Assembly (NCBI RefSeq): GCF_028826155.1
Contig: NZ_JAQGPN010000001.1
Coordinates: 372,001-436,000 of the forward strand
Length of the DNA: 64,000 nt
Source: Mesorhizobium shangrilense
GTDB lineage: Bacteria > Pseudomonadota > Alphaproteobacteria > Rhizobiales > Rhizobiaceae
Reading direction: 5' to 3'
Positions 1-64,000 of this stretch are shown in pieces (the first letter of the stretch is position 1; every line of letters starts with the position of its first letter). A program made the position numbers and the translations under genes. The notes under the pieces are model-generated. The model had not been told where the DNA came from. It ran no database searches and saw only the letters and a program-made list of their open reading frames with translations.

Positions 1-3
1 GGC

Positions 4-300
4 ATGAGCGAAACGCCACTCCCGATCATTCGCATCATCTACTGCACGCAGTGCATGTGGCTGCTGCGGGCCGGGTGGATGGCGCAGGAACTGCTCTCGA
101 CCTTCGGCCAGGAGCTGGGCGAGGTCACGCTGGTCCCCGGCGCGGGCGGGATTTTTACGGTCACGTGCAACGGTGAACTCATCTGGGACCGCAAGCGCGA
201 CGGCGGTTTTCCGGACGCGGCGAAGCTGAAACAGCTGGTGCGCGACGTGATCGATCCCGAGCGGGATCTCGGTCACGCGGACAGGAAGACAGAGGCTTAG
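4..300 (+). CDS. SelT/SelW/SelH (Rdx) family thioredoxin-fold protein
   Basis: A 98-residue protein of the Rdx family (SelW-like), small thioredoxin-fold proteins of uncertain redox role. The N-terminal strand IRIIYC is followed by the C-x2-C motif CTQC (residues 14-17), the position where animal SelW has Cys-x-x-Sec. Here both are cysteine, so no selenocysteine insertion is needed. Downstream, the V-x-PG-x-GG-x-F-x-V block and G-x-x-I-W-D-R-K match the family core. The ATG lies three bases from the window edge, so the promoter is outside. The family assignment is firm; the partner is unknown. Confidence 0.85.
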   Translation: MSETPLPIIRIIYCTQCMWLLRAGWMAQELLSTFGQELGEVTLVPGAGGIFTVTCNGELIWDRKRDGGFPDAAKLKQLVRDVIDPERDLGHADRKTEA

Positions 301-349
301 GCGGCGGGGACGGTTTGCCGTCCTCGAACTCGCACCCTCAGTCAGGTTG

Positions 350-398
350 CCCCTCATCCGCCTGCCGGCGCCTTCTCCCCGCACGGACGGGGAGAAGG
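350..398. repeat. Rhizobiales-type palindromic intergenic repeat
   Basis: The intergenic stretch after the Rdx gene begins CCCCTCATCCGCCTGCCGGC and ends in a perfect 11-bp stem, CCTTCTCCCCG (371-381) and CGGGGAGAAGG (388-398), with a 6-base loop. From memory, this wording is typical of dispersed palindromic repeats in Mesorhizobium, Rhizobium and Brucella relatives. It could also act as a 3' hairpin between the two convergent genes. The rest of 301-541 shows no gene I can support. Confidence 0.65.
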
Positions 399-541
399 AC
401 GAAGTCGCGACCGTGTTCGTCAATCGCAGGCGCTTGAGAATGGCGAACTCCCCGCAGCGGGCAGTGAGCGGCAGCGCTGGCGCGCGGCTAAAGCAAACCG
501 GTCCCGTGGTCCCTGCCCGCTCCCGCTGATCCCGGCGCTCG

Positions 542-1798
542 CTAAACGGTTCGATCCTCCTCCACCACCGGCGTGCGCGGGTCCAGGCGCGTCGATTCCG
601 GCGTGACGGCGCGCTCGGCCGGCAGGGTCTTGAACGCCTCGCGCTCGTCGACCGGCACCGGGGCGCGGCGGCTGATGCGGAGCAGCGCGTAGGCCGCCAG
701 AAGGAAATGGGCGAGCGCGGTGGCCAGGAACAGGCTTTCGGGCCGCATGGCCGTCATCAGCGCCGAGCCGATCACCGGGCCGATCATGGTGCCGAAGCCG
801 TAGAGCAGCAGCAGGCCGCCCGACACTTTCACGAAATCCTCCGGCGCGGCGTGGTCGTTGGCGTGGGCGACGGCCAGCGAGTAGAGCGTGTAGGCGAACG
901 CCCCGTAGGCTGCGGTCATGACGATGACGAAGGAACCGAAGCGCGGCGTGAACAGGAAGATCGCCAGCGCGGCGAGCGTCGAGGCGGCGGCAGCGCCGAT
1001 CAACACGTAGCGTCGGTCGGTGCGGTCGGAGATGCGCCCGATGGGCATCTGCAGCACGCCGCCGGCGACCACCACGAGACTCATCATCAGCGCGATCTGG
1101 GGCGTCGAGATGCCGATGCGCGCGCCGTAGACGGCCCCAAGCGTGCCCCAGGCGCCGTTGGCGACGCCGATCAGGATGCAGGCGAAGAAGGACACCGGCG
1201 AGTTTGCATAGAGCCCGCGCAGGTCGAGCGAGACGTCCCGCAGCGGCTCGGGGCTGGCCTGCGTGGAGACCGCGGTCGGGATCAGCGCCAGGCAGAAGAA
1301 GATGCCGGCGACCATGAACAGCGATTCCTGATTGACGTCGCCCGCCGCCACGATCATCTGGCCGGCCATGATGGAGGCGTAGGTGACCATCATGTACAGG
1401 CCGAAGACCGTGCCTCGGTTCTCGTTGGTCGCCTTCTCGTTCAGCCAGCTCTCGATGATCATGAAGCACCCGGCCATGGCGAAGCCGGTGAAGGCGCGCA
1501 GCACGATCCATTGGATCTCGCCGATGAGCAGCCCGGTGAGCAGCGCAATGATGGCGCCCGACGCCGCGAAGGCGCCGAAGGCGCGCACATGGCCGGCTTG
1601 GCGCACCAGGCGCGGCGCAAACACGCAGCCGGCGACGAAGCCGCCGGCCCAGGCCGTACCCATCAGGCCGAGCGCGTAGGTGGAAAAACCCTCCGCCTGG
1701 CCCCGCAGCGGCAGCAGCAGTCCATGCAGGCCGGACGCCGCCAGGAGAAACGCGGTTCCGCGCAGCAGCGAGAAGATTGGGCGGTAGGCAGCGAGCAT
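542..1798 (-). CDS. MFS transporter, YcaD-like (UMF2-type)
   Basis: A 418-residue major facilitator superfamily protein with about 12 hydrophobic segments in two halves. It shows the loop R-G-x-V-F-G-L-Y-M near residue 130 and the second-half loop motif G-R-I-S-D-R-T-D-R-R near residue 257, a variant of the GxxxDRxGRR signature. Length and W-L-N-E-K and E-N-R-G motifs resemble the YcaD/UMF2 group, whose substrates are mostly unknown. The C-terminal about 40 residues are hydrophilic. It is transcribed away from the sulfatase gene and shares a 374-bp intergenic region with it. Membrane transport is certain; the substrate is not predictable. Confidence 0.85.
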   Translation of the reverse strand: MLAAYRPIFSLLRGTAFLLAASGLHGLLLPLRGQAEGFSTYALGLMGTAWAGGFVAGCVFAPRLVRQAGHVRAFGAFAASGAIIALLTGLLIGEIQWIVLRAFTGFAMAGCFMIIESWLNEKATNENRGTVFGLYMMVTYASIMAGQMIVAAGDVNQESLFMVAGIFFCLALIPTAVSTQASPEPLRDVSLDLRGLYANSPVSFFACILIGVANGAWGTLGAVYGARIGISTPQIALMMSLVVVAGGVLQMPIGRISDRTDRRYVLIGAAAASTLAALAIFLFTPRFGSFVIVMTAAYGAFAYTLYSLAVAHANDHAAPEDFVKVSGGLLLLYGFGTMIGPVIGSALMTAMRPESLFLATALAHFLLAAYALLRISRRAPVPVDEREAFKTLPAERAVTPESTRLDPRTPVVEEDRTV

Positions 1799-1986
1799 TG
1801 ATCGGTCCCATGCGAATCAGGGATCAGTCTTACCAGCAAGACCTTATCGATTTTGGGGCGAGCGCTTCCCACACAAAGGCGACATGCAAATGCGGGACAG
1901 ATCGCAAGCCGCGAAATTTCCAAGGCGCGGCCGGCACCACGCTGCCCGGAACAGCTTGGCCAGAAGCTCCCCGAACGCCCTATGCC

Positions 1987-2019
1987 CGTAACTGTTACGT
2001 GCTTGCCGTGGGAGCAAGC
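1987..2019. promoter_or_regulatory. Two inverted repeats between divergent MFS and sulfatase genes
   Basis: In the 374-bp intergenic region (1799-2172) there is a perfect 13-bp palindrome CGTAAC-T-GTTACG (1987-1999), followed at once by GCTTGC-N7-GCAAGC (2001-2019). They are candidate operators for one or both divergent genes. No local regulator is clearly tied to them, and no convincing sigma70 promoter could be assigned by eye. Confidence 0.35.
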
Positions 2020-2172
2020 TGGGCAGAGGTTGACCGACGCTTCGACGGCGCCGGCGTGCCCGCTGCCGCGCCTCATTATCCGTCTTGGCCTGTGCGGCGG
2101 CGGCAAGGACAGGCGCGCAGATTTCCGATGCGCAGCATTCGATCATCGCAGCTACGACCGCAGGAGTAGAAG

Positions 2173-3831
2173 ATGAGCGAGTTTCGAAACGACGTTTCCC
2201 CCGACGGTGTTGAAATCGCCGCAGTCAGCCGCCGCAGCCTGCTTCTGGGCAGCACGGTGCTGGCTGCCGCAGGCATTGTGGGGTCCACCACCGTTGTAGA
2301 CAGGGCACGGTCTCAGGAGCAGCCCGCGGCAGCAGGCGGAAAGCCGCCGAACATCCTCGTCATCTTTGGCGACGACATCGGCATTCCCCAGATCAGCGCC
2401 TACACGATGGGGCTGATGGGCTACCGCACCCCCAACATCGACCGCATCGCCAGCGAAGGCGCGATCTTCACCGACAGCTACGGCCAGAACAGCTGCACCG
2501 CTGGCCGCGCCTCCTTCATCCTCGGGCAGGAGCCGTTCCGCACCGGCCTTCTGACGATCGGCATGCCAGGCGATCCGCATGGGATCCAGGACTGGATGCC
2601 CACCATCGCCGACGTGATGAAGACCAAGGGCTATGCCACCGGCCAGTTCGGCAAGAACCACCTCGGCGACCGCGACGAACATCTGCCTACCAGGCACGGC
2701 TTCGACGAGTTCTTCGGCAATCTCTACCACCTCAATGCCGAGGAGGAGCCGGAAGGCTACTTCTACCCGAAGGATCCTGATTTCCGGAAGCAATTCGGTC
2801 CGCGCGGCGTGATCAAGTCGACCGCCGACGGCAAGATCGAAGACACCGGGCCGCTCAACACCAAGCGCATGCCGACGGTCGACGAAGAGTTCCTGGCGGC
2901 GGCCAAGGACTTCATCGACAGGCAGGCCAAGGCCGACAAACCCTTCTTCTGCTGGTTCAACTCGACGCGCATGCACGTCTTTACCCACCTCAAGCCGGAA
3001 TCGCTCGGCAAGACCGGCAAGGGCATCCACGCCGACGGCATGGTCGAGCATGACGGCCATGTCGGCCAGCTGCTGCAACAGCTCGACGATCTCGGCATCG
3101 CCGACAACACCATCGTGCTCTACACGACCGACAACGGGGCCGAGCTCGCCCTTTGGCCCGATGGTGCACAGACAATGTTCCATGGCGAGAAAGGAACGAC
3201 CTGGGAGGGCGGCTTCCGCATCCCGATGATGGTGCGGTGGCCGGGCGTCGTGAAGCCCGGCACGCATGTGAACGAGCCGGTGACGCTGATGGACTGGATG
3301 CCCACATTCGCGGCGGCCGCCGGCATCGGCGATGTGAAGGAGGAGATGAAGAAGGGCTTCCAGGCCAGTGGCAAGACCTTCAAGGTACACCTCGACGGGT
3401 ACGACCTGACGGAACTGCTGAAGGGCGAAGCCAAGACGCCGCCGCGGGACGTCGTCTACTACTTCGACCAGGGCGGCAACCTCAACGCCATACGCTGGAA
3501 CGATTGGAAGCTGAGTTTCGCACAGGCGAGCCACGGCAACATCGCCACTGCGACCCGCGAGGTGCCGAGTTGGGCGGTCATCGCAAACCTGCGCATGGAC
3601 CCCTACGAGCGGGGTATGGAAGACGGCGGAGGAGCCATCGAGTTCCTAGCCCGGAACATGTGGCTGCTGGTGCCCATCCAGGGCAAGATCAAGGAGTTCT
3701 TCCAGGACTTCGACCAGTATCCGTTCCAGACGGGAAGCACCCTGAACGCCAGCGGCATCAACTATGGCTGGCTGCAGCAGCAGGCAGCCCTCAAGCGGCT
3801 GGGCGAGCTCGAACGGCTCATGCCCCAATAG
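2173..3831 (+). CDS. Tat-exported arylsulfatase-family hydrolase
   Basis: A 552-residue alkaline-phosphatase-superfamily sulfatase. A twin-arginine signal (SRRSLLLG, about residues 19-26, then a hydrophobic stretch) predicts folded export to the periplasm. The metal-binding D67-D68 lies in I-F-G-D-D; the formylglycine site is C108 in S-C-T-A-G-R. This is a variant of the classical C-x-P-S-R motif with Ala-Gly in place of Pro-Ser. K161/H163 (FGKNHLGD), H268, D320-N321 (TTDNGAE) and K340 (GEKGTTWEGGFR) complete the expected active site. A Cys-type site needs a formylglycine-generating enzyme or anaerobic maturase, and none is in the window. The substrate is unknown; the neighbouring sugar-acid genes suggest a sulfated sugar or glycan derivative. 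Confidence 0.9.
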   Translation: MSEFRNDVSPDGVEIAAVSRRSLLLGSTVLAAAGIVGSTTVVDRARSQEQPAAAGGKPPNILVIFGDDIGIPQISAYTMGLMGYRTPNIDRIASEGAIFTDSYGQNSCTAGRASFILGQEPFRTGLLTIGMPGDPHGIQDWMPTIADVMKTKGYATGQFGKNHLGDRDEHLPTRHGFDEFFGNLYHLNAEEEPEGYFYPKDPDFRKQFGPRGVIKSTADGKIEDTGPLNTKRMPTVDEEFLAAAKDFIDRQAKADKPFFCWFNSTRMHVFTHLKPESLGKTGKGIHADGMVEHDGHVGQLLQQLDDLGIADNTIVLYTTDNGAELALWPDGAQTMFHGEKGTTWEGGFRIPMMVRWPGVVKPGTHVNEPVTLMDWMPTFAAAAGIGDVKEEMKKGFQASGKTFKVHLDGYDLTELLKGEAKTPPRDVVYYFDQGGNLNAIRWNDWKLSFAQASHGNIATATREVPSWAVIANLRMDPYERGMEDGGGAIEFLARNMWLLVPIQGKIKEFFQDFDQYPFQTGSTLNASGINYGWLQQQAALKRLGELERLMPQ

Positions 3832-3945
3832 CAACCCTATGCGGCGTGGAGGTTTCGCCTCCCCGCTTCCTGCTGCGCCAGTGAAGACGGCGACCCGGCC
3901 CGTCACGTCTACCCCCGACGCATGATGTCTGGCCGGCGACTGGCC

Positions 3946-4668
3946 TCAGGACTTTTCCGGCGCGCCTTCCTTCTCGAAGCGGTCGAGCGTCTCGTTCATG
4001 TGGTCGACCATCGCCTTGTGCGCCGCGTCGGCGTTGCCCGCTTCGATGAAGCCGAAGATCTCCTCGTGGCGATGCTGCCTGGTCCGCAGGATTTCCGCGT
4101 CCTTCTTGTCCGCCTCGCGGAGATAGCCGATCGCGTCCTGCAACGCAGGCGTCCAGAAGTGGATGATCTTCATGAGCAGCGGATTCCGGCCGATGCTCGC
4201 GATGGTGAGATGAAAGTGCAGGTCCTCCCTGACGCCGTCGCGGCCCTCCCTCTCGGCCGCGGCCATCCCCTCCAGCGCAGCCCGCAGCTTGTCGACATCC
4301 TCGGGCGTGCGCCTCTGTGCCGCCAGGCGGGCCGTCTCGCTTTCCAGCGCGCGCCGCATCTCCAGCAGGTCAAGCAGGCCCGCGCGATCCGGACGCAGGT
4401 CGTCGGCGCGGATGCGCAGCACCGCCTGCTCGGTGACGAAGAGGCCCTGCCCGTGCCGGCTCTCGACCAGTCCGTCGGCGCGAAGGAACGCAAGCGCCTC
4501 CCGGACGACCGGGCGGCTGACGCCCAATTGCCGCGAGATCTCTGCTTCCGAAGGAAGGCGCGTGCCTGCCGCCGTTCCCTCCCGGATGGAGGTTTCGATG
4601 AGGCGGATCGCGTCATCGACCAGGCTCGACCTCGGGGGGACCGTCGAGAGCTTCAAGCTTACCTCCAC
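3946..4668 (-). CDS. GntR-family transcriptional regulator, FadR/FCD subfamily
   Basis: A 240-residue regulator. The N-terminal winged helix contains the GntR signature L-P-S-E-A-E-I-S-R-Q-L-G-V-S-R (about residues 38-52) and V-R-E-A-L. A C-terminal FCD effector domain carries His/Asp positions typical of metal-dependent sugar-acid binding (DLHFH, H..E..F, MVDHM). FadR-group members commonly control catabolism of gluconate, galactonate and uronates. It is divergent from the TRAP genes and convergent with the sulfatase, so it is the likely repressor of the dctQMP-dehydratase operon. The effector is inferred to be the transported sugar acid or an intermediate. Confidence 0.85.
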   Translation of the reverse strand: MEVSLKLSTVPPRSSLVDDAIRLIETSIREGTAAGTRLPSEAEISRQLGVSRPVVREALAFLRADGLVESRHGQGLFVTEQAVLRIRADDLRPDRAGLLDLLEMRRALESETARLAAQRRTPEDVDKLRAALEGMAAAEREGRDGVREDLHFHLTIASIGRNPLLMKIIHFWTPALQDAIGYLREADKKDAEILRTRQHRHEEIFGFIEAGNADAAHKAMVDHMNETLDRFEKEGAPEKS

Positions 4669-4676
4669 CTAGTGTG

Positions 4677-4713
4677 TTGACAACAAGATGTCATGTCGTA
4701 AGTTGTCTTACAA
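4677..4713 (+). promoter_or_regulatory. Putative FadR-type operator and promoter for the TRAP operon
   Basis: The element TTGTCTTACAA (4703-4713) fits the FadR-subfamily consensus T-N-G-T-N3-A-C-N-A exactly. Just upstream, TGACA-N6-TGTCA (4678-4693) is a second inverted repeat. TTGACA at 4677-4682 with TAAGTT at 4699-4704 could be a -35/-10 pair (16-bp spacer), which would put the operator over the -10 region, as expected for a repressor. Assigned by eye; the promoter is less certain than the operator. Confidence 0.55.
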
Positions 4714-4804
4714 GTCAGGTTCGGAACAACGGGCGGGGATCGGCTGAGGAGGCCGCGCCCATCTTTCACGGGAGGAGGAATCCGTCCTGCGCTCATTCGA
4801 GCGC

Positions 4805-5362
4805 TTGCGGTCCCATGCGATGGCGCGGATAAACGACGCACTCTACCGAATTCTGGAAATGCTCCTCGTCGGCCTGCTGGCCGGCATGGTTGCGCTCGTG
4901 TTCGCCAACGCGGTGGCTCGATACGCATTCGACTACAGCATCCACATTGCCGACGAATTGCCCCGCTTCCTGTTCGTCTGGCTGACCTTCATCGGCGCGG
5001 CCATCGCCCATCGCCATTCGCTGCACCTGGGCATGAAGTTCGTCATCACGTCCATGCCAAGGTCCAGCTGGCGCTATCTCATGGCGGCGTCCGAGGCGCT
5101 CGTCCTAGCCTGCGCGCTGCTCCTGATGTGGGGCAGCCTAGGCACATGGCGCATCAACGCAACAGTGGTTTCGCCGATCCTCGGGGTCCCTCTCATCTAC
5201 GTTCAGGGCGTCGCGCTGCTTTCCGCCGTGCTGATGGCGACGACCTCCCTTGACCGGCTGGCACGTGCGCTGACCGGGCGGGTATCGGCAGACGAGCTCG
5301 CCGCGTTCTCGGAAACCGAGGACGACAAGGTGATCGCCGAGACGAGAGGGAGGCTCGATTGA
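4805..5362 (+). CDS. dctQ: TRAP transporter small permease (DctQ-like)
   Basis: A 185-residue protein with four hydrophobic segments (about residues 15-37, 52-72, 90-113 and 128-150), the layout of TRAP DctQ subunits, including the conserved E-L-P-R-F-L-F-V-W-L motif around residues 50-60. It pairs with the large permease to drive Na+-coupled uptake of an acid delivered by DctP. The frame opens with TTG at 4805; ATG at 4820 is an alternative start. The strong AGGAGG at 4771-4777 is too far for either, so the start is not settled. Its stop overlaps the dctM start by four bases. Confidence 0.85.
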   Translation: MRSHAMARINDALYRILEMLLVGLLAGMVALVFANAVARYAFDYSIHIADELPRFLFVWLTFIGAAIAHRHSLHLGMKFVITSMPRSSWRYLMAASEALVLACALLLMWGSLGTWRINATVVSPILGVPLIYVQGVALLSAVLMATTSLDRLARALTGRVSADELAAFSETEDDKVIAETRGRLD

Positions 5363-6645
5363 CGATTGCCGTCTTTCTGGTGGCGCTGTGCGCGGCGCTT
5401 GCCATCGGCGTGCCGGTGGCGTTCGCGCTGATCGTCTGCAGCGTCGCGCTGATGCTGCACATGAACCTGTTCAGCGCCGAGATCATCGCGCAGAACATGG
5501 TCACCGGAGCGGACAATTTTCAGCTTCTGGCGATCCCGTTCTTCCTGCTGGCGGGCGAACTCATGAACGCCGGCGGCCTGTCGAAGCGCATCGTGCATTT
5601 CGCGATGACCTTCGTGGGCCACTATCACGGCGGATTGGGCTACGTCGTCATCTTCGCCGCGATCATTCTCGCCGCGCTTTCCGGTTCGGCGGCAGCCGAC
5701 ACCGCCGCCCTCGCCGCGTTCCTCCTCCCGATGATGCGCTCGTCCGGATACGATGCGGGGCAGTCCGCCGGACTGATCGCGGCTGGCGGCATCGTCGCGC
5801 CCGTCATCCCGCCGTCCGTCGGCTTCATCATCTTCGGCGTCGCCGCCAACGTCTCGATCACCCAGCTGTTCCTGGGCGGCATCGTACCGGGGCTGATGAT
5901 GGCGGCGTCGCTGATCGTCGCGTGGGCCTTCGTCGTCCGCAACAACCACAACATAAAGGTCCTGCCCAAGGCGAGCTGGCGCGAGCGCGGCAAGGCGACC
6001 GTGGACGGCGCGTTCGCCCTGGTGATGCCGGCGATCGTGCTGGGCGGCATCCGCTTCGGCATCGTCACGCCGACCGAGGCCGCGGTGGTCGCCGCGGTCT
6101 ATGCGCTCGTCGTCGGCCTGCTGGTCTACAGGGAGCTCTCCTTCAGCCAGCTCTACGGCTTGTTCCTGGCTGCCGGGAAGATGTCGGCGATCGTGATGTT
6201 CCTCATCGCCGCGGCGGGCGTCTCCGCGTGGCTGATTGCGCAGGCCAATATCCCGGCGCAGTTCGGCGCGCTCCTGGAACCGTTCAAGGACAATCCTACC
6301 CTCTTCCTCATCGTCCTGATGGCGCTGGTGTTCGCGGTAGGGACTGCGCTCGACTTCGGTCCGACGGTGCTGATCCTCACGCCGATCCTGATGCCCCTCG
6401 TCCGCGAGGTGGGCATCAACCCCGTCTATTTCGGCGTCCTCTTCATCATGGTCAACGCCATCGGACTGATCACGCCGCCGGTCGGCATCGTGCTCAACGT
6501 GGTGTGCGGCGTCGGCAAGGTTTCCATGGACAAGGTGCTCAAGGGCATCTGGCCATTCCTTCTCGCACAGAGCCTCGTCGTCGTCCTCTTGATCCTCTTC
6601 CCCAGCCTCGTCATCGAGCCGCTTCAATGGCTGAGGGGCAGGTAG
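5359..6645 (+). CDS. dctM: TRAP transporter large permease (DctM-like)
   Basis: A 428-residue, very hydrophobic protein of the DctM family (normal length about 425), the ion-coupled translocation subunit in the inner membrane. The motifs N-F-Q-L-L-A-I-P-F-F-L-L-A-G near residue 53, A-G-G-I-V-A-P-V-I-P-P-S near 143 and G-L-I-T-P-P-V-G near 370 are characteristic. It starts with TTG inside the TTGA overlap with dctQ, implying translational coupling, and is followed after 35 bp by dctP. Confidence 0.9.
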   Translation: MTIAVFLVALCAALAIGVPVAFALIVCSVALMLHMNLFSAEIIAQNMVTGADNFQLLAIPFFLLAGELMNAGGLSKRIVHFAMTFVGHYHGGLGYVVIFAAIILAALSGSAAADTAALAAFLLPMMRSSGYDAGQSAGLIAAGGIVAPVIPPSVGFIIFGVAANVSITQLFLGGIVPGLMMAASLIVAWAFVVRNNHNIKVLPKASWRERGKATVDGAFALVMPAIVLGGIRFGIVTPTEAAVVAAVYALVVGLLVYRELSFSQLYGLFLAAGKMSAIVMFLIAAAGVSAWLIAQANIPAQFGALLEPFKDNPTLFLIVLMALVFAVGTALDFGPTVLILTPILMPLVREVGINPVYFGVLFIMVNAIGLITPPVGIVLNVVCGVGKVSMDKVLKGIWPFLLAQSLVVVLLILFPSLVIEPLQWLRGR

Positions 6646-6680
6646 AAGCCGTCACAACAACTGAAAACCGGGAGCAGAAC

Positions 6681-7688
6681 ATGAACAAGATTGGCATTGC
6701 AGGACTGGTCGGGGGCGCGATCCTTGCCGCAATGGCGGGCGTGGCCAACGCCGAGATATCGGAGCGGACGATCCGCGTGGGCAGCACGCTGACGCCAGAG
6801 CACCCGAACGGCATCGCCGTCGAGGCGATGGCGAAGTGCGCCGCCGACCGCACCGGCGGCAAGATGACCATCCAGGGCATCCACAATGCCGCTCTGGGCG
6901 GCGACCAGGAGATGAGCCAGGCCGCCCGCGCCGGCACGCTCGACATGTTCATGACGACGACCTCGCCGCTGGCGGGGCTGGAGCCGAAGCTCGGCGTCTT
7001 CGACCTTCCCTTCCTGTTCAACAACCCCGAGGAGGCCCTTGCCGTCCTCGACGGCGAGTTCGGCGAGTACCTCAGCGGACTCATGCCCCAGCACGGCCTG
7101 GTGAACCTCGGCTACTGGGACTACGGCGTCCGCCAGATCACCAACTCGAAGCGGCCGATCAAGGCCGTCGAGGACCTTTCGGGTCTGCGGATGCGGGTGA
7201 TGCAGAACAACGTCTTCATCGATTCCTTCTCCGCGCTCGGCGCCAACCCGATCCCGATGAGCTGGGGCGAGGTGTTCCCCGCGCTGGAGACGGGCGCGAT
7301 CGACGGCCAGGAGAACCCGATCCTCACCATCGCCGACGCGCAGCTCGCCGACGTGCAGGACTACGTGTCGAAGACCAACCACGTCTATAGCGCGGTCATG
7401 CTCATGTATTCCGGCCCGCTCTGGGAGAAGCTTTCGGCCGAAGAGCAGGCCGTCGTGACGGAGTGCGCGGCAGAGGCGACGAAGGTGCAGAGGTCGGAAA
7501 TGGCCGGCCGGGTCGACGCGGCCTACAAGAAGGTGATCGAAGCGGGGATGGAGGTCAACGAGGTCGAACCTGCCGTGATCGACGCCATGCGTGCAAAGCT
7601 CGCCAGCGTCTACGAGAAGCACTCGCAGTCCGTCGGCGCGGACGTCGTGGAGCGTCTCAACGCCGCCATCGCGAAGGTCCGCAAGTAA
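6681..7688 (+). CDS. dctP: TRAP transporter solute-binding protein (DctP-like)
   Basis: A 335-residue periplasmic substrate-binding protein. An N-terminal Sec signal ends near A-N-A (residue 24); the mature part has the DctP fold landmarks T-P-E-H-P-N-G, G-G-D-Q-E-M-S-Q, D-L-P-F-L-F and G-L-R-M-R-V. The last contains the conserved arginine (R-M-R-V, about residue 173) that binds the substrate carboxylate; G-A-I-D-G-Q-E-N-P follows. This fits an acidic sugar ligand, in line with the dehydratase gene downstream. A preceding GGAGC supports the ATG at 6681. Confidence 0.9.
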   Translation: MNKIGIAGLVGGAILAAMAGVANAEISERTIRVGSTLTPEHPNGIAVEAMAKCAADRTGGKMTIQGIHNAALGGDQEMSQAARAGTLDMFMTTTSPLAGLEPKLGVFDLPFLFNNPEEALAVLDGEFGEYLSGLMPQHGLVNLGYWDYGVRQITNSKRPIKAVEDLSGLRMRVMQNNVFIDSFSALGANPIPMSWGEVFPALETGAIDGQENPILTIADAQLADVQDYVSKTNHVYSAVMLMYSGPLWEKLSAEEQAVVTECAAEATKVQRSEMAGRVDAAYKKVIEAGMEVNEVEPAVIDAMRAKLASVYEKHSQSVGADVVERLNAAIAKVRK

Positions 7689-7718
7689 CAACGGGCGCCG
7701 CTCGCGCGCAATCATGAG

Positions 7719-7745
7719 GACGGCGGGCCGCCTGTGCCCGCCGTC
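7719..7745 (+). terminator. Intercistronic hairpin after dctP
   Basis: A perfect 10-bp stem, GACGGCGGGC and GCCCGCCGTC, with a 7-base loop, followed by GGTTTGT. It lies between dctP and the dehydratase gene. Such hairpins after binding-protein genes often stabilise the upstream message or attenuate readthrough, so that binding protein exceeds downstream enzyme. The T-run is weak, so partial termination is the likelier role. Confidence 0.6.
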
Positions 7746-7771
7746 GGTTTGTCCCCCTGGAGAACGTCGCA

Positions 7772-8944
7772 GTGAAGATCACAAGGATACGCACCACGGT
7801 CGTCAACGCCGAGATGCGGAACTGGGTATTCGTGAAGGTCGAAACGGATACTCCCGGGCTCTATGGCTGGGGCGAGGCGACGCTCGAGTGGAAGACGCGG
7901 GCCGTGGTCGGCGCCGTCGAGGACCTGGAGCCGCTGCTGCTCGGACAGGATCCGAGGGACATCGAGCAGTGCGTGCGCATCATGCACAAGCACGGCTTCT
8001 GGCGCATGGGCTCCATCGGCGCGTCGGCGATCTCCGGCATCGAGGTCGCGCTCTGGGACATCCTGGGCAAGGACCTGAACGCGCCGGTCTGGCGTCTGCT
8101 CGGCGGCAAGACGCGCGACAAGGTGCCCGTCTACACTCATCTCGGGCTGGGCGACATGAAGTCCGTCTACGAGACGATGCAGGTCGGCCCGCTGGTCGAC
8201 AGCGCGCTGAAAGTCGTCGAGGCCGGATACAAGGCGCTCAAGGTCGTGTTCGTCCCCTACACCCACTACACGACCACCATCCGCAACGTCGACCATGTCG
8301 GCAAGCTGATGATGGGCCTCAGGGAGGCGGTGGGCGACGACATCGAGATCATGGTCGACTTCCACGGACGTCCGGCGTCCGTCTCGGCCGCGATGGACTA
8401 CATCAACGTGCTCGCACCCGGGCGGCCGCTGTTCGTCGAGGAGCCGGTGCCGCCGGGCGATCCGCTGCTGATGGCGCAGGTCACCGAGCGCTCGCCGGTT
8501 CCCATCGCCACGGGCGAACGGCTGATCGGCCGGGCCGAGTTCGATCCCCTGTTCGCCAGGCGGGCCATTCACATCGCACAGCCCGACATCGCCCATACGG
8601 GCGGGCTCTCGGAGGCCCGCAAGATCGCGGCCGCGGCAGAAACGGCGGGAATCGGCATTGCGCCGCACAACCCGCTCGGCCCGATCGCCGGCATCACCGC
8701 CCTGCACTTCGACATCGCCACGCCGAACTTCGTCATCCAGGAAGAAATGACCGGCTCGGTGCCATGGTACGGCGAGGTCGTCGAGGGGCCGATCAACAGG
8801 GTCGACGGCGCCTGGCAGATCCCGGACAAGCCGGGCCTCGGCCTCGAGGTCAACGAAGCGGCATGCGCAAAGCATCCGTTCGCCGCCGAGATCTACCACG
8901 CGAGGAACGCAGTGCTCGACGACGGAACCGTCGTCGACTGGTGA
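7772..8944 (+). CDS. Mandelate racemase/enolase-family sugar-acid dehydratase (galactonate dehydratase-like)
   Basis: A 390-residue enolase-superfamily enzyme. The N-terminal capping domain (residues 1 to about 120) is followed by the barrel with Mg2+ ligands D-F-H-G-R (about residues 193-197), E-E-P-V (about 224) and A-T-G-E-R-L (about 250). The pair D-F-H-G-R and G-I-A-P-H-N-P-L-G-P (catalytic His, about 300) is the D-galactonate dehydratase (DgoD) pattern. The reaction is therefore probably dehydration of an aldonate to a 2-keto-3-deoxy acid. The start is GTG at 7772. No aldolase or kinase for the product is in the window. The exact substrate (galactonate, arabinonate or similar) cannot be read from sequence. 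Confidence 0.8.
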   Translation: MKITRIRTTVVNAEMRNWVFVKVETDTPGLYGWGEATLEWKTRAVVGAVEDLEPLLLGQDPRDIEQCVRIMHKHGFWRMGSIGASAISGIEVALWDILGKDLNAPVWRLLGGKTRDKVPVYTHLGLGDMKSVYETMQVGPLVDSALKVVEAGYKALKVVFVPYTHYTTTIRNVDHVGKLMMGLREAVGDDIEIMVDFHGRPASVSAAMDYINVLAPGRPLFVEEPVPPGDPLLMAQVTERSPVPIATGERLIGRAEFDPLFARRAIHIAQPDIAHTGGLSEARKIAAAAETAGIGIAPHNPLGPIAGITALHFDIATPNFVIQEEMTGSVPWYGEVVEGPINRVDGAWQIPDKPGLGLEVNEAACAKHPFAAEIYHARNAVLDDGTVVDW

Positions 8945-8983
8945 CGTCAGCGTCGCCGCGCCGTCGCGTGGTTTCCAGGTTCC

Positions 8984-9008
8984 GCGGCGCCGATACGTTC
9001 GGCGCCGC
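8984..9008. terminator. Hairpin between convergent dehydratase and RpiR genes
   Basis: Perfect 10-bp inverted repeat GCGGCGCCGA-N5-TCGGCGCCGC in the 114-bp gap between two convergent genes. It has no T-run on either side, but position and symmetry suit a bidirectional terminator or transcript-end stabiliser. Confidence 0.5.
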
Positions 9009-9058
9009 CGGCACCGGGACGCCCCCGCACCTGCCGGGGACGGGCGGCGGCGGCGGGC

Positions 9059-9922
9059 TCAGTCGCCCAGCAGTTGACGGTCGTCGCCGTCGCGGCGGCG
9101 CACCAGTTCTTCCTTGATGTTGCGCAGCGTCTTGGCCGAGCGGTTGCGGTCGGCATAGGCCACCAGGTTGGCGAGGATGTCGATCACCGCCAGATAGGCG
9201 TATCGCGTCGAGGTCGGGCGGAAAATGTTCTTGCCTTCCGGCATCTCGATCGCGATGACCAGGTCGGCTGCCTCGGCCACGGGCGAGTTGCCCTGCGTGA
9301 TGACGATGGTCGGAACGTCGCGTCGCCGCAGCAATTCGAGGCAGTCCAGGAGGCCGCGGTCGCGGCCGGTGATGGACGAGCCGAACACCACCGCCCCCGG
9401 CTGGATGGCGGCCGAAATCATCAGATTCATGTTGTGGTCGTTCGACGCGCTGATGCGGCAGCCCAGCCGGAACAGCCGGTTGTGCAGCTCGTTGACGATC
9501 ATCGCCGAGTTGCCGCTCGCCCCGAAGGCCTGGATGAACTCGGCCCCGCGCAACATGTGCGCGGCCTTGTCCATCACGTCGATGTCGAGCTGCCGGTGCA
9601 TCGTGAACAGAGCGTTCTGCGCCTTGGTCACGATATCCTCGGCGACCTCGGCCGGCGTGGCGCTCGGCGCTTCGGGCTTCAGGTAGCGCAGTCCGACATA
9701 GGTCGACTTCGCCAGTCGCACCTTGAAGTCCGAATAGCCATCACAGCCCAGCCGGCGGCACAGGCGCGTCACCGTCGGGGGCGAGACGCCCGCCCGCTCC
9801 GCCAGATCCACGATGGACGAATTGACGACGAAATCGACGTCCTCGAGCACGCAGTCCGCCAGCCGCCTTTCCTGCCCGGAGAGCCTGCCGTCCTCATCGG
9901 TGAGGGCGTGAAAGAGTTCCAT
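9059..9922 (-). CDS. RpiR-family transcriptional regulator (HTH plus SIS domain)
   Basis: A 287-residue regulator with an N-terminal HTH_6 domain (V-N-S-S-I-V-D-L-A-E-R-A-G-V-S then T-V-T-R-L-C-R-R-L-G-C, about residues 34-60) and a C-terminal SIS sugar-phosphate domain containing G-A-S-G-N-S-A and S-I-T-G-R. I place the start at ATG 9922, where AGGAG lies 9 bases upstream, rather than the longer frame from 10018. It is divergent from the peptide ABC operon and convergent with the dehydratase gene. RpiR proteins respond to phosphorylated sugars; here it may control either neighbour. Confidence 0.85.
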   Translation of the reverse strand: MELFHALTDEDGRLSGQERRLADCVLEDVDFVVNSSIVDLAERAGVSPPTVTRLCRRLGCDGYSDFKVRLAKSTYVGLRYLKPEAPSATPAEVAEDIVTKAQNALFTMHRQLDIDVMDKAAHMLRGAEFIQAFGASGNSAMIVNELHNRLFRLGCRISASNDHNMNLMISAAIQPGAVVFGSSITGRDRGLLDCLELLRRRDVPTIVITQGNSPVAEAADLVIAIEMPEGKNIFRPTSTRYAYLAVIDILANLVAYADRNRSAKTLRNIKEELVRRRDGDDRQLLGD

Positions 9923-9950
9923 GTCGGTGCGCTCCTGCTGAGCCGGGTTT

Positions 9951-9965
9951 CGTAAATTAATTACA
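9951..9965. promoter_or_regulatory. HexR/RpiR-like operator
   Basis: CGTAAATTAATTACA matches the known HexR (RpiR-family) consensus TGTARTWWWWYTACA at 13 of 15 positions and contains the perfect core GTAAATTAATTAC. A second half-site, AAATAAATTACA, sits at about 10027-10038. Both lie between the divergent rpiR-like gene and the dpp-like operon, so autoregulation and control of the ABC operon are the obvious hypotheses. Confidence 0.55.
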
Positions 9966-10235
9966 TGATTGCGCTCGAACGGCAACGCAGCCGTTGACAA
10001 GCTAGGGAAGAATTGCACAATGGAGAAAATAAATTACAAATCTGTGCAGTGCGTGAGGTCACCGCGGGCTGAGAGTTCTCCAGATTTCATGAGGTCATGC
10101 CGGTATCGGGCGCGCCTTCGACGGTGACGCCTGCGGCGTACGGCGGCCACGCCGCCGGCCTGGGACCGACGCCCGCCCAGGTGGCCACGCGGCTCCGCCG
10201 CTTCTCATCGTTGAACACAACCGGGAGGTTTGGGA

Positions 10236-11753
10236 ATGAAACGTGCACTATTTCTGACGACGCTGGCCGCTGCGCTGGCGACGACCAGCGGACTGGCGAT
10301 GGCCCAGGCGACTGACGGCGTGCTGACCGTCGCCACCATCGGCGAGCCGCCGACGCTCGACGCCATGCAGACGCCGACCGACATCGTGCTGACCATCGAC
10401 CAGCACATCTTCGAGACGCTCTACACCTACGACGCACAGTGGAAGTCCGTGCCGCTGCTGGCGGCGGCCATGCCCGAGATTTCCGAGGACGGCCTGACCT
10501 ACCGCATCGCGCTGCGCGAGGGCGTAAAATTCCATGACGGCAGCGATTTCGACTCCAAGGACGTCGTCGCCTCGCTGCAGCGCTGGATGGCCATCAACTC
10601 GAAGGGCAAGCAGGTCGCCGCCATCGTCGACAGCATCGCGGAGGACGGCGCCAACGCCGTCGTCATCAAGCTGAAGTCGCGTTACGCGCCGTTGCTGGCG
10701 ACGCTCTCCCAGGCCTCCATCATCATCCCGTCGGAGACGATCGCGGACACGCTGACCCAGTTCGTCGGCACCGGTCCCTATGCGCTGAAGGAGCGCAAGC
10801 CCGACCAGTACACGCAGCTCATCCGCTTCGACGGCTACAAGTCGCCGGAAGGCGAGCCGAGCAATTTTGCCGGCAAGCGCGAGGCCATTGCCAAGGAAAT
10901 CCGCTTCGTCCCGGTGCCGGACGCCAATACCCGCGTCGAGGGACTGATCTCGGGCCAGTTCGACTTCGCCGACTCCCTGCCGGTCAGCGCCTATGATCGC
11001 GTCGAGGCGAGCGGCACCGCCAAGCCCGTCATCTTCGAGAACACCGGCTGGCTGTCGCTCAACATGAACATGAAGGAGGGCCTGCTCACCAACAAGGCGC
11101 TCCGCCAGGCCGTGCAGGCGGCGCTCAATCCGTCCGACATGATGCTGGCGGCGTTCTCCGACGAGCGCTTCTTCAGCGTCGACGGCTCGCTGTTCCCCAA
11201 AGGCTCGTTCTGGAACACCGAGGATGGCGTGGCCCGCTACGGCGGCGAGGACGCGGAGCAGGCGGCAGAACTCGTCAAGCAGGCCGGCTATGACGGCACG
11301 CCGTTGCGCATCCTGACCAGCCGCCAGTACGAGTTCCACTACAAGATCGGCGAGGTGGCCAAGGCCTATCTCGAGGCCGCCGGCTTCAAGGTCGACATGC
11401 AGGTTGTGGACTGGGCGACGCTGACCACCCGCCGCGCCGACCCGGGGCAGTGGGACATCTTCATCACCCACTCCAACTTCCCCGGCGATCCGACGACGAT
11501 CAACACCATCACGGATACCTATCCGGGCTGGTACGTGTCGGATGCGAAGGCCAAGGCGGTGGCCGCCTACATGGACGCCACCACCGACGACGCCAAGCTC
11601 GAAGCCTGGAAGGGCATCCAGACGGTCATCTACGACGACGCGCCGCTCTACAAGGTCGGCAACTTCAATGCGCTCTCGGGCCTGTCCGCGGCGGTCACCG
11701 GCTACACGCCGACCTACTGGCCGCATTTCTGGAACGTGACGCCGAAGCAGTGA
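10236..11753 (+). CDS. Peptide/opine ABC transporter substrate-binding protein (DppA/SBP_bac_5)
   Basis: A 505-residue extracellular solute-binding protein family 5 member. A Sec signal ends near A-M-A-Q-A; the mature chain has T-V-A-T-I-G-E-P-P-T-L-D-A and the family signature region Y-R-I-A-L-R-E-G-V-K-F-H-D-G (about residues 88-101). These proteins deliver di- or oligopeptides, glutathione or opines to the DppBC-type channel. ATG 10236 is chosen because GGGAGG lies about 10 bases upstream. It opens a four-gene operon with 11-bp spacing to the permease gene. Confidence 0.85.
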   Translation: MKRALFLTTLAAALATTSGLAMAQATDGVLTVATIGEPPTLDAMQTPTDIVLTIDQHIFETLYTYDAQWKSVPLLAAAMPEISEDGLTYRIALREGVKFHDGSDFDSKDVVASLQRWMAINSKGKQVAAIVDSIAEDGANAVVIKLKSRYAPLLATLSQASIIIPSETIADTLTQFVGTGPYALKERKPDQYTQLIRFDGYKSPEGEPSNFAGKREAIAKEIRFVPVPDANTRVEGLISGQFDFADSLPVSAYDRVEASGTAKPVIFENTGWLSLNMNMKEGLLTNKALRQAVQAALNPSDMMLAAFSDERFFSVDGSLFPKGSFWNTEDGVARYGGEDAEQAAELVKQAGYDGTPLRILTSRQYEFHYKIGEVAKAYLEAAGFKVDMQVVDWATLTTRRADPGQWDIFITHSNFPGDPTTINTITDTYPGWYVSDAKAKAVAAYMDATTDDAKLEAWKGIQTVIYDDAPLYKVGNFNALSGLSAAVTGYTPTYWPHFWNVTPKQ

Positions 11754-11764
11754 GGCGCTGAACA

Positions 11765-12715
11765 ATGTCGAGGGTCGCTCGGGCGCTGTTGGAACGACTG
11801 GTGGGCATGTTGATCGTGCTCGCCCTCGTGGTGACGGTCGTCTTCATCATCGTGCGGGTGACCCCCGGCGATCCGGCCGCCGTGATGCTCGGCTCGGACG
11901 CCACGCCGGAAGACATCGCTGATCTGCGCACCAGGCTGGGCCTCGATGCGCCGCTGCTCGTCCAGTACGGCCAGTTCGTGCTGGGCATCCTCAAGGGCGA
12001 CCTCGGCCAGTCGATCTTCCTCGGCCAGCCGGTCACCCAGGCGCTGGCGAGCCGCGCCGAGCCGACCTTCTTCCTCACTTTGTTCTCGATCCTCATTGCG
12101 GTGACCATCGCGCTGCCGGTCGGCATCCTGTCGGCGGTGCGGCGCGGCACCCTGTTCGACCAGATCGTCGTCACCCTGACCATGGTGGCGGCCAGCATCC
12201 CGAGTTTTTGGCTGGGGCTGATCCTGATCCAGGTCTTCGCCGTCGGCCAGGGCTGGTTCCCGGCCTCCGGCTATGGCGGGCCCGACACCGGCTTCCTCGA
12301 GCGGCTGCACCACCTGGTGCTGCCGGCGATCGCGCTCGGCGTCGTCAACTCGGCGCTGATCACCCGCTTCACCCGCGCCGCCATGCTCGACGTGCTCAGC
12401 GACGACTATGTGCGCACGGCGCGCGCCAAGGGCGCCGGCGAGCTGCGGGTCATCCTAAAACATGCGCTGAAGAACGCGCTGGTGCCGATCATCACCGTGA
12501 TCGGCCTGTCGATCGCCATGCTGGTCGCCGGCGCGGTGGTCACCGAGACGGTGTTCGGGCTGCCCGGCATCGGCAACCTGGTGGTGTCGGCGGTGCTGCG
12601 GCGCGACTATCCCGTCATCCAGGGGGCGCTGCTGGTCGTCGCCGCCATCTACGTGCTGATCAATTTCGGCGTCGACATGCTCTATATCCTCGTCGATCCG
12701 CGGGTGCGGCTGTGA
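11765..12715 (+). CDS. Peptide ABC transporter permease (DppB-like)
   Basis: A 316-residue inner-membrane permease with about six membrane segments. It has the N-terminal V-R-V-T-P-G-D-P-A motif typical of DppB/OppB/GsiC and the EAA loop around R-T-A-R-A-K-G-A-G-E (about residues 218-227), which contacts the ATPase. The stop overlaps the next gene in GTGA. Confidence 0.9.
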   Translation: MSRVARALLERLVGMLIVLALVVTVVFIIVRVTPGDPAAVMLGSDATPEDIADLRTRLGLDAPLLVQYGQFVLGILKGDLGQSIFLGQPVTQALASRAEPTFFLTLFSILIAVTIALPVGILSAVRRGTLFDQIVVTLTMVAASIPSFWLGLILIQVFAVGQGWFPASGYGGPDTGFLERLHHLVLPAIALGVVNSALITRFTRAAMLDVLSDDYVRTARAKGAGELRVILKHALKNALVPIITVIGLSIAMLVAGAVVTETVFGLPGIGNLVVSAVLRRDYPVIQGALLVVAAIYVLINFGVDMLYILVDPRVRL

Positions 12716-13572
12716 CGCTCGGCTCCCTCACCTTGCCGCTCGCGTCGGGCCTGCGCCAGCTGTTCCGGAACCGCGCCATCGCCTGCGGCGCCATCATCCT
12801 GCTGATCGTGGTGCTCGCCGCCCTCCTGGCGCCGTGGATCGCGCCCTACGCGCCCAACAAGCTGTCGATCGTCAACAAGCTCAAGGCGCCGTCGCTGACC
12901 CATTTCTTCGGCACCGACGAGTTCGGCCGCGACATCTTCTCGCGCGCCATCTATGCCGGCCGCATCTCGCTGCTGGTCAGCCTCGGCGTCGTCTGCATCT
13001 CGACCCTGCTCGGCGTCTTCCTCGGCGTCGCCGCCGGCTTCTTCCGCAAGCTCGACGCGCCGATCTCGCGGCTGCTCGACGCCATGATGTCGTTCCCCGA
13101 CATCCTGCTCGCCATCGCCCTGGTGGCCGCGCTCGGGCCGTCGCTGACGACGGTGATCCTGGCGCTCGGCATCACCTATGCGCCGCGCCTCGCCCGCATC
13201 GTGCGCGGCTCGACGCTGGTGCTGCGCGAACTGCCCTATATCGAGGCGGCGGTGGCGCTCGGGCTGCCCACCTGGCAGGTGCTGCTGCGCCACGTGCTGC
13301 TCAACCTCGCCTCGCCGATCCTCGTCCAGGCGACCTTCGTCTTCGCCTCGGCGATGCTGGCGGAGGCGAGCCTGTCGTTCCTCGGCGTCGGCGTCTCCAC
13401 CGACATGCCGACCTGGGGCACGATGCTGGCCTCGGGCCGCGAGTTCATGAACAACGCGCCCTGGCTGATGGTGTTTCCGGGGCTGGCCATCGTCTTCTCG
13501 GTGCTGTCGCTGCAGCTCCTGGGCGACGGCCTGCGCGACCTCGTCGACCCGCGCCTGTCGAAAGAGCGCTGA
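12712..13572 (+). CDS. Peptide ABC transporter permease (DppC-like)
   Basis: A 286-residue second permease of the system. It has the DppC/GsiD hallmarks H-F-F-G-T-D-E-F-G-R-D-I-F-S-R (residues about 63-77) and an EAA-like loop E-A-A-V-A-L-G near residue 178. The start is GTG at 12712, overlapping the dppB-like stop by 4 bp, which indicates translational coupling. The frame extends upstream in-phase, but that part is a shadow of the dppB-like gene. Confidence 0.9.
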   Translation: MTLGSLTLPLASGLRQLFRNRAIACGAIILLIVVLAALLAPWIAPYAPNKLSIVNKLKAPSLTHFFGTDEFGRDIFSRAIYAGRISLLVSLGVVCISTLLGVFLGVAAGFFRKLDAPISRLLDAMMSFPDILLAIALVAALGPSLTTVILALGITYAPRLARIVRGSTLVLRELPYIEAAVALGLPTWQVLLRHVLLNLASPILVQATFVFASAMLAEASLSFLGVGVSTDMPTWGTMLASGREFMNNAPWLMVFPGLAIVFSVLSLQLLGDGLRDLVDPRLSKER

Positions 13573-13576
13573 CAAG

Positions 13577-15388
<1,812 letters not shown>

Positions 15389-15553
15389 CCCATGGTCGCG
15401 AACCAAGGCCGCCGGCACGATCCGGCCGCCCTGCATTCGCGTCCTCGACGACTAGACCTGCGGGCATTCTGACGAATGCCAGTTCGCCGCTCTCTCTGTT
15501 TCGAGCCGCATTTGTGCGACGCCAGACGATTCCGCTTGGCTGCAAGAAATGCT

Positions 15554-16864
15554 CTACGCCGCCTGCGCCAGCCTCTCGCCCGCCATCCGGTAGGAGATCG
15601 ACTCGGCCAGATGGATGCGCCCGACCGTCGTAACGCCGTCGAGATCGGCCAGCGTTCGGGCGACCTTGAGCACCCGATGATAGGCGCGGGCCGACAGCCC
15701 GAATTTTTCGCTGGCGTCGCGCAGCAGGGCGAGGCCGCCCGCATCGGGCGCGGCCATCTCCTCGACCAGCGCGGTTGGACATTGGGCGTTGGTTGCAGCC
15801 GCAGCACCAAACCGCTCGAAACGCTCCAGCTGGATCGCCCGCGCGCGGGCGACGCGTCCGGCAACGGCGGCGCTCGGCTCTGACTTCGCCGGCCGGATCA
15901 GATCGCCCGCGGAGACAGCCGGCACGTCGATCTTGAGGTCGATGCGGTCGAGAAACGGACCGGAGATGCGCGCCTGGTAGTCGGTGCGGCAGCGGTCGCC
16001 ACGCGCACAGCGGTAGCCCGGCTCGCCGGCCATGCCACAGCGGCACGGGTTCATGGCGGCGACGAGCTGGATGCGCGCCGGATAGGTGACCCGGCTGTTC
16101 GCCCGCGCGATCACGCAGTCCCCGGTCTCCAGCGGCTGGCGCAGCGCATCGATCACCTGAGGCACGAATTCCGGCAGTTCGTCGAGGAAGAGCACGCCAT
16201 GGTGCGCCAGCGAGGCCTCGCCCGGCCGCACGCGCAGGCCGCCGCCGACCATCGCCGCCATCGAAGCGGAATGGTGCGGCGCGCGAAACGGCCGCCGATC
16301 GGTCAGCCTCCCCCCGGCGAGCTCGCCCCCATCGAGGCGACCATGGAGACTTCGAGCAGTTCCCTTGGCTGCAGCGGCGGCAAGATGGAGGGAAGGCGCT
16401 GCGCCAGCATCGACTTGCCGGCGCCCGGGGGGCCGATCATCAGAAGATTGTGGCCGCCGGCAGCCGCCACTTCCAGCGCGCGCTTGGCGGTCTCCTGGCC
16501 CTTGATGTCGGCGAGGTCGGGAAGGTCGCGTGCCGGCGGCTGGACGCTGGCGACCGGGCGTGAAAGCACCTGCGTGCCGCGAAAATGGTTGGCCATGGCG
16601 ATCAGGCTGCGCGGCGCGAGGATGTCGATGTCGGCGCCAGCCCAGGCCGCCTCCGGACCCGAAGCATGCGGGCAGATGAGGCCCTTGCCGAGGGCCCCGG
16701 CGCCGATGGCGGCGGGCAGCGCGCCGGCCACCGGAGCGATCATGCCGTCCAGCGAGAGCTCGCCCAGCACCACGTAGTCCGCCAGCGCGTCGCCCGGAAT
16801 GGCGCCGAGCGCCGCCATCAGGCCGAGCGCGATGGGCAGGTCGTAATGGCTCCCCTCCTTCGGC
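15554..16864 (-). pseudogene. comM: comM (yifB) 3' part: Mg-chelatase-like AAA+ ATPase, cut off by prophage and frameshifted
   Basis: This encodes ComM from about KEGSH-Y-D-L-P to the C-terminus. Visible are Walker A GPPGAGKS, then H-H-S-A-S, Walker B L-F-L-D-E-L-P-E-F, a Cys cluster N-P-C-R-C-G, sensor F-L-D-R-I-D-L and a C-terminal Mg_chelatase_C segment. ComM is a hexameric helicase promoting branch migration in natural transformation. Two lesions are visible. The N-terminus is separated by the prophage and lies at 59738-59967. In addition, the frame breaks within a run of five C on the plus strand (16326-16330), where ...V-A-S-M-G runs into a stop while the true continuation E-L-A-G-G-R-L-T-D is in another frame. 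A sequencing error in the homopolymer is possible. A phage-supplied ATG at 17001 gives an open frame over the first part. Confidence 0.9.
16847..16864. other. attL (host-prophage left junction)
   Basis: TGGCT-C-CCCTCCTTCGGC here and TGGCT-G-CCCTCCTTCGGC at 59732-59749 are the same 18-bp site with one mismatch; both encode K-E-G-S-H of ComM on the minus strand. Joining the sequence left of this site to that right of the other restores the ComM order N-term...[13 protein letters not shown]. The identical 12-bp core CCCTCCTTCGGC is at 16853-16864. Confidence 0.8.
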
Positions 16865-16991
16865 GGTGACAGGCGGCTTCCGGAAGTTGCCGTAACCTTT
16901 CCCAATATGGCGGATGCCTTGAATTTCAGGGCGTCCGCCTTTTCGCATGTTTGCCAGCAACACCCGCAGGTTGCCCTTGTTTCCCGTCCCG

Positions 16992-17011
16992 TGGTGAGCA
17001 TACTGTGAGTT
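16992..17011 (+). repeat. 20-bp direct repeat, left copy (possible integrase arm site)
   Basis: TGGTGAGCATACTGTGAGTT here recurs as TGGTGAGCATGCTGTGAGTT at 59657-59676 (one mismatch). Both copies lie just inside the prophage ends in the same orientation, about 130 and 60 bp from attL and attR. This is the place expected for arm-type integrase binding sites. Confidence 0.5.
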
Positions 17012-17035
17012 GTCGCCTCTCAGGATGCTTCCCGA

Positions 17036-18316
17036 ATGCCAAAACTCACCAAAGGTGTCGTCGACAGCGCTGAACTGCGTGACAAGCAGTATACAATCTG
17101 GTGCTCGGATCTGAAGGGGTTCGGAGCCTACATCCACCCCACCGGACGCCGCACCTACTTCGTCGATTATCGGACCGGCGATGGCGCTCGGCGCCGGATG
17201 ACGATCGGCAAGCATGGCGTGCTGACGACGGAGCAGGCCCGGAAGGTTGCGATCGAAACGCTTGGTGGCATCGTCCTTCAGAAAGCGGATCCGCTGCTCG
17301 AGCGAAAGACTCGGCGGGCATCGCTCACCGTGGCGGAGCTCTGCGACCAGTACATGAAGGCTGCTGAAAAGGGCCTGATCCTGGGTCGACGTCGCAACCG
17401 ACCGAAGAAGGCTTCCACGATTGAGATCGACCGCGGCCGGATCGCGCGTCACATCAAGCCGTTGCTCGGCAACAAGCTGGTGATCGACGTCACCCGCGCC
17501 GACATCACCAAGTTCGTGAGGGATGTGTCGGCGGGGAAAACAGCCGTGAAGAATCGGTCAGGCAAGAACGGCGCGCGTGTGGAGGTGAAGGGCGGCATAG
17601 GCACTGCAGCGCGCACCACAGGCTTCTTAGGCGGCATCCTGACCTATGCCGTCGACGAGGGGATTATCCCCGCCAATCCAGCGCAGGGCGTCAAGCTGCC
17701 TGCCGATGGTGTTCGGACCCGCCGTCTTGTGGTGGGAGAGTACAAGGCGCTGGGGAAGGCGCTGAGCGGCGATGAAGCAGAGTACGACACTCCGCAGGCG
17801 GTGACCGGAGCGTGGCTCCTGGCGCTCACGGGCTGCCGTCTCGGCGAAATTGAAGCGCTTCGTTGGACGGAAGTCGACGAGGACGGACAATGCTTCCGAC
17901 TTGCCGACAGCAAAAGCGGGCCGTCAGTGCGCCCGGTAGGGCGTGAGGCGTTCGATGTGCTGCGCGGCGCTCTACGCGTTCCCGGTAGTCCCTACGTGCT
18001 CCCTGCCCTGCGCAAGGACGGCGGCCACTACAACGGTCTTGCTGGGGCGTGGGTGCGGTTCATGAAACGGGCTGGGCTCGAGGGGGTCACGCCCCACACC
18101 ATGCGCCACAGCTACGCCTCTGTCGCTGGCGACCTGGGCTTCGCTGAAAGCTCGATTGCAGCGCTGATCGGCCATGCCGGGGATACCGTGACCAGCAGGT
18201 ACGTCCACCGGCTCGACGCGGTGTTGGTGGCAGCTGCGAACAAGGTGTGCGGTGAAGTCTACCGGCAGATGACGGGCGCCAGCGGCAAGGTGCTTGAGAT
18301 GCCGAGGAGAGCTTAA
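17036..18316 (+). CDS. int: Prophage tyrosine integrase (DUF4102 / P4-type arm-binding N-terminus)
   Basis: A 426-residue site-specific recombinase. The N-terminal DUF4102-like arm-binding region (residues about 1-95) is followed by a SAM-like core-binding domain (about 97-215) and the catalytic domain. The catalytic set is visible: R268 in T-G-C-R-L-G-E, a K in S-K-S-G (about 293), H354-x-x-R357 in H-T-M-R-H-S, H380 in I-G-H-A-G and nucleophile Y389 in S-R-Y-V-H. It lies 170 bp inside attL and reads into the prophage, as is normal for an integrase next to its attachment site. It should carry out insertion into comM and, with an excisionase, removal. Confidence 0.95.
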   Translation: MPKLTKGVVDSAELRDKQYTIWCSDLKGFGAYIHPTGRRTYFVDYRTGDGARRRMTIGKHGVLTTEQARKVAIETLGGIVLQKADPLLERKTRRASLTVAELCDQYMKAAEKGLILGRRRNRPKKASTIEIDRGRIARHIKPLLGNKLVIDVTRADITKFVRDVSAGKTAVKNRSGKNGARVEVKGGIGTAARTTGFLGGILTYAVDEGIIPANPAQGVKLPADGVRTRRLVVGEYKALGKALSGDEAEYDTPQAVTGAWLLALTGCRLGEIEALRWTEVDEDGQCFRLADSKSGPSVRPVGREAFDVLRGALRVPGSPYVLPALRKDGGHYNGLAGAWVRFMKRAGLEGVTPHTMRHSYASVAGDLGFAESSIAALIGHAGDTVTSRYVHRLDAVLVAAANKVCGEVYRQMTGASGKVLEMPRRA

Positions 18317-18318
18317 TC

Positions 18319-18762
18319 CTACTTCCGCTTTGTTGCGAAGGGATCGCTCGGCTCTTGTGGCCGGATGGCGTCAGCAAAGGGATATTCTTGAAGATACCTA
18401 GCGCGCTCGGCCTCCTCTTCATTCCAGCGCTCGTATCGATCGGCCACCATGTTTCTAAAGTTCGGCTGTGCTTTCACCCTATAGTTTGCTACGCTCTCAA
18501 GGGTCTTATGGATTTCATCTACGAGCCTGTCGACCATATGATAACTGTCATCGCCCTTTAGCGCGGAGACCAGGTCGACCAGTTCTCCGAGCTTTTCTTC
18601 GATCGTTACAGGTGCTGGAAAAGCGCGCTCAAGCGCCCACACGATTGCTTCATTCATCGACACTCCTGCCCGATCGGCTTTCGACTTGATACGCTCGCGC
18701 ATGCCGTCCGGCAGACGGACAATGAACTTGTCCTGATCTTTCGCGAGTTGTTTCTTCGCCAT
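18319..18762 (-). CDS. Arc/Mnt-type ribbon-helix-helix repressor
   Basis: A 147-residue protein with an N-terminal Arc-type ribbon-helix-helix domain: D-K-F-I-V-R-L-P-D-G-M-R-E-R-I (strand plus helix A), then V-S-M-N-E-A-I-V-W-A-L-E-R-A (helix B, residues about 35-48). A helical, probably oligomerising C-terminal half follows, as in P22 Mnt. ATG 18762 is used because homology-like sequence begins there; the frame extends upstream to 18864 through the operator region. It is divergent from the early genes and the only regulator near the integrase, so I infer that it is a lysogeny repressor or controls an antirepressor. Confidence 0.75.
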   Translation of the reverse strand: MAKKQLAKDQDKFIVRLPDGMRERIKSKADRAGVSMNEAIVWALERAFPAPVTIEEKLGELVDLVSALKGDDSYHMVDRLVDEIHKTLESVANYRVKAQPNFRNMVADRYERWNEEEAERARYLQEYPFADAIRPQEPSDPFATKRK

Positions 18763-18788
18763 CGTTTTCCCCAACTGGCGCGGCCGAT

Positions 18789-18864
18789 ATGGCATGGGTG
18801 CCATAGAATTCGCTTGACTTAACCACCACTCCCTCGAATATGCCAGATATGGCAGACGTGCCAT
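18789..18864. promoter_or_regulatory. Paired ATGGCA-N4-TGCCAT operators between repressor and early operon
   Basis: Two perfect inverted repeats, ATGGCATGGGTGCCAT (18789-18804) and ATGGCAGACGTGCCAT (18849-18864), are 60 bp apart. A third, offset dyad, TGCCA-N4-TGGCA, is at 18841-18854. Between them TTGACT (18814-18819) could be the -35 of a rightward promoter. The two sites differ only in the 4-bp spacer, which fits a dimer-of-dimers RHH repressor bound at both. Confidence 0.75.
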
Positions 18865-18889
18865 ACGTTATTTGAAAGGAGATGGAGAC

Positions 18890-19126
18890 TTGGTAAACGA
18901 AGGACGACCCCGCCTGCGCCGAACAGAGGTACCGGACTACCTGATGGGCAAGCACGGCATTCCGATTGCCGTGGCCACGCTCAACAAGCTCGCTTCGACT
19001 GGCGGCGGCCCCGCCATGCAGTACGCGGGACGCATCCCGCTCTATCGACCGGAAGATCTCGACGCCTGGGCAGCCGAGCGGCTGTCAAAGCCCGTGCGCT
19101 CCACAGCGGAGAGGGACGCGGCTTGA
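18890..19126 (+). CDS. AlpA/excisionase-like small DNA-binding protein
   Basis: A 78-residue protein reading [20 protein letters not shown], then G-G-G-P and [17 protein letters not shown]. This is the helix-turn-helix plus wing pattern of the MerR-like excisionase/AlpA group. TTG at 18890 is preferred because AAGGAGATGGAG precedes it. It is the first gene of the rightward early operon and a candidate excisionase or early activator. It ends overlapping an in-frame TTG of the next frame. Confidence 0.7.
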
Positions 19127-19212
19127 ACACCTCTCAGAACGCAAAAGGCCCGGCGAGCGCGCCAACGCTCCCGAGCCATGGTTCTCAACTTCCCCCGAAA
19201 GGAAATCTGAAC

Positions 19213-19479
19213 ATGCAGACCATTACACCCCCGCGCCCTGATGGGCAAGTTTCGGCAAAGCCTGACGTCACCCGCAGGTCGTTCCTTGGTGCCCTCGCCG
19301 CGGCTCCGGCCCTTGTCGCCCTGCCCGCCGCGACGGCGGCCTCTGAGGCCTCTCCGCTCGACCGGGCGACCTATCACCTGGAGCAGTTCCGGCTGGCGAT
19401 GCAGGAGCACACCGGCACGCCCTGGGTAACAAGGATGAGCGTCAAGATCGGCGCTGCCTTTGCGACCGAAGTGGGGTGA
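19213..19479 (+). CDS. Small phage protein with twin-arginine (Tat)-like signal
   Basis: An 88-residue protein with a typical Tat motif T-R-R-S-F-L-G-A-L-A-A-A-P-A-L-V (residues 25-40) followed by a hydrophobic stretch and an A-T-A-A-S-E-A cleavage-like end. The mature part would be only about 40 residues and has no known domain. ATG 19213 has AAAGGAAA seven bases upstream; a longer TTG start at 19123 is possible. Its location in the early operon of a prophage makes predicted periplasmic export unexpected. No function can be assigned. Confidence 0.6.
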   Translation: MQTITPPRPDGQVSAKPDVTRRSFLGALAAAPALVALPAATAASEASPLDRATYHLEQFRLAMQEHTGTPWVTRMSVKIGAAFATEVG

Positions 19480-19484
19480 GCACC

Positions 19485-19697
19485 ATGACCAGCATCACCA
19501 AGTTCGCCGGAAGCATCACTTCGCCTTTCGACCAGTTACTGCATGCCGCGGCAGAGGGCGAACGCGCCACCGCCGATGTCGAGGCGGCCGCAGCAGCACT
19601 CGCGGCCGCGATGCAGGCCCTCCACGGCGGGCGATTTCGGATCCAGATCGATCACCTGAACGCATTCGCACTGATCGTGAAAGGGAGCCCGGCATGA
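19485..19697 (+). CDS. Hypothetical early phage protein
   Basis: A 70-residue Ala-rich, mainly helical protein with no family I recognise. GTG at 19476 overlaps the preceding stop, but ATG 19485 has GTGGGG at a good distance. The stop overlaps the next ATG in ATGA, so it is part of a coupled chain. Confidence 0.5.
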   Translation: MTSITKFAGSITSPFDQLLHAAAEGERATADVEAAAAALAAAMQALHGGRFRIQIDHLNAFALIVKGSPA

Positions 19698-19975
19698 CCA
19701 CGACCGATCTCAAGGAACGACTGAACAGTTTTGAAGACCTGGAGATGTACGTTCGCGGTGTTGCCTGCATGGCTCGAATTCTCGGCGACCTGCTGGACGA
19801 AAATCTCGTCGACTACGAGGGCGGCACACTCCGCGAGGCAGGTGCCAACGTCCGCATCGTCTTGAACTCAGGTCAGATGGATATGCTCCGCTTCGTCTGG
19901 AATGACGTGATTGATCGCGCGATTAATCTTGAGCGCGACTTCCTGCAGGCAGCTTACGGGAAGGAGGCGGCATGA
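19694..19975 (+). CDS. Hypothetical early phage protein
   Basis: A 93-residue acidic helical protein (L-K-E-R-L-N-S-F-E-D-L-E...) of unknown family. ATG 19694 lies in the ATGA overlap with the previous gene, and its stop overlaps the next start likewise, so it looks like a true member of the early operon. Confidence 0.55.
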   Translation: MTTTDLKERLNSFEDLEMYVRGVACMARILGDLLDENLVDYEGGTLREAGANVRIVLNSGQMDMLRFVWNDVIDRAINLERDFLQAAYGKEAA

Positions 19976-20052
19976 CCTGGCTCCAGATCTCGCTGCTCGT
20001 GTTCGCCGTCCTCTGTCTCTGGCTCGATGTGAGCGAAGGGAGGGACGCATGA
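19972..20052 (+). CDS. 26-residue membrane microprotein
   Basis: A very short frame of 26 residues (MTWLQISLLVFAVLCLWLDV then a polar tail). The single hydrophobic helix and exact ATGA overlaps at both ends with flanking genes support translation. It has an AAGGAGG ribosome site just upstream. Function unknown. Confidence 0.5.
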   Translation: MTWLQISLLVFAVLCLWLDVSEGRDA

Positions 20053-20276
20053 CGGCCGCGGCTCGAAAAATGTCCGACGCGTCGGACAAATCGCAGCCCA
20101 ACCGTCCGATAAGTTCGGACAGTTCGATCTTCGCTGCGGCGCTCTGGCTTGCCACAGGCAGCGCCGACCGCACCCGGGCGATCACTCCTCAGCTTCAGCG
20201 GAAGTTCAGCCTGACCGTCTCCGATGCGGTGCAGGCGATCCGCGAGGCGAACCTGATCCGCGCGAGGGCGATGTGA
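20049..20276 (+). CDS. Hypothetical early phage protein
   Basis: A 75-residue basic protein. The C-terminal half, F-S-L-T-V-S-D-A-V-Q-A-I-R-E-A-N-L-I-R-A-R, looks like a short helix-turn-helix. It is linked to both neighbours by 4-bp overlaps (ATGA, GTGA). No family recognised. Confidence 0.5.
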   Translation: MTAAARKMSDASDKSQPNRPISSDSSIFAAALWLATGSADRTRAITPQLQRKFSLTVSDAVQAIREANLIRARAM

Positions 20277-21130
20277 GGACCGAAGGCGGCTTCTACTGGA
20301 TACCGATAATGCCGAGGGCACTGGCAGAGAAAACCAACGGCCCGCGCGTCGATTGGCCCAAGGACGTCGAGGCGGAGTACAACCGCCTTCACACCCAGTT
20401 CACAGCGTCAAAGGCTGAGTTTTCGTCATGGGTACGGAAAGACCGCGATGGCAGGATGACTGCGAATGCCAAGCTGATCCTCATCTTCCTGGTCGAGAGC
20501 CTCAACTTCAACACCGGGCGGTGCGACCCGGCCCATCAAACAATCGCCGATGAACTTGAGCTCGGGCTGCGCACCGTTCAGCGCTTGATGCCTCAGATCG
20601 CCGCCTCTGGATGGATCGAGGTGATCCGCCGCGGGAAGACGACCTCGAATTTCTACAGGCTGCGCGTTCCGTGCGAGAAGGTGCACAGCATCCTCGATCG
20701 TGTCGACGGCCTGCGGGAGCGGCGCAGGGAGGAACGGGAAGATCGTCGTCGTCGGATGAGTGAACCGCCAGTAGTGGCGGATCACCCTGACAGTGAACCG
20801 CCATTTGAGCGTAGTCATGAACCGCCAGTAGTGGCGGATCATGAACCGCCAGTAGTGGCGGATAAACCTTTGAAGAGAACCCCTGAAGAAGAACCCCTGA
20901 ATTACTCAAAGGGCTCTGAGGGTGAAGGTTACACTCTACGTGCGCGTGAGGACGTGGAAAGCCCCTACGAGGCTCCAGCATCGTTGGAGGAGAGCCGCCG
21001 CTTTCTGGTGAGGATCGGCGTACCTCCACATAGGCTGGAAACGGCAATGCAGCGCCACATGCGCGAAGCGTTGTTCCCCTGCGATGTCGAGGAATGGAAG
21101 CGGGAGGCGCGCAGTGAACGAGCAGCTTGA
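20273..21130 (+). CDS. Lambda-O-like phage replication initiator (winged-helix) with internal iterons
   Basis: A 285-residue protein. The region about residues 60-145 is a winged helix: M-T-A-N-A-K-L-I-L-I-F-L-V-E-S-L, then C-D-P-A-H-Q-T-I-A-D-E-L-E-L-G-L-R-T-V-Q-R-L and a wing ending F-Y-R-L-R. This matches phage replication proteins of the O type. The middle is basic, then has repeats of E-P-P-V-V-A-D encoded by DNA iterons (see separate entry). The C-terminal about 60 residues (E-E-S-R-R-F-L-V-R-I-G-V-P) form a separate domain, perhaps recruiting the host helicase loader or helicase. No phage helicase gene is visible, so use of host DnaB is inferred. The start is GTG in a GTGA overlap. Confidence 0.7.
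   Translation: MRTEGGFYWIPIMPRALAEKTNGPRVDWPKDVEAEYNRLHTQFTASKAEFSSWVRKDRDGRMTANAKLILIFLVESLNFNTGRCDPAHQTIADELELGLRTVQRLMPQIAASGWIEVIRRGKTTSNFYRLRVPCEKVHSILDRVDGLRERRREEREDRRRRMSEPPVVADHPDSEPPFERSHEPPVVADHEPPVVADKPLKRTPEEEPLNYSKGSEGEGYTLRAREDVESPYEAPASLEESRRFLVRIGVPPHRLETAMQRHMREALFPCDVEEWKREARSERAA
20761..20864 (+). repeat. Iteron array, putative prophage replication origin
   Basis: Four copies of a unit beginning TGAACCGCCA occur at 20761, 20794, 20818 and 20842 (spacing 33, 24, 24). Three contain the perfect dyad CCGCCA-GTAG-TGGCGG; the second copy is degenerate. Immediately downstream (20862-20935) is a relatively A+T-rich stretch with two GAACCCCTGAA-type repeats, suited to strand opening. 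The array sits inside the replication-protein gene, exactly as in phage lambda ori within O. Confidence 0.75.
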
Positions 21131-21278
21131 CCTTTTCGCATGGGCAGACGAACGGCCGTCGAATGTGGTCGACGCGATGCCGGCGTTGATCCGCAAGGCT
21201 GCGATCGAGACGATCTACGCAATTCCCCGGCCCAAGGGAGAGGGCAAGGTGATTGCCCTGGACCGGAGGGCCGCATGA
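21114..21278 (+). CDS. Hypothetical early phage protein
   Basis: A 54-residue protein (N-E-Q-L-D-L-F-A-W-A-D-E-R-P near the N-terminus). GTG 21114 is chosen because GGGAGG lies seven bases upstream. The N-terminal Q-L-D-L-F motif resembles a sliding-clamp-binding (QLxLF) peptide, suggesting contact with the host beta clamp. No domain is recognised beyond that. Confidence 0.55.
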   Translation: MNEQLDLFAWADERPSNVVDAMPALIRKAAIETIYAIPRPKGEGKVIALDRRAA

Positions 21279-21457
21279 CCGTGATCCGCACAGACGATGG
21301 CCGATGGGCCGTGACGAACGGCAGCGACATCGTTGCTGGCCCCTTCAATACCAATGCCGAGGCATGGCGGGCGGCCGATCGAATGACGGGCGATCCGATC
21401 AGCAAGTCCGAAGAGCGCGGCGAGTACGTCTGGAACAGGAGCGTCGACGCACCATGA
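21275..21457 (+). CDS. Hypothetical early phage protein
   Basis: A 60-residue protein with G-R-W-A-V-T-N-G-S-D-I-V-A-G-P-F-N-T and an A-W-R-A-A-D-R segment, a pattern common in small phage proteins of unknown role. It is coupled by ATGA overlaps on both sides. Confidence 0.55.
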   Translation: MTVIRTDDGRWAVTNGSDIVAGPFNTNAEAWRAADRMTGDPISKSEERGEYVWNRSVDAP

Positions 21458-21984
21458 CCGAAGCAAACACAACCGATCAATCGGGCTGTACTCGCCCTGA
21501 GGAGGATCGCATGACCGCCCTTGTACCGATCGAGTCCGGCCAGTGGGCGCTGGTCTATGTCGAACACTTCGGGCCCTACCCGGGCGACGGTGATTTGCGT
21601 GAGGCGGTCGAACGCCTGCAGGATAGCGGCTCCGGTTGGGACTGCCTTCGGCGTCCGGCCGACCAGTTCGACGTGGTTCAGGTTGAGCACGTCATGCGCA
21701 AGACATTTCGGACAGTGGACGGCGGCCGCCGCTGGCGCAACCAGGTGGTGGCCACGGCCGCCAGTTCGGGCGAGATGCTGGCGCTCCGAGACAAGCTCTT
21801 CGCTATCGGCTTCGCGGCGGACCGCGCGATCGAGGAAGAGACGGCCCGGCTGATCTCCGACTTCGCCGCCAAGACACGGGCCGACGCCCTCGCGAAGGTC
21901 CACGTCGCGCTGCCTCACATCTTCGGGCGGAGCGCGACCGATCCAACCCCAAGTTTTCAGACTGAACCGGGAGGTGCAGCATGA
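21454..21984 (+). CDS. Hypothetical early phage protein
   Basis: A 176-residue protein; the centre (R-K-T-F-R-T-V-D-G-G-R-R-W-R) and the helical C-terminal half (E-E-T-A-R-L-I-S-D-F-A-A-K-T) are unfamiliar. ATG 21454 overlaps the preceding stop; an internal ATG (21511) has GAGGA upstream and could be the true start. Early operon member. Confidence 0.55.
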   Translation: MTEANTTDQSGCTRPEEDRMTALVPIESGQWALVYVEHFGPYPGDGDLREAVERLQDSGSGWDCLRRPADQFDVVQVEHVMRKTFRTVDGGRRWRNQVVATAASSGEMLALRDKLFAIGFAADRAIEEETARLISDFAAKTRADALAKVHVALPHIFGRSATDPTPSFQTEPGGAA

Positions 21985-22652
21985 CGGAGCTATCGAACAG
22001 CTTGGCGGACCTCGCCGAGCGTGTCAGGGAAGCGAACGCGGGCATCGTAGCCGCGCACCGCAGGACAGCAGAGCAGGCACTCGTCGCCGGCCGTCTCCTC
22101 ATCGAGGCGAAGGAGGCATGCCGCCACGGTGAATGGCTACCGTTCCTCGATCGCGCCGGCATCGCTGAGCGGACGGCGCGCAACTACATGACGTTGGCAG
22201 ATTCGGGGCTGGAAATCGGCAGCGCTGCCGATTTGGGAAGCATCCGCGCAGCGCTCGCCTTCCTGTCGCAGTGGCGGCTTCCGACCTTCGACCAGGCGCT
22301 GTTCATCTACGATCCTGAACGCGAACAAGGCGAGCAGTCCGTCGGCCGAGGCATAGCTTATGCCTGGGAAGACGAGCAGCACCGCGGGCACTACCACGTC
22401 GGCATGATCGTCGGCGCCGGCGATGAAGAGCAGTGCATCGCCACGCGTCGTCCCATGCTTCCGCGGATTGATGTCGAGGGCGACAGGCCGATCGACACGA
22501 TCCTCTACTTCCTGACTAGCCAGGGGTTCGCGCTGCCGATCGCGCACTGGGAGATCGCACATGTCGATCGCCGGCTCGTCTTCCCTGTGCTGGCGCCCTT
22601 CCTCGCCGACGGATCGTTCCGGGATGTTCAATCGGCGGGAGTGACGGCATGA
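21981..22652 (+). CDS. DUF3102-like phage protein
   Basis: A 223-residue protein. Residues about 5-95 (L-A-E-R-V-R-E-A-N...A-L-V-A-G-R-L-L-I-E-A-K and G-I-A-E-R-T-A-R-N-Y-M-T-L-A) match the DUF3102 pattern, a helical, DNA-binding-like domain found in phage and plasmid genes. The rest (residues 105-223) has no recognised domain. It is coupled to its neighbours by ATGA overlaps. Confidence 0.65.
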   Translation: MTELSNSLADLAERVREANAGIVAAHRRTAEQALVAGRLLIEAKEACRHGEWLPFLDRAGIAERTARNYMTLADSGLEIGSAADLGSIRAALAFLSQWRLPTFDQALFIYDPEREQGEQSVGRGIAYAWEDEQHRGHYHVGMIVGAGDEEQCIATRRPMLPRIDVEGDRPIDTILYFLTSQGFALPIAHWEIAHVDRRLVFPVLAPFLADGSFRDVQSAGVTA

Positions 22653-23176
22653 GTAACGACGTCGCGTTCAATCCGAAACGCCTGCCCAGGGACGCTGCCA
22701 ATTTCGTGCCGAAGCTAGGCGGAGCCTGGGGCTCTGCACCTCGGAGCCCCAGCACATCCGCGTTCGCCTCAGGCGTGACTGGATTGAGGGTTAAAGCCCC
22801 TGGGAGGAAGGATGTGCTCATCGTCCTCGATGAGGATGTCCTTCTTGCGAGCGAAGGCCGCGAACACGCCGCGGGCGGTCTCGGCATCAACGTCGCCGGC
22901 GAGAGCCGCCTTGCATGCTCGGACGGCCGCTCGCTGCTCGGGGCTGTTTCCGCACCATTCCTGCGCGAACTGGTAGGCGTCGACAACGGTATTCAGCTGA
23001 CGCGGGAAGCCCAGTCCGACGAATACCCGAAGCGGCTTCTCAAATGGTTTCGCAAGCATCTTGACCTCCGTGTCTCTTTGGCCGGCGCACCGGCCCGGGG
23101 CTTGGGTTCGCCGCTGCAATCGCGGCGCTCAGAAAATTTGCGACTGAGCTTGGATTTTTCAAGAGGTCTCGAATGA
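22649..23176 (+). CDS. Uncertain early ORF overlapping an antisense gene
   Basis: A 175-codon frame with ATGA overlaps to both the DUF3102-like gene and the ParB-like gene, which favours translation. From about residue 40 to 135, however, the opposite strand carries a convincing DUF982 gene, and composition of this product is unremarkable. One reading is that only its first 30-40 residues are ancestral and the DUF982 gene landed inside it. Kept at low confidence. Confidence 0.3.
   Translation: MSNDVAFNPKRLPRDAANFVPKLGGAWGSAPRSPSTSAFASGVTGLRVKAPGRKDVLIVLDEDVLLASEGREHAAGGLGINVAGESRLACSDGRSLLGAVSAPFLRELVGVDNGIQLTREAQSDEYPKRLLKWFRKHLDLRVSLAGAPARGLGSPLQSRRSENLRLSLDFSRGLE
22769..23059 (-). CDS. 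DUF982 family protein, antisense within the early operon
   Basis: A 96-residue protein: V-F-V-G-L-G-F-P-R-Q-L-N-T-V-V-D-A-Y-Q-F, then A-A-V-R-A-C-K-A-A-L-A-G-D-V-D-A-E-T-A-R-G matches the rhizobial DUF982 pattern through to F-A-R-K. The ATG at 23059 has GGAGGT four bases upstream. DUF982 proteins are abundant in Rhizobiales and of unknown function. It reads against the early operon. A perfect stem CTGGGGCTC...GAGCCCCAG lies just past its end (22726-22752) and may stop it, though without a T-run. Confidence 0.75.
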   Translation of the reverse strand: MLAKPFEKPLRVFVGLGFPRQLNTVVDAYQFAQEWCGNSPEQRAAVRACKAALAGDVDAETARGVFAAFARKKDILIEDDEHILPPRGFNPQSSHA

Positions 23177-24159
23177 GCGACCTTCCCGCAATTGAGGGAA
23201 CGTTTCCCGATCCCGGGGAGCTTCCAGTTGTCGACTGGGTGTCGAAGCACCTGATCGACGTCGACCATGGCTATCAGCGGCCGGAAGACGCGGCGCGAGC
23301 CGAGAAGATCGCACGGGCATTCTCGTGGTCGAAGTTCGGCGCCGTCGTACTGGTGCCCAAAGGGGACCGGTACGCGATCATCGACGGTCAGCATCGCGCC
23401 GCCGCTGCGAAGCTCCATCCGCTCGTCGACCACCTTCCGGCGGTGATCATGCCGTCGGTGCAAGGCACTGTAGCGGAGGCGGCCAGCTTCATCGGCCTCA
23501 ATGCCGAACGGAAGGCGGTCAGCGGCCTCGAGCTCCATCACGCCCGCCTGGCGGCTGGCGACGAGGATGCCCAAACACTGGCGGACGTTGTTCGACGTGC
23601 CGGCGCTCGTATCCCGAAGAACCCGGGCGACCACAAGCCGGGCGACACGATCGCGGTCGCCGCGCTGCAGGCGCTGATCGGCAGACATGGGGCGATGCGC
23701 ACTCGCGAATATCTGGAGATCCTGGTCAAGGCGGAATGCTGTCCGGTGCAGGCGAACCAGCTGAAGGCGGTCGAGTGCCTGATGTCGGATCCAGAGTTTC
23801 GCGGCCAGGTCGACGGCGAGGATCTGACGTCGGTGGTGAAGACCATGGGCGCAACAGCCGAGCACGAGGCGAAGCGCTTCGGCGCGACGCACTGCGTACC
23901 GTTCTGGAAGGGGCTGGCGTCGACCTGGTTCCAGAAGTGCAGGAAGCGGAGGCCGGCGGCGGGCCCTGCATCAGTTCGCATGGAGGCGACTTCCCCTCAA
24001 AAGCGGGAAGGTTCCCATTCAGCCACGGTTGCCGCTGCTCCGCAGCGCTTCCGCACAGTCGTCCCGAACGCGCTGCCGGTTCAGCGCAACGTCACCAGTG
24101 CCGTCATGGGCGACCCGCCCGCCGGCAGATCAGCACTCGATCACAAGAGGTCAGCATGA
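23173..24159 (+). CDS. ParB-like nuclease-domain phage protein
   Basis: A 328-residue protein whose N-terminal half is a ParB-like domain: D-H-G-Y-Q-R-P, then A-R-A-F-S-W-S-K-F-G, and Y-A-I-I-D-G-Q-H-R-A-A-A-A (residues about 65-77), the D-G-x-H-R box. Phage members of this family may act as nucleases or CTP-switch DNA-binding proteins. The C-terminal 60 residues are basic and low in order. AAGAGGT precedes the ATG. Confidence 0.7.
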   Translation: MSDLPAIEGTFPDPGELPVVDWVSKHLIDVDHGYQRPEDAARAEKIARAFSWSKFGAVVLVPKGDRYAIIDGQHRAAAAKLHPLVDHLPAVIMPSVQGTVAEAASFIGLNAERKAVSGLELHHARLAAGDEDAQTLADVVRRAGARIPKNPGDHKPGDTIAVAALQALIGRHGAMRTREYLEILVKAECCPVQANQLKAVECLMSDPEFRGQVDGEDLTSVVKTMGATAEHEAKRFGATHCVPFWKGLASTWFQKCRKRRPAAGPASVRMEATSPQKREGSHSATVAAAPQRFRTVVPNALPVQRNVTSAVMGDPPAGRSALDHKRSA

Positions 24160-24935
24160 ACCGAAACTGGAAGAAGCCCGCACAGTTCGATCTCCCTGGC
24201 ATCGCCGGAGCCGGGCCGTCAAAGCAAGACCTGCGGCGCGAGGCCAACAGGCTCGTCGCCGCCGGCAGCGTGCCTGTGACGCGTATTCCGACCGGTGCCC
24301 GTGAGATCCCCGAGAGGCTGACAAATCAGCAACGCGGAGAGCTCAGCCGGGACATCAGGGGCTTGAAGCGTTCATCTGGGGATCGTCCCCAGATACGCGG
24401 CCCGATCGACCGCGCCGTGCCTCCTGGCCTCGTCATCTACGCCGACGGCGCATGTGAGCCGAACCCCGGCGTTGGCGGCTGGGGTTTCGCGGTCTACCGC
24501 GACGGCGTCGAGATCCATTCGGAATGTGGCGGCGAGCCGAGCACGACCAACAACGTGATGGAACTCACCGGCGTGCTGCAGGCGCTGCACTGGGTTGCGG
24601 CCAACGTCTTCGAGGATCCGCTCCCGCGCATCTTCTGCGACAGCCAGTACGTCGTGAACGGCTGCAACGACTGGCGTCACGGCTGGAAGGCGAAGGGCTG
24701 GCGACGCGGCGGGCCGAACGCCAAGCCAGAGAATTCCGCGATCGCCAACCTCGATCTCTGGAAGGCGCTTGATCAGGTGCTCACGGCCATCCCGATCAAG
24801 CTGGAGTGGTGCAAGGGGCACGCCGGCATCATTGGCAACGAGCGCGCGGACGAACTTTCGCTGATGGGTCGAGAGTCAGTCTTGCCGCGCTCCAGCACGG
24901 CCATGATCGAAGACCAGCTGCGAATGAGGGCCTGA
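24156..24935 (+). CDS. Phage RNase H-domain protein
   Basis: A 259-residue protein with an about 90-residue N-terminal extension and a complete type I RNase H domain: D97 in Y-A-D-G-A-C-E-P-N-P-G, E136 in V-M-E-L-T, D162 in F-C-D-S-Q-Y-V, H222 in K-G-H-A-G and D232 in N-E-R-A-D-E-L. All catalytic residues are present. It should cleave RNA in RNA-DNA hybrids, e.g. primers during phage replication. ATGA overlap with the ParB-like gene. Confidence 0.85.
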   Translation: MNRNWKKPAQFDLPGIAGAGPSKQDLRREANRLVAAGSVPVTRIPTGAREIPERLTNQQRGELSRDIRGLKRSSGDRPQIRGPIDRAVPPGLVIYADGACEPNPGVGGWGFAVYRDGVEIHSECGGEPSTTNNVMELTGVLQALHWVAANVFEDPLPRIFCDSQYVVNGCNDWRHGWKAKGWRRGGPNAKPENSAIANLDLWKALDQVLTAIPIKLEWCKGHAGIIGNERADELSLMGRESVLPRSSTAMIEDQLRMRA

Positions 24936-24939
24936 CCGA

Positions 24940-25644
24940 GTGAAAGCCAAGAAATCGCAAGAGCTGGTAGCCGGTGTTCGCATTGATGGCGCGCGCCGCA
25001 TTGACCTCACCTCTCAGCGGGCCCGGCGCGAAGCCGCTCGAGCAGCGGCGGTCGACGCCCCGCCGGTTGAGGATGATCGCGTGGCGCGCATCTGGGAACG
25101 GGATGAGGCTCGCACACAGGCAGCGAAGCGCATGGGCGCCGAGGCGAAGCGCAGCGCGAAGCTGATGGTGGCCGACGGTGGTAAGGACGGATCCACACTG
25201 ACGAAGGTGAGGATCCGTGACCTTCAGGGACAGCAATCCAGAAGCCTGGTGCAGAACATGCGCTGCCGTCCTGGATCATTCGAATGGCAGTACGGGCGGA
25301 ACAAGCAGAATTCGCTCTTCCATGCGGGAAGCCACCTGGCTCGCCTCTGGGAGCAAGCGGGGATCGCCGTCGCGAGTTCGGCCGACTTCCTGAGAGGCAC
25401 CGCGTCTGGATACGCCACTGGCATCTCGGCAGCGCGCCTCGCCAAGATCGAGAAGCTGGCCGCGTTCGTGAGTGAAGTTGGGCGCAAGGCCTCGGATCGG
25501 CTCGTCGCCTACTGCGTCCATGGGATGACATCCACCGAGGTGGCAAAGGCCCACGGCATCCCCGGGAGAGACATTGCCGCCGTGCTGCGCCAAGACCTGC
25601 AAGCCTGCGCGGAGCACTTCAATTTTATAGGAAAGCGGAGGTAA
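24940..25644 (+). CDS. Putative late-gene regulator with C-terminal HTH (DUF6456-like)
   Basis: A 234-residue basic protein. The C-terminal region (D-R-L-V-A-Y-C-V-H-G-M-T-S-T-E-V-A-K-A-H-G-I-P-G-R-D-I-A-A-V-L) has a sigma-like helix-turn-helix. The middle segment (G-S-F-E-W-Q-Y-G-R-N-K) is unfamiliar; resemblance to DUF6456 is from memory. Position at the end of the early operon, just before a terminator and the head genes, is where lambdoid phages keep their late antiterminator, so that role is inferred. GTG start. Confidence 0.5.
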   Translation: MKAKKSQELVAGVRIDGARRIDLTSQRARREAARAAAVDAPPVEDDRVARIWERDEARTQAAKRMGAEAKRSAKLMVADGGKDGSTLTKVRIRDLQGQQSRSLVQNMRCRPGSFEWQYGRNKQNSLFHAGSHLARLWEQAGIAVASSADFLRGTASGYATGISAARLAKIEKLAAFVSEVGRKASDRLVAYCVHGMTSTEVAKAHGIPGRDIAAVLRQDLQACAEHFNFIGKRR

Positions 25645-25708
25645 TGGTCGTTGACTTTCAACGCGAAACCCCCTAATCACTTGTCACATTCGCAGAGATG
25701 CGCCCGAC

Positions 25709-25732
25709 CCCGCCCAATCAGGCGGGTTTTTT
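25709..25732 (+). terminator. Rho-independent terminator of the early operon
   Basis: CCCGCC-N6-GGCGGG directly followed by six T. It lies 65 bp after the last early gene. The converging leftward gene at 25718 ends inside the stem. Confidence 0.85.
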
Positions 25733-25930
25733 GCTCTTAGCAGCCAAGGACATTCGGTCGCGCTCGCTTTCGTCGATGCGGTTTAGAATGCGGCACGCAG
25801 CTTCTGCCTGAGGACGGGATCTGCCGACGAGGGTTTCGCCCAGCTTAGCCGGCGCCTGGAGCTTGGTGTCCCAGACCGTCCAGGTCTGACCGTGATGATG
25901 AATGCAACTGTACCGCGGTGCCCCCTTCAC
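25718..25930 (-). CDS. Hypothetical small protein (moron island)
   Basis: A 70-residue basic protein (R-Y-S-C-I-H-H-H-G-Q-T-W-T-V-W-D then R-S-R-P-Q-A-E-A-A-C-R-I-L-N-R). GTG 25930 is chosen over an upstream TTG because AAGGAGGT lies nine bases before it. It is the last gene of a leftward group between early and head genes. Unknown family. Confidence 0.6.
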   Translation of the reverse strand: MKGAPRYSCIHHHGQTWTVWDTKLQAPAKLGETLVGRSRPQAEAACRILNRIDESERDRMSLAAKSKKPA

Positions 25931-25977
25931 TTTGAGGGACCTCCTTCGAACTGACGCTACTACCTGAGGCAATTGTC

Positions 25978-26187
25978 TCAGCCTTCTGGGAAGTCAACTA
26001 TCCTGCCGAGTAGCTTCTGCAGTTTCCGGTTTAGATCACCGGCATTTTGCTCGGCCTCCGCAAACTGCCTGGAGCGGATACCGTACTCAGCGAGCATTTC
26101 GCCGGCGTAGGCTGCTGCTTTGGCAAGCAGCGCATAGAGCTTCAGGAGTTCCTCTTCTTCCTGGGGTGACAGACCTTTAGCGGTCAC
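25978..26187 (-). CDS. Hypothetical small helical protein (moron island)
   Basis: About 69 residues from GTG 26187 (E-E-E-E-L-L-K-L-Y-A-L-L-A-K-A-A-A-Y and R-Q-F-A-E-A-E-Q-N-A-G-D-L-N-R-K-L), predicted as a coiled coil. The start is uncertain; the frame is open further upstream, where it overlaps the end of the next gene. Unknown function. Confidence 0.45.
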   Translation of the reverse strand: MTAKGLSPQEEEELLKLYALLAKAAAYAGEMLAEYGIRSRQFAEAEQNAGDLNRKLQKLLGRIVDFPEG

Positions 26188-26222
26188 AGCGCTCTGCTTC
26201 GAGGTGGTGGAGAACGCGCCGC

Positions 26223-26432
26223 TCAGCGGTTGATATCTGCGGCCAGCGCGGTAATCGCATCCCAGCCGTACGTAGAGCCGGATTCGGTGATGATCCTCGC
26301 GTGTCGGTCTCGTTCCTCTTTCGGAATGGTGTTCGCCGCCTTGATCGCGTCCAGCAAGGTATCGAACGGCTGCCCCTCGCTGCTGTCTGTCGCGAAGAAT
26401 GTCGAGCGTTCGTCGATGGTGGGGATCTTCAT
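26223..26432 (-). CDS. Hypothetical small protein (moron island)
   Basis: A 69-residue protein (M-K-I-P-T-I-D-E-R-S-T-F-F-A-T...Y-G-W-D-A-I-T-A-L-A-A-D). ATG 26432 has GGGAGGG upstream. No family recognised; composition is balanced, unlike antisense shadows. Confidence 0.6.
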   Translation of the reverse strand: MKIPTIDERSTFFATDSSEGQPFDTLLDAIKAANTIPKEERDRHARIITESGSTYGWDAITALAADINR

Positions 26433-26577
26433 TGTGCCCTCCCTCAAAGGTCAATGACCGCAAGAGCAAACCACCAACACCTGATCAGGGCAAGACGTTC
26501 GTAAATTCGCGGTTTCGAAACCGAGGCGGCACTCCTGAACCGCTGTCAGCCGTCACTGCAGTGTATGGACCGCAGGC

Positions 26578-26829
26578 TCAGTCCTTCTTGTAAGCTCCAG
26601 GGCTACGTCCTCCCTTGGGCGCCTTGGCGTCCTTGGAATGTTCAGCCATCGCTGGTCCCGCCCCGGAGACCTTCTCCGTCGATGGATGCGGGGTCTCCCG
26701 CGGCTTCTTGGCTGGAGCGCCGTCTTTGGCCATCACTTCGCGGCTGTTCGATGGGGAGTCGTTAGAAAAGCCGTCCTGGGCGTCGGCATCGGCGCGTTGC
26801 GGAACAGACATGGGGCGGTTGGTGGGCAT
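26578..26829 (-). CDS. Hypothetical lysine/proline-rich protein
   Basis: An 83-residue, probably disordered protein rich in Lys, Pro, Ser and Ala (A-K-K-P-R-E-T-P-H-P and A-P-K-G-G-R-S-P-G-A-Y-K-K-D). It is in line with the other leftward small genes but, being low complexity, has weak coding support. Confidence 0.4.
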   Translation of the reverse strand: MPTNRPMSVPQRADADAQDGFSNDSPSNSREVMAKDGAPAKKPRETPHPSTEKVSGAGPAMAEHSKDAKAPKGGRSPGAYKKD

Positions 26830-26985
26830 CAGAATAGCCTCCGGTTGAGAACCGCTAAACTGACGCAGAGGCCTTGGGTTCCTTGGCCGGTACGCCAGGA
26901 GTGGCTGGCTCGGCGCCTGTCGAGGTCAGCCAATCCCGGCGGCCAAGATCGCCGAGCGTGAAGCCCGCAAGCGAAAGCATGCGGC

Positions 26986-27213
26986 TTAGGGACGCTTGGG
27001 TGTGGCCTTCCGCTTCCCTGAAAACGGGCAAGTCGGACTGACGGTCACGTGCTTGAACCTTAAGGACGGCCCAAGGGAGCCATGCGGGACGACGGGACGG
27101 TTGCAGTGCAGGCAGCGGTAGACGGCCGTTTTGTGTGTCAGCGCGTCCGCGATCGAGCATTCGTGCCAACCACGCGCTGATGTCCAGCGATTTGCGCGCA
27201 GCATCGGCGCCAC
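26986..27213 (-). CDS. Small Cys/His protein, zinc-finger-like
   Basis: A 75-residue protein with W-H-E-C, Y-R-C-L-H-C-N-R-P-V-V-P-H-G, F-K-H-V and S-P-T-C-P-F. The C-x2-C pair with later His and Cys suggests a zinc ribbon or knuckle. The start appears to be GTG at 27213, ten bases after the stop of the microprotein gene upstream. Another short leftward frame of about 41 codons (26855-26980) may follow but is not supported by a ribosome site. Confidence 0.5.
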   Translation of the reverse strand: MAPMLRANRWTSARGWHECSIADALTHKTAVYRCLHCNRPVVPHGSLGPSLRFKHVTVSPTCPFSGKRKATPKRP

Positions 27214-27222
27214 TGTTCGGAA

Positions 27223-27303
27223 CTATATGCCGGGTAACGCTGCCGCTAGCTTGCTGGCCAGGGTTCGCACATCTCTTGCGTCCGCCCGGTCTTCGGGTGT
27301 CAT
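27223..27303 (-). CDS. 26-residue microprotein heading the leftward island
   Basis: M-T-P-E-D-R-A-D-A-R-D-V-R-T-L-A-S-K-L-A and a short tail, an amphipathic helix. ATG 27303 has GGAGGT five bases upstream, a strong site for such a short frame. It may be a leader or a real peptide. Confidence 0.4.
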   Translation of the reverse strand: MTPEDRADARDVRTLASKLAAALPGI

Positions 27304-27489
27304 GCTGACCTCCACAAGGTAGTGAATTTGCCGATTTAGGAATGCACTCGCCTCGACAGCTGCAAATTGGGGGAGTTCCCTTTCGGGTTAGGCAAATACC
27401 GCGGGCACTGCCCTGTCCCTGGTCATGAGGAACGAACGCTCTTCCGCCCGCGTCCGCAGCTACACCTGGGAATGGGGGAAGGAACGGGC

Positions 27490-28119
27490 ATGATCACCAT
27501 CCGCATGACCGGCAACGGCATTCGCCGCCTAGACGAGGCTGTCCGTGTCCTCGGTGAGGGAAAGGCTCGAAAAGCATTCAGCCGGGCAATCAACCGCGTC
27601 GGTAAAACGGCAGGTGTAGCTGCGGGCCGCGCACTGTCCGATCAGACGGGGCTTTCGAAGGCGACGGGCAAGCGCGCCCTTACCCGCAAGGTGGACCGCT
27701 CGACGCCGGCAACGCTGAGCTACACCATTCACGGCCAGGGCGGCGACATCGCCCTGAAGTATTTCAAGGCCCGAGAGACAAGGCCAGGCGTCAGCGCGGC
27801 ACCGTGGAACCAGCGCCGGGTCTATGCCTCGAGCTTCCTGAAGGCGGGTTGGTGGCCGAGCCGCGTAGCCAAGCCGAACTGGAACGGCATGGTGTTCCGA
27901 CGCGCCAGCAGCGACGGCTACTCGTACAATGTGGCTAAGGGGATCGCTGGACGGAAGCGCAGGGGCACCAGCTTCGAGGTCGTCGACTCCGGTCTGTTCA
28001 TCCCGATCGAGATGGTGAAGGGGCAGACGGCAGCAGCCTGGCAGCGCGAAGGCGCCAACCGACTGCAGCCCCGCATCGAACATGAGATCAGGGCGATTAC
28101 GAAGGGCGTGGTGTCTTAA
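27490..28119 (+). CDS. Phage minor tail protein Z-like (GPZ)
   Basis: A 209-residue protein. The N-terminal A-F-S-R-A-I-N-R-V-G-K-T-A-G-V-A-A-G-R-A followed by T-G-L-S-K-A-T-G-K-R-A-L fits the prophage minor tail Z family (lambda gpZ-like tail completion). ATG 27490 has GGGGGAAGGA upstream. It is separated from the other tail genes by the head module, and lies convergent with the WYL-like gene, an unusual position. Confidence 0.7.
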   Translation: MITIRMTGNGIRRLDEAVRVLGEGKARKAFSRAINRVGKTAGVAAGRALSDQTGLSKATGKRALTRKVDRSTPATLSYTIHGQGGDIALKYFKARETRPGVSAAPWNQRRVYASSFLKAGWWPSRVAKPNWNGMVFRRASSDGYSYNVAKGIAGRKRRGTSFEVVDSGLFIPIEMVKGQTAAAWQREGANRLQPRIEHEIRAITKGVVS

Positions 28120-28697
28120 GGCTCGACGCCCGCGTCTTTGAGAAAGGCCGTGACTGGAACAGTCGGATCAGCATAAGTCCCGCCGTAGCCCCATGGGCGT
28201 ACACGCGGGCGGATATCCGTTGGAACCATTGTACCCTCAGACGTGAGCGCCACCTCAAATGTGGTGTGGTCGTAGGAGAGCACGTGCGACGGGGTCTTCC
28301 GTGGCTTGCCGTTCTTGAAGTGACCACGGAGACAAAGCTGCCAACCACAATCATGGGCGTGGAGGTCAACGATCCAGCCCTTTTGCCGAAGAGCCTCTTC
28401 GTATTTCGCGTGGACGTCGCGAACATCCCGGAAAGGTAGGGGTGCTGGTTTGGCCTGCCACTCTCGAGCTTCCGCGATGCGTTCACCGGAGATGATCTCG
28501 ATCTTCTCGAGCATGAACGGCTTCACCGCGTTCGAGGTGTAGCACCGCGCCCGGATCTTGCCACCAGAAAGGACCGCGATCGGAGCGATCCGGCGGCGTG
28601 CGCCTGGATTTGACCCGCCATGGTAGACGATATCGAACCACTCACCGTTTGTGATCGCCGCCTCCATAAGGCGACGTACTTCAGCCACATCTCGCAT
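28116..28697 (-). CDS. WYL-like domain protein, leftward gene before the head module
   Basis: A 193-residue protein. Residues about 10-70 (I-T-N-G-E-W-F-D-I-V-Y-H-G-G, R-R-R-I-A-P-I-A-V-L, I-R-A-R-C-Y-T, K-P-F-M-L-E-K-I-E-I-I) follow the WYL beta-barrel pattern. WYL domains sense ligands or nucleic acid and are frequent in defence-associated regulators. No HTH is evident. A C-terminal about 110-residue segment has H-A-H-D-C-G-W-Q-L-C-L. ATG 28697 has GGGAGGG upstream. It ends overlapping the convergent Z gene by 4 bp and is divergent from terS across 181 bp. Confidence 0.6.
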   Translation of the reverse strand: MRDVAEVRRLMEAAITNGEWFDIVYHGGSNPGARRRIAPIAVLSGGKIRARCYTSNAVKPFMLEKIEIISGERIAEAREWQAKPAPLPFRDVRDVHAKYEEALRQKGWIVDLHAHDCGWQLCLRGHFKNGKPRKTPSHVLSYDHTTFEVALTSEGTMVPTDIRPRVRPWGYGGTYADPTVPVTAFLKDAGVEP

Positions 28698-28825
28698 GGC
28701 CTGCCCTCCCGTTCCCCGAGGCCCAATGAAGCGCAGCATGGCGGATGAGTCCAGCGATCAGGGGGTACGGTTGGGTCCTTCCGGCCGAAAATGCCGTTGC
28801 GGGGGAGACGGCCCGGGATTTCAAC

Positions 28826-28863
28826 CTATGCAAAATTTCGCATAGTCATTTCCTTCCCTATGC
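28826..28863. promoter_or_regulatory. Putative operator upstream of the head operon
   Basis: A 20-bp dyad CTATGC-N8-GCATAG (28826-28845; the centre AAAATTTC is A+T-rich) plus a further half-site CTATGC at 28858. It lies 34 bp before the small terminase start and between it and the divergent WYL-like gene. Likely a control point for late transcription. Confidence 0.6.
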
Positions 28864-28878
28864 AGGCGCGGAATATCA

Positions 28879-29328
28879 ATGATCTTGAGCACTGCGCAAC
28901 TCGCCGGACTGCTCGGCGTGACCGAGCGGCGCGTCAACCAACTGGCCACGGAAGGGATCACGGTTAGGAGCTCGCCGGGCAAGTACGACGCGGCGGCTTC
29001 GGTGCAGAACTACATCGCCCATGTGAGTGCACGGGCAGAGGCGAAGTCGGCCGCAACGACGCTGGAGACGGAGCGGGCAAGGCTGGCGAAGGAGCAAGCC
29101 GACGGCCAGGCGCTGAAAAACCAGATCACACGGCGCGAGGTGGTTCCTGCTGCTGAAGTCGAGCGGGCTTGGGTAGACTTGGCAAATCAACTGCGCAGTG
29201 GGGTTCTGGCGCTGCCCAGTCGCATCCTCCAGGCGATACCGCATTTGCAGCCCGACGAGTTGGCAGAGATCGATCGCGAGGTGCGTGACGTCCTGAGAGA
29301 GCTGGCGGATGACACCAGCGCTCCGTGA
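28879..29328 (+). CDS. terS: Phage terminase small subunit (Nu1-like)
   Basis: A 149-residue protein beginning with a winged helix, S-T-A-Q-L-A-G-L-L-G-V-T-E-R-R-V-N-Q-L-A-T-E-G-I (lambda Nu1 style). A coiled region (E-T-E-R-A-R-L-A-K-E-Q-A-D-G) and a C-terminal TerL-contact region follow. It recognises the packaging site. Its end overlaps terL by 20 bp. Confidence 0.8.
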   Translation: MILSTAQLAGLLGVTERRVNQLATEGITVRSSPGKYDAAASVQNYIAHVSARAEAKSAATTLETERARLAKEQADGQALKNQITRREVVPAAEVERAWVDLANQLRSGVLALPSRILQAIPHLQPDELAEIDREVRDVLRELADDTSAP

Positions 29329-31108
29329 GGCGAGAGGCAAGGCGCTCGCCGCGCTGCGGCCGCCAGCACGCGAGAAGCTCTCGCACTGGATCGAAGGAAA
29401 CATCCATCTGCCGGAGGGCGTGGCGTCGCAGCCGGGTTTGGTTCGTCTGTGGCCGTATCAGCCGGAGATCGCCGATGCGATCGGAGATCCGCTCGTAGAG
29501 AGGGTCACAATCGTCAAGTCGGTGCGCGTTGGCTTTACGACGCTGCTGACGGGAGCGATGGCATCCTATGTCGCGAACGAGCCGTCGCCGATCCTGGTGC
29601 TGCTGCCAACCGAGGCCGACTGTCGCGACTATGTGGTCTCCGACGTCGAACCGACCTTCGACGCCTCGCCGACGCTGAAAGGGCGTCTGTCCGGGGACCA
29701 GAAGGACCTGGACCGCAACACAATGCTGTCGCGCCGGTTCCCGGGCGGCTCCCTGAAAGTGGTGGCAGCGAAGGCGCCACGCAATCTGCGCCGACACAAT
29801 GTGCGCATTCTGTTCGTCGATGAGGCGGACGAGATGGAGGCCGGACCGCAGGGCAACCCGATCGTCATCGCCGAGAAGCGGACGCTGTCCTTCTCTGATC
29901 GGAAGATCGTCATCGGCTCGACGCCGGTGGATGCGTCGACCAGCAATGTGTTGCGGAGTTACGAGCTTTCCGACAAGCGCATCTTCGAGGTGCCGTGTCT
30001 GGAATGCGGGGCTTTCCACGAGATCAAGTGGAGCAACATCGTCTGGCCGGAAGGTGAACCGGACAAGGCAGCCTATCAATGCCCGTCGTGCGAGGCGGTG
30101 ATCGAAAGCCGACGCAAGGCTACGATGGTGCGGCAGGGACAATGGCGCATCACTGCGCCGGAGGTGAAGGGGCACGCTGGCTTCCGGCTCAATGCGCTGG
30201 TGTCGCTCCTGCCGAACGCATCCTGGGCGAAGCTGGCAGCAGAGTTCCTGCAGGCCAAGAACGACCCCGACACGCTGAAGGTCTTTGTCAACACTATCCT
30301 CGCCGAGGGCTGGGCGGATGAGGCTGACGCGGTCGACGAGCTCGATCTCGCTGGACGCGCCGAAAAGTTCGGCACCGGGAGCATCCCCGAGGAGGTGCTT
30401 TACCTGACGGCCGGTGTCGACGTGCAGGACGATCGGCTCGAGATGGTTCTGATCGGATGGGATCGGGACGGCGCGATGCTCGTGCTCGACCACATGATCT
30501 TCTTCGGCAGCCCGGACGAGGACGCGACCTGGGCCGCGCTCGACAAGGCGCTGACCACGCGGTGGAAACATCCGCTCGGCGGCGAGATCGCGGTCGACGC
30601 GGTGTGTGTCGACTCCGGTGACGGCGACTGGATGACCGCCGTATATCGGTTCTGCTTCCCGCGAGGCAAACGCGGCGTCATGGCGATCAAGGGCATGGGC
30701 GGGTCGCGGGCGGTTCTCGAAGTCTCGAAGACGAAGATTACAGGCGGCCGGCTTTTCATCGTCGGCGTTGATGTGGCGAAGACAACGATCTTCAACCGCC
30801 TGCAACGCGGCAAATCCGTTCGTTTCTCGAATGCGTTGCCGCTGGCGTGGTTCGAGCAGCTGGCGTCGGAGCACAAGGTCATACGCTACTCGCGGGGACG
30901 ACCGATGCAGCGGTTCGAACGCAAGCCGGGGCGTCGGGCAGAGGCGCTCGACTGCGTCGTCTATGCCTACGCCGCTCGCCAGGCAGTTCCGTCATTGTTC
31001 GATCAGCGCGAGGCGTTCCTGCGCGGTCAAATGGAAAGCAAGCCGACGCATGCCCGGCCACAGACCTCCTGGGTGCCGCGTCGCAACAACTGGTTGGACC
31101 GCCGATGA
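29309..31108 (+). CDS. terL: Phage terminase large subunit (lambda GpA family)
   Basis: A 599-residue packaging motor of the GpA family. Walker A-like K-S-V-R-V-G-F-T (70-77; lambda has KSARVGYS) and Walker B I-L-F-V-D-E-A-D (167-174) are clear. A Cys pair C-L-E-C with C-P-S-C forms a zinc-ribbon-like insert near residues 230-265. The nuclease half starts near G-V-D-V-Q-D-D-R-L-E (about 375), with the acidic V-C-V-D-S-G-D-G-D region (about 430). GpA-type motors usually make cohesive ends. Confidence 0.93.
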   Translation: MTPALREARGKALAALRPPAREKLSHWIEGNIHLPEGVASQPGLVRLWPYQPEIADAIGDPLVERVTIVKSVRVGFTTLLTGAMASYVANEPSPILVLLPTEADCRDYVVSDVEPTFDASPTLKGRLSGDQKDLDRNTMLSRRFPGGSLKVVAAKAPRNLRRHNVRILFVDEADEMEAGPQGNPIVIAEKRTLSFSDRKIVIGSTPVDASTSNVLRSYELSDKRIFEVPCLECGAFHEIKWSNIVWPEGEPDKAAYQCPSCEAVIESRRKATMVRQGQWRITAPEVKGHAGFRLNALVSLLPNASWAKLAAEFLQAKNDPDTLKVFVNTILAEGWADEADAVDELDLAGRAEKFGTGSIPEEVLYLTAGVDVQDDRLEMVLIGWDRDGAMLVLDHMIFFGSPDEDATWAALDKALTTRWKHPLGGEIAVDAVCVDSGDGDWMTAVYRFCFPRGKRGVMAIKGMGGSRAVLEVSKTKITGGRLFIVGVDVAKTTIFNRLQRGKSVRFSNALPLAWFEQLASEHKVIRYSRGRPMQRFERKPGRRAEALDCVVYAYAARQAVPSLFDQREAFLRGQMESKPTHARPQTSWVPRRNNWLDRR

Positions 31109-31317
31109 CACTGGAACAGCTGCAGCTTCGGATCGACAAGCTCGAGGCCGCGATCGCGACTGGCGCGCGGCGCGTCACATTTCGGTCCGGCGGGACTGAG
31201 GAAACGGTTGAGTATCACAGTCTGGCCGACATGCGTGTGGCGCTGTCCTATCTCAAGAGCCTGCTTCCCGACGCGCCGGGGCGGAGGACCGTGGCAGCGT
31301 TTCGGAACGGCGCCTGA
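31105..31317 (+). CDS. gpW-like head-tail joining protein
   Basis: A 70-residue protein of lambda gpW pattern: an N-terminal helix, a basic hairpin (R-R-V-T-F-R-S-G-G-T-E-E-T-V-E-Y), S-L-A-D-M then a second helix ending G-R-R-T-V-A-A-F. It occupies gpW's place between terL and portal genes and overlaps both. Confidence 0.75.
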   Translation: MTLEQLQLRIDKLEAAIATGARRVTFRSGGTEETVEYHSLADMRVALSYLKSLLPDAPGRRTVAAFRNGA

Positions 31318-32822
31318 TGGTAAACTGGCTCGACAAGTCCATCGCGGCGATCTGGCCGCAGCGCGGCCTCGAACGGATCAAGGCTCGCGAGCGCATGTCG
31401 GCTATGTCGACTGCCCGCCAGGTCTATGAGGGAGCAACCGTCAGCCGCCGATCTCAGGGCTGGCGTGTCGTATCGTCGGACGCGAATGCCGAAATCAAGG
31501 GTGCGTCGCAGCGACTGCGGGACGTCGCCCGCGATATGGTGCGCAACAATCCGCTGGCTGCACGCGGCAAGCAGTCCATCACGGTCAACACCGTGGGAGC
31601 CGGCATCATCCCGACGATCGCGTTGCCGGCGAATATGGAGAAGCAGAGGCTCGAGTTGGAGCGCCTGTTGGTCGAGCACTTCGACACCACGTCATGCGAT
31701 GCCGATGGCCGCCACGACCTCTATGGCCTGGAGAGCCTGGCCATGGGGACGATCGTGGAGTCGGGAGAAGTTCTGATCCGCATGCGTCCGCGTCGGCCGG
31801 AGGATCGGCTGCCGCTTCCGTTCCAGCTGCAGGTAATGGAGCCGGACTATCTGGACAGCTCGGTCGACGGCCCCCAGCCGAACGGCAACTTCGCCGTCCA
31901 GGGCGTCGAGTTCAACCTGATCGGCAAACGCGTCGCTTATCATCTGTTCTCTGTGCACCCGGGCGCAGCGTCCGCTTACTCACTGCCGACGAGTACCCGA
32001 ATTCCGGCTGAACTGGTGGCGCATGTTTTCAGATCGGATCGCCCCGGGCAGGCGCGCGGTGTGCCGTGGTTTGCACCGGTGGTGCTGCGCCTGCGCGACT
32101 TCGCCGACTATTCCGATGCGCAGCTGATCCGCCAGAAGATCGCAGCGTGCTTCGGCGCTTTCATTACGACGGCCGACACGCACAATGTCGAGACGACGGA
32201 CGGCCAAGGCACCTCGGACGGCAAGCCCGGGTACAGCGTCGAGAGCCTCGAACCGGGCATGATCGAGCGCCTTCGCCCCGGTGACAGCGTAACCTTTGGC
32301 GAGCCACCGGAAGTCGAGGGCTATGGAGACTACACCAAGGCCGTGCTGCGGGAGATCGCCGCCGGCCTAGGCATCAGCTACGAGGCGTTCACTGGCGACC
32401 TGTCGGGCGTGAACTTCTCGTCGGGCCGCATGGGCTGGCTGGAGTTCCAGCGTTCGATCGATGCCTGGCGCAACCACATGCTGATCCCGCAGATGTGCGC
32501 GCCGGTCGCGAACTGGTTTCTGGACGGTGCCGCCGCCGTGCTCGGCCGGCGCTATCCGGCGCACGTGATGTGGACGCCGCCACGTCGCGAAATGATCGAC
32601 CCAACCAAGGAAATCCCGGCGGCGCGCAACGCCATCCGATCCGGTTTGTCGTCGCGGGCCTACGAGCAGCGGCGGCTGGGCTTCGATCCCGACGTCTTGG
32701 ATGCGGAAATCGCGGCCTCGAACAAGCGGGCGGATGATCTCGGGCTCATCCTCGATTCCGACCCACGCAAGGTGTCGCTGGCCGGCACGATGCAGACGAC
32801 CGTCGAGCTCGCAACCGACTAA
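31317..32822 (+). CDS. Phage portal protein (lambda family)
   Basis: A 501-residue lambda-type portal. Typical features are A-R-D-M-V-R-N-N-P-L-A-A-R-G near residue 75, V-G-A-G-I near 95, and E-I-A-A-G-L-G-I-S-Y-E-A-F-T-G-D-L-S with N-F-S-S-G-R near 350-370. It forms the dodecameric ring for DNA entry and tail attachment. One-base overlap (TGATG) with gpW. Confidence 0.93.
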   Translation: MVNWLDKSIAAIWPQRGLERIKARERMSAMSTARQVYEGATVSRRSQGWRVVSSDANAEIKGASQRLRDVARDMVRNNPLAARGKQSITVNTVGAGIIPTIALPANMEKQRLELERLLVEHFDTTSCDADGRHDLYGLESLAMGTIVESGEVLIRMRPRRPEDRLPLPFQLQVMEPDYLDSSVDGPQPNGNFAVQGVEFNLIGKRVAYHLFSVHPGAASAYSLPTSTRIPAELVAHVFRSDRPGQARGVPWFAPVVLRLRDFADYSDAQLIRQKIAACFGAFITTADTHNVETTDGQGTSDGKPGYSVESLEPGMIERLRPGDSVTFGEPPEVEGYGDYTKAVLREIAAGLGISYEAFTGDLSGVNFSSGRMGWLEFQRSIDAWRNHMLIPQMCAPVANWFLDGAAAVLGRRYPAHVMWTPPRREMIDPTKEIPAARNAIRSGLSSRAYEQRRLGFDPDVLDAEIAASNKRADDLGLILDSDPRKVSLAGTMQTTVELATD

Positions 32823-32837
32823 CTGGAGAATTCATCA

Positions 32838-34877
32838 ATGGCACACCGGCTTTTGGTCGGCGGCGAGCTGCTGCTCTATGGCTATGTCGGCGGTTCGATC
32901 CGCTGGACCGAAGACGGCGTCGAGGAAACCGGCTTCACCGATGAAGACGTTCTCGACGCGCTTCAGGAGGTGTCCGGCGATATCGTCTGCCGGATCAACT
33001 CCGCGGGCGGCATCGCCTTCCAGGGCATCGCCATCTACAACGCGCTGAAGAGCCACGACGGCCAGGTCACGATCTATATCGACGCGCTGGCCGGCTCGGC
33101 CGCCTCGGTGATCGCGATGGCTGGCGACAGCGTCGTCATGCGGCCGGGCTCGATGATGATGGTTCACAATCCCGCCGCCGTCACGATCGGCAACGCGCGG
33201 GATCATCGCAAAACCGCCGAGGATCTCGACGAACTCGCGGCCGCGGCCGCGGAGATCTACGCGGCCAAGACCAAGCGCCCCACCAAGGACATGCTCGAGA
33301 TCATGGCCGCTGAGACGTGGATGCGTGGCGCCGTCGCCAAGTCACTCGGCTTCATCGACGAGATCGCGAACGAGGGCGAAGCGGAGATGTCCATTCCGCC
33401 CTTCGACTACTCGCTTTTCAAGCATGCACCCGACGAGCTGCGTTCGTCGGCCGCAAACCGCGCCGTGGCGGCTCCCGGCATCCCTGCGGCGCCTGCCGCG
33501 CACACCATGGAGATCACCATGACGACTCCCGCGCCGGCTGCTCCGGCCATCCAACCCGATCCGGCTGCCGCTACCCTGTCGGTAAAGGACCTCACCAAGG
33601 ACATCTTCTCGCGCTGCCGCGCGGCCAAGCTGTCGATCGAGGACACCGAAGCCGTCATGGACGGCGCCGCCGGCGATGTCGAGAAGGCCAAGGATCTGAT
33701 CATCGCCAAGCTCGCCGCCCGCGATCCTGACCCCACGCAGATCCCGTCCGGCGGCGCGGTGACGATTACCGCCGATGCGCGCGACCGCTTCAAGGCCGGC
33801 GTCACCAAGTCGCTTCTCGCGCGCGCCGGCCTGGACGGCGGTGAGGTCAATGAGTTCTCCGGCCTTTCGCTACGCGAGATCGCCCGGGCGTCGCTGACGG
33901 CGGCCGGCGACAAGCGCTCCTTCGCCGATCCGATGGCGATGATCGGCGCGTCACTCGGCATGGACTTCCGCGCCACCATGGCGGCCGGCATGCACTCGAC
34001 TTCGGATTTCCCCCAGATCCTCGCCGCAGTCGCCAGCAAATCCATGCTGAAGGGCTATGCGGAGGCCGAGGAAACCTTCCCGCGATGGACGTCGAAGGGC
34101 AACCTCACCGACTTCAAGCCGACCAAGCGCGTCGATCTCAATCTCTTCCCGAACCTGGAAGAGGTGCCCGAGGGCGGCGAGTACCACTATGGGACCATCG
34201 GCGAGCACGGCGAGACGACCCAGCTCGCGACCTACGGCAAGATGTTCGCCATCACCCGTCAGGCGATCATCAACGACGATGCCAGCGTCTTCACTCGCAT
34301 TCCGACCCGGATGGGCCGGGCTGCACACCGCACGATCGGCAACCTGGTCTATGCGATCCTAACGTCCAATCCCAACATGGCCGACGGCGTTGCGCTGTTC
34401 CATGCCAACCACGGCAACCTGCTGGGGGCGGTGTCCGCGCTTGGCGTTACCTCCGTCGACGCTGCGCGCGCGGCGATGGCTCGCCAGAAGGATCCGGACG
34501 GCATCGCTTCGGGTCTCAACATCCGCATGAAGTACCTGCTGGTGCCGGTGGAGCTTGAAGGCGCCGCCCGCGTGCTGATGTCGGCCGAGTTCGATCCGTC
34601 GAAGACGCAGCGGGTGCCGAATCCGGTCGCCGGCATTGCCGAGGTGATTTCCGATGCGCGTCTGTCCGCTGGCTCGACGGCCTCCTGGTATGCGGCCGGC
34701 GACCCGAACGTCCATGACACGATCGAGGTGTCCTACCTGAACGGCAACGACAAGCCGACGCTCGAGCAGCGTGACGGCTGGAACGTCGACGGCGTGGAAT
34801 TCAAGGTTCGCATCGACGCCGCGGTCAAGGCGCTCGACTTCCGCGCCCTGCTGAAGGCCACCGGCGCGGCCTCGTAA
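32838..34877 (+). CDS. Fused ClpP-like prohead protease and major capsid protein
   Basis: A 679-residue fusion. Residues about 1-185 are a ClpP/SppA-like serine protease with R-I-N-S-A-G-G, the nucleophile region A-G-S-A-A-S (S90) and M-V-H-N-P (H110). After a Pro/Ala linker with a scaffold-like helical segment (about 245-300), residues about 370-679 are an HK97-fold capsid protein. In many phages these are separate genes; the fusion implies the protease releases itself and the scaffold from the shell protein during maturation. A GGAG site lies upstream of ATG 32838. Confidence 0.92.
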   Translation: MAHRLLVGGELLLYGYVGGSIRWTEDGVEETGFTDEDVLDALQEVSGDIVCRINSAGGIAFQGIAIYNALKSHDGQVTIYIDALAGSAASVIAMAGDSVVMRPGSMMMVHNPAAVTIGNARDHRKTAEDLDELAAAAAEIYAAKTKRPTKDMLEIMAAETWMRGAVAKSLGFIDEIANEGEAEMSIPPFDYSLFKHAPDELRSSAANRAVAAPGIPAAPAAHTMEITMTTPAPAAPAIQPDPAAATLSVKDLTKDIFSRCRAAKLSIEDTEAVMDGAAGDVEKAKDLIIAKLAARDPDPTQIPSGGAVTITADARDRFKAGVTKSLLARAGLDGGEVNEFSGLSLREIARASLTAAGDKRSFADPMAMIGASLGMDFRATMAAGMHSTSDFPQILAAVASKSMLKGYAEAEETFPRWTSKGNLTDFKPTKRVDLNLFPNLEEVPEGGEYHYGTIGEHGETTQLATYGKMFAITRQAIINDDASVFTRIPTRMGRAAHRTIGNLVYAILTSNPNMADGVALFHANHGNLLGAVSALGVTSVDAARAAMARQKDPDGIASGLNIRMKYLLVPVELEGAARVLMSAEFDPSKTQRVPNPVAGIAEVISDARLSAGSTASWYAAGDPNVHDTIEVSYLNGNDKPTLEQRDGWNVDGVEFKVRIDAAVKALDFRALLKATGAAS

Positions 34878-34921
34878 GAGACGGCCGCGCCTCTTTCCTC
34901 GAACTCCGAAGGAGATCAGTC

Positions 34922-35257
34922 ATGAAGAACTTCATTCAGCAGGGCGATACCATTGAAGTGCTTGCGCCCTACGACGTGACCAGTGGCGGCGGAGCCCTGG
35001 TCGGCGACCTTTTTGGCGTCGCAGTTACTGATGCCGCAAGCGGCGCCAAGCTCCAGTTGAAGACGACCGGCGTCTTCGACCTGGCCAAGACCAGCGCTCA
35101 GGCCTGGACCCCAGGCGTCGTCATCTACTGGGACAACACCACCAAGAAGGCCACCACGACGGCCACCTCAAACAAGGTCATCGGCGTGGCCCTGCTCGAC
35201 GCGGCAAATCCGTCCGCCAGTGGTCGCGTTCGCCTCAACGGGGCCTTCGGGCTCTAA
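34922..35257 (+). CDS. DUF2190-type capsid decoration protein
   Basis: A 111-residue beta-rich protein (F-I-Q-Q-G-D-T-I-E-V, G-G-A-L-V-G-D-L-F-G-V-A, W-T-P-G-V-V-I-Y-W-D) of the DUF2190 family, whose members decorate or cement heads after expansion. It directly follows the capsid gene and has AAGGAGA upstream. Confidence 0.8.
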   Translation: MKNFIQQGDTIEVLAPYDVTSGGGALVGDLFGVAVTDAASGAKLQLKTTGVFDLAKTSAQAWTPGVVIYWDNTTKKATTTATSNKVIGVALLDAANPSASGRVRLNGAFGL

Positions 35258-35261
35258 GGCG

Positions 35262-35636
35262 ATGGCCTCGGTCGGTGAGCTGCGGCAGATGGTGACCGCC
35301 ACCATAGACACGCTCTTTGCAGAGCGGGTGCTGCTCAGCTTTCTCAACAAGGAGCGGGTCGACGAAAGCCGGCCCGCTCGCGAGATAAGCGCCAAGCTGG
35401 TGCTTGGCGTCGAGAGCGCCGACGGCCTCTTCGAGGGCAGGCGTCAGGGCGACGTTGTCGCTATCACCGGCCGGCGGAGCCAACTCTTCATCGATCGCAC
35501 CGCGTATCCCGATCTCATGGTTCGAAAGGGCGACAAGGTGCGTGCCTTGGAAATGGCCGGGCAGCCATGGTTCGCCGTCTCGTCTGTCGATGGCCGGCAC
35601 CCCTCCCGCCTGGTTCTGGAGCTCGGCGACACATGA
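35262..35636 (+). CDS. Hypothetical head-tail region protein
   Basis: A 124-residue protein (S-V-G-E-L-R-Q-M-V-T-A-T-I-D-T-L-F-A-E-R; later R-R-Q-G-D-V-V-A-I-T-G). Not recognised by family. Its place between the decoration and baseplate genes and its size suit a head completion or tail terminator protein. Confidence 0.6.
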   Translation: MASVGELRQMVTATIDTLFAERVLLSFLNKERVDESRPAREISAKLVLGVESADGLFEGRRQGDVVAITGRRSQLFIDRTAYPDLMVRKGDKVRALEMAGQPWFAVSSVDGRHPSRLVLELGDT

Positions 35637-36475
35637 GCCTCGTCCGGATCGCGCTGCGCATTGCGGCCGTGGAAGCCCTGAAAGCAGCGAACACGCTGGT
35701 CGGCAGCAATGTACTCGATAGCGAGCTTGGGGCGCTGGACGCCTCCACTGACGGAACTCCGCGGACCGACCAGGACAAGCCGTTCATCGCCGTCTACACC
35801 GACGGCGCCAAGGCTGGCACTGGGGAGGGAGCGCTCGAAAGCTCATATCTCGACGTGCGGGCTATGACGCTCAACGGCGCGACCGAGATCATCTTCATCG
35901 CCGGGATCGCCGCGGCCATGACCGAGCGTGACGAGGACACTGGTGCTACACACCTCCTCGGGGTGGGAATTCCGGCGACCGATCAGGCGCTCGAGTTCCA
36001 TCTGGACCTGGTCGCAAAGCAGATCGGCGATGCGCTCACCGATCCCGACAATGACTGGGCGGACATTTTCAGGAACCTGTCTTTCCGCTTCCTGCGCATC
36101 GAGCGCGCCCGGACGAGCTCGGCGGAAGGTCAACGGATGGCAGCCCATCAGATCAAGGTCGTCGCGGAGTTGATCGACGATCCGGCGCGCGGTGTGGCGC
36201 TTGATCCGGAGACGCCCCTGGCCCGCTTCCTGGCTAAAGCTGCCACATCTCCGGATCCAGACATCGTCGAGCAGGCGACACAGATGTGCGCCGTAATTGG
36301 TGGCGCCGATGCAGACTGGAAGGCGCTTCAGCGTCATCATGGGATGGCGCAGGCTGAGTTGCTGGCGCTTGGTCTCGGGCCAATGGCGGCGGATGTCGAG
36401 CGCACTACGCCGCCGTTCACTCTTGGCACTATCGAGATCGAGGGAACCGACAATAGCGCGACGGTGGAGCCATGA
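35633..36475 (+). CDS. Hypothetical structural-region protein
   Basis: A 280-residue acidic protein with an N-terminal helix (S-L-V-R-I-A-L-R-I-A-A-V-E-A-L-K) and beta segments (P-F-I-A-V-Y-T-D-G-A-K). ATGA overlaps with both neighbours put it in the late operon. Possibly a tail terminator, but no motif proves it. Confidence 0.6.
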   Translation: MSLVRIALRIAAVEALKAANTLVGSNVLDSELGALDASTDGTPRTDQDKPFIAVYTDGAKAGTGEGALESSYLDVRAMTLNGATEIIFIAGIAAAMTERDEDTGATHLLGVGIPATDQALEFHLDLVAKQIGDALTDPDNDWADIFRNLSFRFLRIERARTSSAEGQRMAAHQIKVVAELIDDPARGVALDPETPLARFLAKAATSPDPDIVEQATQMCAVIGGADADWKALQRHHGMAQAELLALGLGPMAADVERTTPPFTLGTIEIEGTDNSATVEP

Positions 36476-36972
36476 TCGAAGCTCTGGTCGACATGCGTAT
36501 CGACATCGAGATGCTGAAGACGGCCTTCGGCAATGCCCTGGTCGTCGGACCGGTCGAGGTCATCGACGCCAAAAGGGGGTTCCGGCTCAAGCACGGCGAT
36601 GGACCCGACGGACAGCCGTACCTCTCGCCCTGGTATCCTCATCCGGAGAGTGGCGGTGCGACGGGAACCTGGTTTCCCCTCTCCAAGGGGCAGATCGTCG
36701 GCGTGATCAACCCGGGCGGCGATCCGCGCCAAGGGGTGATGTTCCGCGGCGGGTTTTCGGGGATCAACCCGCAGATCTCGGAAAACCTCGGCGAAAACAA
36801 GTACACGTTCGGCGGTGTCACGATCACGGTCGCCGGCGGTGTTGTCACGATTGACGGCGACATCCGCGTCAACGGCCGGTTGCATGCGACGGAGGGGCTG
36901 CGCGGCGACGCAGGCGTCTTCAGTCCCACCGGTGTGTGGGTGCCGAGCCCGGTCTTCATTGGAGAGGTCTGA
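36472..36972 (+). CDS. Phage baseplate assembly protein V (gpV)
   Basis: A 166-residue P2 gpV-type central spike protein: an OB-like domain with P-Y-L-S-P-W-Y-P-H-P, W-F-P-L-S-K-G-Q-I-V-G-V-I-N-P-G-G-D-P and G-V-M-F-R-G-G, then a short beta-helix-like tip with V-T-I-T-V-A-G-G-V-V-T-I-D-G-D-I repeats. It starts the P2-like baseplate cluster. Confidence 0.85.
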   Translation: MIEALVDMRIDIEMLKTAFGNALVVGPVEVIDAKRGFRLKHGDGPDGQPYLSPWYPHPESGGATGTWFPLSKGQIVGVINPGGDPRQGVMFRGGFSGINPQISENLGENKYTFGGVTITVAGGVVTIDGDIRVNGRLHATEGLRGDAGVFSPTGVWVPSPVFIGEV

Positions 36973-37349
36973 TGACGACGCTTCAGTGTGACGAATTGAT
37001 CATCGGCGAGATCGGCGGCGCTGGCCCTCATGCGAGGCTGTACCTCGACCAGAACTTTCTCGTCATAAAGTGCTTCAACGGTCTGGCGGGCGTCAGGATC
37101 GACTGCGCCAGGGTTGAGGTTCTTGGTTCGGATGTCGAGGTTCGCGGCTCCGACCGCGTTAGGATCGAGGGAGCCGGCATCGAGATCCACGGATCGGCGC
37201 ATGTAAAGCTGGACGCCGGCGGCGTCGGGTTCACATGGACGCCGACCAGTTGGGAGGGCTGGTACAGTTCCCACGGCGCCGCCTACCGGCCGGCGCCGCC
37301 GGAGCACCCGCTGCACGGCGGCACGCCATATTCGTGGCCGTCCGAGTAG
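36972..37349 (+). CDS. Hypothetical baseplate-region protein
   Basis: A 125-residue protein with regular short strands (V-E-V-L-G-S-D-V-E-V-R-G-S-D-R-V-R-I-E-G-A-G-I-E-I). This stacked beta-helix rhythm is like a spike tip, which fits its place just after gpV. No named family. Confidence 0.55.
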   Translation: MTTLQCDELIIGEIGGAGPHARLYLDQNFLVIKCFNGLAGVRIDCARVEVLGSDVEVRGSDRVRIEGAGIEIHGSAHVKLDAGGVGFTWTPTSWEGWYSSHGAAYRPAPPEHPLHGGTPYSWPSE

Positions 37350-37370
37350 GCCGACAGGGAAAGTCTTGCC

Positions 37371-37598
37371 ATGGCGAAAAGACTGGCTGCCCGCCCGACA
37401 GGCGGGGCATCGCAAACGGCTGTCCAGAAGAAGCTTTATCGGGTCAATCCGGGCGTGGCGTGGGTGAACGGTGTGCGCGTTCCCCCAGACCGGAAGCTTC
37501 GCCTTACGGACGCCGAGGCACGGTTCGATCTCGAGCAGGGACGTATCGCGCCGTTCAACGCCTCCAGCACTCGGAGTGTTCGCCGTGGCGGGGATTGA
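37371..37598 (+). CDS. Hypothetical baseplate-region protein
   Basis: A 75-residue basic protein (K-K-L-Y-R-V-N-P-G-V-A-W-V-N-G, R-L-T-D-A-E-A-R-F-D-L). It overlaps the start of the gpW-type gene by 14 bp. Unknown role; probably a small baseplate accessory. Confidence 0.55.
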   Translation: MAKRLAARPTGGASQTAVQKKLYRVNPGVAWVNGVRVPPDRKLRLTDAEARFDLEQGRIAPFNASSTRSVRRGGD

Positions 37599-37977
37599 TG
37601 GCCGAACCGGCCTTGTCATCGACAACCTGGCATCCGCCTTTCAGGGCGTCGATGTGATCCTCTCGACGAGCATCGGGACGCGGGTGATGCGCCGCGAGTT
37701 CGGCAGCGGCATCCCGGAACTGCTTGGCCGGTTGGTCAAGCCGTCGCTCTTTGCCGTCTGGCTGCAGCTGGTGGGGACCGCAATAGATCTGTGGGAGCCG
37801 AGGTTCCGTGTTCGCCGTGTCACCCCCCGCGGGTCAGTCGACGACCTTCGTCTGGGCAAGGTCAGCCTTGCCATCGAAGTCGACTATCGGCCTCGCGGAC
37901 ATCTCGGTGATTTCCGGGTCGAGCGCGTCCTGGCGTTCGACGTCTATTTTGGCCAGCGGGTGCGGGTGTCGACATGA
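37585..37977 (+). CDS. Baseplate wedge protein W (gp25-like)
   Basis: A 130-residue protein with D-V-I-L-S-T-S-I-G-T-R-V-M-R-R-E-F-G-S-G, the hallmark of gpW/gp25 lysozyme-like wedge proteins. GTG 37585 is the start; the frame extends upstream but only as a shadow of the previous gene. ATGA overlap with J. Confidence 0.85.
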   Translation: MAGIDGRTGLVIDNLASAFQGVDVILSTSIGTRVMRREFGSGIPELLGRLVKPSLFAVWLQLVGTAIDLWEPRFRVRRVTPRGSVDDLRLGKVSLAIEVDYRPRGHLGDFRVERVLAFDVYFGQRVRVST

Positions 37978-38933
37978 CGCGTTTTGCAGCGATCAATCTC
38001 GCGACGCTGCCGGCGCCCGAGGCCATCGAGCAGATCTCCTTCGAGGTCATCCTGGCGGAGATGAAGGGCGCCTTTCTCGCGGCCTACACTGAAGCCCGCG
38101 TGCGGAACCCTGAATTGCCTGTCATCGACACGCTCAATTTGGAGACGGAGCCCCTCAACATTGCCTTCCAGACGATGGCGTACCGCGAGGTGCTGGTGCG
38201 CCAGGTCGGCAACGACAAATACAAGGCGGCAAGCCTGGCGTTCGCCACCAGCAACAATCTGGAGGTGAAGGCGGCCGAACTCGGCGTCGTGCGCAAGCTG
38301 ATCGACGTCGGCGACCCGAACGCATCGCCGCCGATCGCGCCCGTCTACGAAAGCGATATCGACTTCCGGTTTCGCGCTCAGCTCGCCTGGGAGGGATTGT
38401 CGGTCGCGGGATCCTACGGCGCCTATCTGTTTCAGGGGCTGACGGCACACGCGGATGTACTCGATGTGGGGGTGTTCGGCCCCGAAAGCGGCGAGGACGT
38501 GGATCCCGGCCAGGTGCGCGTGACGATCCTGTCGCGCGAGGAAGGCGGCACAGCGTCGCCGGAACTGCTGGGGGCAGTCGAAGCCTACATCTCCGGGGAC
38601 TTGCGCCGGCCGCTGACCGACCATGTGCTGATCGAGAGCGCATCCATCACGAGCTATGCGGTGGAGGCGACCGTCAAGGTGCGCCCCGGCGCGAGCGCGG
38701 AAGTCGTTCGCAAGGCGGCGGAAGACGCTGTCACGCTCTACACGGAGCAGCAGTACGGCATCGGCCAGGCCATACGGCGTTCGAGGCTGGCGGCGGCGCT
38801 TTACGTCGGTGATGACGCGGGCCGCTCGCCCGTTGTGGACGTGACGATTACACAGCCAGCCGCAGACATCGTCACCGGCGCCCGCGCCGCGCCAAAATGC
38901 ACCGGCGTCACGGTCACAGTCGAGGTGGTGTGA
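37974..38933 (+). CDS. Baseplate assembly protein J (gpJ)
   Basis: A 319-residue P2 gpJ-like wedge protein: N-terminal helices with R-V-R-N-P-E-L-P, then A-A-E-L-G-V-V-R, F-R-A-Q-L-A-W-E-G-L-S-V-A-G-S-Y-G-A-Y and a C-terminal beta domain. It joins gpW and gpI in the wedge. Confidence 0.88.
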   Translation: MTRFAAINLATLPAPEAIEQISFEVILAEMKGAFLAAYTEARVRNPELPVIDTLNLETEPLNIAFQTMAYREVLVRQVGNDKYKAASLAFATSNNLEVKAAELGVVRKLIDVGDPNASPPIAPVYESDIDFRFRAQLAWEGLSVAGSYGAYLFQGLTAHADVLDVGVFGPESGEDVDPGQVRVTILSREEGGTASPELLGAVEAYISGDLRRPLTDHVLIESASITSYAVEATVKVRPGASAEVVRKAAEDAVTLYTEQQYGIGQAIRRSRLAAALYVGDDAGRSPVVDVTITQPAADIVTGARAAPKCTGVTVTVEVV

Positions 38934-39478
38934 TGGCTGACGACCTCCTCCCGTCAAGCGCCTCGCCTTTTCTGAAGTCGCTGTCTGTCAGCCAGGCGCG
39001 CATTCTCGACGTCGACATGGATGTGATCCGGCGCTCGGTGCTGGCGCACATCTCGCCGGCGTCACTGCTGCCGTGGCTCGCCTGGGATCGGTCGGTCGAC
39101 GAGTATGTCGACAGCTGGCCCGAGGAGGTCAAGCGCGCGGTCATCGGGGGATCGTTCCCATATCACAAGATCAAGGGCACCCCCGGCGCGCTCAAGGCCG
39201 CGCTGGCAAGCCTTGGCTTCGAGACCACGGTCACCGAGTGGTTTGAGTACGGCGGAGAGCCATATCGGTTTCGCGTCAAGGTGGTCAAACACGACGGGGC
39301 CTCGTTGACGCAGACCGAATATCAGGCGCTCCGCCGCCTCATTATGTCGGCCAAGAACGTGAGGTCGATGCTCGACGCGCTGGAAACGGCCGTCACGCAG
39401 CGCGCGCCGGCCCCCTATGTCGCGGCCTGGGGCGCGCGACGCACCCGCAACGTCACGCTTTATCCAGAGGCAGCCTGA
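38933..39478 (+). CDS. Phage tail protein I (gpI)
   Basis: A 181-residue protein: L-L-P-S-S-A-S-P-F-L-K-S-L near the N-terminus, then L-P-W-L-A-W-D-R-S-V-D-E-Y, R-A-V-I-G-G-S-F-P-Y-H-K-I-K-G-T-P-G-A-L, the P2 gpI signature. TGATG overlap with J. Confidence 0.9.
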   Translation: MADDLLPSSASPFLKSLSVSQARILDVDMDVIRRSVLAHISPASLLPWLAWDRSVDEYVDSWPEEVKRAVIGGSFPYHKIKGTPGALKAALASLGFETTVTEWFEYGGEPYRFRVKVVKHDGASLTQTEYQALRRLIMSAKNVRSMLDALETAVTQRAPAPYVAAWGARRTRNVTLYPEAA

Positions 39479-39479
39479 C

Positions 39480-39977
39480 ATGGCATTCAACGTCAAGGTG
39501 ACGGCGCTCGGCCTCGCCGCATTCGCGAATGCGCTCATCAACTCCACGCCTGTCGTCATATCGGAAGTCGCCATTGGCGACGGTGGCGGCGCACCGATCA
39601 CGCCGACCGGCAACGAGACGACACTGTACAACGAGTTGAACCGTCATCCGGTCACCGGTGCGGCGATCCACGCGGACAACGCCAACTGGATCGTCGTCGA
39701 CACCATAGTGCCGGCGGAGGCGGGCGGGTTCACCATCCGCGAAGTGGGCATCTACGCCGACAACGGCGACCTGCTGGCCATCGCGTCCTACCCCGAGCAG
39801 TACAAGCCGACGTTGGCCGAGGGGTTTGGCGAAGACCTCGCCATGAAGCTGATCATGGAGGTCACCAACGCCGCCAGTGTGACCATCATCGACGGTGGCA
39901 CCGTGCTCTACGCGACGCGGACTTATGTGCAGAACCTCATTCACCAGACCGTCAACTGGTACAATCAGAACTGGTAG
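39480..39977 (+). CDS. Tail-collar fibre protein (gpH N-terminal type, DUF3751)
   Basis: A 165-residue protein matching the N-terminal baseplate-attachment domain of P2 gpH: A-I-G-D-G-G-G-A-P-I-T-P-T-G-N-E-T-T-L, G-G-F-T-I-R-E-V-G-I-Y. It lacks the long C-terminal shaft, so it is probably an adaptor to which the separate fibre proteins downstream attach. Confidence 0.8.
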   Translation: MAFNVKVTALGLAAFANALINSTPVVISEVAIGDGGGAPITPTGNETTLYNELNRHPVTGAAIHADNANWIVVDTIVPAEAGGFTIREVGIYADNGDLLAIASYPEQYKPTLAEGFGEDLAMKLIMEVTNAASVTIIDGGTVLYATRTYVQNLIHQTVNWYNQNW

Positions 39978-39983
39978 GAGCCG

Positions 39984-40310
39984 ATGCCAAATCCCTACGT
40001 CAAGCGAACAGCGCTCGCCGCCAACACGGCCGCACCTGTGGCCGAGGCGCCGGCCGATCGCGGCCTGCGGTTTCACGTCAACGTGGTCAATCGCGGGCCG
40101 ACGGCAGTCAAGTTGCGGGCCTTCTTCGATGTCGACAACACACCGACCGACGCTGACTGGGTCGAATACGACCATGTGCTCGTGCCCGGCGTTCCCCTTC
40201 GCGAATGGCCGGTGGTGCTGACGCCAGGGCTGAAACTCTACGTGCGTGTCGACGGGCCGAACTGCAATGCGGTGGCCTGGGGCGAACTCGACTTTCCGGC
40301 GGTGACGTGA
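39984..40310 (+). CDS. Hypothetical fibre-region protein
   Basis: A 108-residue beta-rich protein (L-R-F-H-V-N-V-V-N-R-G-P-T-A-V-K-L-R-A-F-F-D-V-D) with an immunoglobulin-like pattern. Unknown family; probably part of the adsorption structure. Confidence 0.55.
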   Translation: MPNPYVKRTALAANTAAPVAEAPADRGLRFHVNVVNRGPTAVKLRAFFDVDNTPTDADWVEYDHVLVPGVPLREWPVVLTPGLKLYVRVDGPNCNAVAWGELDFPAVT

Positions 40311-41041
40311 TGAGCAGGTATCCTAATCTCGTAGGCGGGAACGCCCCCTTCAGCGCCCGCAACAACGGGTTCTTTCGGCGTCGGCTCTTCACCGTGCCGG
40401 GCACTTACTCTTTCCTGCTGCCGGCGGATTTGCCGACCGATCACCGCGGTCTGGTGCGCGTCAAGGGCTTCAACATTGGGGCAGGCAGCGGCGGCTCCGA
40501 TGCCAACGACGCCTCAGGCATCAACGGTAGCGGCACGGGCGGCGGGTATTCGGACAAAGAGCTTTGGGTGCCGCCGGCGTCGGCAGTCTCGATTGTCGTC
40601 GGTGCTCCGGGGCCCTCATCGAATGCAAGCCCGTCCAATCGCGCCGGCGGCACGACGACCATCACCGTCAACGGGGTGACTTGGCAGGCGACGGGCGGTC
40701 AGAACTCGGAGGGCGGCGTCGGCTCTGGCGGCGACATCAACACCCGCGGCGGTGGGCGCATCACATGGCCGAACAACGAGGCGAAATTGTCAGGCGCCTC
40801 TGCTGGGTCGCCCTGGGGCGATGGCGAAGCAGGGGGCACCCCTGTTGCCGGGAAACTCTGGCGCATGCCGAGATTCTGGGATCTGGAGGACTTCGAAGCT
40901 GGCGACCTGTTTGCCGAAATCAACGGCATTGGTGGCGGCGCACATAGCGTCAACGGCAATCCGACATTCGGCGGTGGCGGCAAGGGTGGCTGGCAGAACA
41001 GCGGCCCCGGCGCCGGCGGGTTCGCCGGCTTCTACTACTAA
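40310..41041 (+). CDS. Glycine-rich tail fibre / tip protein
   Basis: A 243-residue protein. After an N-terminal region (F-T-V-P-G-T-Y-S-F-L-L-P-A-D) about 25 percent is glycine, with blocks such as G-A-G-S-G-G-S-D, G-S-G-T-G-G-G-Y-S and a final G-P-G-A-G-G-F-A-G-F-Y-Y. Glycine-rich domains at fibre tips often make polyglycine-II receptor-binding folds, which fits its place. TGATG coupling with the previous gene. Confidence 0.65.
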   Translation: MSRYPNLVGGNAPFSARNNGFFRRRLFTVPGTYSFLLPADLPTDHRGLVRVKGFNIGAGSGGSDANDASGINGSGTGGGYSDKELWVPPASAVSIVVGAPGPSSNASPSNRAGGTTTITVNGVTWQATGGQNSEGGVGSGGDINTRGGGRITWPNNEAKLSGASAGSPWGDGEAGGTPVAGKLWRMPRFWDLEDFEAGDLFAEINGIGGGAHSVNGNPTFGGGGKGGWQNSGPGAGGFAGFYY

Positions 41042-41053
41042 GGAGCGCGGGCA

Positions 41054-42823
41054 GTGGCCGACGACCAGACCTATTGGACCGATGCGCAAATCGCCCTAGT
41101 CGAGCAGGCGCGCGACGCCGCGCAGCTTGCCGCGCAACGTGTGCAGACCGCCGAGACGCGCCTCGGCAATGTCGAGGAGCGTGTGCAGCTCGTCGACGAG
41201 CAGATTGCGCAGCGCCAACAAGAAATCGAAGATGTCATCGGCGCCAACGTGCCGGACCATGAGTGGGACGGCACGCGGGTTCGCATCAAGAACCCCGATG
41301 GTGGCTGGGGCTCGTGGGTCGACCTGAAGGGCGCGGCCGGCGACAACGGCTGGGCTCCTGTTCCGGCGGCCGAGGTAGACGGCGAGCGGCGCGTTCTGCG
41401 CGTGGTCGACTGGCTCGGCGGAACGGGCGAGAAGCCGGCTGTAGGCCTGTACGTCGGCGCTGTGGGGCTGGTTGCGGCTATCGCGGACGCGGTGGATGTG
41501 AGGGGGGCGGCAGGGTTGTCGCTGGAGATCTCCGGCGGCAGCGTCACGACGCTTGCCCCGGGCGAGCCGGCCACGGCGACGATCAACGAAACATCGCCAG
41601 GCGTATATGAACTGGAGTTGGGCATTCCGGCCGGAGCAGATGGCGGCAGCTTCGACATTCAGTCGGTGGAGGCCTCCACGTTAGCGCCGGGAAGCCCAGC
41701 GACAGCGTCTCTGACGGAACTATCGCCCGGCGTCCACAAGCTCAATCTCGGCATCCCATCAGGGGCAAACGGCGTCAGCGTCACCGGCGCGACCATCAAC
41801 GGATCGGGCGAACTCGTACTGACGCTCAGCGACGCCAGCACGATCAACGCGGGCGCAGCGTCACAGTCCTCCGATATGTCGCCGGACATCATCCGTCTCG
41901 CGATGCAGGTGGCGGACCTGAAGAACACCACCGCCGGCTTGGCGAACGGCGTCTCTGACGTGTTCGATGACGCGACAGGCGTAGATGCAGTCGCGTCGAC
42001 GAACGAGATTGCCGGTACCGGCTACTACACGAACCAGACGGACGCGACAGAAGCCTCCCAGTCGCTGCCGGCGATGACCGCCGCATCCGCTCCGGCAGGG
42101 CATGTCGCTTTGGCCAGTGCGGAGTTGGGCGGGGGCGAAACGTGGCGGGCTTTCAACAAGACATCTGGCGACAGATGGGTAGCCAATTTCGTCAACCCGT
42201 CTTGGGTGCAGCGAAAGACACCAACGGCCGTTCGGTGCCGCGAGTATGCAATTCAGGCGGCCGCGTCTGAACAAAACCGCGCACCGAACACATTCACCCT
42301 GCAGGGCTCGAACAACGGCTCGTCGTGGACGACGCTCGACACAAGGTCCGGCATCACATGGTCGTCGGGCGAGCGCAAGGTGTTCACGATCCCCGCCGGT
42401 AATCGAGCCGCGTTCACGTATCATCGCCTCAACGTGACGGCCATTAACGGCGACACCTTGATTGGTGTCGCCGAACTGGAGCTTCTCCAGTACGCAGCGC
42501 CCCCAGTTATGGACCTCCGCTCGGTCGCCTTCACCGCGCTTTCCGCCCCATCGAAGGCCTCGGTGACTGTCGCGGCGAAAGCAATCGCCGGCACCATCAC
42601 CCCGAACACGCACCTGACGGCCTATGCATCTCGCGACGGCGGCACCACGTGGACGGCCGGCACTCTGGTGGCCAAGGAAACCTTGGGCGACGGGACCACG
42701 ATCTTCGAAACCGGCGAGTTCGACATCAGCGCGCAGCCGACAAGCACGGCGATGAAATGGCGCGTCGTCACTGGCACGGCATTCGAGGTGCAGGTCCATG
42801 CAGCTTCGCTGCTCTGGAGGTAG
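41054..42823 (+). CDS. Tail fibre protein with C-terminal discoidin-like carbohydrate-binding region
   Basis: A 589-residue fibre. A coiled-coil start (residues about 12-62) and G-x-W-G-S-W-V-D-L-K-G-A-A-G-D spacer lead to two similar repeats: L-A-P-G-E-P-A-T-A-T-I-N-E-T-S-P-G-V-Y with L-E-L-G-I-P-A-G-A-D-G, and L-A-P-G-S-P-A-T-A-S-L-T-E-L-S-P-G with L-N-L-G-I-P-S-G-A-N-G. Residues about 370-480 (E-T-W-R-A-F-N, P-N-T-F-T-L-Q-G-S-N-N-G-S-S-W-T-T-L, Y-H-R-L-N-V) look like an F5/8 type C fold. GTG start. It is the best candidate for host-surface glycan recognition. Confidence 0.75.
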   Translation: MADDQTYWTDAQIALVEQARDAAQLAAQRVQTAETRLGNVEERVQLVDEQIAQRQQEIEDVIGANVPDHEWDGTRVRIKNPDGGWGSWVDLKGAAGDNGWAPVPAAEVDGERRVLRVVDWLGGTGEKPAVGLYVGAVGLVAAIADAVDVRGAAGLSLEISGGSVTTLAPGEPATATINETSPGVYELELGIPAGADGGSFDIQSVEASTLAPGSPATASLTELSPGVHKLNLGIPSGANGVSVTGATINGSGELVLTLSDASTINAGAASQSSDMSPDIIRLAMQVADLKNTTAGLANGVSDVFDDATGVDAVASTNEIAGTGYYTNQTDATEASQSLPAMTAASAPAGHVALASAELGGGETWRAFNKTSGDRWVANFVNPSWVQRKTPTAVRCREYAIQAAASEQNRAPNTFTLQGSNNGSSWTTLDTRSGITWSSGERKVFTIPAGNRAAFTYHRLNVTAINGDTLIGVAELELLQYAAPPVMDLRSVAFTALSAPSKASVTVAAKAIAGTITPNTHLTAYASRDGGTTWTAGTLVAKETLGDGTTIFETGEFDISAQPTSTAMKWRVVTGTAFEVQVHAASLLWR

Positions 42824-42826
42824 AAC

Positions 42827-43267
42827 ATGGTCCGACTGATAGGGGCTGCGCGGCGCGCGGACGATGTGCTGACGTTCGAGGAGCGCAAGGATGCCAAAGC
42901 ATCTGCCATCAACGCCCGCCGCGACGCACTCTTGACCGGCGGCTACACGGTCGAGGCCGGCGTCATGGCTGGCAAAGTGCTGCAGACGCGAGACGTTGAC
43001 GACCGCAACAACTGGCTCGTCAGCCAGACCACCTACACGATAGCAGTCGGAGCCGGACACGGCGCGGTCGAGGACGCGCATTTCCGCACAGAGGACAATG
43101 TGAGCTTCACGCTGTCCTATGCGGACGGACAGGCCGTCCTGCTCGCCATGGCGGCGTGGGGTGCAGCCGTCATGCGCAATAGCTGGACCCTGAAAGACGC
43201 CGTGACCGCCGCGGCCGACGACGCCGCACTCGACGCCATCGACATCGAAATGGGCTGGCCGACGTAA
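42827..43267 (+). CDS. DUF4376-like tail fibre accessory protein
   Basis: A 146-residue protein with K-A-S-A-I-N-A-R-R-D-A-L-L-T-G-G-Y-T-V and V-S-F-T-L-S-Y-A-D-G-Q-A-V-L-L, the DUF4376 pattern found at or near fibre proteins, sometimes as a chaperone domain. It is in the place of P2 gene G. GGAGG upstream of the ATG. Confidence 0.7.
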   Translation: MVRLIGAARRADDVLTFEERKDAKASAINARRDALLTGGYTVEAGVMAGKVLQTRDVDDRNNWLVSQTTYTIAVGAGHGAVEDAHFRTEDNVSFTLSYADGQAVLLAMAAWGAAVMRNSWTLKDAVTAAADDAALDAIDIEMGWPT

Positions 43268-43292
43268 GAGTCGCCACCAATTCAGCAAAGCC

Positions 43293-43553
43293 ATGGAGCA
43301 CCGCAGGATGATCACTCCACAGAGCCTAGTCCTTGCGCATGACGCCATGTGCGCCATGACCGACATGGGCGAAGGGCAATCCGATATCCCAACTATCGAC
43401 GCCGTGTTGCAGATCGTAACAGTCGGTGCGGGTCTTGTGCTGTCAGAAGGCGACCAAATTCGGCTAATTCATGATGCAGAGCAGCTGCAGCGCGCACAGA
43501 AGCTTCGAGCCCTGGAACATCTACGTGCGCGTCCTTCTCGCGAGGTCGCTTGA
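43293..43553 (+). CDS. Hypothetical protein, convergent overlap with HEPN-like gene
   Basis: An 86-residue frame (alternative ATG 43308 after GCAGGATG) reading M-I-T-P-Q-S-L-V-L-A-H-D-A-M-C-A-M, then a hydrophobic I-V-T-V-G-A-G-L-V-L-S. The last 160 bases overlap the converging leftward gene, so the C-terminal part may be extended by chance. Unknown function. Confidence 0.4.
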   Translation: MEHRRMITPQSLVLAHDAMCAMTDMGEGQSDIPTIDAVLQIVTVGAGLVLSEGDQIRLIHDAEQLQRAQKLRALEHLRARPSREVA

Positions 43554-43956
43554 GTCGTTGCGGCGTCTTAGCCGCCCGAAGCCCGGTGTCAGAGTTCTCG
43601 GTGACGCCTTCCGGGCCGATAGTTACGTGTCGTTGGCGCCAGAGCGCAAAGTGAGCTGCTCGGTTGCGATACTCTGAACCGTCGCCGATCTGCTTGCAAA
43701 GCTTCAACCAGCGGCTTTTGTCCGTGGGGCCGCTCAATGCTGCTTCGACTATCTCTTCTGTGAGTTTGAGTTTTGAACGGAACGCGTGGTCTCGATAGAA
43801 AATAATGGCTGCGAAGTCATCGCGAGTTGCTAGCGCCGCCGAGAAAATGGCGAAGAGCTGCATCTCAAGCTGCGCCCATTGATTGATGCATCGACCGACC
43901 GCCAGCAGATGCGCGTCGACTTGCTTCTTGGTTTCGCCTTGCTCGCCTTCGCTCAT
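43393..43956 (-). CDS. HEPN-motif helical protein, leftward moron inside the tail operon
   Basis: A 187-residue, mostly helical protein of no family I can name. The first long helix (L-L-A-V-G-R-C-I-N-Q-W-A-Q-L-E-M-Q-L-F-A) and the segment E-Y-R-N-R-A-A-H-F (R97-N98...H102) fit the HEPN RNase motif R-[polar]-x3-H at the start of the last core helix. HEPN proteins with this motif are usually RNases in toxins, Abi and CRISPR effectors. It is transcribed against the late operon with its own GGGGGG ribosome site. This is the classic moron layout, so superinfection exclusion or abortive infection is inferred. ATG 43956 is chosen; the frame opens at 43983. Confidence 0.6.
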   Translation of the reverse strand: MSEGEQGETKKQVDAHLLAVGRCINQWAQLEMQLFAIFSAALATRDDFAAIIFYRDHAFRSKLKLTEEIVEAALSGPTDKSRWLKLCKQIGDGSEYRNRAAHFALWRQRHVTIGPEGVTENSDTGLRAAKTPQRLKRPREKDAHVDVPGLEASVRAAAALHHELAEFGRLLTAQDPHRLLRSATRRR

Positions 43957-44189
43957 TTGCCCCCCCAGGACGGTGTGAGCCAATCACGTTGATCGTGCGG
44001 TGTCGAGAAGGGACCGCTTAGTCACCGACTTGAATTGGACCGTGGTGGCCGGCCGTCGGCGACTGTTTCGCTAACCGAACTCGCCATTGGCGGGGAGTTC
44101 TCTTCGACCAATCGACCGCAGCCCACGAAGGCCCGCGTGACTGACACGCGGCCGATCTCTCTTGCACACCCGTCAACCAGGAGACCGTC

Positions 44190-45431
44190 ATGACGGCACC
44201 GACATTTGGAATGACCTTTACCCGGCCGCAAGACGAGCCGGTTCCTGTATTGGGCGCGGATTTTTCCAAATCGCTGCTCATCGAAACATCGGCCGATGCC
44301 GACGCCGCAGCCTTCCCGATCGGGGAGCCGGTGCGCTTCTCGTCCAGCGACACGACGAAGACGTCGAAGCTCGGCACCGGGCCGTTGGCCGACGCCGTGC
44401 GGGCCGTCAACTCGCAGCTCTCCGGCCTCAATGCCGGCGCGGACGTCACGGTCCTTCGCGTCGCCGAAAGCGCTGAGGCGGACCCGCAGGACAAGCTCGA
44501 GGAGACTTCAGCCAACATCGTCGCGGCGCTGGCGACGGTCAGCTCCATCCCGAGCCACGTCAACGCGACGCCGCGCCTGATCTGGGCGGGGCGCACCAGC
44601 TGGCGGCCGGACATGGCTACGGCCAATCCGATCGTCGCGGCCTTGCCTGCGGCGTGCGAAAAGCTGCTCGCCGTCGCGCCGGTCGATGTCGACGACACGT
44701 CGGCCGCCAATGCCATCGACGCTCGCGAGACGATGAATTCGCAGCGCCTCATCCCGATCGGCGTGGCGGCCCGGGTCTTTGAGGGGGCCAGCCTGGTCAC
44801 GCGGCCGATGGGACCGCGCGTCGTCGGGCTGTTCGTGCGGAACGATAACGACCATGGTGGCAAGCCCTTCGACCCGATCGCCAACCGGCCGATCCAGGGG
44901 CTTGCCGGCCTGTCGCGCAAGCTGCCGTTCTCCTTGCTCGACGGCTCGACCGAAGGGCAACAGATGCTCGAGGCCGGGGTCTCCATCGTGGCCGAAGGCG
45001 AGGTCGGCGTCGACGGAGCGGTAGCGGATGGCGGCTTCGTGTTCATCGGCACCGACAACACCGAGACCGGCGAGCTCTGGCAGCAATTCCACCAGGTACG
45101 CGGCGCCGACTACATCACCGTCAAGCTGATGCAGATCACCCGGCAGTTCCTCGGCAGGAAGACCACGGCCGATCACGCAGAGGCCTGGCTGAATTCGCTG
45201 CGCTTCATGCTGCGCGACCACAATGCGGACGACGACATCCTTGGTTACGACGTGAAGTTCCTGGCCAGCAAGAACAGCCCCGAAGAGATCCGCCTCGGCC
45301 ACCTCACTGTCAATCTGGGCATCGAGCCGGCGCCGGCCTTTAAGGTCGCAAACCACGAGATCCGCCGCTATCGCCCGGCGGTCGAAGGCCTCGTCGCCGA
45401 AATCATCGCCCGCATGAATGCGGTTTCCTGA
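44190..45431 (+). CDS. Phage tail sheath protein (gpFI)
   Basis: A 413-residue contractile sheath protein of the P2 FI family: A-D-F-S-K-S-L-L-I-E-T-S-A-D-A-D, I-G-E-P-V-R-F-S-S-S-D, A-A-N-A-I-D-A-R-E-T-M-N-S-Q-R and a C-terminal G-Y-D-V-K-F-L-A-S-K-N-S-P-E-E-I-R-L-G-H-L segment. It shows that the phage is a myovirus. CAGGAGA precedes the ATG. The 233-bp gap upstream presumably holds promoters for this gene and the HEPN-like gene, but none is clear. Confidence 0.93.
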   Translation: MTAPTFGMTFTRPQDEPVPVLGADFSKSLLIETSADADAAAFPIGEPVRFSSSDTTKTSKLGTGPLADAVRAVNSQLSGLNAGADVTVLRVAESAEADPQDKLEETSANIVAALATVSSIPSHVNATPRLIWAGRTSWRPDMATANPIVAALPAACEKLLAVAPVDVDDTSAANAIDARETMNSQRLIPIGVAARVFEGASLVTRPMGPRVVGLFVRNDNDHGGKPFDPIANRPIQGLAGLSRKLPFSLLDGSTEGQQMLEAGVSIVAEGEVGVDGAVADGGFVFIGTDNTETGELWQQFHQVRGADYITVKLMQITRQFLGRKTTADHAEAWLNSLRFMLRDHNADDDILGYDVKFLASKNSPEEIRLGHLTVNLGIEPAPAFKVANHEIRRYRPAVEGLVAEIIARMNAVS

Positions 45432-45458
45432 TCCGCGCCAATCTGAAAGGACACTGAC

Positions 45459-45971
45459 ATGCAGCCTCTATACCTGCTGACCGCCGTGGACGTGCGCCGC
45501 GCCACGCAGTCGGGAACCTCGCGGGCGACCACGATTTCCAAGCTCACCATCCCGGCAATCAAGATCGTCACGACGGAGCACAATCCGGGCGGCGGCGTGA
45601 TGGCCGTGGATTTCGCGCAGCCGCGTATCGAAAAGGTGGAGCCCGCCTTCGAGATCAAGGGTTTCGACACCGACGTCTTCCATGGCTTCGGCCTGGTCGA
45701 CCGCTGGGTGTTCGCCGGCGCCGTGCGCGACAAGAAGACCGGCAAGGCGCAGTCGGCGCGCGCTGTCATCGAAGGCGCAGTGACCGATTGGGAGCCGGAC
45801 GAGGCCAGCCCGACCGAGTTCGTCGGCTGCAACCACGCGATCAAGGAGGTGACGCACTACGAGTTCTGGCTCAACGGCGAGGAGCTCTGGTACGTCGACT
45901 TCTGGGAGCGGATCATCCGCCGCAAGGGCATCGATCTCTTCGCCGACGACCGCCTGGCGCTGGGGGCGTGA
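45459..45971 (+). CDS. Phage major tail tube protein (gpFII)
   Basis: A 170-residue P2 FII-like tube protein. Typical are I-P-A-I-K-I-V-T-T-E-H-N-P-G-G-G-V, P-A-F-E-I-K-G-F-D-T-D-V and T-H-Y-E-F-W-L-N-G-E-E-L-W-Y-V-D near the end. Follows the sheath gene by 27 bp; AAGGA upstream. Confidence 0.92.
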   Translation: MQPLYLLTAVDVRRATQSGTSRATTISKLTIPAIKIVTTEHNPGGGVMAVDFAQPRIEKVEPAFEIKGFDTDVFHGFGLVDRWVFAGAVRDKKTGKAQSARAVIEGAVTDWEPDEASPTEFVGCNHAIKEVTHYEFWLNGEELWYVDFWERIIRRKGIDLFADDRLALGA

Positions 45972-45973
45972 CC

Positions 45974-46264
45974 ATGGAAAACCCCAAATACACGCTCTCT
46001 GCGCCGATCAGCTTCAACGGCGAGACGTATTCCGAACTGACCTTCCGCGAGCCGGACGTCGGCTGCATGGTTGACGCGGAGGCCGCAGGCGGCGGCGAGC
46101 AGACCTATATGTGCGCGTTGCTGGCGGCCATGTGCGACATGCCCTTCGATGCCTTCAGGAAGATCAGGGCGGGGGATCTTCGCCGCATCATGAAGGCGAC
46201 GGCGCAGCTTGTCCGAAATTTCGATCAGGGCGGGGAGGAGACTGGCGAGACCTCGCCGTCCTGA
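45974..46264 (+). CDS. Tail assembly chaperone gpE
   Basis: A 96-residue protein with the gpE/gp41 pattern: Y-T-L-S-A-P-I-S-F-N-G-E-T-Y-S-E-L-T-F-R-E-P and L-A-A-M-C-D-M-P-F-D-A-F-R-K-I. It lies between tube and tape measure genes, where long-tailed phages encode a chaperone made in two forms. Confidence 0.85.
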   Translation: MENPKYTLSAPISFNGETYSELTFREPDVGCMVDAEAAGGGEQTYMCALLAAMCDMPFDAFRKIRAGDLRRIMKATAQLVRNFDQGGEETGETSPS

Positions 46265-46380
46265 TCTCCCACTACACATCCACGCCCCGGCCGATCGTCG
46301 ACCGCTATCCGCTGGCCTATGCGCTCAAGGAGCGCGACGCGATCTATCGCGTCATGAAGGTGCTGAATGGCAACGCTTGA
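45974..46380 (+). CDS. Tail assembly chaperone gpE-E' made by -1 ribosomal frameshift
   Basis: Within gpE the codons CGA-AAT-TTC contain the heptamer A-AAT-TTC (46216-46222), a valid X-XXY-YYZ slippery site. A shift of -1 there opens a frame that runs to 46380 (C-G-A then R-S-G-R-G-G-D-W-R-D-L-A-V-L-I-S...K-V-L-N-G-N-A), overlapping the tape measure start by 14 bases. The downstream frame lacks its own start and ribosome site. P2 E/E' and lambda G/GT work this way. Confidence 0.7.
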
Positions 46381-48613
46381 AAGCAAACTGATCGTCTCGT
46401 TGCGGGACATGGTGTCGGGGCCAGCCCGCGGCATCATGGGCACCATGCAGCGGCTGCGCGCCACGGGGGACGGGTTTCTCGGCGCGCAGCGCGCCGCGGC
46501 AGCGCCGTTCATGGCGATGACCCGCAACCTGCTCGCGCTTGGCGCGGGCTATGTCGGCGTCAGGGAGGGGGTGAGCAGCACGATCGGCGCGGCAATCAAC
46601 TTCGAGTCTGCCTTTGCCGATGTGAAGAAGGTGGTCGACGCCTCTGACGAGCAGTTCGCCAATATGGCGACGACCATCAAGAACATGTCGCGGGAGTTGC
46701 CGATCACCGCGACCGATCTCGCCGCGCTCTATGCGGCGGCGGGAGAATCGAACGTCGCGACGAAGGATTTGAAGGCCTTTGCCGAAATGGCGTCTCGTGT
46801 CGGTATCGCCTTCGACATGTCGGCTGGTGATGCCGGAGATTCTCTGGCCAAGCTGAAATCCCAGCTCGGGCTTTCGGTCGAAGAAACCGGCTACATGGCG
46901 GATGCCATAAACCATCTCTCCAACAACATGGCATCGAACGCGCGACAGATCACCGCCTATATGCTGCGCGTCGGAAAGTTTGCGGAGATGGGCGGTTTCC
47001 ACCGCGACCAGGTCGCAGCGATCGGCAGTGCCATGATCTCGGCCGGCGCTGAGGCGGAAGTCGCAGGCACGTCGATGATGAATGTCGTGCGCAAGATGAC
47101 GAGCGGCGAGTTCGCCAAGAAGGATCAACGTGTCGCCGCGAAAGCCCTCGGGCTCGATCTGCCGACGCTTGCCAAGCAGATGCAGAAGGACGCGCCGAAG
47201 GCGCTGAAGACCGTTCTGAGGGCGATCTCTAAAGCACCGAAGGAGAAGCAGATTTCGCTGCTCTCACAATTCTTCGGGGATGAGGCCAGGGCGTTTGCTC
47301 CACTGGTAGGCAATGTGGAATTGCTTGACCAGGCGCTGGCCAGCGTCGCGAACCGGGCAGACTATGCCGGCTCGGCCTATAAGGAGTACATCGCACGCGC
47401 CAACACGACGGCCAACGTCCTGCAGATCCTGCGAAACAAGGTCGCCCATGTGTTCGAGGGCGTCGGGGAAAAGTGGCTGCCGACTGTCCGCGCCGCGGCA
47501 GAGGGCATCGGCGACGTTCTCGACACCCTTGATCAAAGGGTCGGGGTCTTCGATCGCATCGGGAATGCGTTCAAGGGGTTCATGGATGGGTTCGGCGGCG
47601 AGGGCGGCATGCGCGCCGCCATGGGCCGGTTCGGCGACATGATCTTCGGGCCGATCACCGATGGCTCGAAGGCTGCTGACGACATGGGCCGCCTTTTCGC
47701 GGATTTCCGAGAGTGGGGTAAGTCGGTGCGGGAGTTCGGCGATTCAGTCCGAGGCAGCCCCATCGCCAGCTTCATGACCGAATTGGGCGCCGCAATCGGC
47801 GTACTGGCCATGAGCAAGTGGGGCCGGTTGTTCATTGTTGCCTGGGGCATATCCGCTCTGGTCGGCGCAGTGCAGGGATCCGAAAGCATCGGGGAGTTTG
47901 TGGAGGCCCTGAAGGGTTTGTCGGCGCTCGAATGGGCGGGTGTCGGTGCCGGCCTGCTCATCGTGGCGGGCAAGGTCAAGCGGCTGATCGACCTGTTCCG
48001 GACGCTGCGCGGCGTGATGCCGAAGCCAGAGACCAAGCTGCCGAACCGCCCGGTCACGCCGACGCCTGCACCGATGGCGGCTGGCAGTGGAGGGCTGCTG
48101 GGCGGCATCATGGGGATGCTGGGGCTCGCCGGAACAGCCGCTGCCGGTGCGGCCAGCATGAACCTGGGCAATTCGGATTGGTTCAAGACCGAATGGGAGT
48201 TGAACCGCCAGAAATATTTGAAGGACCGGCTCAAGGAACATTTCGAGAAGACGAAGAACGAGGATGGGGGCGCCTGGTGGCGCTTTCTGTTCGGCAAGGC
48301 GGCCGACTCCGACTTCAACTTCCGTGAGCACATGCGCGTGACAACGGGCCTTTCAGCTGCTGATGTCGGATCGCCCAATCAGGCAGGAGGCCCAAGCGAG
48401 GTGTCGATCCTCGGCACGCCGCCAGTCGAGATCGTGGGCACGCCGCAGGTGACTTTGACCAACCCGCCGCCGCGGCCGAACATCACCATCCATGCACCGA
48501 TCACGGTCAACGGCATCACCGATCTCGACATGATCGGTCGACACCTGCGCAACTACGTCAACGAGGCAGCGTCCGGGATCCAGGCGGATATGGGTTACGC
48601 GGCGGGGATGTGA
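46367..48613 (+). CDS. Phage tail tape measure protein
   Basis: A 748-residue protein. The N-terminal half has the TP901/gpT-type core (F-E-S-A-F-A-D-V-K-K-V-V-D, then M-S-R-E-L-P-I-T-A-T-D-L-A-A-L-Y-A-A-A-G). Hydrophobic segments (about residues 465-515) and Gly/Ala-rich stretches follow. Its length sets tail length; using about 1.5 angstrom per helical residue, the tail would be near 110 nm. Confidence 0.92.
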   Translation: MATLESKLIVSLRDMVSGPARGIMGTMQRLRATGDGFLGAQRAAAAPFMAMTRNLLALGAGYVGVREGVSSTIGAAINFESAFADVKKVVDASDEQFANMATTIKNMSRELPITATDLAALYAAAGESNVATKDLKAFAEMASRVGIAFDMSAGDAGDSLAKLKSQLGLSVEETGYMADAINHLSNNMASNARQITAYMLRVGKFAEMGGFHRDQVAAIGSAMISAGAEAEVAGTSMMNVVRKMTSGEFAKKDQRVAAKALGLDLPTLAKQMQKDAPKALKTVLRAISKAPKEKQISLLSQFFGDEARAFAPLVGNVELLDQALASVANRADYAGSAYKEYIARANTTANVLQILRNKVAHVFEGVGEKWLPTVRAAAEGIGDVLDTLDQRVGVFDRIGNAFKGFMDGFGGEGGMRAAMGRFGDMIFGPITDGSKAADDMGRLFADFREWGKSVREFGDSVRGSPIASFMTELGAAIGVLAMSKWGRLFIVAWGISALVGAVQGSESIGEFVEALKGLSALEWAGVGAGLLIVAGKVKRLIDLFRTLRGVMPKPETKLPNRPVTPTPAPMAAGSGGLLGGIMGMLGLAGTAAAGAASMNLGNSDWFKTEWELNRQKYLKDRLKEHFEKTKNEDGGAWWRFLFGKAADSDFNFREHMRVTTGLSAADVGSPNQAGGPSEVSILGTPPVEIVGTPQVTLTNPPPRPNITIHAPITVNGITDLDMIGRHLRNYVNEAASGIQADMGYAAGM

Positions 48614-48619
48614 GGCGTC

Positions 48620-49060
48620 ATGCTCTACATGATCGGAACGCTGGCGCTCGACACGCGGCCGTTCGGCGTCAACGAGATGAGCCGCGATGCCGACGCCAGC
48701 ATTGTCGCCAAGCCGCTGTTCGGCGCGGCGCCGGCGAAGGAGTTTACCGGTGAGGGCGAGGACGACATCACGCTTTCCGGCCAGCTTCTGCCGACGAAGA
48801 TCGGCGGGCTGACCGAACTCGAGATCCTGCACGAGATGCGTCGGTCCGGCACGCAGTTTCCGCTGATGCGCGGCGACGGCTGGCGGCCCGGCTGGTATGC
48901 GATCACCAAGATCAGCGAGCGGCACAAGGATCTCGGTCGTGATGGCGTCGGCTTCACGGTGCAGTGCTCGATCAGCATGACCAAGGTCGAGCCGAGCGTG
49001 GGGGCGGGCCAGCAGATCATTTCCGGCCTGCTCTCGCTGTTCGGCGCATTGGAGCGGTGA
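48620..49060 (+). CDS. Phage tail protein U (gpU)
   Basis: A 146-residue P2 gpU-like protein: M-I-G-T-L-A-L-D-T-R-P-F, D-I-T-L-S-G-Q-L-L-P, G-L-T-E-L-E-I-L-H-E-M. It probably completes the tail end near the baseplate. Ends two bases before the next ATG. Confidence 0.9.
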   Translation: MLYMIGTLALDTRPFGVNEMSRDADASIVAKPLFGAAPAKEFTGEGEDDITLSGQLLPTKIGGLTELEILHEMRRSGTQFPLMRGDGWRPGWYAITKISERHKDLGRDGVGFTVQCSISMTKVEPSVGAGQQIISGLLSLFGALER

Positions 49061-49061
49061 C

Positions 49062-49286
49062 ATGGCCGAAATCATCACCATTCGCGGCGAGGGCATCATG
49101 CTCGACCTGCTCCTGTGGCGACGCTACGGCGTCCGCGGGCAGGGGCTCGTCGAGCGGACACTCGAACTCAACCCGGGGCTTGCCGAACTGGGGCCGGTTC
49201 TGCCGATTGGTACCGTCGTGACCATTCCCGATCTGCCGCCCACGCCGTCACGGCCGGCGCGCAGGGTCGTCAGCCTGTTCGGATAG
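49062..49286 (+). CDS. Phage tail protein X (gpX, LysM-like)
   Basis: A 74-residue gpX-type protein containing a single LysM-like fold (M-L-D-L-L-L-W-R-R-Y-G, V-E-R-T-L-E-L-N-P-G-L-A, L-P-I-G-T-V-V-T-I-P). It follows U and precedes D as in related P2-like tails. Confidence 0.88.
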   Translation: MAEIITIRGEGIMLDLLLWRRYGVRGQGLVERTLELNPGLAELGPVLPIGTVVTIPDLPPTPSRPARRVVSLFG

Positions 49287-49291
49287 ACTTC

Positions 49292-50452
49292 ATGCCCTGG
49301 ACAGTGGACTGGCGCGTCGTCGTCGATGGTGTTGACGCAACCAACAACATGCGCCCGCTCCTGATCGACATCGAGATCACGGACAAGGACGGCGCGGCCT
49401 CCGATACCTGCTCTCTCACATTCGACAACACGGACGGGCAAATCCTTCTGCCAAAGGAAGGAGCCAAGGTCCGGGTCTATCTGGAAGGGGCGCTCAAATT
49501 CTCGGGCACGGTGGACAGCGTGCGAGGCTCTGGCTCGCGCGGTGGCGGTCGCCTGCTCAAGGTCAACGCCAAGGGGTTCGACAGTCGGGGCAAGGTGAAG
49601 GAGCCGCAGGGCTTCCACAAGGACGACGCGGAGCTCGGCGACTTCTTCAAGCAGGCCGCCGATCAGGCCGGGCTCGCTGGGGTGATCGTGGGCGATAAGA
49701 TCGCGGGCGTCTTGCGCGACTACTGGTCGGCCAACGGCGAGAGCTTCCTGCAGCTGGGCCAGCGGCTGGCGCGTGAATTCCATGCCACATTCAAGATCCG
49801 TACCGGCAAGGCCGGCGACGTGGCTGTTCTGATCCCGCGTGAGGAAACTCCGCTGGTCGCGGTGCGCGGCCTCGCCGGCGAGAACGGCAACGTCATCTCC
49901 TGGGACATCTCGCCCTTCACTGGCCGCAAGGTGTTCACCAAGGCCAAAGTGAACTACTTCGACCGCGAGACTGCCGCGTTCAAGACGGAAGAAGTCGAGT
50001 TCGAACTCGATCGCGATCTGCCCGAGTCCGCCAACATCTCCAGAACCACCGCGGCAGATCAGGCGCAGGCACGAGGGATCGGCGAGGCGCGCAAGAGCGA
50101 GACGAAGCGGGAAGGCGGCGAAGGGTCGGTCGAGATGGACCTGACCGTCGAGGCGCAGGCCGAGGCGCCGTACGTGCTGACGGGCGCTGGACCGGGCTTC
50201 GATGGCACCTACCGCATCGTCTCGGTGCGCCACAAGGCAAGCCGCTCCGGCGGATCGACGACCGCGCTGGAACTGAAGCAGCCCCAAGACGGAGCGGGCA
50301 AGGACGGTCGCAAGCCTGGCGGGCAGGGCGGCAGCGGCGAGGAAGGCGGCGGATCGGGCTCCGGCGGCGCTGGATCGAGCGGAGCCGGCAATGGAGCTTC
50401 GGCCGCGCCGAGCGCTCCGCCCCGCCGCTACGGCAGCACGGACATGCACTGA
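49292..50452 (+). CDS. Phage late control/baseplate hub protein D (gpD)
   Basis: A 386-residue gpD family hub protein: W-R-V-V-V-D-G-V-D-A-T near the start, S-D-T-C-S-L-T-F-D-N-T-D-G, K-E-P-Q-G-F-H-K-D-D-A-E-L-G-D-F, and R-L-A-R-E-F-H-A-T-F-K-I-R. A Gly/Ser-rich C-terminal tail (about residues 330-375) is disordered. It makes the hub that holds the gpV spike. ATG 49292 is used; the frame open upstream is a shadow of gpX. Confidence 0.88.
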   Translation: MPWTVDWRVVVDGVDATNNMRPLLIDIEITDKDGAASDTCSLTFDNTDGQILLPKEGAKVRVYLEGALKFSGTVDSVRGSGSRGGGRLLKVNAKGFDSRGKVKEPQGFHKDDAELGDFFKQAADQAGLAGVIVGDKIAGVLRDYWSANGESFLQLGQRLAREFHATFKIRTGKAGDVAVLIPREETPLVAVRGLAGENGNVISWDISPFTGRKVFTKAKVNYFDRETAAFKTEEVEFELDRDLPESANISRTTAADQAQARGIGEARKSETKREGGEGSVEMDLTVEAQAEAPYVLTGAGPGFDGTYRIVSVRHKASRSGGSTTALELKQPQDGAGKDGRKPGGQGGSGEEGGGSGSGGAGSSGAGNGASAAPSAPPRRYGSTDMH

Positions 50453-50586
50453 AGCAACCGCCGCCGCATGGGTCCTGGGAGGATTGGGCGGCGGCGGTCG
50501 GGACGCCTTGGGCAGACGTCCAGTACAACTCATACAAGAAACTGCGTTCGTGTGGGAATGACTCGGCGACGCCGACGCGCGGCTAG
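50449..50586 (+). CDS. Possible small protein after gpD
   Basis: A short frame with protein-like composition: K-Q-P-P-P-H-G-S-W-E-D-W-A-A-A-V-G-T-P-W, ending S-A-T-P-T-R-G. The only start near its 5' end is CTG overlapping the gpD stop, so it is uncertain. It could be made by reinitiation. Confidence 0.3.
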   Translation: MKQPPPHGSWEDWAAAVGTPWADVQYNSYKKLRSCGNDSATPTRG

Positions 50587-50666
50587 CGCCGCACCTCGTC
50601 GTCATACCAGACCGCAAACGCATAGACCGCCATGCAGGCGGTCACCACCAACATCGTTCCGAGCAT
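50583..50666 (-). CDS. 27-residue membrane microprotein, antisense before the endolysin gene
   Basis: M-L-G-T-M-L-V-V-T-A-C-M-A-V-Y-A-F-A-V-W then Y-D-D-E-V-R-R: one transmembrane helix with a charged tail. GGAGG lies six bases before its ATG, which gives good support for so short a frame. It reads leftward between gpD and the endolysin gene; a lysis-timing role is only a guess. Confidence 0.45.
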   Translation of the reverse strand: MLGTMLVVTACMAVYAFAVWYDDEVRR

Positions 50667-50756
50667 GTAAGCCTCCAGCCGCAGATCAGCATCAATGCGG
50701 CCGGTGAACAATTCGTTCCGGCCATCAATTTCAAAGACCCTCTGAAAGGAACCGTC

Positions 50757-51605
50757 ATGTTCGGTAAAGGCCGTGCGGAAGCCATCACGGATTCCGACAT
50801 CTCAAGGCTGGCGAACGAACTCGCCTGCCATCCCGCCGACCTCGAGGCGATTGCCGAGGTCGAGAGCAACGGCTTCGGCTGGTTCAAGGACGGGCGCATC
50901 AAGATCCTGTTCGAGAAACACTGGTTCTACAAGAGCGTGAGCGGCGCGAAGCGCGACCAGGCGTTCGCGGCGGCGCTTGCCCGCAAGGAGTGGATCAGCC
51001 CGAAGAACGGCGGCTACAAGGACCAGTCGAACGCGGACGCGCGCTATCGATTGCTGGCGAAGGCCGTCGCGATCGATGAGGAAGCCGCCTTCCGGTCCGT
51101 CTCCATCGGCAAGTTCCAGATCATGGGCTTCAATCACCAGATCTGCGGCTATGCCACGGCCAAGGCGATGTGGGCGGCTTTCGTCGACAGCGAGGTGGCG
51201 CAACTTCGCGCCTTTGCCCAGTTCTTGAAGCGCAAGGGCCTGGTGCCTGCCATCCGGTCCCGCGACTTCGACCAGATCGAAGAGATCTACAACGGCGGCG
51301 GGCTCAACGGCGCCTACGCCAAGAAGATGCGCGAGGCTTCCGACAAACTCCGCGCCGGTAAGTGGAAGGGCTGGCAGCCTGCGCCGGAACGGTCTGCTGC
51401 ACCGCCTCCCGAGCCCGCCAAGCCCGCTCCCGAGTACATCCCAGTCCCTGAGCCTCGGAAGACAGAAACGCCTCCAGTCCGCTCGCCCGAGACGAAACAG
51501 CCGTCGCGCATGAGCGGGCTGATCGCGGCGGCCTTGCTCGCCATCGCTGCCGCCTGGGCGTGGCTTACCTCCCTTCCCTGCAATGTCCTGGGCTTCTGGT
51601 GCTGA
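50757..51605 (+). CDS. Endolysin: N-acetylmuramidase with C-terminal membrane anchor
   Basis: A 282-residue protein. Residues about 10-195 are an N-acetylmuramidase (DUF3380) domain with A-I-A-E-V-E-S-N-G-F-G-W-F (E34/E36 as catalytic candidates), I-L-F-E-K-H-W-F and S-I-G-K-F-Q-I-M-G-F-N. A Pro-rich linker (about 210-250) leads to a hydrophobic C-terminal helix L-I-A-A-A-L-L-A-I-A-A-A-W-A-W-L. It has no N-terminal signal, so release needs the holin; the C-terminal helix is unusual and may tether it to the membrane. AAGGA precedes the ATG. Confidence 0.85.
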   Translation: MFGKGRAEAITDSDISRLANELACHPADLEAIAEVESNGFGWFKDGRIKILFEKHWFYKSVSGAKRDQAFAAALARKEWISPKNGGYKDQSNADARYRLLAKAVAIDEEAAFRSVSIGKFQIMGFNHQICGYATAKAMWAAFVDSEVAQLRAFAQFLKRKGLVPAIRSRDFDQIEEIYNGGGLNGAYAKKMREASDKLRAGKWKGWQPAPERSAAPPPEPAKPAPEYIPVPEPRKTETPPVRSPETKQPSRMSGLIAAALLAIAAAWAWLTSLPCNVLGFWC

Positions 51606-51611
51606 AAGGAA

Positions 51612-51962
51612 ATGACGATGAGCAAGCTGATCGGCGCCTACACGACAATGGCGGAGATCTATCCCGGCTACATCAATGTCAGCCAGGAGGACGACGGAAC
51701 GGTTGTTGTCACGATGCGCGGCGACCCAGCCAAGCGCGACGGCGCGTACGTCTGTGGTCACGCTTCGGACAAGGGCAAGCCCGGGCGGTGCACTCCTGGC
51801 GACGCGCACTGCAACAACTACTGCAACCTCGCGCCTCAGAAGGGGCCGATGGTTGATGCCCCCAAGCCATGCACGCAGACCTTTTCCGGCGAGACGGTGA
51901 GCGTTCGGCTCACGGCGGCCGAATGGGCGGCGTTGCTCACCGAACTCTCGAAGGGAAATTGA
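51612..51962 (+). CDS. Hypothetical Cys-containing lysis-region protein
   Basis: A 116-residue protein with five cysteines, four of them clustered in Y-V-C-G-H-A-S, R-C-T-P-G-D-A-H-C-N-N-Y-C and a later one in P-C-T-Q-T-F. No signal peptide is evident. It sits between endolysin and holin genes with AAGGAAATG upstream. Small proteins of this kind are common in rhizobial phages; function unknown. Confidence 0.6.
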   Translation: MTMSKLIGAYTTMAEIYPGYINVSQEDDGTVVVTMRGDPAKRDGAYVCGHASDKGKPGRCTPGDAHCNNYCNLAPQKGPMVDAPKPCTQTFSGETVSVRLTAAEWAALLTELSKGN

Positions 51963-51964
51963 CC

Positions 51965-52186
51965 ATGTGGCAACGGATCAAGACGTTCTTCAAGGACAGC
52001 GAGACGATCGCCTGGGCCCGGGCTCAGGCGTTTATCGGTACGGCCGCCAACCTCATCACCTTCGTTGACCCCAATCTCGTCACCGCGGTGATCCCTGTCG
52101 AGTACGCACGGCTGATCGCCGTCTACATGCTGCTCAGCGGACTGGCGACCGAGTACCTGCGCCGGCGGCGAGCGGAGGATCTGTGA
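51965..52186 (+). CDS. Holin-like membrane protein
   Basis: A 73-residue protein with a hydrophobic segment about residues 15-35, another about 44-62 and a basic tail R-R-R-R. Size and position after the endolysin and before spanins suit a class II holin. No family signature was recognised, so the call rests on context. Confidence 0.6.
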   Translation: MWQRIKTFFKDSETIAWARAQAFIGTAANLITFVDPNLVTAVIPVEYARLIAVYMLLSGLATEYLRRRRAEDL

Positions 52187-52452
52187 TGCTGGCGTGGTTC
52201 GCCTCTCCCCTTCGACGCCTGTGGCCGTACCTTGCGGCCGCCGGCGCGGCTGTCAGCGCGCTGGGCGCCGCCTACCTGCGCGGACGCTCTGACGCCCGCG
52301 CGAAGGCCGACCTTAGAGCGACGAAGCGCGAGGCGGCCGCGCTTGAAGAGCGGCTCGAGATGAACCGCGAAGCCACCGACATCGAGCGCAAGGCCGGCGA
52401 ACTGTCGGACGAGGAAGCTCAGAGGGAGGCTATGACATGGGCAAAGCGCTGA
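52183..52452 (+). CDS. Inner-membrane spanin (Rz-like)
   Basis: An 89-residue protein with one N-terminal membrane helix (W-P-Y-L-A-A-A-G-A-A-V-S-A-L-G-A-A-Y-L) followed by a charged coiled coil (A-A-L-E-E-R-L-E-M-N-R-E). This is the i-spanin layout. GTG 52183 or ATG 52186. The downstream lipoprotein gene begins inside its end in another frame. Confidence 0.7.
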   Translation: MMLAWFASPLRRLWPYLAAAGAAVSALGAAYLRGRSDARAKADLRATKREAAALEERLEMNREATDIERKAGELSDEEAQREAMTWAKR

Positions 52453-52640
52453 TCCTATTCGCCGCGCTGGTGCTGTCTGCCTGCCAGACGAACCCGGCGC
52501 CACTCGACGACCCTCGCTCGGTCTGGTGCGGGCTGGAGACGCCGCGCCGGGACGCCACGCCTGAGACACCGCGCGCAGAACTGGACCGGATCAACGCACA
52601 CAATGCCAAAGGCGTTCTCTGGTGCGGGTGGCGGCCATGA
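52437..52640 (+). CDS. Outer-membrane spanin lipoprotein (Rz1-like)
   Basis: A 67-residue protein with a lipoprotein signal ending in the lipobox L-S-A-C (Cys 16), then a Pro-rich polar chain with a Cys pair. Together with the overlapping Rz-like gene it forms a two-component spanin that fuses the membranes in the last step of lysis. Confidence 0.75.
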   Translation: MGKALILFAALVLSACQTNPAPLDDPRSVWCGLETPRRDATPETPRAELDRINAHNAKGVLWCGWRP

Positions 52641-52723
52641 TCGACCTTATCCTGTGGGGCGGCGCTGCCTTCCTCGTCGGCCTGCTCATCTACGGCGAGC
52701 TCATGCTGTGGCGCTGGCCGTGA
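52637..52723 (+). CDS. 28-residue membrane microprotein of the lysis cassette
   Basis: M-I-D-L-I-L-W-G-G-A-A-F-L-V-G-L-L-I-Y-G then E-L-M-L-W-R-W-P, one transmembrane helix. Its ATG overlaps the Rz1-like stop in ATGA, so translation is likely. Possibly a holin modulator. Confidence 0.55.
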   Translation: MIDLILWGGAAFLVGLLIYGELMLWRWP

Positions 52724-52760
52724 CCGGACGCAATTCATCTCGATCAATGGGGCAGGGATC

Positions 52761-53162
52761 GTGGCGGCTAGCCTGAATGAAATCTACAAGATGTTGGGCG
52801 AGCTCAACGGCACGGTCAGGGCAATCAACGAGAAGGTGGATGTTCTCTCGCGAGAGATGAGCGACTCCGAAGACAGGTCAGCCGACAGTCGCGCGAATGT
52901 ACATCGTCGTCTCGACGAGCTGGTCGTCCGGGCAACGCACATCGAGACCGACGTGTTGTCTGCCAAGGGCCGGCTCGACGCAGTAGAGAGGGCGACCGTC
53001 GACATGAAGACGGTGACCGATGACGTCAAGATCATGCGCGAGCGGGCGTTCGGGGCTGGCACGCTCGGCGTGTGGCTGTGGCGGATCGGGGGCGGCATCC
53101 TCAGCGCGGCAGGTGGTTTCGCGGCCGCCTACACCTGGCTGACCGGCCGACCGCCGCCATAG
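52761..53162 (+). CDS. DUF1515-like phage protein
   Basis: A 133-residue protein: a long coiled coil (L-N-G-T-V-R-A-I-N-E-K-V-D-V-L-S-R-E-M through R-L-D-A-V-E-R-A) and a C-terminal membrane segment (G-G-G-I-L-S-A-A-G-G-F-A-A-A-Y-T-W-L). This matches the rhizobial DUF1515 pattern. GTG start. It ends the lysis cassette; perhaps a further holin or membrane organiser. Confidence 0.65.
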   Translation: MAASLNEIYKMLGELNGTVRAINEKVDVLSREMSDSEDRSADSRANVHRRLDELVVRATHIETDVLSAKGRLDAVERATVDMKTVTDDVKIMRERAFGAGTLGVWLWRIGGGILSAAGGFAAAYTWLTGRPPP

Positions 53163-53337
53163 CGCCTGAAAAGAAAACGTCGGCGCGAGGCCGGGGCAGC
53201 AGATAGGGGGCTGGATGTCACTGCTTACGAGGCCAGCCTGAAGGCGTCCTTGGGGGGCGTCGAGCGCGACTATCGAGCTGTTCGCCCAAGCAGGTTGATG
53301 TGAGGGTTTTTTGTTGGGGTTTTTGGCACCGTGCCCC

Positions 53338-53366
53338 TACAAAAAACGGGGGCCCGAAGGCCCCCG
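53338..53366 (-). terminator. Terminator of the S-layer-like gene
   Basis: CGGGGGCC-CGAA-GGCCCCCG (53347-53366) followed on the minus strand by six T (53341-53346). It is 22 bp beyond the stop of the leftward large gene, and shields the phage late operon from converging transcription. The gap 53163-53337 holds no gene I can support. Confidence 0.85.
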
Positions 53367-53388
53367 CGGAGAGTGATCTGCGCGCAAG

Positions 53389-56300
53389 TCACGCAATGAC
53401 TTGGTTAGCCCAGAAGATGTCACCCGAGTCGACAAGCGTGACGGTGTAGTCGTTCGCCGCGTTGTAGACGCCGTCCTGGTTGGCATCAACGTAGAAGGTA
53501 TTGTCGCCGGCCACTGCACCTGGACCACCCGCCACGAAGGACAGGATGTCGGAAACGCCGAAGGCGGCACCTTCGGCAAGAGCCGCTGCGGCATAGTTGA
53601 TCACCGCGCCAGCAATGCCGAAACCGGAGAAGTCGAGCACGTCCTCAACCGCGTCGCCACCAGCAACGCTCTCAAAGTTGAGAACGGTGTCTTGGCTGCC
53701 GGCCGAGCTTGCCTGCGCGAACACTGTGTCGACCGCGCCATCGCCACGAGCCAGAGCAGGATCCCAACCCAGATCGATGGTGTCGTTCCCCGCACCACCA
53801 GTGATCTGGTCGCCACCGAAGCCGCCGGTAATGTCCAAGCTCAGGAAATGGTTGGTAACCTGAGAGGCATCAAGGACGAGCACCGTGTGGGCACCGTTGA
53901 TCAGCGGATTGTCATACGCTGCAATGGTGAGCGTCTCGACACCATTCGTCGCAGACGCGGCCTGCGTATCGTTGACCAGACGATCGACAGTGGCGTTGTC
54001 GAGTTCGAGAACGGCGGTCTGCGTCGCAGCCTGATCGTTGGTGAATTCGATCGTGCCGACGTTGGACACGCCAACCAGATCACCGATGGTGACAACCGCC
54101 GAGTTGCGGACCTCAAGAACGTCGGTGTTAGCCAAGTTGCTGGCGGTGTTGCCGGCACCCAGAACCGCACCACCGTCGATAACGGCGAGGCCGTTGACGT
54201 TGGCGTCGGCCATGATGAAGCGATCGGCAGTGCGCCAGACCCCATCTTCACCATTGTAGGTGAAGTTGGACTGCGCATTTAGGCTGCGCGCATCAACCGT
54301 CACGCCGTACTGAACAGCAGCAGACCCATCGTCCGCGACACCCACACCATTGAGCACATCGTTGTCATTGACGATGTGGATCACTCGGCCGCCCGTGACA
54401 GCTTCGCCGTTATTGGCGATCAGGTCGTTGGTCAGCGTCAGGTTGTAGCTGTTCTTGCCATAGGCATCGTTGGCGCCGGCCTTGGAACCCTGATTGGTGC
54501 CGCCGCCGCCCTGGCCGACTAGGTGGATCGTCTCGATGTTGGAGACGTTGGTCCACTCCGACGCGCTAACATTGATCAGCTTGCCGTGGCCGTCGAGGTA
54601 GAGCGTGTCGTCACCTTCGCCGCCGTTCACCTTGTCGCTGATCGACAGACCGGCGGTGGTGTTGTTGAGGGCGTCGAAGATGATGTGGTCGTCGCCCGAG
54701 CCGCCCAGGATGGTCTGCCCGCCGTTGGCGACGGCCGCATTGTTCGACACGCGCACGATCAGGTCGCCGGTGTAGGCCGAGGCGTCGACCGTCTCGCCGC
54801 TGAAGCGCTCGGCCGGACTTGCGCCCGGATCCGAGATCGACTTGCCATCGACGGCGAGGCCGGACTGGTCGAGCTGCAGGGCGTTTCCGGTCGAGTCCAG
54901 GTTCAGGAAGTTGCCGGCCTGGTTCTCGCCGATCACCGTGATCGTGCCCTTGACGTCGGCGATCGAGGCGATCCTGACGCTGTTGGACTCCGAGTCGGTG
55001 TCGGTGAGGGTGATGTTCTCGACCTTGGCCGCGTTCAGCGTGAAGTTGAAGCGCGGATCGATGTTGATGCCACGGACTTCGCTGTCAGCCTGGTCGACGA
55101 TGGTCACGCCGACGAGGTCGGACGCGGTGTCGGTCGCCAGATTGGCGATGATCGTCGTGTCGCCCACGCCGTTGCTGTCGGTCGTGCTGTGCTGGATGAC
55201 CAGATCAGCCGCAACCTCGGCGGACAGCTTGTTCAGGGTGAAGTCGACCTGACCATTCTGCACGAACAAGCCATTGTTCGACTCGTTGCGCATGATCACG
55301 GACTCGAGGTCGGTGAACAGCGAGGTGTCGACAGTCACGTTGCCGGCCCCGAAGTCGTTTCCGCGGATATCGAGGTTCTCGACCGCCGTGACCGAACCCT
55401 TGGTGACGCTGGCGAACACCTGGACGGTGTCGTTGCCGTCGCCGCCGTCGATCTTGTCGTTGGCGCTGTCCATGCCGTTCAGCAGACGGATGGTGTCGTC
55501 ATGCTTGGTGCCGGTGAACGAGAAGTCGACCTCGGTGCCCGAAGTGCCGTCCTGGTCGGCAATGACTTCCTCGCCGAGATTGATCTCGATGGCGGCGTCA
55601 AGGCCGGAGGCGTCGATGGTCGTCAGCGAGCCGGCGGCGTTGTCGATCGCGGCGTCATACGTGAACGCTTCGACCTGGCCGCTGCCGCGAATGATGTTGT
55701 TGCTCTCGCCCAGCGACAGCTCGGCATCGCCGGTGATGTTCAGGGTCCGGACGTCCTGCATCGACATCTCGTCGACCTGGTTGCCGTCGCCGGTCGAGGC
55801 CAGGTTGACGGTCTCGATGCCCTGCGAGCCGTCGTTGCTCTCCAGGCGGATGTCATCGAGGGTCACGCTGTCGAGAGTGAGGCTGACCTCATCGGCATCG
55901 CCGCTGACGGCCTTGTTCACGAAGTAGAAGTGAGCGTGGCTGTTCTCGTCGTTGGAGTTCGACACGCTGATGGCGAGGTCTGCGGCCGACTGGATGTTGT
56001 AGGCCTCGAACAGGTTGCCGTCGACGCCGTCGACGTTGAGGTTCTTCAGGCCGGTGGTGTCCTGCAGATCCAGGTAGCCATCAAAATCGAGACGCACGTT
56101 GACGTTGATCTCGTTGATGTTGTTGAGCGTCGCGTTGATGTCGTTGTCGCCGGTGTCGGCGTCGTTGACGAAGGTGAAGTTGAGCACGTTGTGGGCACCC
56201 GTGCCAGTCAGCACGTCGTCGTCGTTCAGCGTGTTCATCTGGTCGGTGCCGCCCGGCGTGAAGGCGCGCGGCGCGTTGAACACCTCACCCGACAGCGTGT

Positions 56301-56937
56301 CGCCGTTGACGGTCAGCGTCTTGCCCGGAGCCGGGTCATCGTTGTCGTACTTGGTGCCGTCAGCGGTCTCGATCGGGATGAAGACGTCGCTGGTCTCCGG
56401 CAGGTTGGCCGAGCCGTCATTGATGGCGGCCTTCAGGTCGTTGATGGCATCGCCGACGCCCTGGTCGTTGGCGACCAGCATCTTGAGCAGCGAGGCCAGC
56501 CCCACGACGGCAGCGCCGTCTTCGCCGGCGACGCCGCGCTCGGCAGCCACGCCCGTGAAGAACGCCTGGGCTTCCGCACGGGTGAAGAAGGCAAGGCCTT
56601 CCGCCGTCTGGTGCTCGGCCGGCACATAGGCCTCGTAGATGGCGACGAGCTGGTCCTGCAGGGTGGCGGCGCCGGCGGTGATGGCGTCGAACTTCGCCTC
56701 GGCGGCCGGGTTGCCCTGGAACAGCGCGTTGACGCTGTTGATGAAGATGTTTTCGGCGTTGAACACGATGTTCGGGTTGTTGGACCCGTAATTCGTCTCA
56801 AGCGCGTTGTTGATCAGGAACATGAAGCCGTCGACGCTGGGGACGCCGCCCAGCAAGACTTCGTAAGCGGCTGCAATGCCGGCAAAGGCATCGGGATTGC
56901 CATCAATGAGGGCATCCAATTCGGCCAGAGTTGCCAT
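53389..56937 (-). CDS. Large S-layer/RTX-like calcium-binding surface protein, prophage cargo
   Basis: A 1182-residue acidic, Asn/Asp/Thr/Gly-rich protein with almost no Cys and few Lys. It lacks a Sec signal. The N-terminal about 190 residues are helical with N-P-D-A-F-A-G-I-A-A-A-Y-E-V-L-L-G-G, resembling the anchoring regions of Caulobacter-type S-layer proteins. The body is beta-roll or beta-helix-like, with RTX nonapeptide units G-G-D-G-N-D (about residue 499), G-G-S-G-D-D (746), G-G-E-G-D-D (774) and G-G-A-G-N-D (1048). The hydrophobic end (D-S-G-D-I-F-W-A-N-Q-V-I-A) suits a type I secretion signal. No secretion genes are in the window. GGAG precedes the ATG. Adhesin or S-layer role inferred. 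Confidence 0.8.
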   Translation of the reverse strand: MATLAELDALIDGNPDAFAGIAAAYEVLLGGVPSVDGFMFLINNALETNYGSNNPNIVFNAENIFINSVNALFQGNPAAEAKFDAITAGAATLQDQLVAIYEAYVPAEHQTAEGLAFFTRAEAQAFFTGVAAERGVAGEDGAAVVGLASLLKMLVANDQGVGDAINDLKAAINDGSANLPETSDVFIPIETADGTKYDNDDPAPGKTLTVNGDTLSGEVFNAPRAFTPGGTDQMNTLNDDDVLTGTGAHNVLNFTFVNDADTGDNDINATLNNINEINVNVRLDFDGYLDLQDTTGLKNLNVDGVDGNLFEAYNIQSAADLAISVSNSNDENSHAHFYFVNKAVSGDADEVSLTLDSVTLDDIRLESNDGSQGIETVNLASTGDGNQVDEMSMQDVRTLNITGDAELSLGESNNIIRGSGQVEAFTYDAAIDNAAGSLTTIDASGLDAAIEINLGEEVIADQDGTSGTEVDFSFTGTKHDDTIRLLNGMDSANDKIDGGDGNDTVQVFASVTKGSVTAVENLDIRGNDFGAGNVTVDTSLFTDLESVIMRNESNNGLFVQNGQVDFTLNKLSAEVAADLVIQHSTTDSNGVGDTTIIANLATDTASDLVGVTIVDQADSEVRGINIDPRFNFTLNAAKVENITLTDTDSESNSVRIASIADVKGTITVIGENQAGNFLNLDSTGNALQLDQSGLAVDGKSISDPGASPAERFSGETVDASAYTGDLIVRVSNNAAVANGGQTILGGSGDDHIIFDALNNTTAGLSISDKVNGGEGDDTLYLDGHGKLINVSASEWTNVSNIETIHLVGQGGGGTNQGSKAGANDAYGKNSYNLTLTNDLIANNGEAVTGGRVIHIVNDNDVLNGVGVADDGSAAVQYGVTVDARSLNAQSNFTYNGEDGVWRTADRFIMADANVNGLAVIDGGAVLGAGNTASNLANTDVLEVRNSAVVTIGDLVGVSNVGTIEFTNDQAATQTAVLELDNATVDRLVNDTQAASATNGVETLTIAAYDNPLINGAHTVLVLDASQVTNHFLSLDITGGFGGDQITGGAGNDTIDLGWDPALARGDGAVDTVFAQASSAGSQDTVLNFESVAGGDAVEDVLDFSGFGIAGAVINYAAAALAEGAAFGVSDILSFVAGGPGAVAGDNTFYVDANQDGVYNAANDYTVTLVDSGDIFWANQVIA

Positions 56938-57098
56938 GATATCTCCTCGAGAAGGTTACAACCGGACCGATTAGGGCCCGATCCGGTCGACTCCTTTACG
57001 CGCAACCGAAGGTAACTGTCAATTACGCTGTACAAGTAAATTTCAAGGTGATAGAAAACGATCGTAGGTTGAATATTCGGCAGCGGGAGGTGTGAGAG

Positions 57099-57428
57099 AT
57101 GAGCAGCAACACGCAGCATGTAGAGCATCAGCTGCGCCGGGAAGGTGGAGCCTGGCTGAAGAATCTGCGTGAGAACGTTGGGCTCACCCAGCGCGCCTTC
57201 TCTGTTACGGTAGGAACAGACTACTACACCTTCATTTCACAGATAGAAAACGGACGCGGCCGGGTCCCGCCGGAGCGCTACAAGGTCTGGGCCGAGGTGC
57301 TGAAGGTCGATCCGAAGGAGTTCATGCAGGGGCTCATGCGCTATTATGATCCCTATGGATATGAGATGTTGTTCGGTGAGTTTCCGCAACCTCGGGATGT
57401 CGGGGACGATAAGCGGAACGTTGCCTGA
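57099..57428 (+). CDS. XRE-family helix-turn-helix regulator
   Basis: A 109-residue protein with an HTH: L-R-R-E-G-G-A-W-L-K-N-L-R-E-N-V-G-L-T-Q-R-A-F and I-S-Q-I-E-N-G-R-G-R-V-P-P-E-R-Y-K-V-W-A (residues about 15-70). It is divergent from the S-layer-like gene across 161 bp that contains A+T-rich sequence and a GACCG/CGGTC dyad near 56965-56990, so it probably regulates that gene rather than phage lysogeny. GGGAGG precedes the ATG. Confidence 0.85.
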   Translation: MSSNTQHVEHQLRREGGAWLKNLRENVGLTQRAFSVTVGTDYYTFISQIENGRGRVPPERYKVWAEVLKVDPKEFMQGLMRYYDPYGYEMLFGEFPQPRDVGDDKRNVA

Positions 57429-57522
57429 GCCAAGCTGGTTTTCCACAACCTCGCATGGCATGCTCGCGCGAGGCCAAGATTTCCGGCTACAACCGCCTGG
57501 TGAAAAGGCACTGATCTGCTGA

Positions 57523-57723
57523 CTACTTCGATCGCCCTCGCAGATCGGGCTTGACCCCACGCTTCTGCAGGAATTCATGCGCGGCCAGAGACGCCATGTC
57601 GACGTAGTGACCTACATCGCTCATAGCGTTGGTGCGGCAGATGATTCCGATTTCGCGCAACATCTGCTCGACGTAGAGCGCCGCGCGCTTCTGTTCTTCG
57701 GACGCAAACTTAGCCTTCGGCAT
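57523..57723 (-). CDS. Hypothetical 66-residue protein
   Basis: M-P-K-A-K-F-A-S-E-E-Q-K-R-A-A-L-Y-V-E-Q, then M-L-R-E-I-G-I-I-C-R-T-N and a basic end. Soluble, helical, one Cys. AAGGGGGG precedes the ATG. No family recognised. The 181 bp between it and the USP gene hold nothing clear. Confidence 0.6.
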   Translation of the reverse strand: MPKAKFASEEQKRAALYVEQMLREIGIICRTNAMSDVGHYVDMASLAAHEFLQKRGVKPDLRGRSK

Positions 57724-57904
57724 CGTGCCCCCCCTTTGAAATGGGGAGGATGTACCGCGACGCGCGCTGCGGCAAGGTGCGTTAAACCACACCTTCGCGT
57801 GGCGGCCGCATAGACCGCTAAATGGCCACGCGGCGTCGGCTCGGAGCGGCGCAATCCGAACTCCAATCGCCTCGAATGTGAGCACGTGAGACTTGCTTTT
57901 TCGC

Positions 57905-58741
57905 TCACCTTGCCATGAGAACAGGCAGCGGTAGCTCTTCCAGCATGGATTTGGTAACGCCGCCGAAAATCCGCTGGCGAAGCCTCGAGTGGCCATACGC
58001 TCCCATGACGAGCAAATCTGCTGCCATATCGATCGCGTGCTGGCGCAAGGTGGCTGCGACAGTCCTGCCCTGAGAGGGCAACCGATCAACGGTCACCTTT
58101 ATGCCATGGCGCGCAAGATAGGTTGCCGCATCGGCGCCCGGTTCCGCCCCGTGGCCTTCCTCGCCTTCCCGCGGGTCCACCAACACGAGATGCACATCTT
58201 CGGCCGTGCGTAGCAACTTCAAGGAGGATGACAGCGCGTTGGATGACTCGAGACGGGAATCCCACGCAATGGCAACCCGTTTGGGCCTGAGCGACGGGGT
58301 AAAACCCCGAGGCACGAGAAGCATCGGCTTTCCCGATGAGAACAACACTCCTTCGATCGCCTTGTCTTTCAGCGCACCGCCAGACAGCATTTCTGGTCCA
58401 AGCAGGACAATATCTGCATAGCGCGCCCGTCGGCCTATAACATCGTCCCCCCAAGCCTCTTCGGGATAGTCGCTTACGACATCCGAGGAGATTTCGCGGG
58501 AGGCTAGCAGCGCGCTGACTGCTGATGTGCGCTGCTCAAGGCGATCCAGGTCGGACTGCCTCTCCTGTAGCCAAGGATCGGATACCATGGCGGCGTATTC
58601 GCCGATGGGAGGAGGAGCCGCGAGCGCCACGACGAGCACCGACAAATGAGCATCGGATTCGCTGCAAACTGCTGCTGCCAATTCAACGTCGCCGTCGCCA
58701 AGGTCGAGGCCGGTGACAGTCAGAACCGTCCTGTATGTCAT
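57905..58741 (-). CDS. Universal stress protein (UspA family, tandem-domain)
   Basis: A 278-residue protein of two Usp halves; the second ends with the nucleotide-binding motif G-A-Y-G-H-S-R-L-R-Q-R-I-F-G-G-V-T-K-S-M (about residues 249-268) and L-P-V-L-M. The start M-T-Y-R-T-V-L-T-V is at ATG 58741 with GGAGG upstream; the longer frame is dropped. Such proteins are induced by low oxygen and stress. It lies 52 bp after the PNPOx-like gene, probably one operon. Confidence 0.85.
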   Translation of the reverse strand: MTYRTVLTVTGLDLGDGDVELAAAVCSESDAHLSVLVVALAAPPPIGEYAAMVSDPWLQERQSDLDRLEQRTSAVSALLASREISSDVVSDYPEEAWGDDVIGRRARYADIVLLGPEMLSGGALKDKAIEGVLFSSGKPMLLVPRGFTPSLRPKRVAIAWDSRLESSNALSSSLKLLRTAEDVHLVLVDPREGEEGHGAEPGADAATYLARHGIKVTVDRLPSQGRTVAATLRQHAIDMAADLLVMGAYGHSRLRQRIFGGVTKSMLEELPLPVLMAR

Positions 58742-58793
58742 AGCAGTTTGCCTCCGTTTGTTGCGCGAAAAGCTCGTCGCGAGGGGAAGTGCC

Positions 58794-59243
58794 TCAATCT
58801 TCTTTCGCCTCGCGTCCGGACAACTGATCGACGGTGATGCGATAGAAGACATGATCCGAATGGCCCGACAGAGCCGGGGTATCAGGCTTGAGGGCGCCGG
58901 GCTCCCACCAATCGCAGTGTCTGCTTAGCAATGACCAGGCGCGATCCCGCTCGGCCTTTGAACCAATGCGATCCGGCAGTTCCTCGTAGCGTCCCTCTAC
59001 GGCGACGCTCTTCCACTCTCTGCCTCGCGCATGTTCCTCAATCACCAGCGCGACATGCGGGTTGGCTCGCATGCAAGCGATCTTCTTGCCTGGCATGGAA
59101 AACGCGTAAAGGTGGTTCTCCGCATAGGCGTAGAAGATCGGAATAACGTAAGGCCGGTCATCGAGGCAGCACGCGAGGCGTGCAAGACGATTGGCGGATA
59201 GCACCCTGGTACATTCGTGCGTGCTTAGCGATCGGATGTGCAT
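58794..59243 (-). CDS. Pyridoxamine 5'-phosphate oxidase-like flavin-binding protein
   Basis: A 149-residue split-barrel protein: L-S-A-N-R-L-A-R-L-A-C-C-L-D-D-R-P-Y-V-I-P-I-F-Y-A-Y, L-Y-A-F-S-M-P-G-K-K-I-A-C-M-R-A-N-P-H-V-A-L, V-A-V-E-G-R-Y-E-E-L. This is the NimA/PNPOx-like pattern, likely binding FMN or heme, of unknown substrate. ATG 59243 is chosen. It is preceded by an FNR/FixK box and followed by the USP gene. Confidence 0.78.
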   Translation of the reverse strand: MHIRSLSTHECTRVLSANRLARLACCLDDRPYVIPIFYAYAENHLYAFSMPGKKIACMRANPHVALVIEEHARGREWKSVAVEGRYEELPDRIGSKAERDRAWSLLSRHCDWWEPGALKPDTPALSGHSDHVFYRITVDQLSGREAKED

Positions 59244-59388
59244 GTCATTCACCCACCGCGGATTTTCAGTAGCTTGGGCCACTTCGATAGCGCGTCGGTG
59301 AACTCGGACACGCAAGGAGCGGCCAGCCAGTGCAGAGTCATACTCGCCTCCACGACGCCATTGTAAAGCGGTTGCTGCCAAGCCGTCG

Positions 59389-59402
59389 TTGATCAGGATC
59401 AA
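59389..59402 (-). promoter_or_regulatory. FNR/FixK box upstream of the PNPOx-USP operon
   Basis: TTGAT-CAGG-ATCAA is a perfect copy of the Crp/FNR-family anaerobox TTGAT-N4-ATCAA. It lies about 150 bp before the PNPOx-like start. The leftward genes downstream are the only plausible targets; a -41.5 placement implies a leader of about 100 nt. Confidence 0.75.
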
Positions 59403-59547
59403 ACTTGTCGTAAAGGATCTGCTGCGCGACCGAAACGCGGCGGCATGCTCGCGAAGATGCGGGTCCGGAAGCGCTGGAACACGGACGAGGAGGCGAGTGA
59501 GATCGCGATCCTCAAGAGCCTGGTGAAGGACCTGCGGGCGATCGCCC

Positions 59548-59658
59548 TCACATCCAACCGAGCAAGTTGAGCACCAGGAAGAACAGCGTCATCCCGAGCG
59601 CACCACTAAGGAACGCGACCTTTACGCGCCGGGGATATGGACCCTCATCGTCGTTCAT
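59548..59658 (-). CDS. Small membrane protein at the prophage right end
   Basis: A 36-residue protein: M-N-D-D-E-G-P-Y-P-R-R-V-K-V-A-F-L-S-G-A then L-G-M-T-L-F-F-L-V-L-N-L-L-G-W-M, one membrane helix with positive N-terminal flank. It is also in frame with the comM 5' fragment, so attR creates a 139-residue chimera. Confidence 0.45.
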   Translation of the reverse strand: MNDDEGPYPRRVKVAFLSGALGMTLFFLVLNLLGWM

Positions 59659-59676
59659 GGTGAGCATGCTGTGAGT
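59657..59676 (+). repeat. 20-bp direct repeat, right copy (possible integrase arm site)
   Basis: TGGTGAGCATGCTGTGAGTT, one mismatch from the copy at 16992-17011, same orientation, about 55 bp inside attR. In each case the minus strand contains an ATG-CTC-ACC start-like triplet series. Confidence 0.5.
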
Positions 59677-59731
59677 TGAAGTCCGGTCATCGCGCCAACC
59701 CCTTTGAACAGCACGCCCTGTGACCAACAAG

Positions 59732-59749
59732 TGGCTGCCCTCCTTCGGC
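59732..59749. other. attR (prophage-host right junction)
   Basis: TGGCT-G-CCCTCCTTCGGC, the partner of attL at 16847-16864. To the right, the minus strand reads the N-terminal part of ComM up to A-D-L-P-K-E-G-S-H. To the left the reading changes to unrelated phage sequence (L-L-V-T-G-R). Confidence 0.8.
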
Positions 59750-59967
59750 AGGTCGGCGGGCGCCAGATTGACGGTCACCTTCTTGCTCGGCATCGAGAGC
59801 CCCGAGGCGTGCAGCGCCGCCTGCACACGTTCACGGCTCTCCGCCACGGCCTTGTCGGGCAGGCCGACGATGTGGATGTTCATCTTGCCGGGCGCGATCA
59901 TCACCTGCACATCGACAGGCACCGCCTCGACGCCCTGGAAAGCGACCGTGCTCACACGCGAAACCAT
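59738..59967 (-). pseudogene. comM: comM (yifB) 5' fragment
   Basis: The first about 76 residues of ComM: M-V-S-R-V-S-T-V-A-F-Q-G-V-E-A-V-P-V-D-V, then I-H-I-V-G-L-P-D-K-A-V-A-E-S-R-E-R-V and K-V-T-V-N-L-A-P-A-D-L-P-K-E-G-S-H. This is the ChlI/Lon-S5-like N-terminal domain, so the fragment lacks the ATPase. The frame continues through attR into phage DNA to 59548. It keeps its native promoter region with a LexA box. Confidence 0.92.
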
Positions 59968-60053
59968 AGCTCCTCCGCCACGGAACGAGAGTGCAGAAAA
60001 ACGTCTGGGAACAGACCTGCATCCAGGTAAGCACAGAAAACTGACCGGTACAA

Positions 60054-60068
60054 GAACATTGCAAGAAC
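60054..60068 (-). promoter_or_regulatory. LexA (SOS) box upstream of comM
   Basis: On the minus strand GTTC-TTGCAAT-GTTC is an exact alphaproteobacterial LexA site (GTTC-N7-GTTC). It is 87 bp before the comM start. comM is a known member of predicted LexA regulons in this class, so DNA damage should raise transcription from here. The remainder of 59968-60427 shows no gene I can support. Confidence 0.75.
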
Positions 60069-60421
60069 AAATGCACGTTTTCAGGGCGACCCGGTTGCAC
60101 CTGGTTGCATGACCAGAACGAAACGTGGACGATCAAAGACGTTTGACGCGTACATCCAGGGCGCTGGTCGATACAACCTCGACGCATGCAACGACGACAG
60201 CGATATCCGCCATGCGCGTGTGTATCCCCTTGCGGTGGTTCTTGAAGCAGGTGACCGATGCTCGAGTTTGTCTCGCGCGCGCAGCTCCGGCAGGACGCGA
60301 AGCACCGGGGATTATCGCGCCGCGTTCCGATCCAAACATGGACATCGCGCCGGCATGCGAATTTACGCGAGCTGGCATGCGTTCAATGCACGCTCGACGG
60401 ATTGATCCATGAGCATGCTTA

Positions 60422-60431
60422 TCATATATGA
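60422..60431. promoter_or_regulatory. Palindrome TCATATATGA over the marR-like start
   Basis: A perfect 10-bp palindrome that includes the ATG of the MarR-type gene. MarR-family regulators often bind such A+T-rich dyads at their own promoters, so autoregulation and control of emrAB are likely. Confidence 0.45.
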
Positions 60432-60940
60432 CGCTCATGACAGCTTCTCCCAGCCATGACGAGACCGACCGGCTCGGCTTCCTTCTGCACGACGCGGCGC
60501 GGCTGATGCGCAGGCGCTTCGAGAAGCGTGCGAGCTCCTTTGGCCTGTCCTCTGCGCAATGGCGGCTACTGGTGAGGGTCTTCAAGGATGAAGGCGTCAC
60601 CCAGGCGCGGCTCGCGGAACTTCTGGAAATCGAACCGATCAGCGTCTCGCGGCTCGTCGATCGCATGGTCGAGGGCGGCTGGATCGAACGCCGCTTCGAC
60701 GAAAAGGACCGTCGAGTGCGGCAGATATTCCTGACCGATCGCAGCCGGCCGATCTTCGGCGACATGCGGGCGGTCGCGATGGACGTGTTCGAACTCGCGT
60801 TGGGCGGACTTTCCGCGGAAGAGCGCCACATCACCATCAACGGATTGAAGACGATCTGCGCCAATCTTACCGATTGCGAAACAAATGTTTCCAGCGAGGA
60901 GCGTCCGGCTGCTCGATCGAACCCCGACAAGGCCGCCTGA
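60428..60940 (+). CDS. MarR-family transcriptional regulator
   Basis: A 170-residue winged-helix regulator: L-S-S-A-Q-W-R-L-L-V-R-V-F-K-D-E-G-V-T-Q-A-R-L-A-E-L, E-P-I-S-V-S-R-L-V-D-R-M-V-E-G-G-W-I, and the wing R-R-F-D-E-K-D-R-R-V-R-Q-I-F-L-T (residues about 38-107). It immediately precedes the efflux genes (1-bp gap), so it is the likely local repressor released by the pump's substrates. ATG 60437 is an alternative start. Confidence 0.88.
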   Translation: MTLMTASPSHDETDRLGFLLHDAARLMRRRFEKRASSFGLSSAQWRLLVRVFKDEGVTQARLAELLEIEPISVSRLVDRMVEGGWIERRFDEKDRRVRQIFLTDRSRPIFGDMRAVAMDVFELALGGLSAEERHITINGLKTICANLTDCETNVSSEERPAARSNPDKAA

Positions 60941-60941
60941 C

Positions 60942-62135
60942 ATGAGCGTCGCAGCAAGCACCAGCGAAAAGACCGCAGCCGAAATCAAGCAGTTCCCTGC
61001 CCCGGCCCTGCCGGAGCCTGCCGCCGAAGCCCCGGCAATTGCGCCGGCGGCCTCGGCGGCCCTCACCCCGCCTGCAGCGGGGAGGAAGAGGGGCCGGACG
61101 GGACGCATCTTCATGATGGCTGTGGTGCCGCTCGCCCTGGTTGCCGGCGGATCCTACGTATGGGTGACCGGCGGCCGCATCCAGGAAACCGAGAACGCCA
61201 ATTTGCGCCAGGCGCGCGTCACGATCGCGTCTGAGATCCCCGGTCGCATCGTCGATGCGAACGTCGCCGACAACGCGCAGGTGAAGGCCGGCGACGTCCT
61301 CTTCGTCGTCGATCCGGAGCCTTACCGCATTGCGCTCTCGCAAGCGGACGCAGCGCTCGCCGCGGCGCGCCTGAACGTGGAGCAGCTCCGCGCCGCCTAC
61401 AGCCAGGCGGTCGCACAGGAGAAGGTGGCGGCCGGCGAGATGACCTATTTCCAGACTGAGCTGGAACGCCAGACCGCCCTGTCCGACAAGGGTGTCAGCG
61501 CCAGGTCCGCGCTGGACTCGGCGCGGCGCGACCTCATCAAGGCGCAGGACGAGCATGCCGCAGCGGTCGAGAGCGTCACTGGCGCCGCTGCTGCGCTCGG
61601 CGGCAAGCCCGACATCGAGACCGACAAGCATCCGCAGGTGCTGGCGGCGCTCGCACAGCGCGAGCGCGCCGCCTACCAGCTCGAGCAGACCACCGTGCGC
61701 GCGCCTGCAAGCGGCATCGTGAGCCAGGCTGCGTCCTTCAAGACCGGCCAGTTCGTCGGCGCCGGCGCCGCGCTCTTCTCGCTCGTCGAAACCGGCGACA
61801 CCTGGGTCGAGGCGAACTTCAAGGAAACCCAGCTCACCCATATGAAGCTCGGCCAGACGGCGGAAGTGATTTTGGATACGTTTCCCGACCATCCGCTGAC
61901 GGCGACGATCGAATCGATCGGCGCAGGCACCGGCGCGGAATTCTCCCTGCTGCCGGCGCAGAACGCCACCGGCAACTGGGTGAAGGTCACGCAGCGCATC
62001 CCCGTGCGGCTGAAGATCGCTGCGGAGGACGCCGACTTGCTGCTCAGGACCGGCATGAGCGCCACGGTATCGGTGGATACCGGCGTCGCCCGCGGACTGC
62101 CAAAGATCTTTGCGACGGCGGTGGCGGCGGAGTAA
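60942..62135 (+). CDS. emrA: HlyD-family membrane fusion protein (EmrA-like)
   Basis: A 397-residue periplasmic adaptor. A Pro/Ala-rich cytoplasmic lead is followed by one membrane helix (about residues 53-75). The lipoyl halves are V-T-I-A-S-E-I-P-G-R-I-V-D-A-N-V-A-D-N-A and V-R-A-P-A-S-G-I-V; between them is a coiled-coil hairpin (A-A-L-A-A-A-R-L-N-V-E-Q-L). A C-terminal beta-barrel follows. It links the EmrB-like pump to an outer-membrane channel not present here. Confidence 0.88.
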   Translation: MSVAASTSEKTAAEIKQFPAPALPEPAAEAPAIAPAASAALTPPAAGRKRGRTGRIFMMAVVPLALVAGGSYVWVTGGRIQETENANLRQARVTIASEIPGRIVDANVADNAQVKAGDVLFVVDPEPYRIALSQADAALAAARLNVEQLRAAYSQAVAQEKVAAGEMTYFQTELERQTALSDKGVSARSALDSARRDLIKAQDEHAAAVESVTGAAAALGGKPDIETDKHPQVLAALAQRERAAYQLEQTTVRAPASGIVSQAASFKTGQFVGAGAALFSLVETGDTWVEANFKETQLTHMKLGQTAEVILDTFPDHPLTATIESIGAGTGAEFSLLPAQNATGNWVKVTQRIPVRLKIAAEDADLLLRTGMSATVSVDTGVARGLPKIFATAVAAE

Positions 62136-62149
62136 CGCCGCCACAGGTT

Positions 62150-62212
62150 CCGCCGGGCGTACCTGCCCACATCCGGGCCCGGCGAAGAGGTCGGGTGAGG
62201 GGCTGACTTCAC
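62150..62212. repeat. Rhizobiales-type intergenic repeat between emrA and emrB
   Basis: The spacer between the efflux genes reads CCCACATCCGGGCCCGGCGA and then AGAGGTCGGGTGAGGGGC, wording that recurs in rhizobial intergenic repeats (compare the element at 350-398). It is partial and lacks a long perfect stem. Confidence 0.35.
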
Positions 62213-62227
62213 TCTCGGTTGCACTCC

Positions 62228-63766
62228 ATGTCCCAGGCCGCCAGTTCCCATACAGAGATACCGCACCGCGGGCTGGTCACCATCTCGATCATGCTGGCGA
62301 CGGTGATGCAGGTGCTGGACACCACCATCGCCAACGTCGCGCTGCCGTCGATGACGGGCGATCTCGGCGCCAGCCAGGACACCATCAACTGGGTGCTGAC
62401 GTCCTACATCGTGGCCGCCGCGATCATGACGCCGCTGACGGGCTGGCTGTCGGACCGGTTCGGCCGGCGGGAGCTGTTCCTCACCTCCGTCGTCGGCTTC
62501 ACCATCGCGTCGATGCTTTGCGGCATGGCGTGGAGCCTGGAATCGATGGTGGCGTTCCGCATCCTGCAGGGCGTGTTCGGCGCGGCCATCGTGCCGCTGT
62601 CGCAGACATTCCTGCTCGACATCAACCCGAAGGAGCGCCACGGCTCGGCCATGGCGATGTGGGGGGCCGGTATAATGGTCGGCCCGGTCATCGGCCCGAC
62701 GCTCGGCGGCTGGCTGACCGAGGTCGCCGACTGGCGCTGGGTCTTCTTCATCAACCTGCCGGTCGGCATCGTCGCCTTCCTGGGCTCGGCCGCCTACCTG
62801 CCGCGGATCGCGAAGCGGCTGCGGGGCTTCGACTTCTTTGGATTCGCCATGCTGTCGCTCGGCGTCGGCGCGCTGCAGCTGATGCTCGACCGCGGCGCGG
62901 AAGTGGACTGGTTCTCGGCTGCCGAGATCTGGATCGAGCTCGGCCTCGCGATCGTCGGCTTCTGGGTGTTCATCGTCCACCTGGCGACCGGCAAGGACAC
63001 GTTCATCGACCCGAAGATCTTCACCGACCGGAATTTTGTCACCGGCCTGATCTTCATCTTCATCATCGGCATCATCCTGCTGGCCTCGATGGCGCTGCTG
63101 CCGCCCATGCTGTCGCGGCTGTTCAACCATTCGACTACGCTCACCGGACTGGTGATGGCGCCGCGCGGCGTCGGCACCATGGTCTCGATGCTGATCGTCG
63201 GGCGGCTCGTGCAGATGGTGGACCCCCGCTATCTCGTCGTCACCGGGCTCTCGCTCACCGCCTGGTCGCTGCACATGATGACCGGCTTCACGCCGCAGAT
63301 GGACGACTACGAAATCGTGCTCTCGGGCATCATCCAGGGCCTCGGCCTCGGGCTGGTGTTCGTGCCGCTGTCGACGGTGGCCTTCGCGACGCTGCCGCCG
63401 CATTTCCGCACCGATGCGACGAGCCTGTTCAGCCTGGTGCGCAATATCGGCTCGTCCATCGGCATCTCGATCGTCACCGTGCTCTTGACGCGCAACACCC
63501 AGATCAACCATGCCGAGCTGTCGGCGGCGATCAACCCGTTCAACCCGAACCTGTGGGCGGTGTCACCGTCGGCCGCGCAGGGCGACCCGGCGGCGCTCGC
63601 CCAGATGGACCTGCTCGTCAACGCCCAGTCGGCGATGATTTCCTACATCAATGATTTCAAGCTGATGATGCTGGTCACGCTGGCCGCCATCCCGCTGGCG
63701 CTCTTCCTGCGCAAGCCCAACCGGGCTCGCGCGGCAGGCGCGCCCGTTCCCGTGCATGCAGATTGA
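62228..63766 (+). CDS. emrB: DHA2-family MFS multidrug transporter (EmrB-like)
   Basis: A 512-residue, 14-segment drug:H+ antiporter. Motif C-like L-D-T-T-I-A-N-V-A-L-P (residues about 29-39), W-V-L-T-S-Y, the loop G-W-L-S-D-R-F-G-R-R (about 73-82) and G-P-x-x-G-P-T-L-G-G-W are DHA2 hallmarks. With EmrA it should export hydrophobic toxic compounds. ATG 62228 is used; TTG 62219 is a possible earlier start. Confidence 0.92.
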   Translation: MSQAASSHTEIPHRGLVTISIMLATVMQVLDTTIANVALPSMTGDLGASQDTINWVLTSYIVAAAIMTPLTGWLSDRFGRRELFLTSVVGFTIASMLCGMAWSLESMVAFRILQGVFGAAIVPLSQTFLLDINPKERHGSAMAMWGAGIMVGPVIGPTLGGWLTEVADWRWVFFINLPVGIVAFLGSAAYLPRIAKRLRGFDFFGFAMLSLGVGALQLMLDRGAEVDWFSAAEIWIELGLAIVGFWVFIVHLATGKDTFIDPKIFTDRNFVTGLIFIFIIGIILLASMALLPPMLSRLFNHSTTLTGLVMAPRGVGTMVSMLIVGRLVQMVDPRYLVVTGLSLTAWSLHMMTGFTPQMDDYEIVLSGIIQGLGLGLVFVPLSTVAFATLPPHFRTDATSLFSLVRNIGSSIGISIVTVLLTRNTQINHAELSAAINPFNPNLWAVSPSAAQGDPAALAQMDLLVNAQSAMISYINDFKLMMLVTLAAIPLALFLRKPNRARAAGAPVPVHAD

Positions 63767-63790
63767 GCCGCGGCGCGGCCGGAACGCCGC

Positions 63791-64000
63791 TCAGCGCGCC
63801 GTCGTCGCGGCAAACCACAGCGCAACCAGCGCCAAAAGGGCCGAAAGCAAGCGCCGGGCGATGCGTTCGCGTCGCGGATCGTTGAGGACCGGCTCCAACG
63901 TCCCGGCGAGCCCGACGATCGCCGCGTGCACGAGCGTGGCCACCGCCACATAGATCGCCGACAGCGCCACGGTCTGGGGGAGCGGCGGGCGGCCCGGCTC
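63791..64000 (-). CDS. LysE/RhtB-family exporter, C-terminal part (cut by window edge)
   Basis: The last 69 codons of a leftward gene that begins beyond the window. It reads T-V-A-L-S-A-I-Y-V-A-V-A-T-L-V-H-A-A-I-V-G-L-A-G-T-L, then L-N-D-P-R-R-E-R-I-A-R-R-L-L-S-A-L-L-A-L-V-A-L-W-F-A. The helix, D-P-x-R-R loop and terminal helix with L-W-F-A match LysE translocator C-termini (amino-acid efflux). Convergent with emrB, 24-bp gap. Confidence 0.65.
   Translation of the reverse strand, partial: EPGRPPLPQTVALSAIYVAVATLVHAAIVGLAGTLEPVLNDPRRERIARRLLSALLALVALWFAATTAR

What the first reader, a model, noticed from the sequence alone, without database searches (positions are those of the whole stretch)
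43393..43956. HEPN-type RNase candidate hidden antisense in the tail operon
The leftward gene between fibre and sheath genes encodes a helical protein with R97-N98-x3-H102 (EYRNRAAHF), the R-polar-x3-H pattern of HEPN ribonucleases, after a conserved-looking first helix. It stands alone against the late operon, which is how prophages carry exclusion or abortive-infection genes. I know of no described family with this exact layout, so this is the best candidate for an undescribed phage-encoded defence.
Basis: partly seen in the sequence, partly recalled or inferred. Interest (0 to 1): 0.8.

Follow-up and report, generated by a model that had tools for sequence, protein, structure and literature searches.

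The report
Prophage-borne HEPN-like RNase candidate
A small gene tucked backwards between two tail genes of a prophage in a rhizobia-type bacterium belongs to an unnamed family with the hallmark of RNA-cutting HEPN proteins, and some of its relatives travel inside transposons, so it is a good candidate for an undescribed phage-carried defence or persistence gene, though no activity has been shown.

The parts
43393..43956 (-). HEPN-like protein gene, 187 aa
   Evidence: coding support and comparison with the second phage; AlphaFold2 model
43651..43668 (-). codons of the R97-N98-x3-H102 motif
   Evidence: conservation
42827..43267 (+). DUF4376 tail-fibre-type gene, left neighbour (P2 G-like position)
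   Evidence: Pfam PF14301 E 1.1e-14; PHROG tail fibre 1.6e-7
44190..45431 (+). tail sheath gene, right neighbour (P2 FI position)
   Evidence: PHROG_23 tail sheath E 1.4e-36
41054..42823 (+). tail fibre-type gene upstream
   Evidence: PHROG tail protein E 1.5e-25
43957..44189 (.). gap between the gene's start and the sheath gene; expected to hold the gene's own promoter and the late sheath-operon promoter (inferred)
   Evidence: no sigma-70 consensus match; P2's record marks the F-operon transcription start between fun(Z) and FI

Best explanation
The gene is a cargo ('moron') gene of a temperate phage with a P2-like tail region. It encodes a stand-alone HEPN-superfamily-type ribonuclease of an unnamed family, part of which spreads on mobile elements. 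In the lysogen the late operon is silent and the gene is read from its own promoter (inferred). Two subunits pair so that R97, N98 and H102 at the end of helix 3, with E31 of helix 1, form an RNA-cutting site (inferred from HEPN enzymes). The enzyme stays quiet until an incoming phage or other stress triggers it, then cuts cellular RNA and stops growth, so the competing phage fails (inferred). When the resident prophage is induced, strong rightward late transcription would run against the gene and switch it off, sparing the phage its own weapon (inferred, by analogy with Tha of phage 80alpha). My odds: HEPN-type fold 0.85, RNase 0.65, anti-phage role 0.45.
Confidence: 0.5

Rival explanations
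1. A HEPN-type RNase that serves the persistence of the element carrying it (transposon, prophage) or host dormancy under stress, not phage exclusion.
For: Some relatives are passengers of IS1595-type transposons with terminal inverted repeats, where an anti-phage role is less obvious. PMC3710099 proposes stress dormancy for HEPN proteins of integron cassettes (passage).
Against: In two phages the gene sits where P2 keeps an exclusion gene. No antitoxin-like partner is seen next to it; the nearby 86-aa ORF has no homologue in the phage collection or the loci held.
Confidence: 0.3
2. A HEPN-fold protein without RNase activity that binds RNA or a nucleotide and regulates phage or host genes.
For: Several HEPN families have lost the motif (PMC3710099, passages), and 2 of 58 sequences here lack the H.
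Against: R and H are the best kept of the residues counted in the family, as expected of a catalytic site.
Confidence: 0.1
3. A helical phage structural or assembly protein, with the motif a coincidence.
For: It lies among tail genes; the motif alone is not rare by the looser pattern (23% of shuffles).
Against: 0 of 40 related sheath loci have it; it runs against the late operon; the relatives found by genome searches are not in tail-gene settings where context was looked at.
Confidence: 0.05
4. A lysogenic-conversion gene that alters the cell surface, as other cargo at this site may do.
For: Related prophages carry an acyltransferase, a heparinase-like protein and a methyltransferase in the same gap.
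Against: No Pfam match to any such enzyme; the conserved residues are those of HEPN RNases.
Confidence: 0.05

Closest known systems
Phage P2 fun(Z) exclusion gene and the P2 'Z-region'
   Same: Antisense between the tail-fibre assembly gene G and the sheath gene FI, noted as non-essential (annotation); a region where P2-like phages often carry acquired genes (PMC3091744, passages).
   Different: 528 aa, no detectable similarity to P0001 by BLASTP or to the family profile, no R[NDH]-x3-5-H motif.
Tha of Staphylococcus phage 80alpha (HEPN anti-phage RNase)
   Same: Prophage-borne, RN-x3-H motif, antisense control (PMC11087260, passages); profile alignment puts RNRAAHF on RNSIMHG.
   Different: 301 aa with an extra N-terminal half, located between xis and the repressor gene, not in the tail region; similarity not significant (P 0.11).
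HEPN superfamily: DUF4145 (PF13643), HepT-like (PF01934), integron-cassette HEPN
   Same: Motif at the end of helix 3, polar residue after R, conserved acidic residue upstream; the integron type is also mobile cargo (PMC3710099, passages).
   Different: RN-x3-H with a beta-hairpin right after it; no significant profile match to DUF4145 or HepT-like (the integron type was not compared); no adjacent nucleotidyltransferase gene.
IS1595-family insertion sequences with passenger genes
   Same: Some relatives lie inside such elements, downstream of the transposase and before the terminal repeat. That IS copies with passenger genes exist is stated in PMC3129680, citing Siguier et al. 2009 on IS1595 (passages; the 2009 paper was not seen).
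   Different: The window's gene is in a phage; its genome has no PF12762 transposase match and the window no IS-end match.

Membership tests
HEPN superfamily | R-x4-6-H motif, residue after R usually N, D or H | tested here: met
   R 58 of 58, H 56 of 58, N 52 of 58; definition from PMC3710099
[quoted passage not shown]
   in the predicted model: helix 77-101, R97 in its last turn, H102 next; definition. The helix is the third long one; a short helix 46-53 is not counted
HEPN superfamily | upstream acidic residue, typically as Ex3[KR] | tested here: inconclusive
   position 31: E in 52 and D in 4 of 58, but no K or R four residues on in P0001
HEPN superfamily | significant fold match to HEPN structures | tested here: inconclusive
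HEPN superfamily | profile similarity to a known HEPN family | tested here: inconclusive
   P 0.12 to DUF4145 with motif in register, P 0.16 to HepT-like without; DUF4145 against HepT-like itself only 0.019
HEPN superfamily | metal-independent RNase activity, dimeric | not testable with these tools
   needs protein
P2 fun(Z) | sequence homology to Fun(Z) | tested here: not met
P2 fun(Z) | antisense position between fibre-assembly and sheath genes | tested here: met
   window; P2
Tha | sequence homology to Tha-1 | tested here: inconclusive
   BLASTP E 0.30; profile P 0.11
HEPN/MNT toxin-antitoxin | adjacent minimal nucleotidyltransferase gene | tested here: not met
   neighbours are tail genes; in L002 too
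IS1595 passenger genes | transposase upstream and IS ends flanking | tested here: not met
   for the window gene: no PF12762 match in the genome, no IS-end match in the window; met by some relatives

The most novel reading that the evidence does not exclude
An undescribed family of single-gene HEPN RNases is an immunity cargo shared by insertion sequences and temperate phages: IS1595-type transposons carry it as their passenger gene, and phages have picked it up into the antisense slot between tail fibre and sheath, where late transcription silences it during their own lytic growth. Insertion sequences would then be a vehicle for spreading single-gene phage defence.
Probability: 0.3. Interest if true: 0.8.

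Novelty: new variant of a known kind. Interest (0 to 1): 0.6.

Why it matters
Pfam, NCBIfam and PADLOC gave no match and PHROGs only one at E 0.089, yet the family turns up in 23 of 398 genomes sampled across the phylum, 21 of them in the window's own class. It carries a likely RNase site and rides on two kinds of mobile element. If it is a defence gene, the fibre-sheath slot, known in P2 for fun(Z), becomes a place to mine for exclusion genes in related myophages, and IS1595 passengers become a pool of single-gene immunity to look at. The antisense placement also gives a testable model of how a prophage avoids its own weapon.

Tried and rejected
tblastn: no relative of P0001 in the phage or plasmid collections, of P0003, L017 or L030 in phages, or of L003 in plasmids. 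Viral contigs: one relative only from three scans (the same contig); genome contigs with P0001: none. Pfam scan of 15 members: single scattered weak hits, including HEPN_Cthe2314 for one member at E 0.068; PF18730 rang nowhere, controls included, so it says nothing. NCBIfam scan of 29 members: no consistent family; best single hit E 0.00048 to an unrelated kinase. PDB sequence profile: nothing relevant. Promoter scan: none found, uninformative for rhizobia. IS1595 ends near the window gene: none, so direct delivery by an IS is not supported. The 86-aa ORF 43293-43553 as a partner: no homologue in phages or in the loci held, and in L002 only 21 bases separate the gene from the DUF4376 gene. Conserved structural gene: rejected. 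Homology to P2 Fun(Z): rejected. Other HEPN families are not excluded by their absence from the fold tables.

Rows dropped: of 64 relatives' loci scanned, one (L014) gave no hit. For the tree and the 58-sequence count eight more were left out (near-duplicates L021, L022, L029, L164, L170, L172; truncated L040, L181) and three sequences added (P0001, P0003, a second gene of G848). Motif losses L005 and L031 are in that count; L031 had been left out of the 29-row alignment A4, as had L023, L040, L041 and near-duplicates. Homologues were found with queries that include the motif, so its conservation is somewhat flattered. The transposase count used 25 of the 38 genomes with a hit; most of those omitted hold the subgroup without IS neighbours, so 10 of 25 overstates prevalence, and 15 of 63 is the fairer figure. 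The 63 loci include near-duplicates and repeat hits in one genome; of the 15, L028 and L029 encode the same protein and L024 and L163 come from one genus. The control loci come from other genomes (order level) and are not matched genome by genome.

Full report
The observation. The leftward ORF at 43393-43956 exists and reads 187 aa from ATG. The next gene to the left is a DUF4376 fibre-type gene and to the right the tail sheath gene. Baseplate-type, fibre, DUF4376, sheath and tape-measure genes follow one another in the order known for phage P2 (table passage of PMC3091744; P2 record from gene G on). The gene's third-position GC is 0.57, against 0.79-0.91 in the six phage genes measured.

Is it a gene? 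One relative was found in the viral contigs: P0003, in L002, 65% identical. It too lies against the late genes, between a DUF4376 gene (E 5.1e-14) and a sheath gene (E 2.5e-45), although the two sheaths match at only 28%. Differences fall 58/38/108 on codon positions 1/2/3 of 179 codons, dN 0.33 and dS 3.5, the latter saturated. That is a protein under selection, kept in one place in two distant phages.

The family. Pfam, PHROGs, PADLOC and NCBIfam give no usable match (PHROGs one of unknown function at E 0.089). Whole-genome searches found divergent relatives, about 15-40% identical. Counts, own genome included each time: 14 of 394 genomes of the family with P0001 at E 0.001, one of them false, L014; 9 of 397 of the order with P0003 at E 0.001; 17 of 385 of the class with profile A2 at E 0.0001; 23 of 398 of the phylum with profile A4 at E 0.0001, 21 of them in the own class. 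The samples overlap. In a 58-sequence alignment R97 is kept in 58, H102 in 56, N98 in 52, E31 in 52 (D in 4) and W27 in 50. The two without H are L005 and L031. RN-x3-H alone appears in 1.3% of shuffles of P0001.

The place. Relatives of the sheath gene were fetched from viral contigs (19) and genomes (26). Of these 45 loci, 40 hold at least 1 kb upstream of the sheath, 35 of them distinct. The family profile finds no relative among the ORFs of 50 aa or more in any. So the gene is accessory. A few of these prophages use the same gap for other cargo: an antisense heparinase II/III-like gene (L139), an antisense acyltransferase (L140), a rightward methyltransferase (L142), and in L145 a rightward gene with a sub-threshold glycosyltransferase match. 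In P2 the record shows fun(Z) antisense between G and FI, noted as non-essential and blocking T5; PMC3091744 speaks of the Z-region and says genes not found in P2 are very common there in other P2-like phages (passages); PMC8594841 reports that Fun/Z inhibits several phage groups and that its mechanism against T5 is unknown (passages). P0001 is not a Fun(Z) homologue.

Transposons. Around cellular relatives I saw IS1595-type transposases (Pfam PF12762/PF12760 in 9 of 10 ORFs scanned). In 63 loci with a family hit, 15 have such a transposase upstream on the same strand; 8 have the exact ten-base IS end within 350 bp after the gene and 3 more with one mismatch. Of 47 control loci of DUF4145 and HepT-like genes, from other genomes, none has an IS1595 transposase, and the IS end with up to one mismatch occurs twice in their 148 kb on both strands. 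Counting PF12762 in 25 genomes (24 chosen from the hits, plus the window's own) gave 43 matches in 17 genomes; in 10 of the 25 (G280, G777, G848, G908, G912, G995, G1062, G1073, G1082, G1145) one lies within about 1.3 kb upstream of the family gene on the same strand. The choice leaned to IS-bearing cases, so 15 of 63 is the fairer figure. Six units of 2.1-2.9 kb, each with transposase and family gene between inverted repeats of 20-34 bases, were delimited in L047, L048 (two, abutting), L049, L051 and L059; L047 has an 8-bp repeat directly at both outer edges. The phage genes fall in a clade of eight with three IS-borne genes, support 0.94, but the branching inside is unresolved. The window's genome has no PF12762 match and the window no IS end. 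One more relative, in L058, lies near a terminase-like gene (40% identity to phage terminases), so it may be a third phage-borne copy.

Mechanism. Shown: gene, conservation, position, cargo nature, mobile relatives. Inferred: own promoter in lysogeny, RNase action, trigger, exclusion, silencing by late transcription. The last idea follows Tha of phage 80alpha, a prophage HEPN RNase with motif RNSIMH, activated by tail proteins and balanced by antisense transcription (PMC11087260, passages). The main rival is a role in persistence or dormancy, as PMC3710099 suggests for integron HEPN proteins.

Literature. The two papers holding both IS1595 and HEPN do not link them in the passages seen. In those searches I found no description of this family or of a HEPN gene in the fibre-sheath gap; most subscription journals are not in that library. 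PMC9519451 (passages) notes remote HEPN similarity in 6 of 21 newly selected defence systems, so the kind is common even if this family is not described.

Noticed in passing
L047:7625-10532, L048:9566-11859 and 11860-14218, L049:9387-11456, L051:8141-10468, L059:7912-10521: IS1595-type elements carrying a relative of the window gene as passenger, bounded by inverted repeats; in L048 two such units abut.
   Followed up: partly
L139:4086-5687, L140:4661-5947, L142:5071-5841, L145:4953-5762: The fibre-sheath gap of related prophages holds other cargo: heparinase-like, acyltransferase, methyltransferase, and a sub-threshold glycosyltransferase match.
   Followed up: partly
L076:5344-5739 (-): A different antisense 132-aa ORF without any family match in the same fibre-sheath gap.
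   Followed up: no
window 43293-43553 (+): An 86-aa ORF overlapping the 3' end of the gene from the other strand, without homologues in the phage collection or the loci held; may be spurious.
   Followed up: partly
window 28116-28739 (-): Another leftward gene, left of the terminase gene, matching only PHROG families of unknown function and no Pfam family.
   Followed up: no
window 53389-56937 (-): A 1182-aa leftward ORF right of the endolysin gene with no Pfam or PHROG match.
   Followed up: no
L058:8956-13808: A relative of the gene directly behind an ORF that looks nuclease-like to me (recalled, not tested) and near a terminase-like gene; the 474-aa ORF between them ends with another R-x4-H stretch, RVATAH.
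   Followed up: partly
L006-L013, L015, L164-L169: A subgroup with short branches and RNKYNH, RNKYSH, RNEFNH or similar motifs, in the window's own family and other families, without an IS1595 transposase in the flanks scanned; looks chromosomally inherited, role unknown.
   Followed up: no
L066:711-3951 and L141:2905-3951 (-): Large leftward genes upstream of the fibre genes of a prophage found in a Chelativorans genome; the one scanned (348 aa) has no Pfam match.
   Followed up: no
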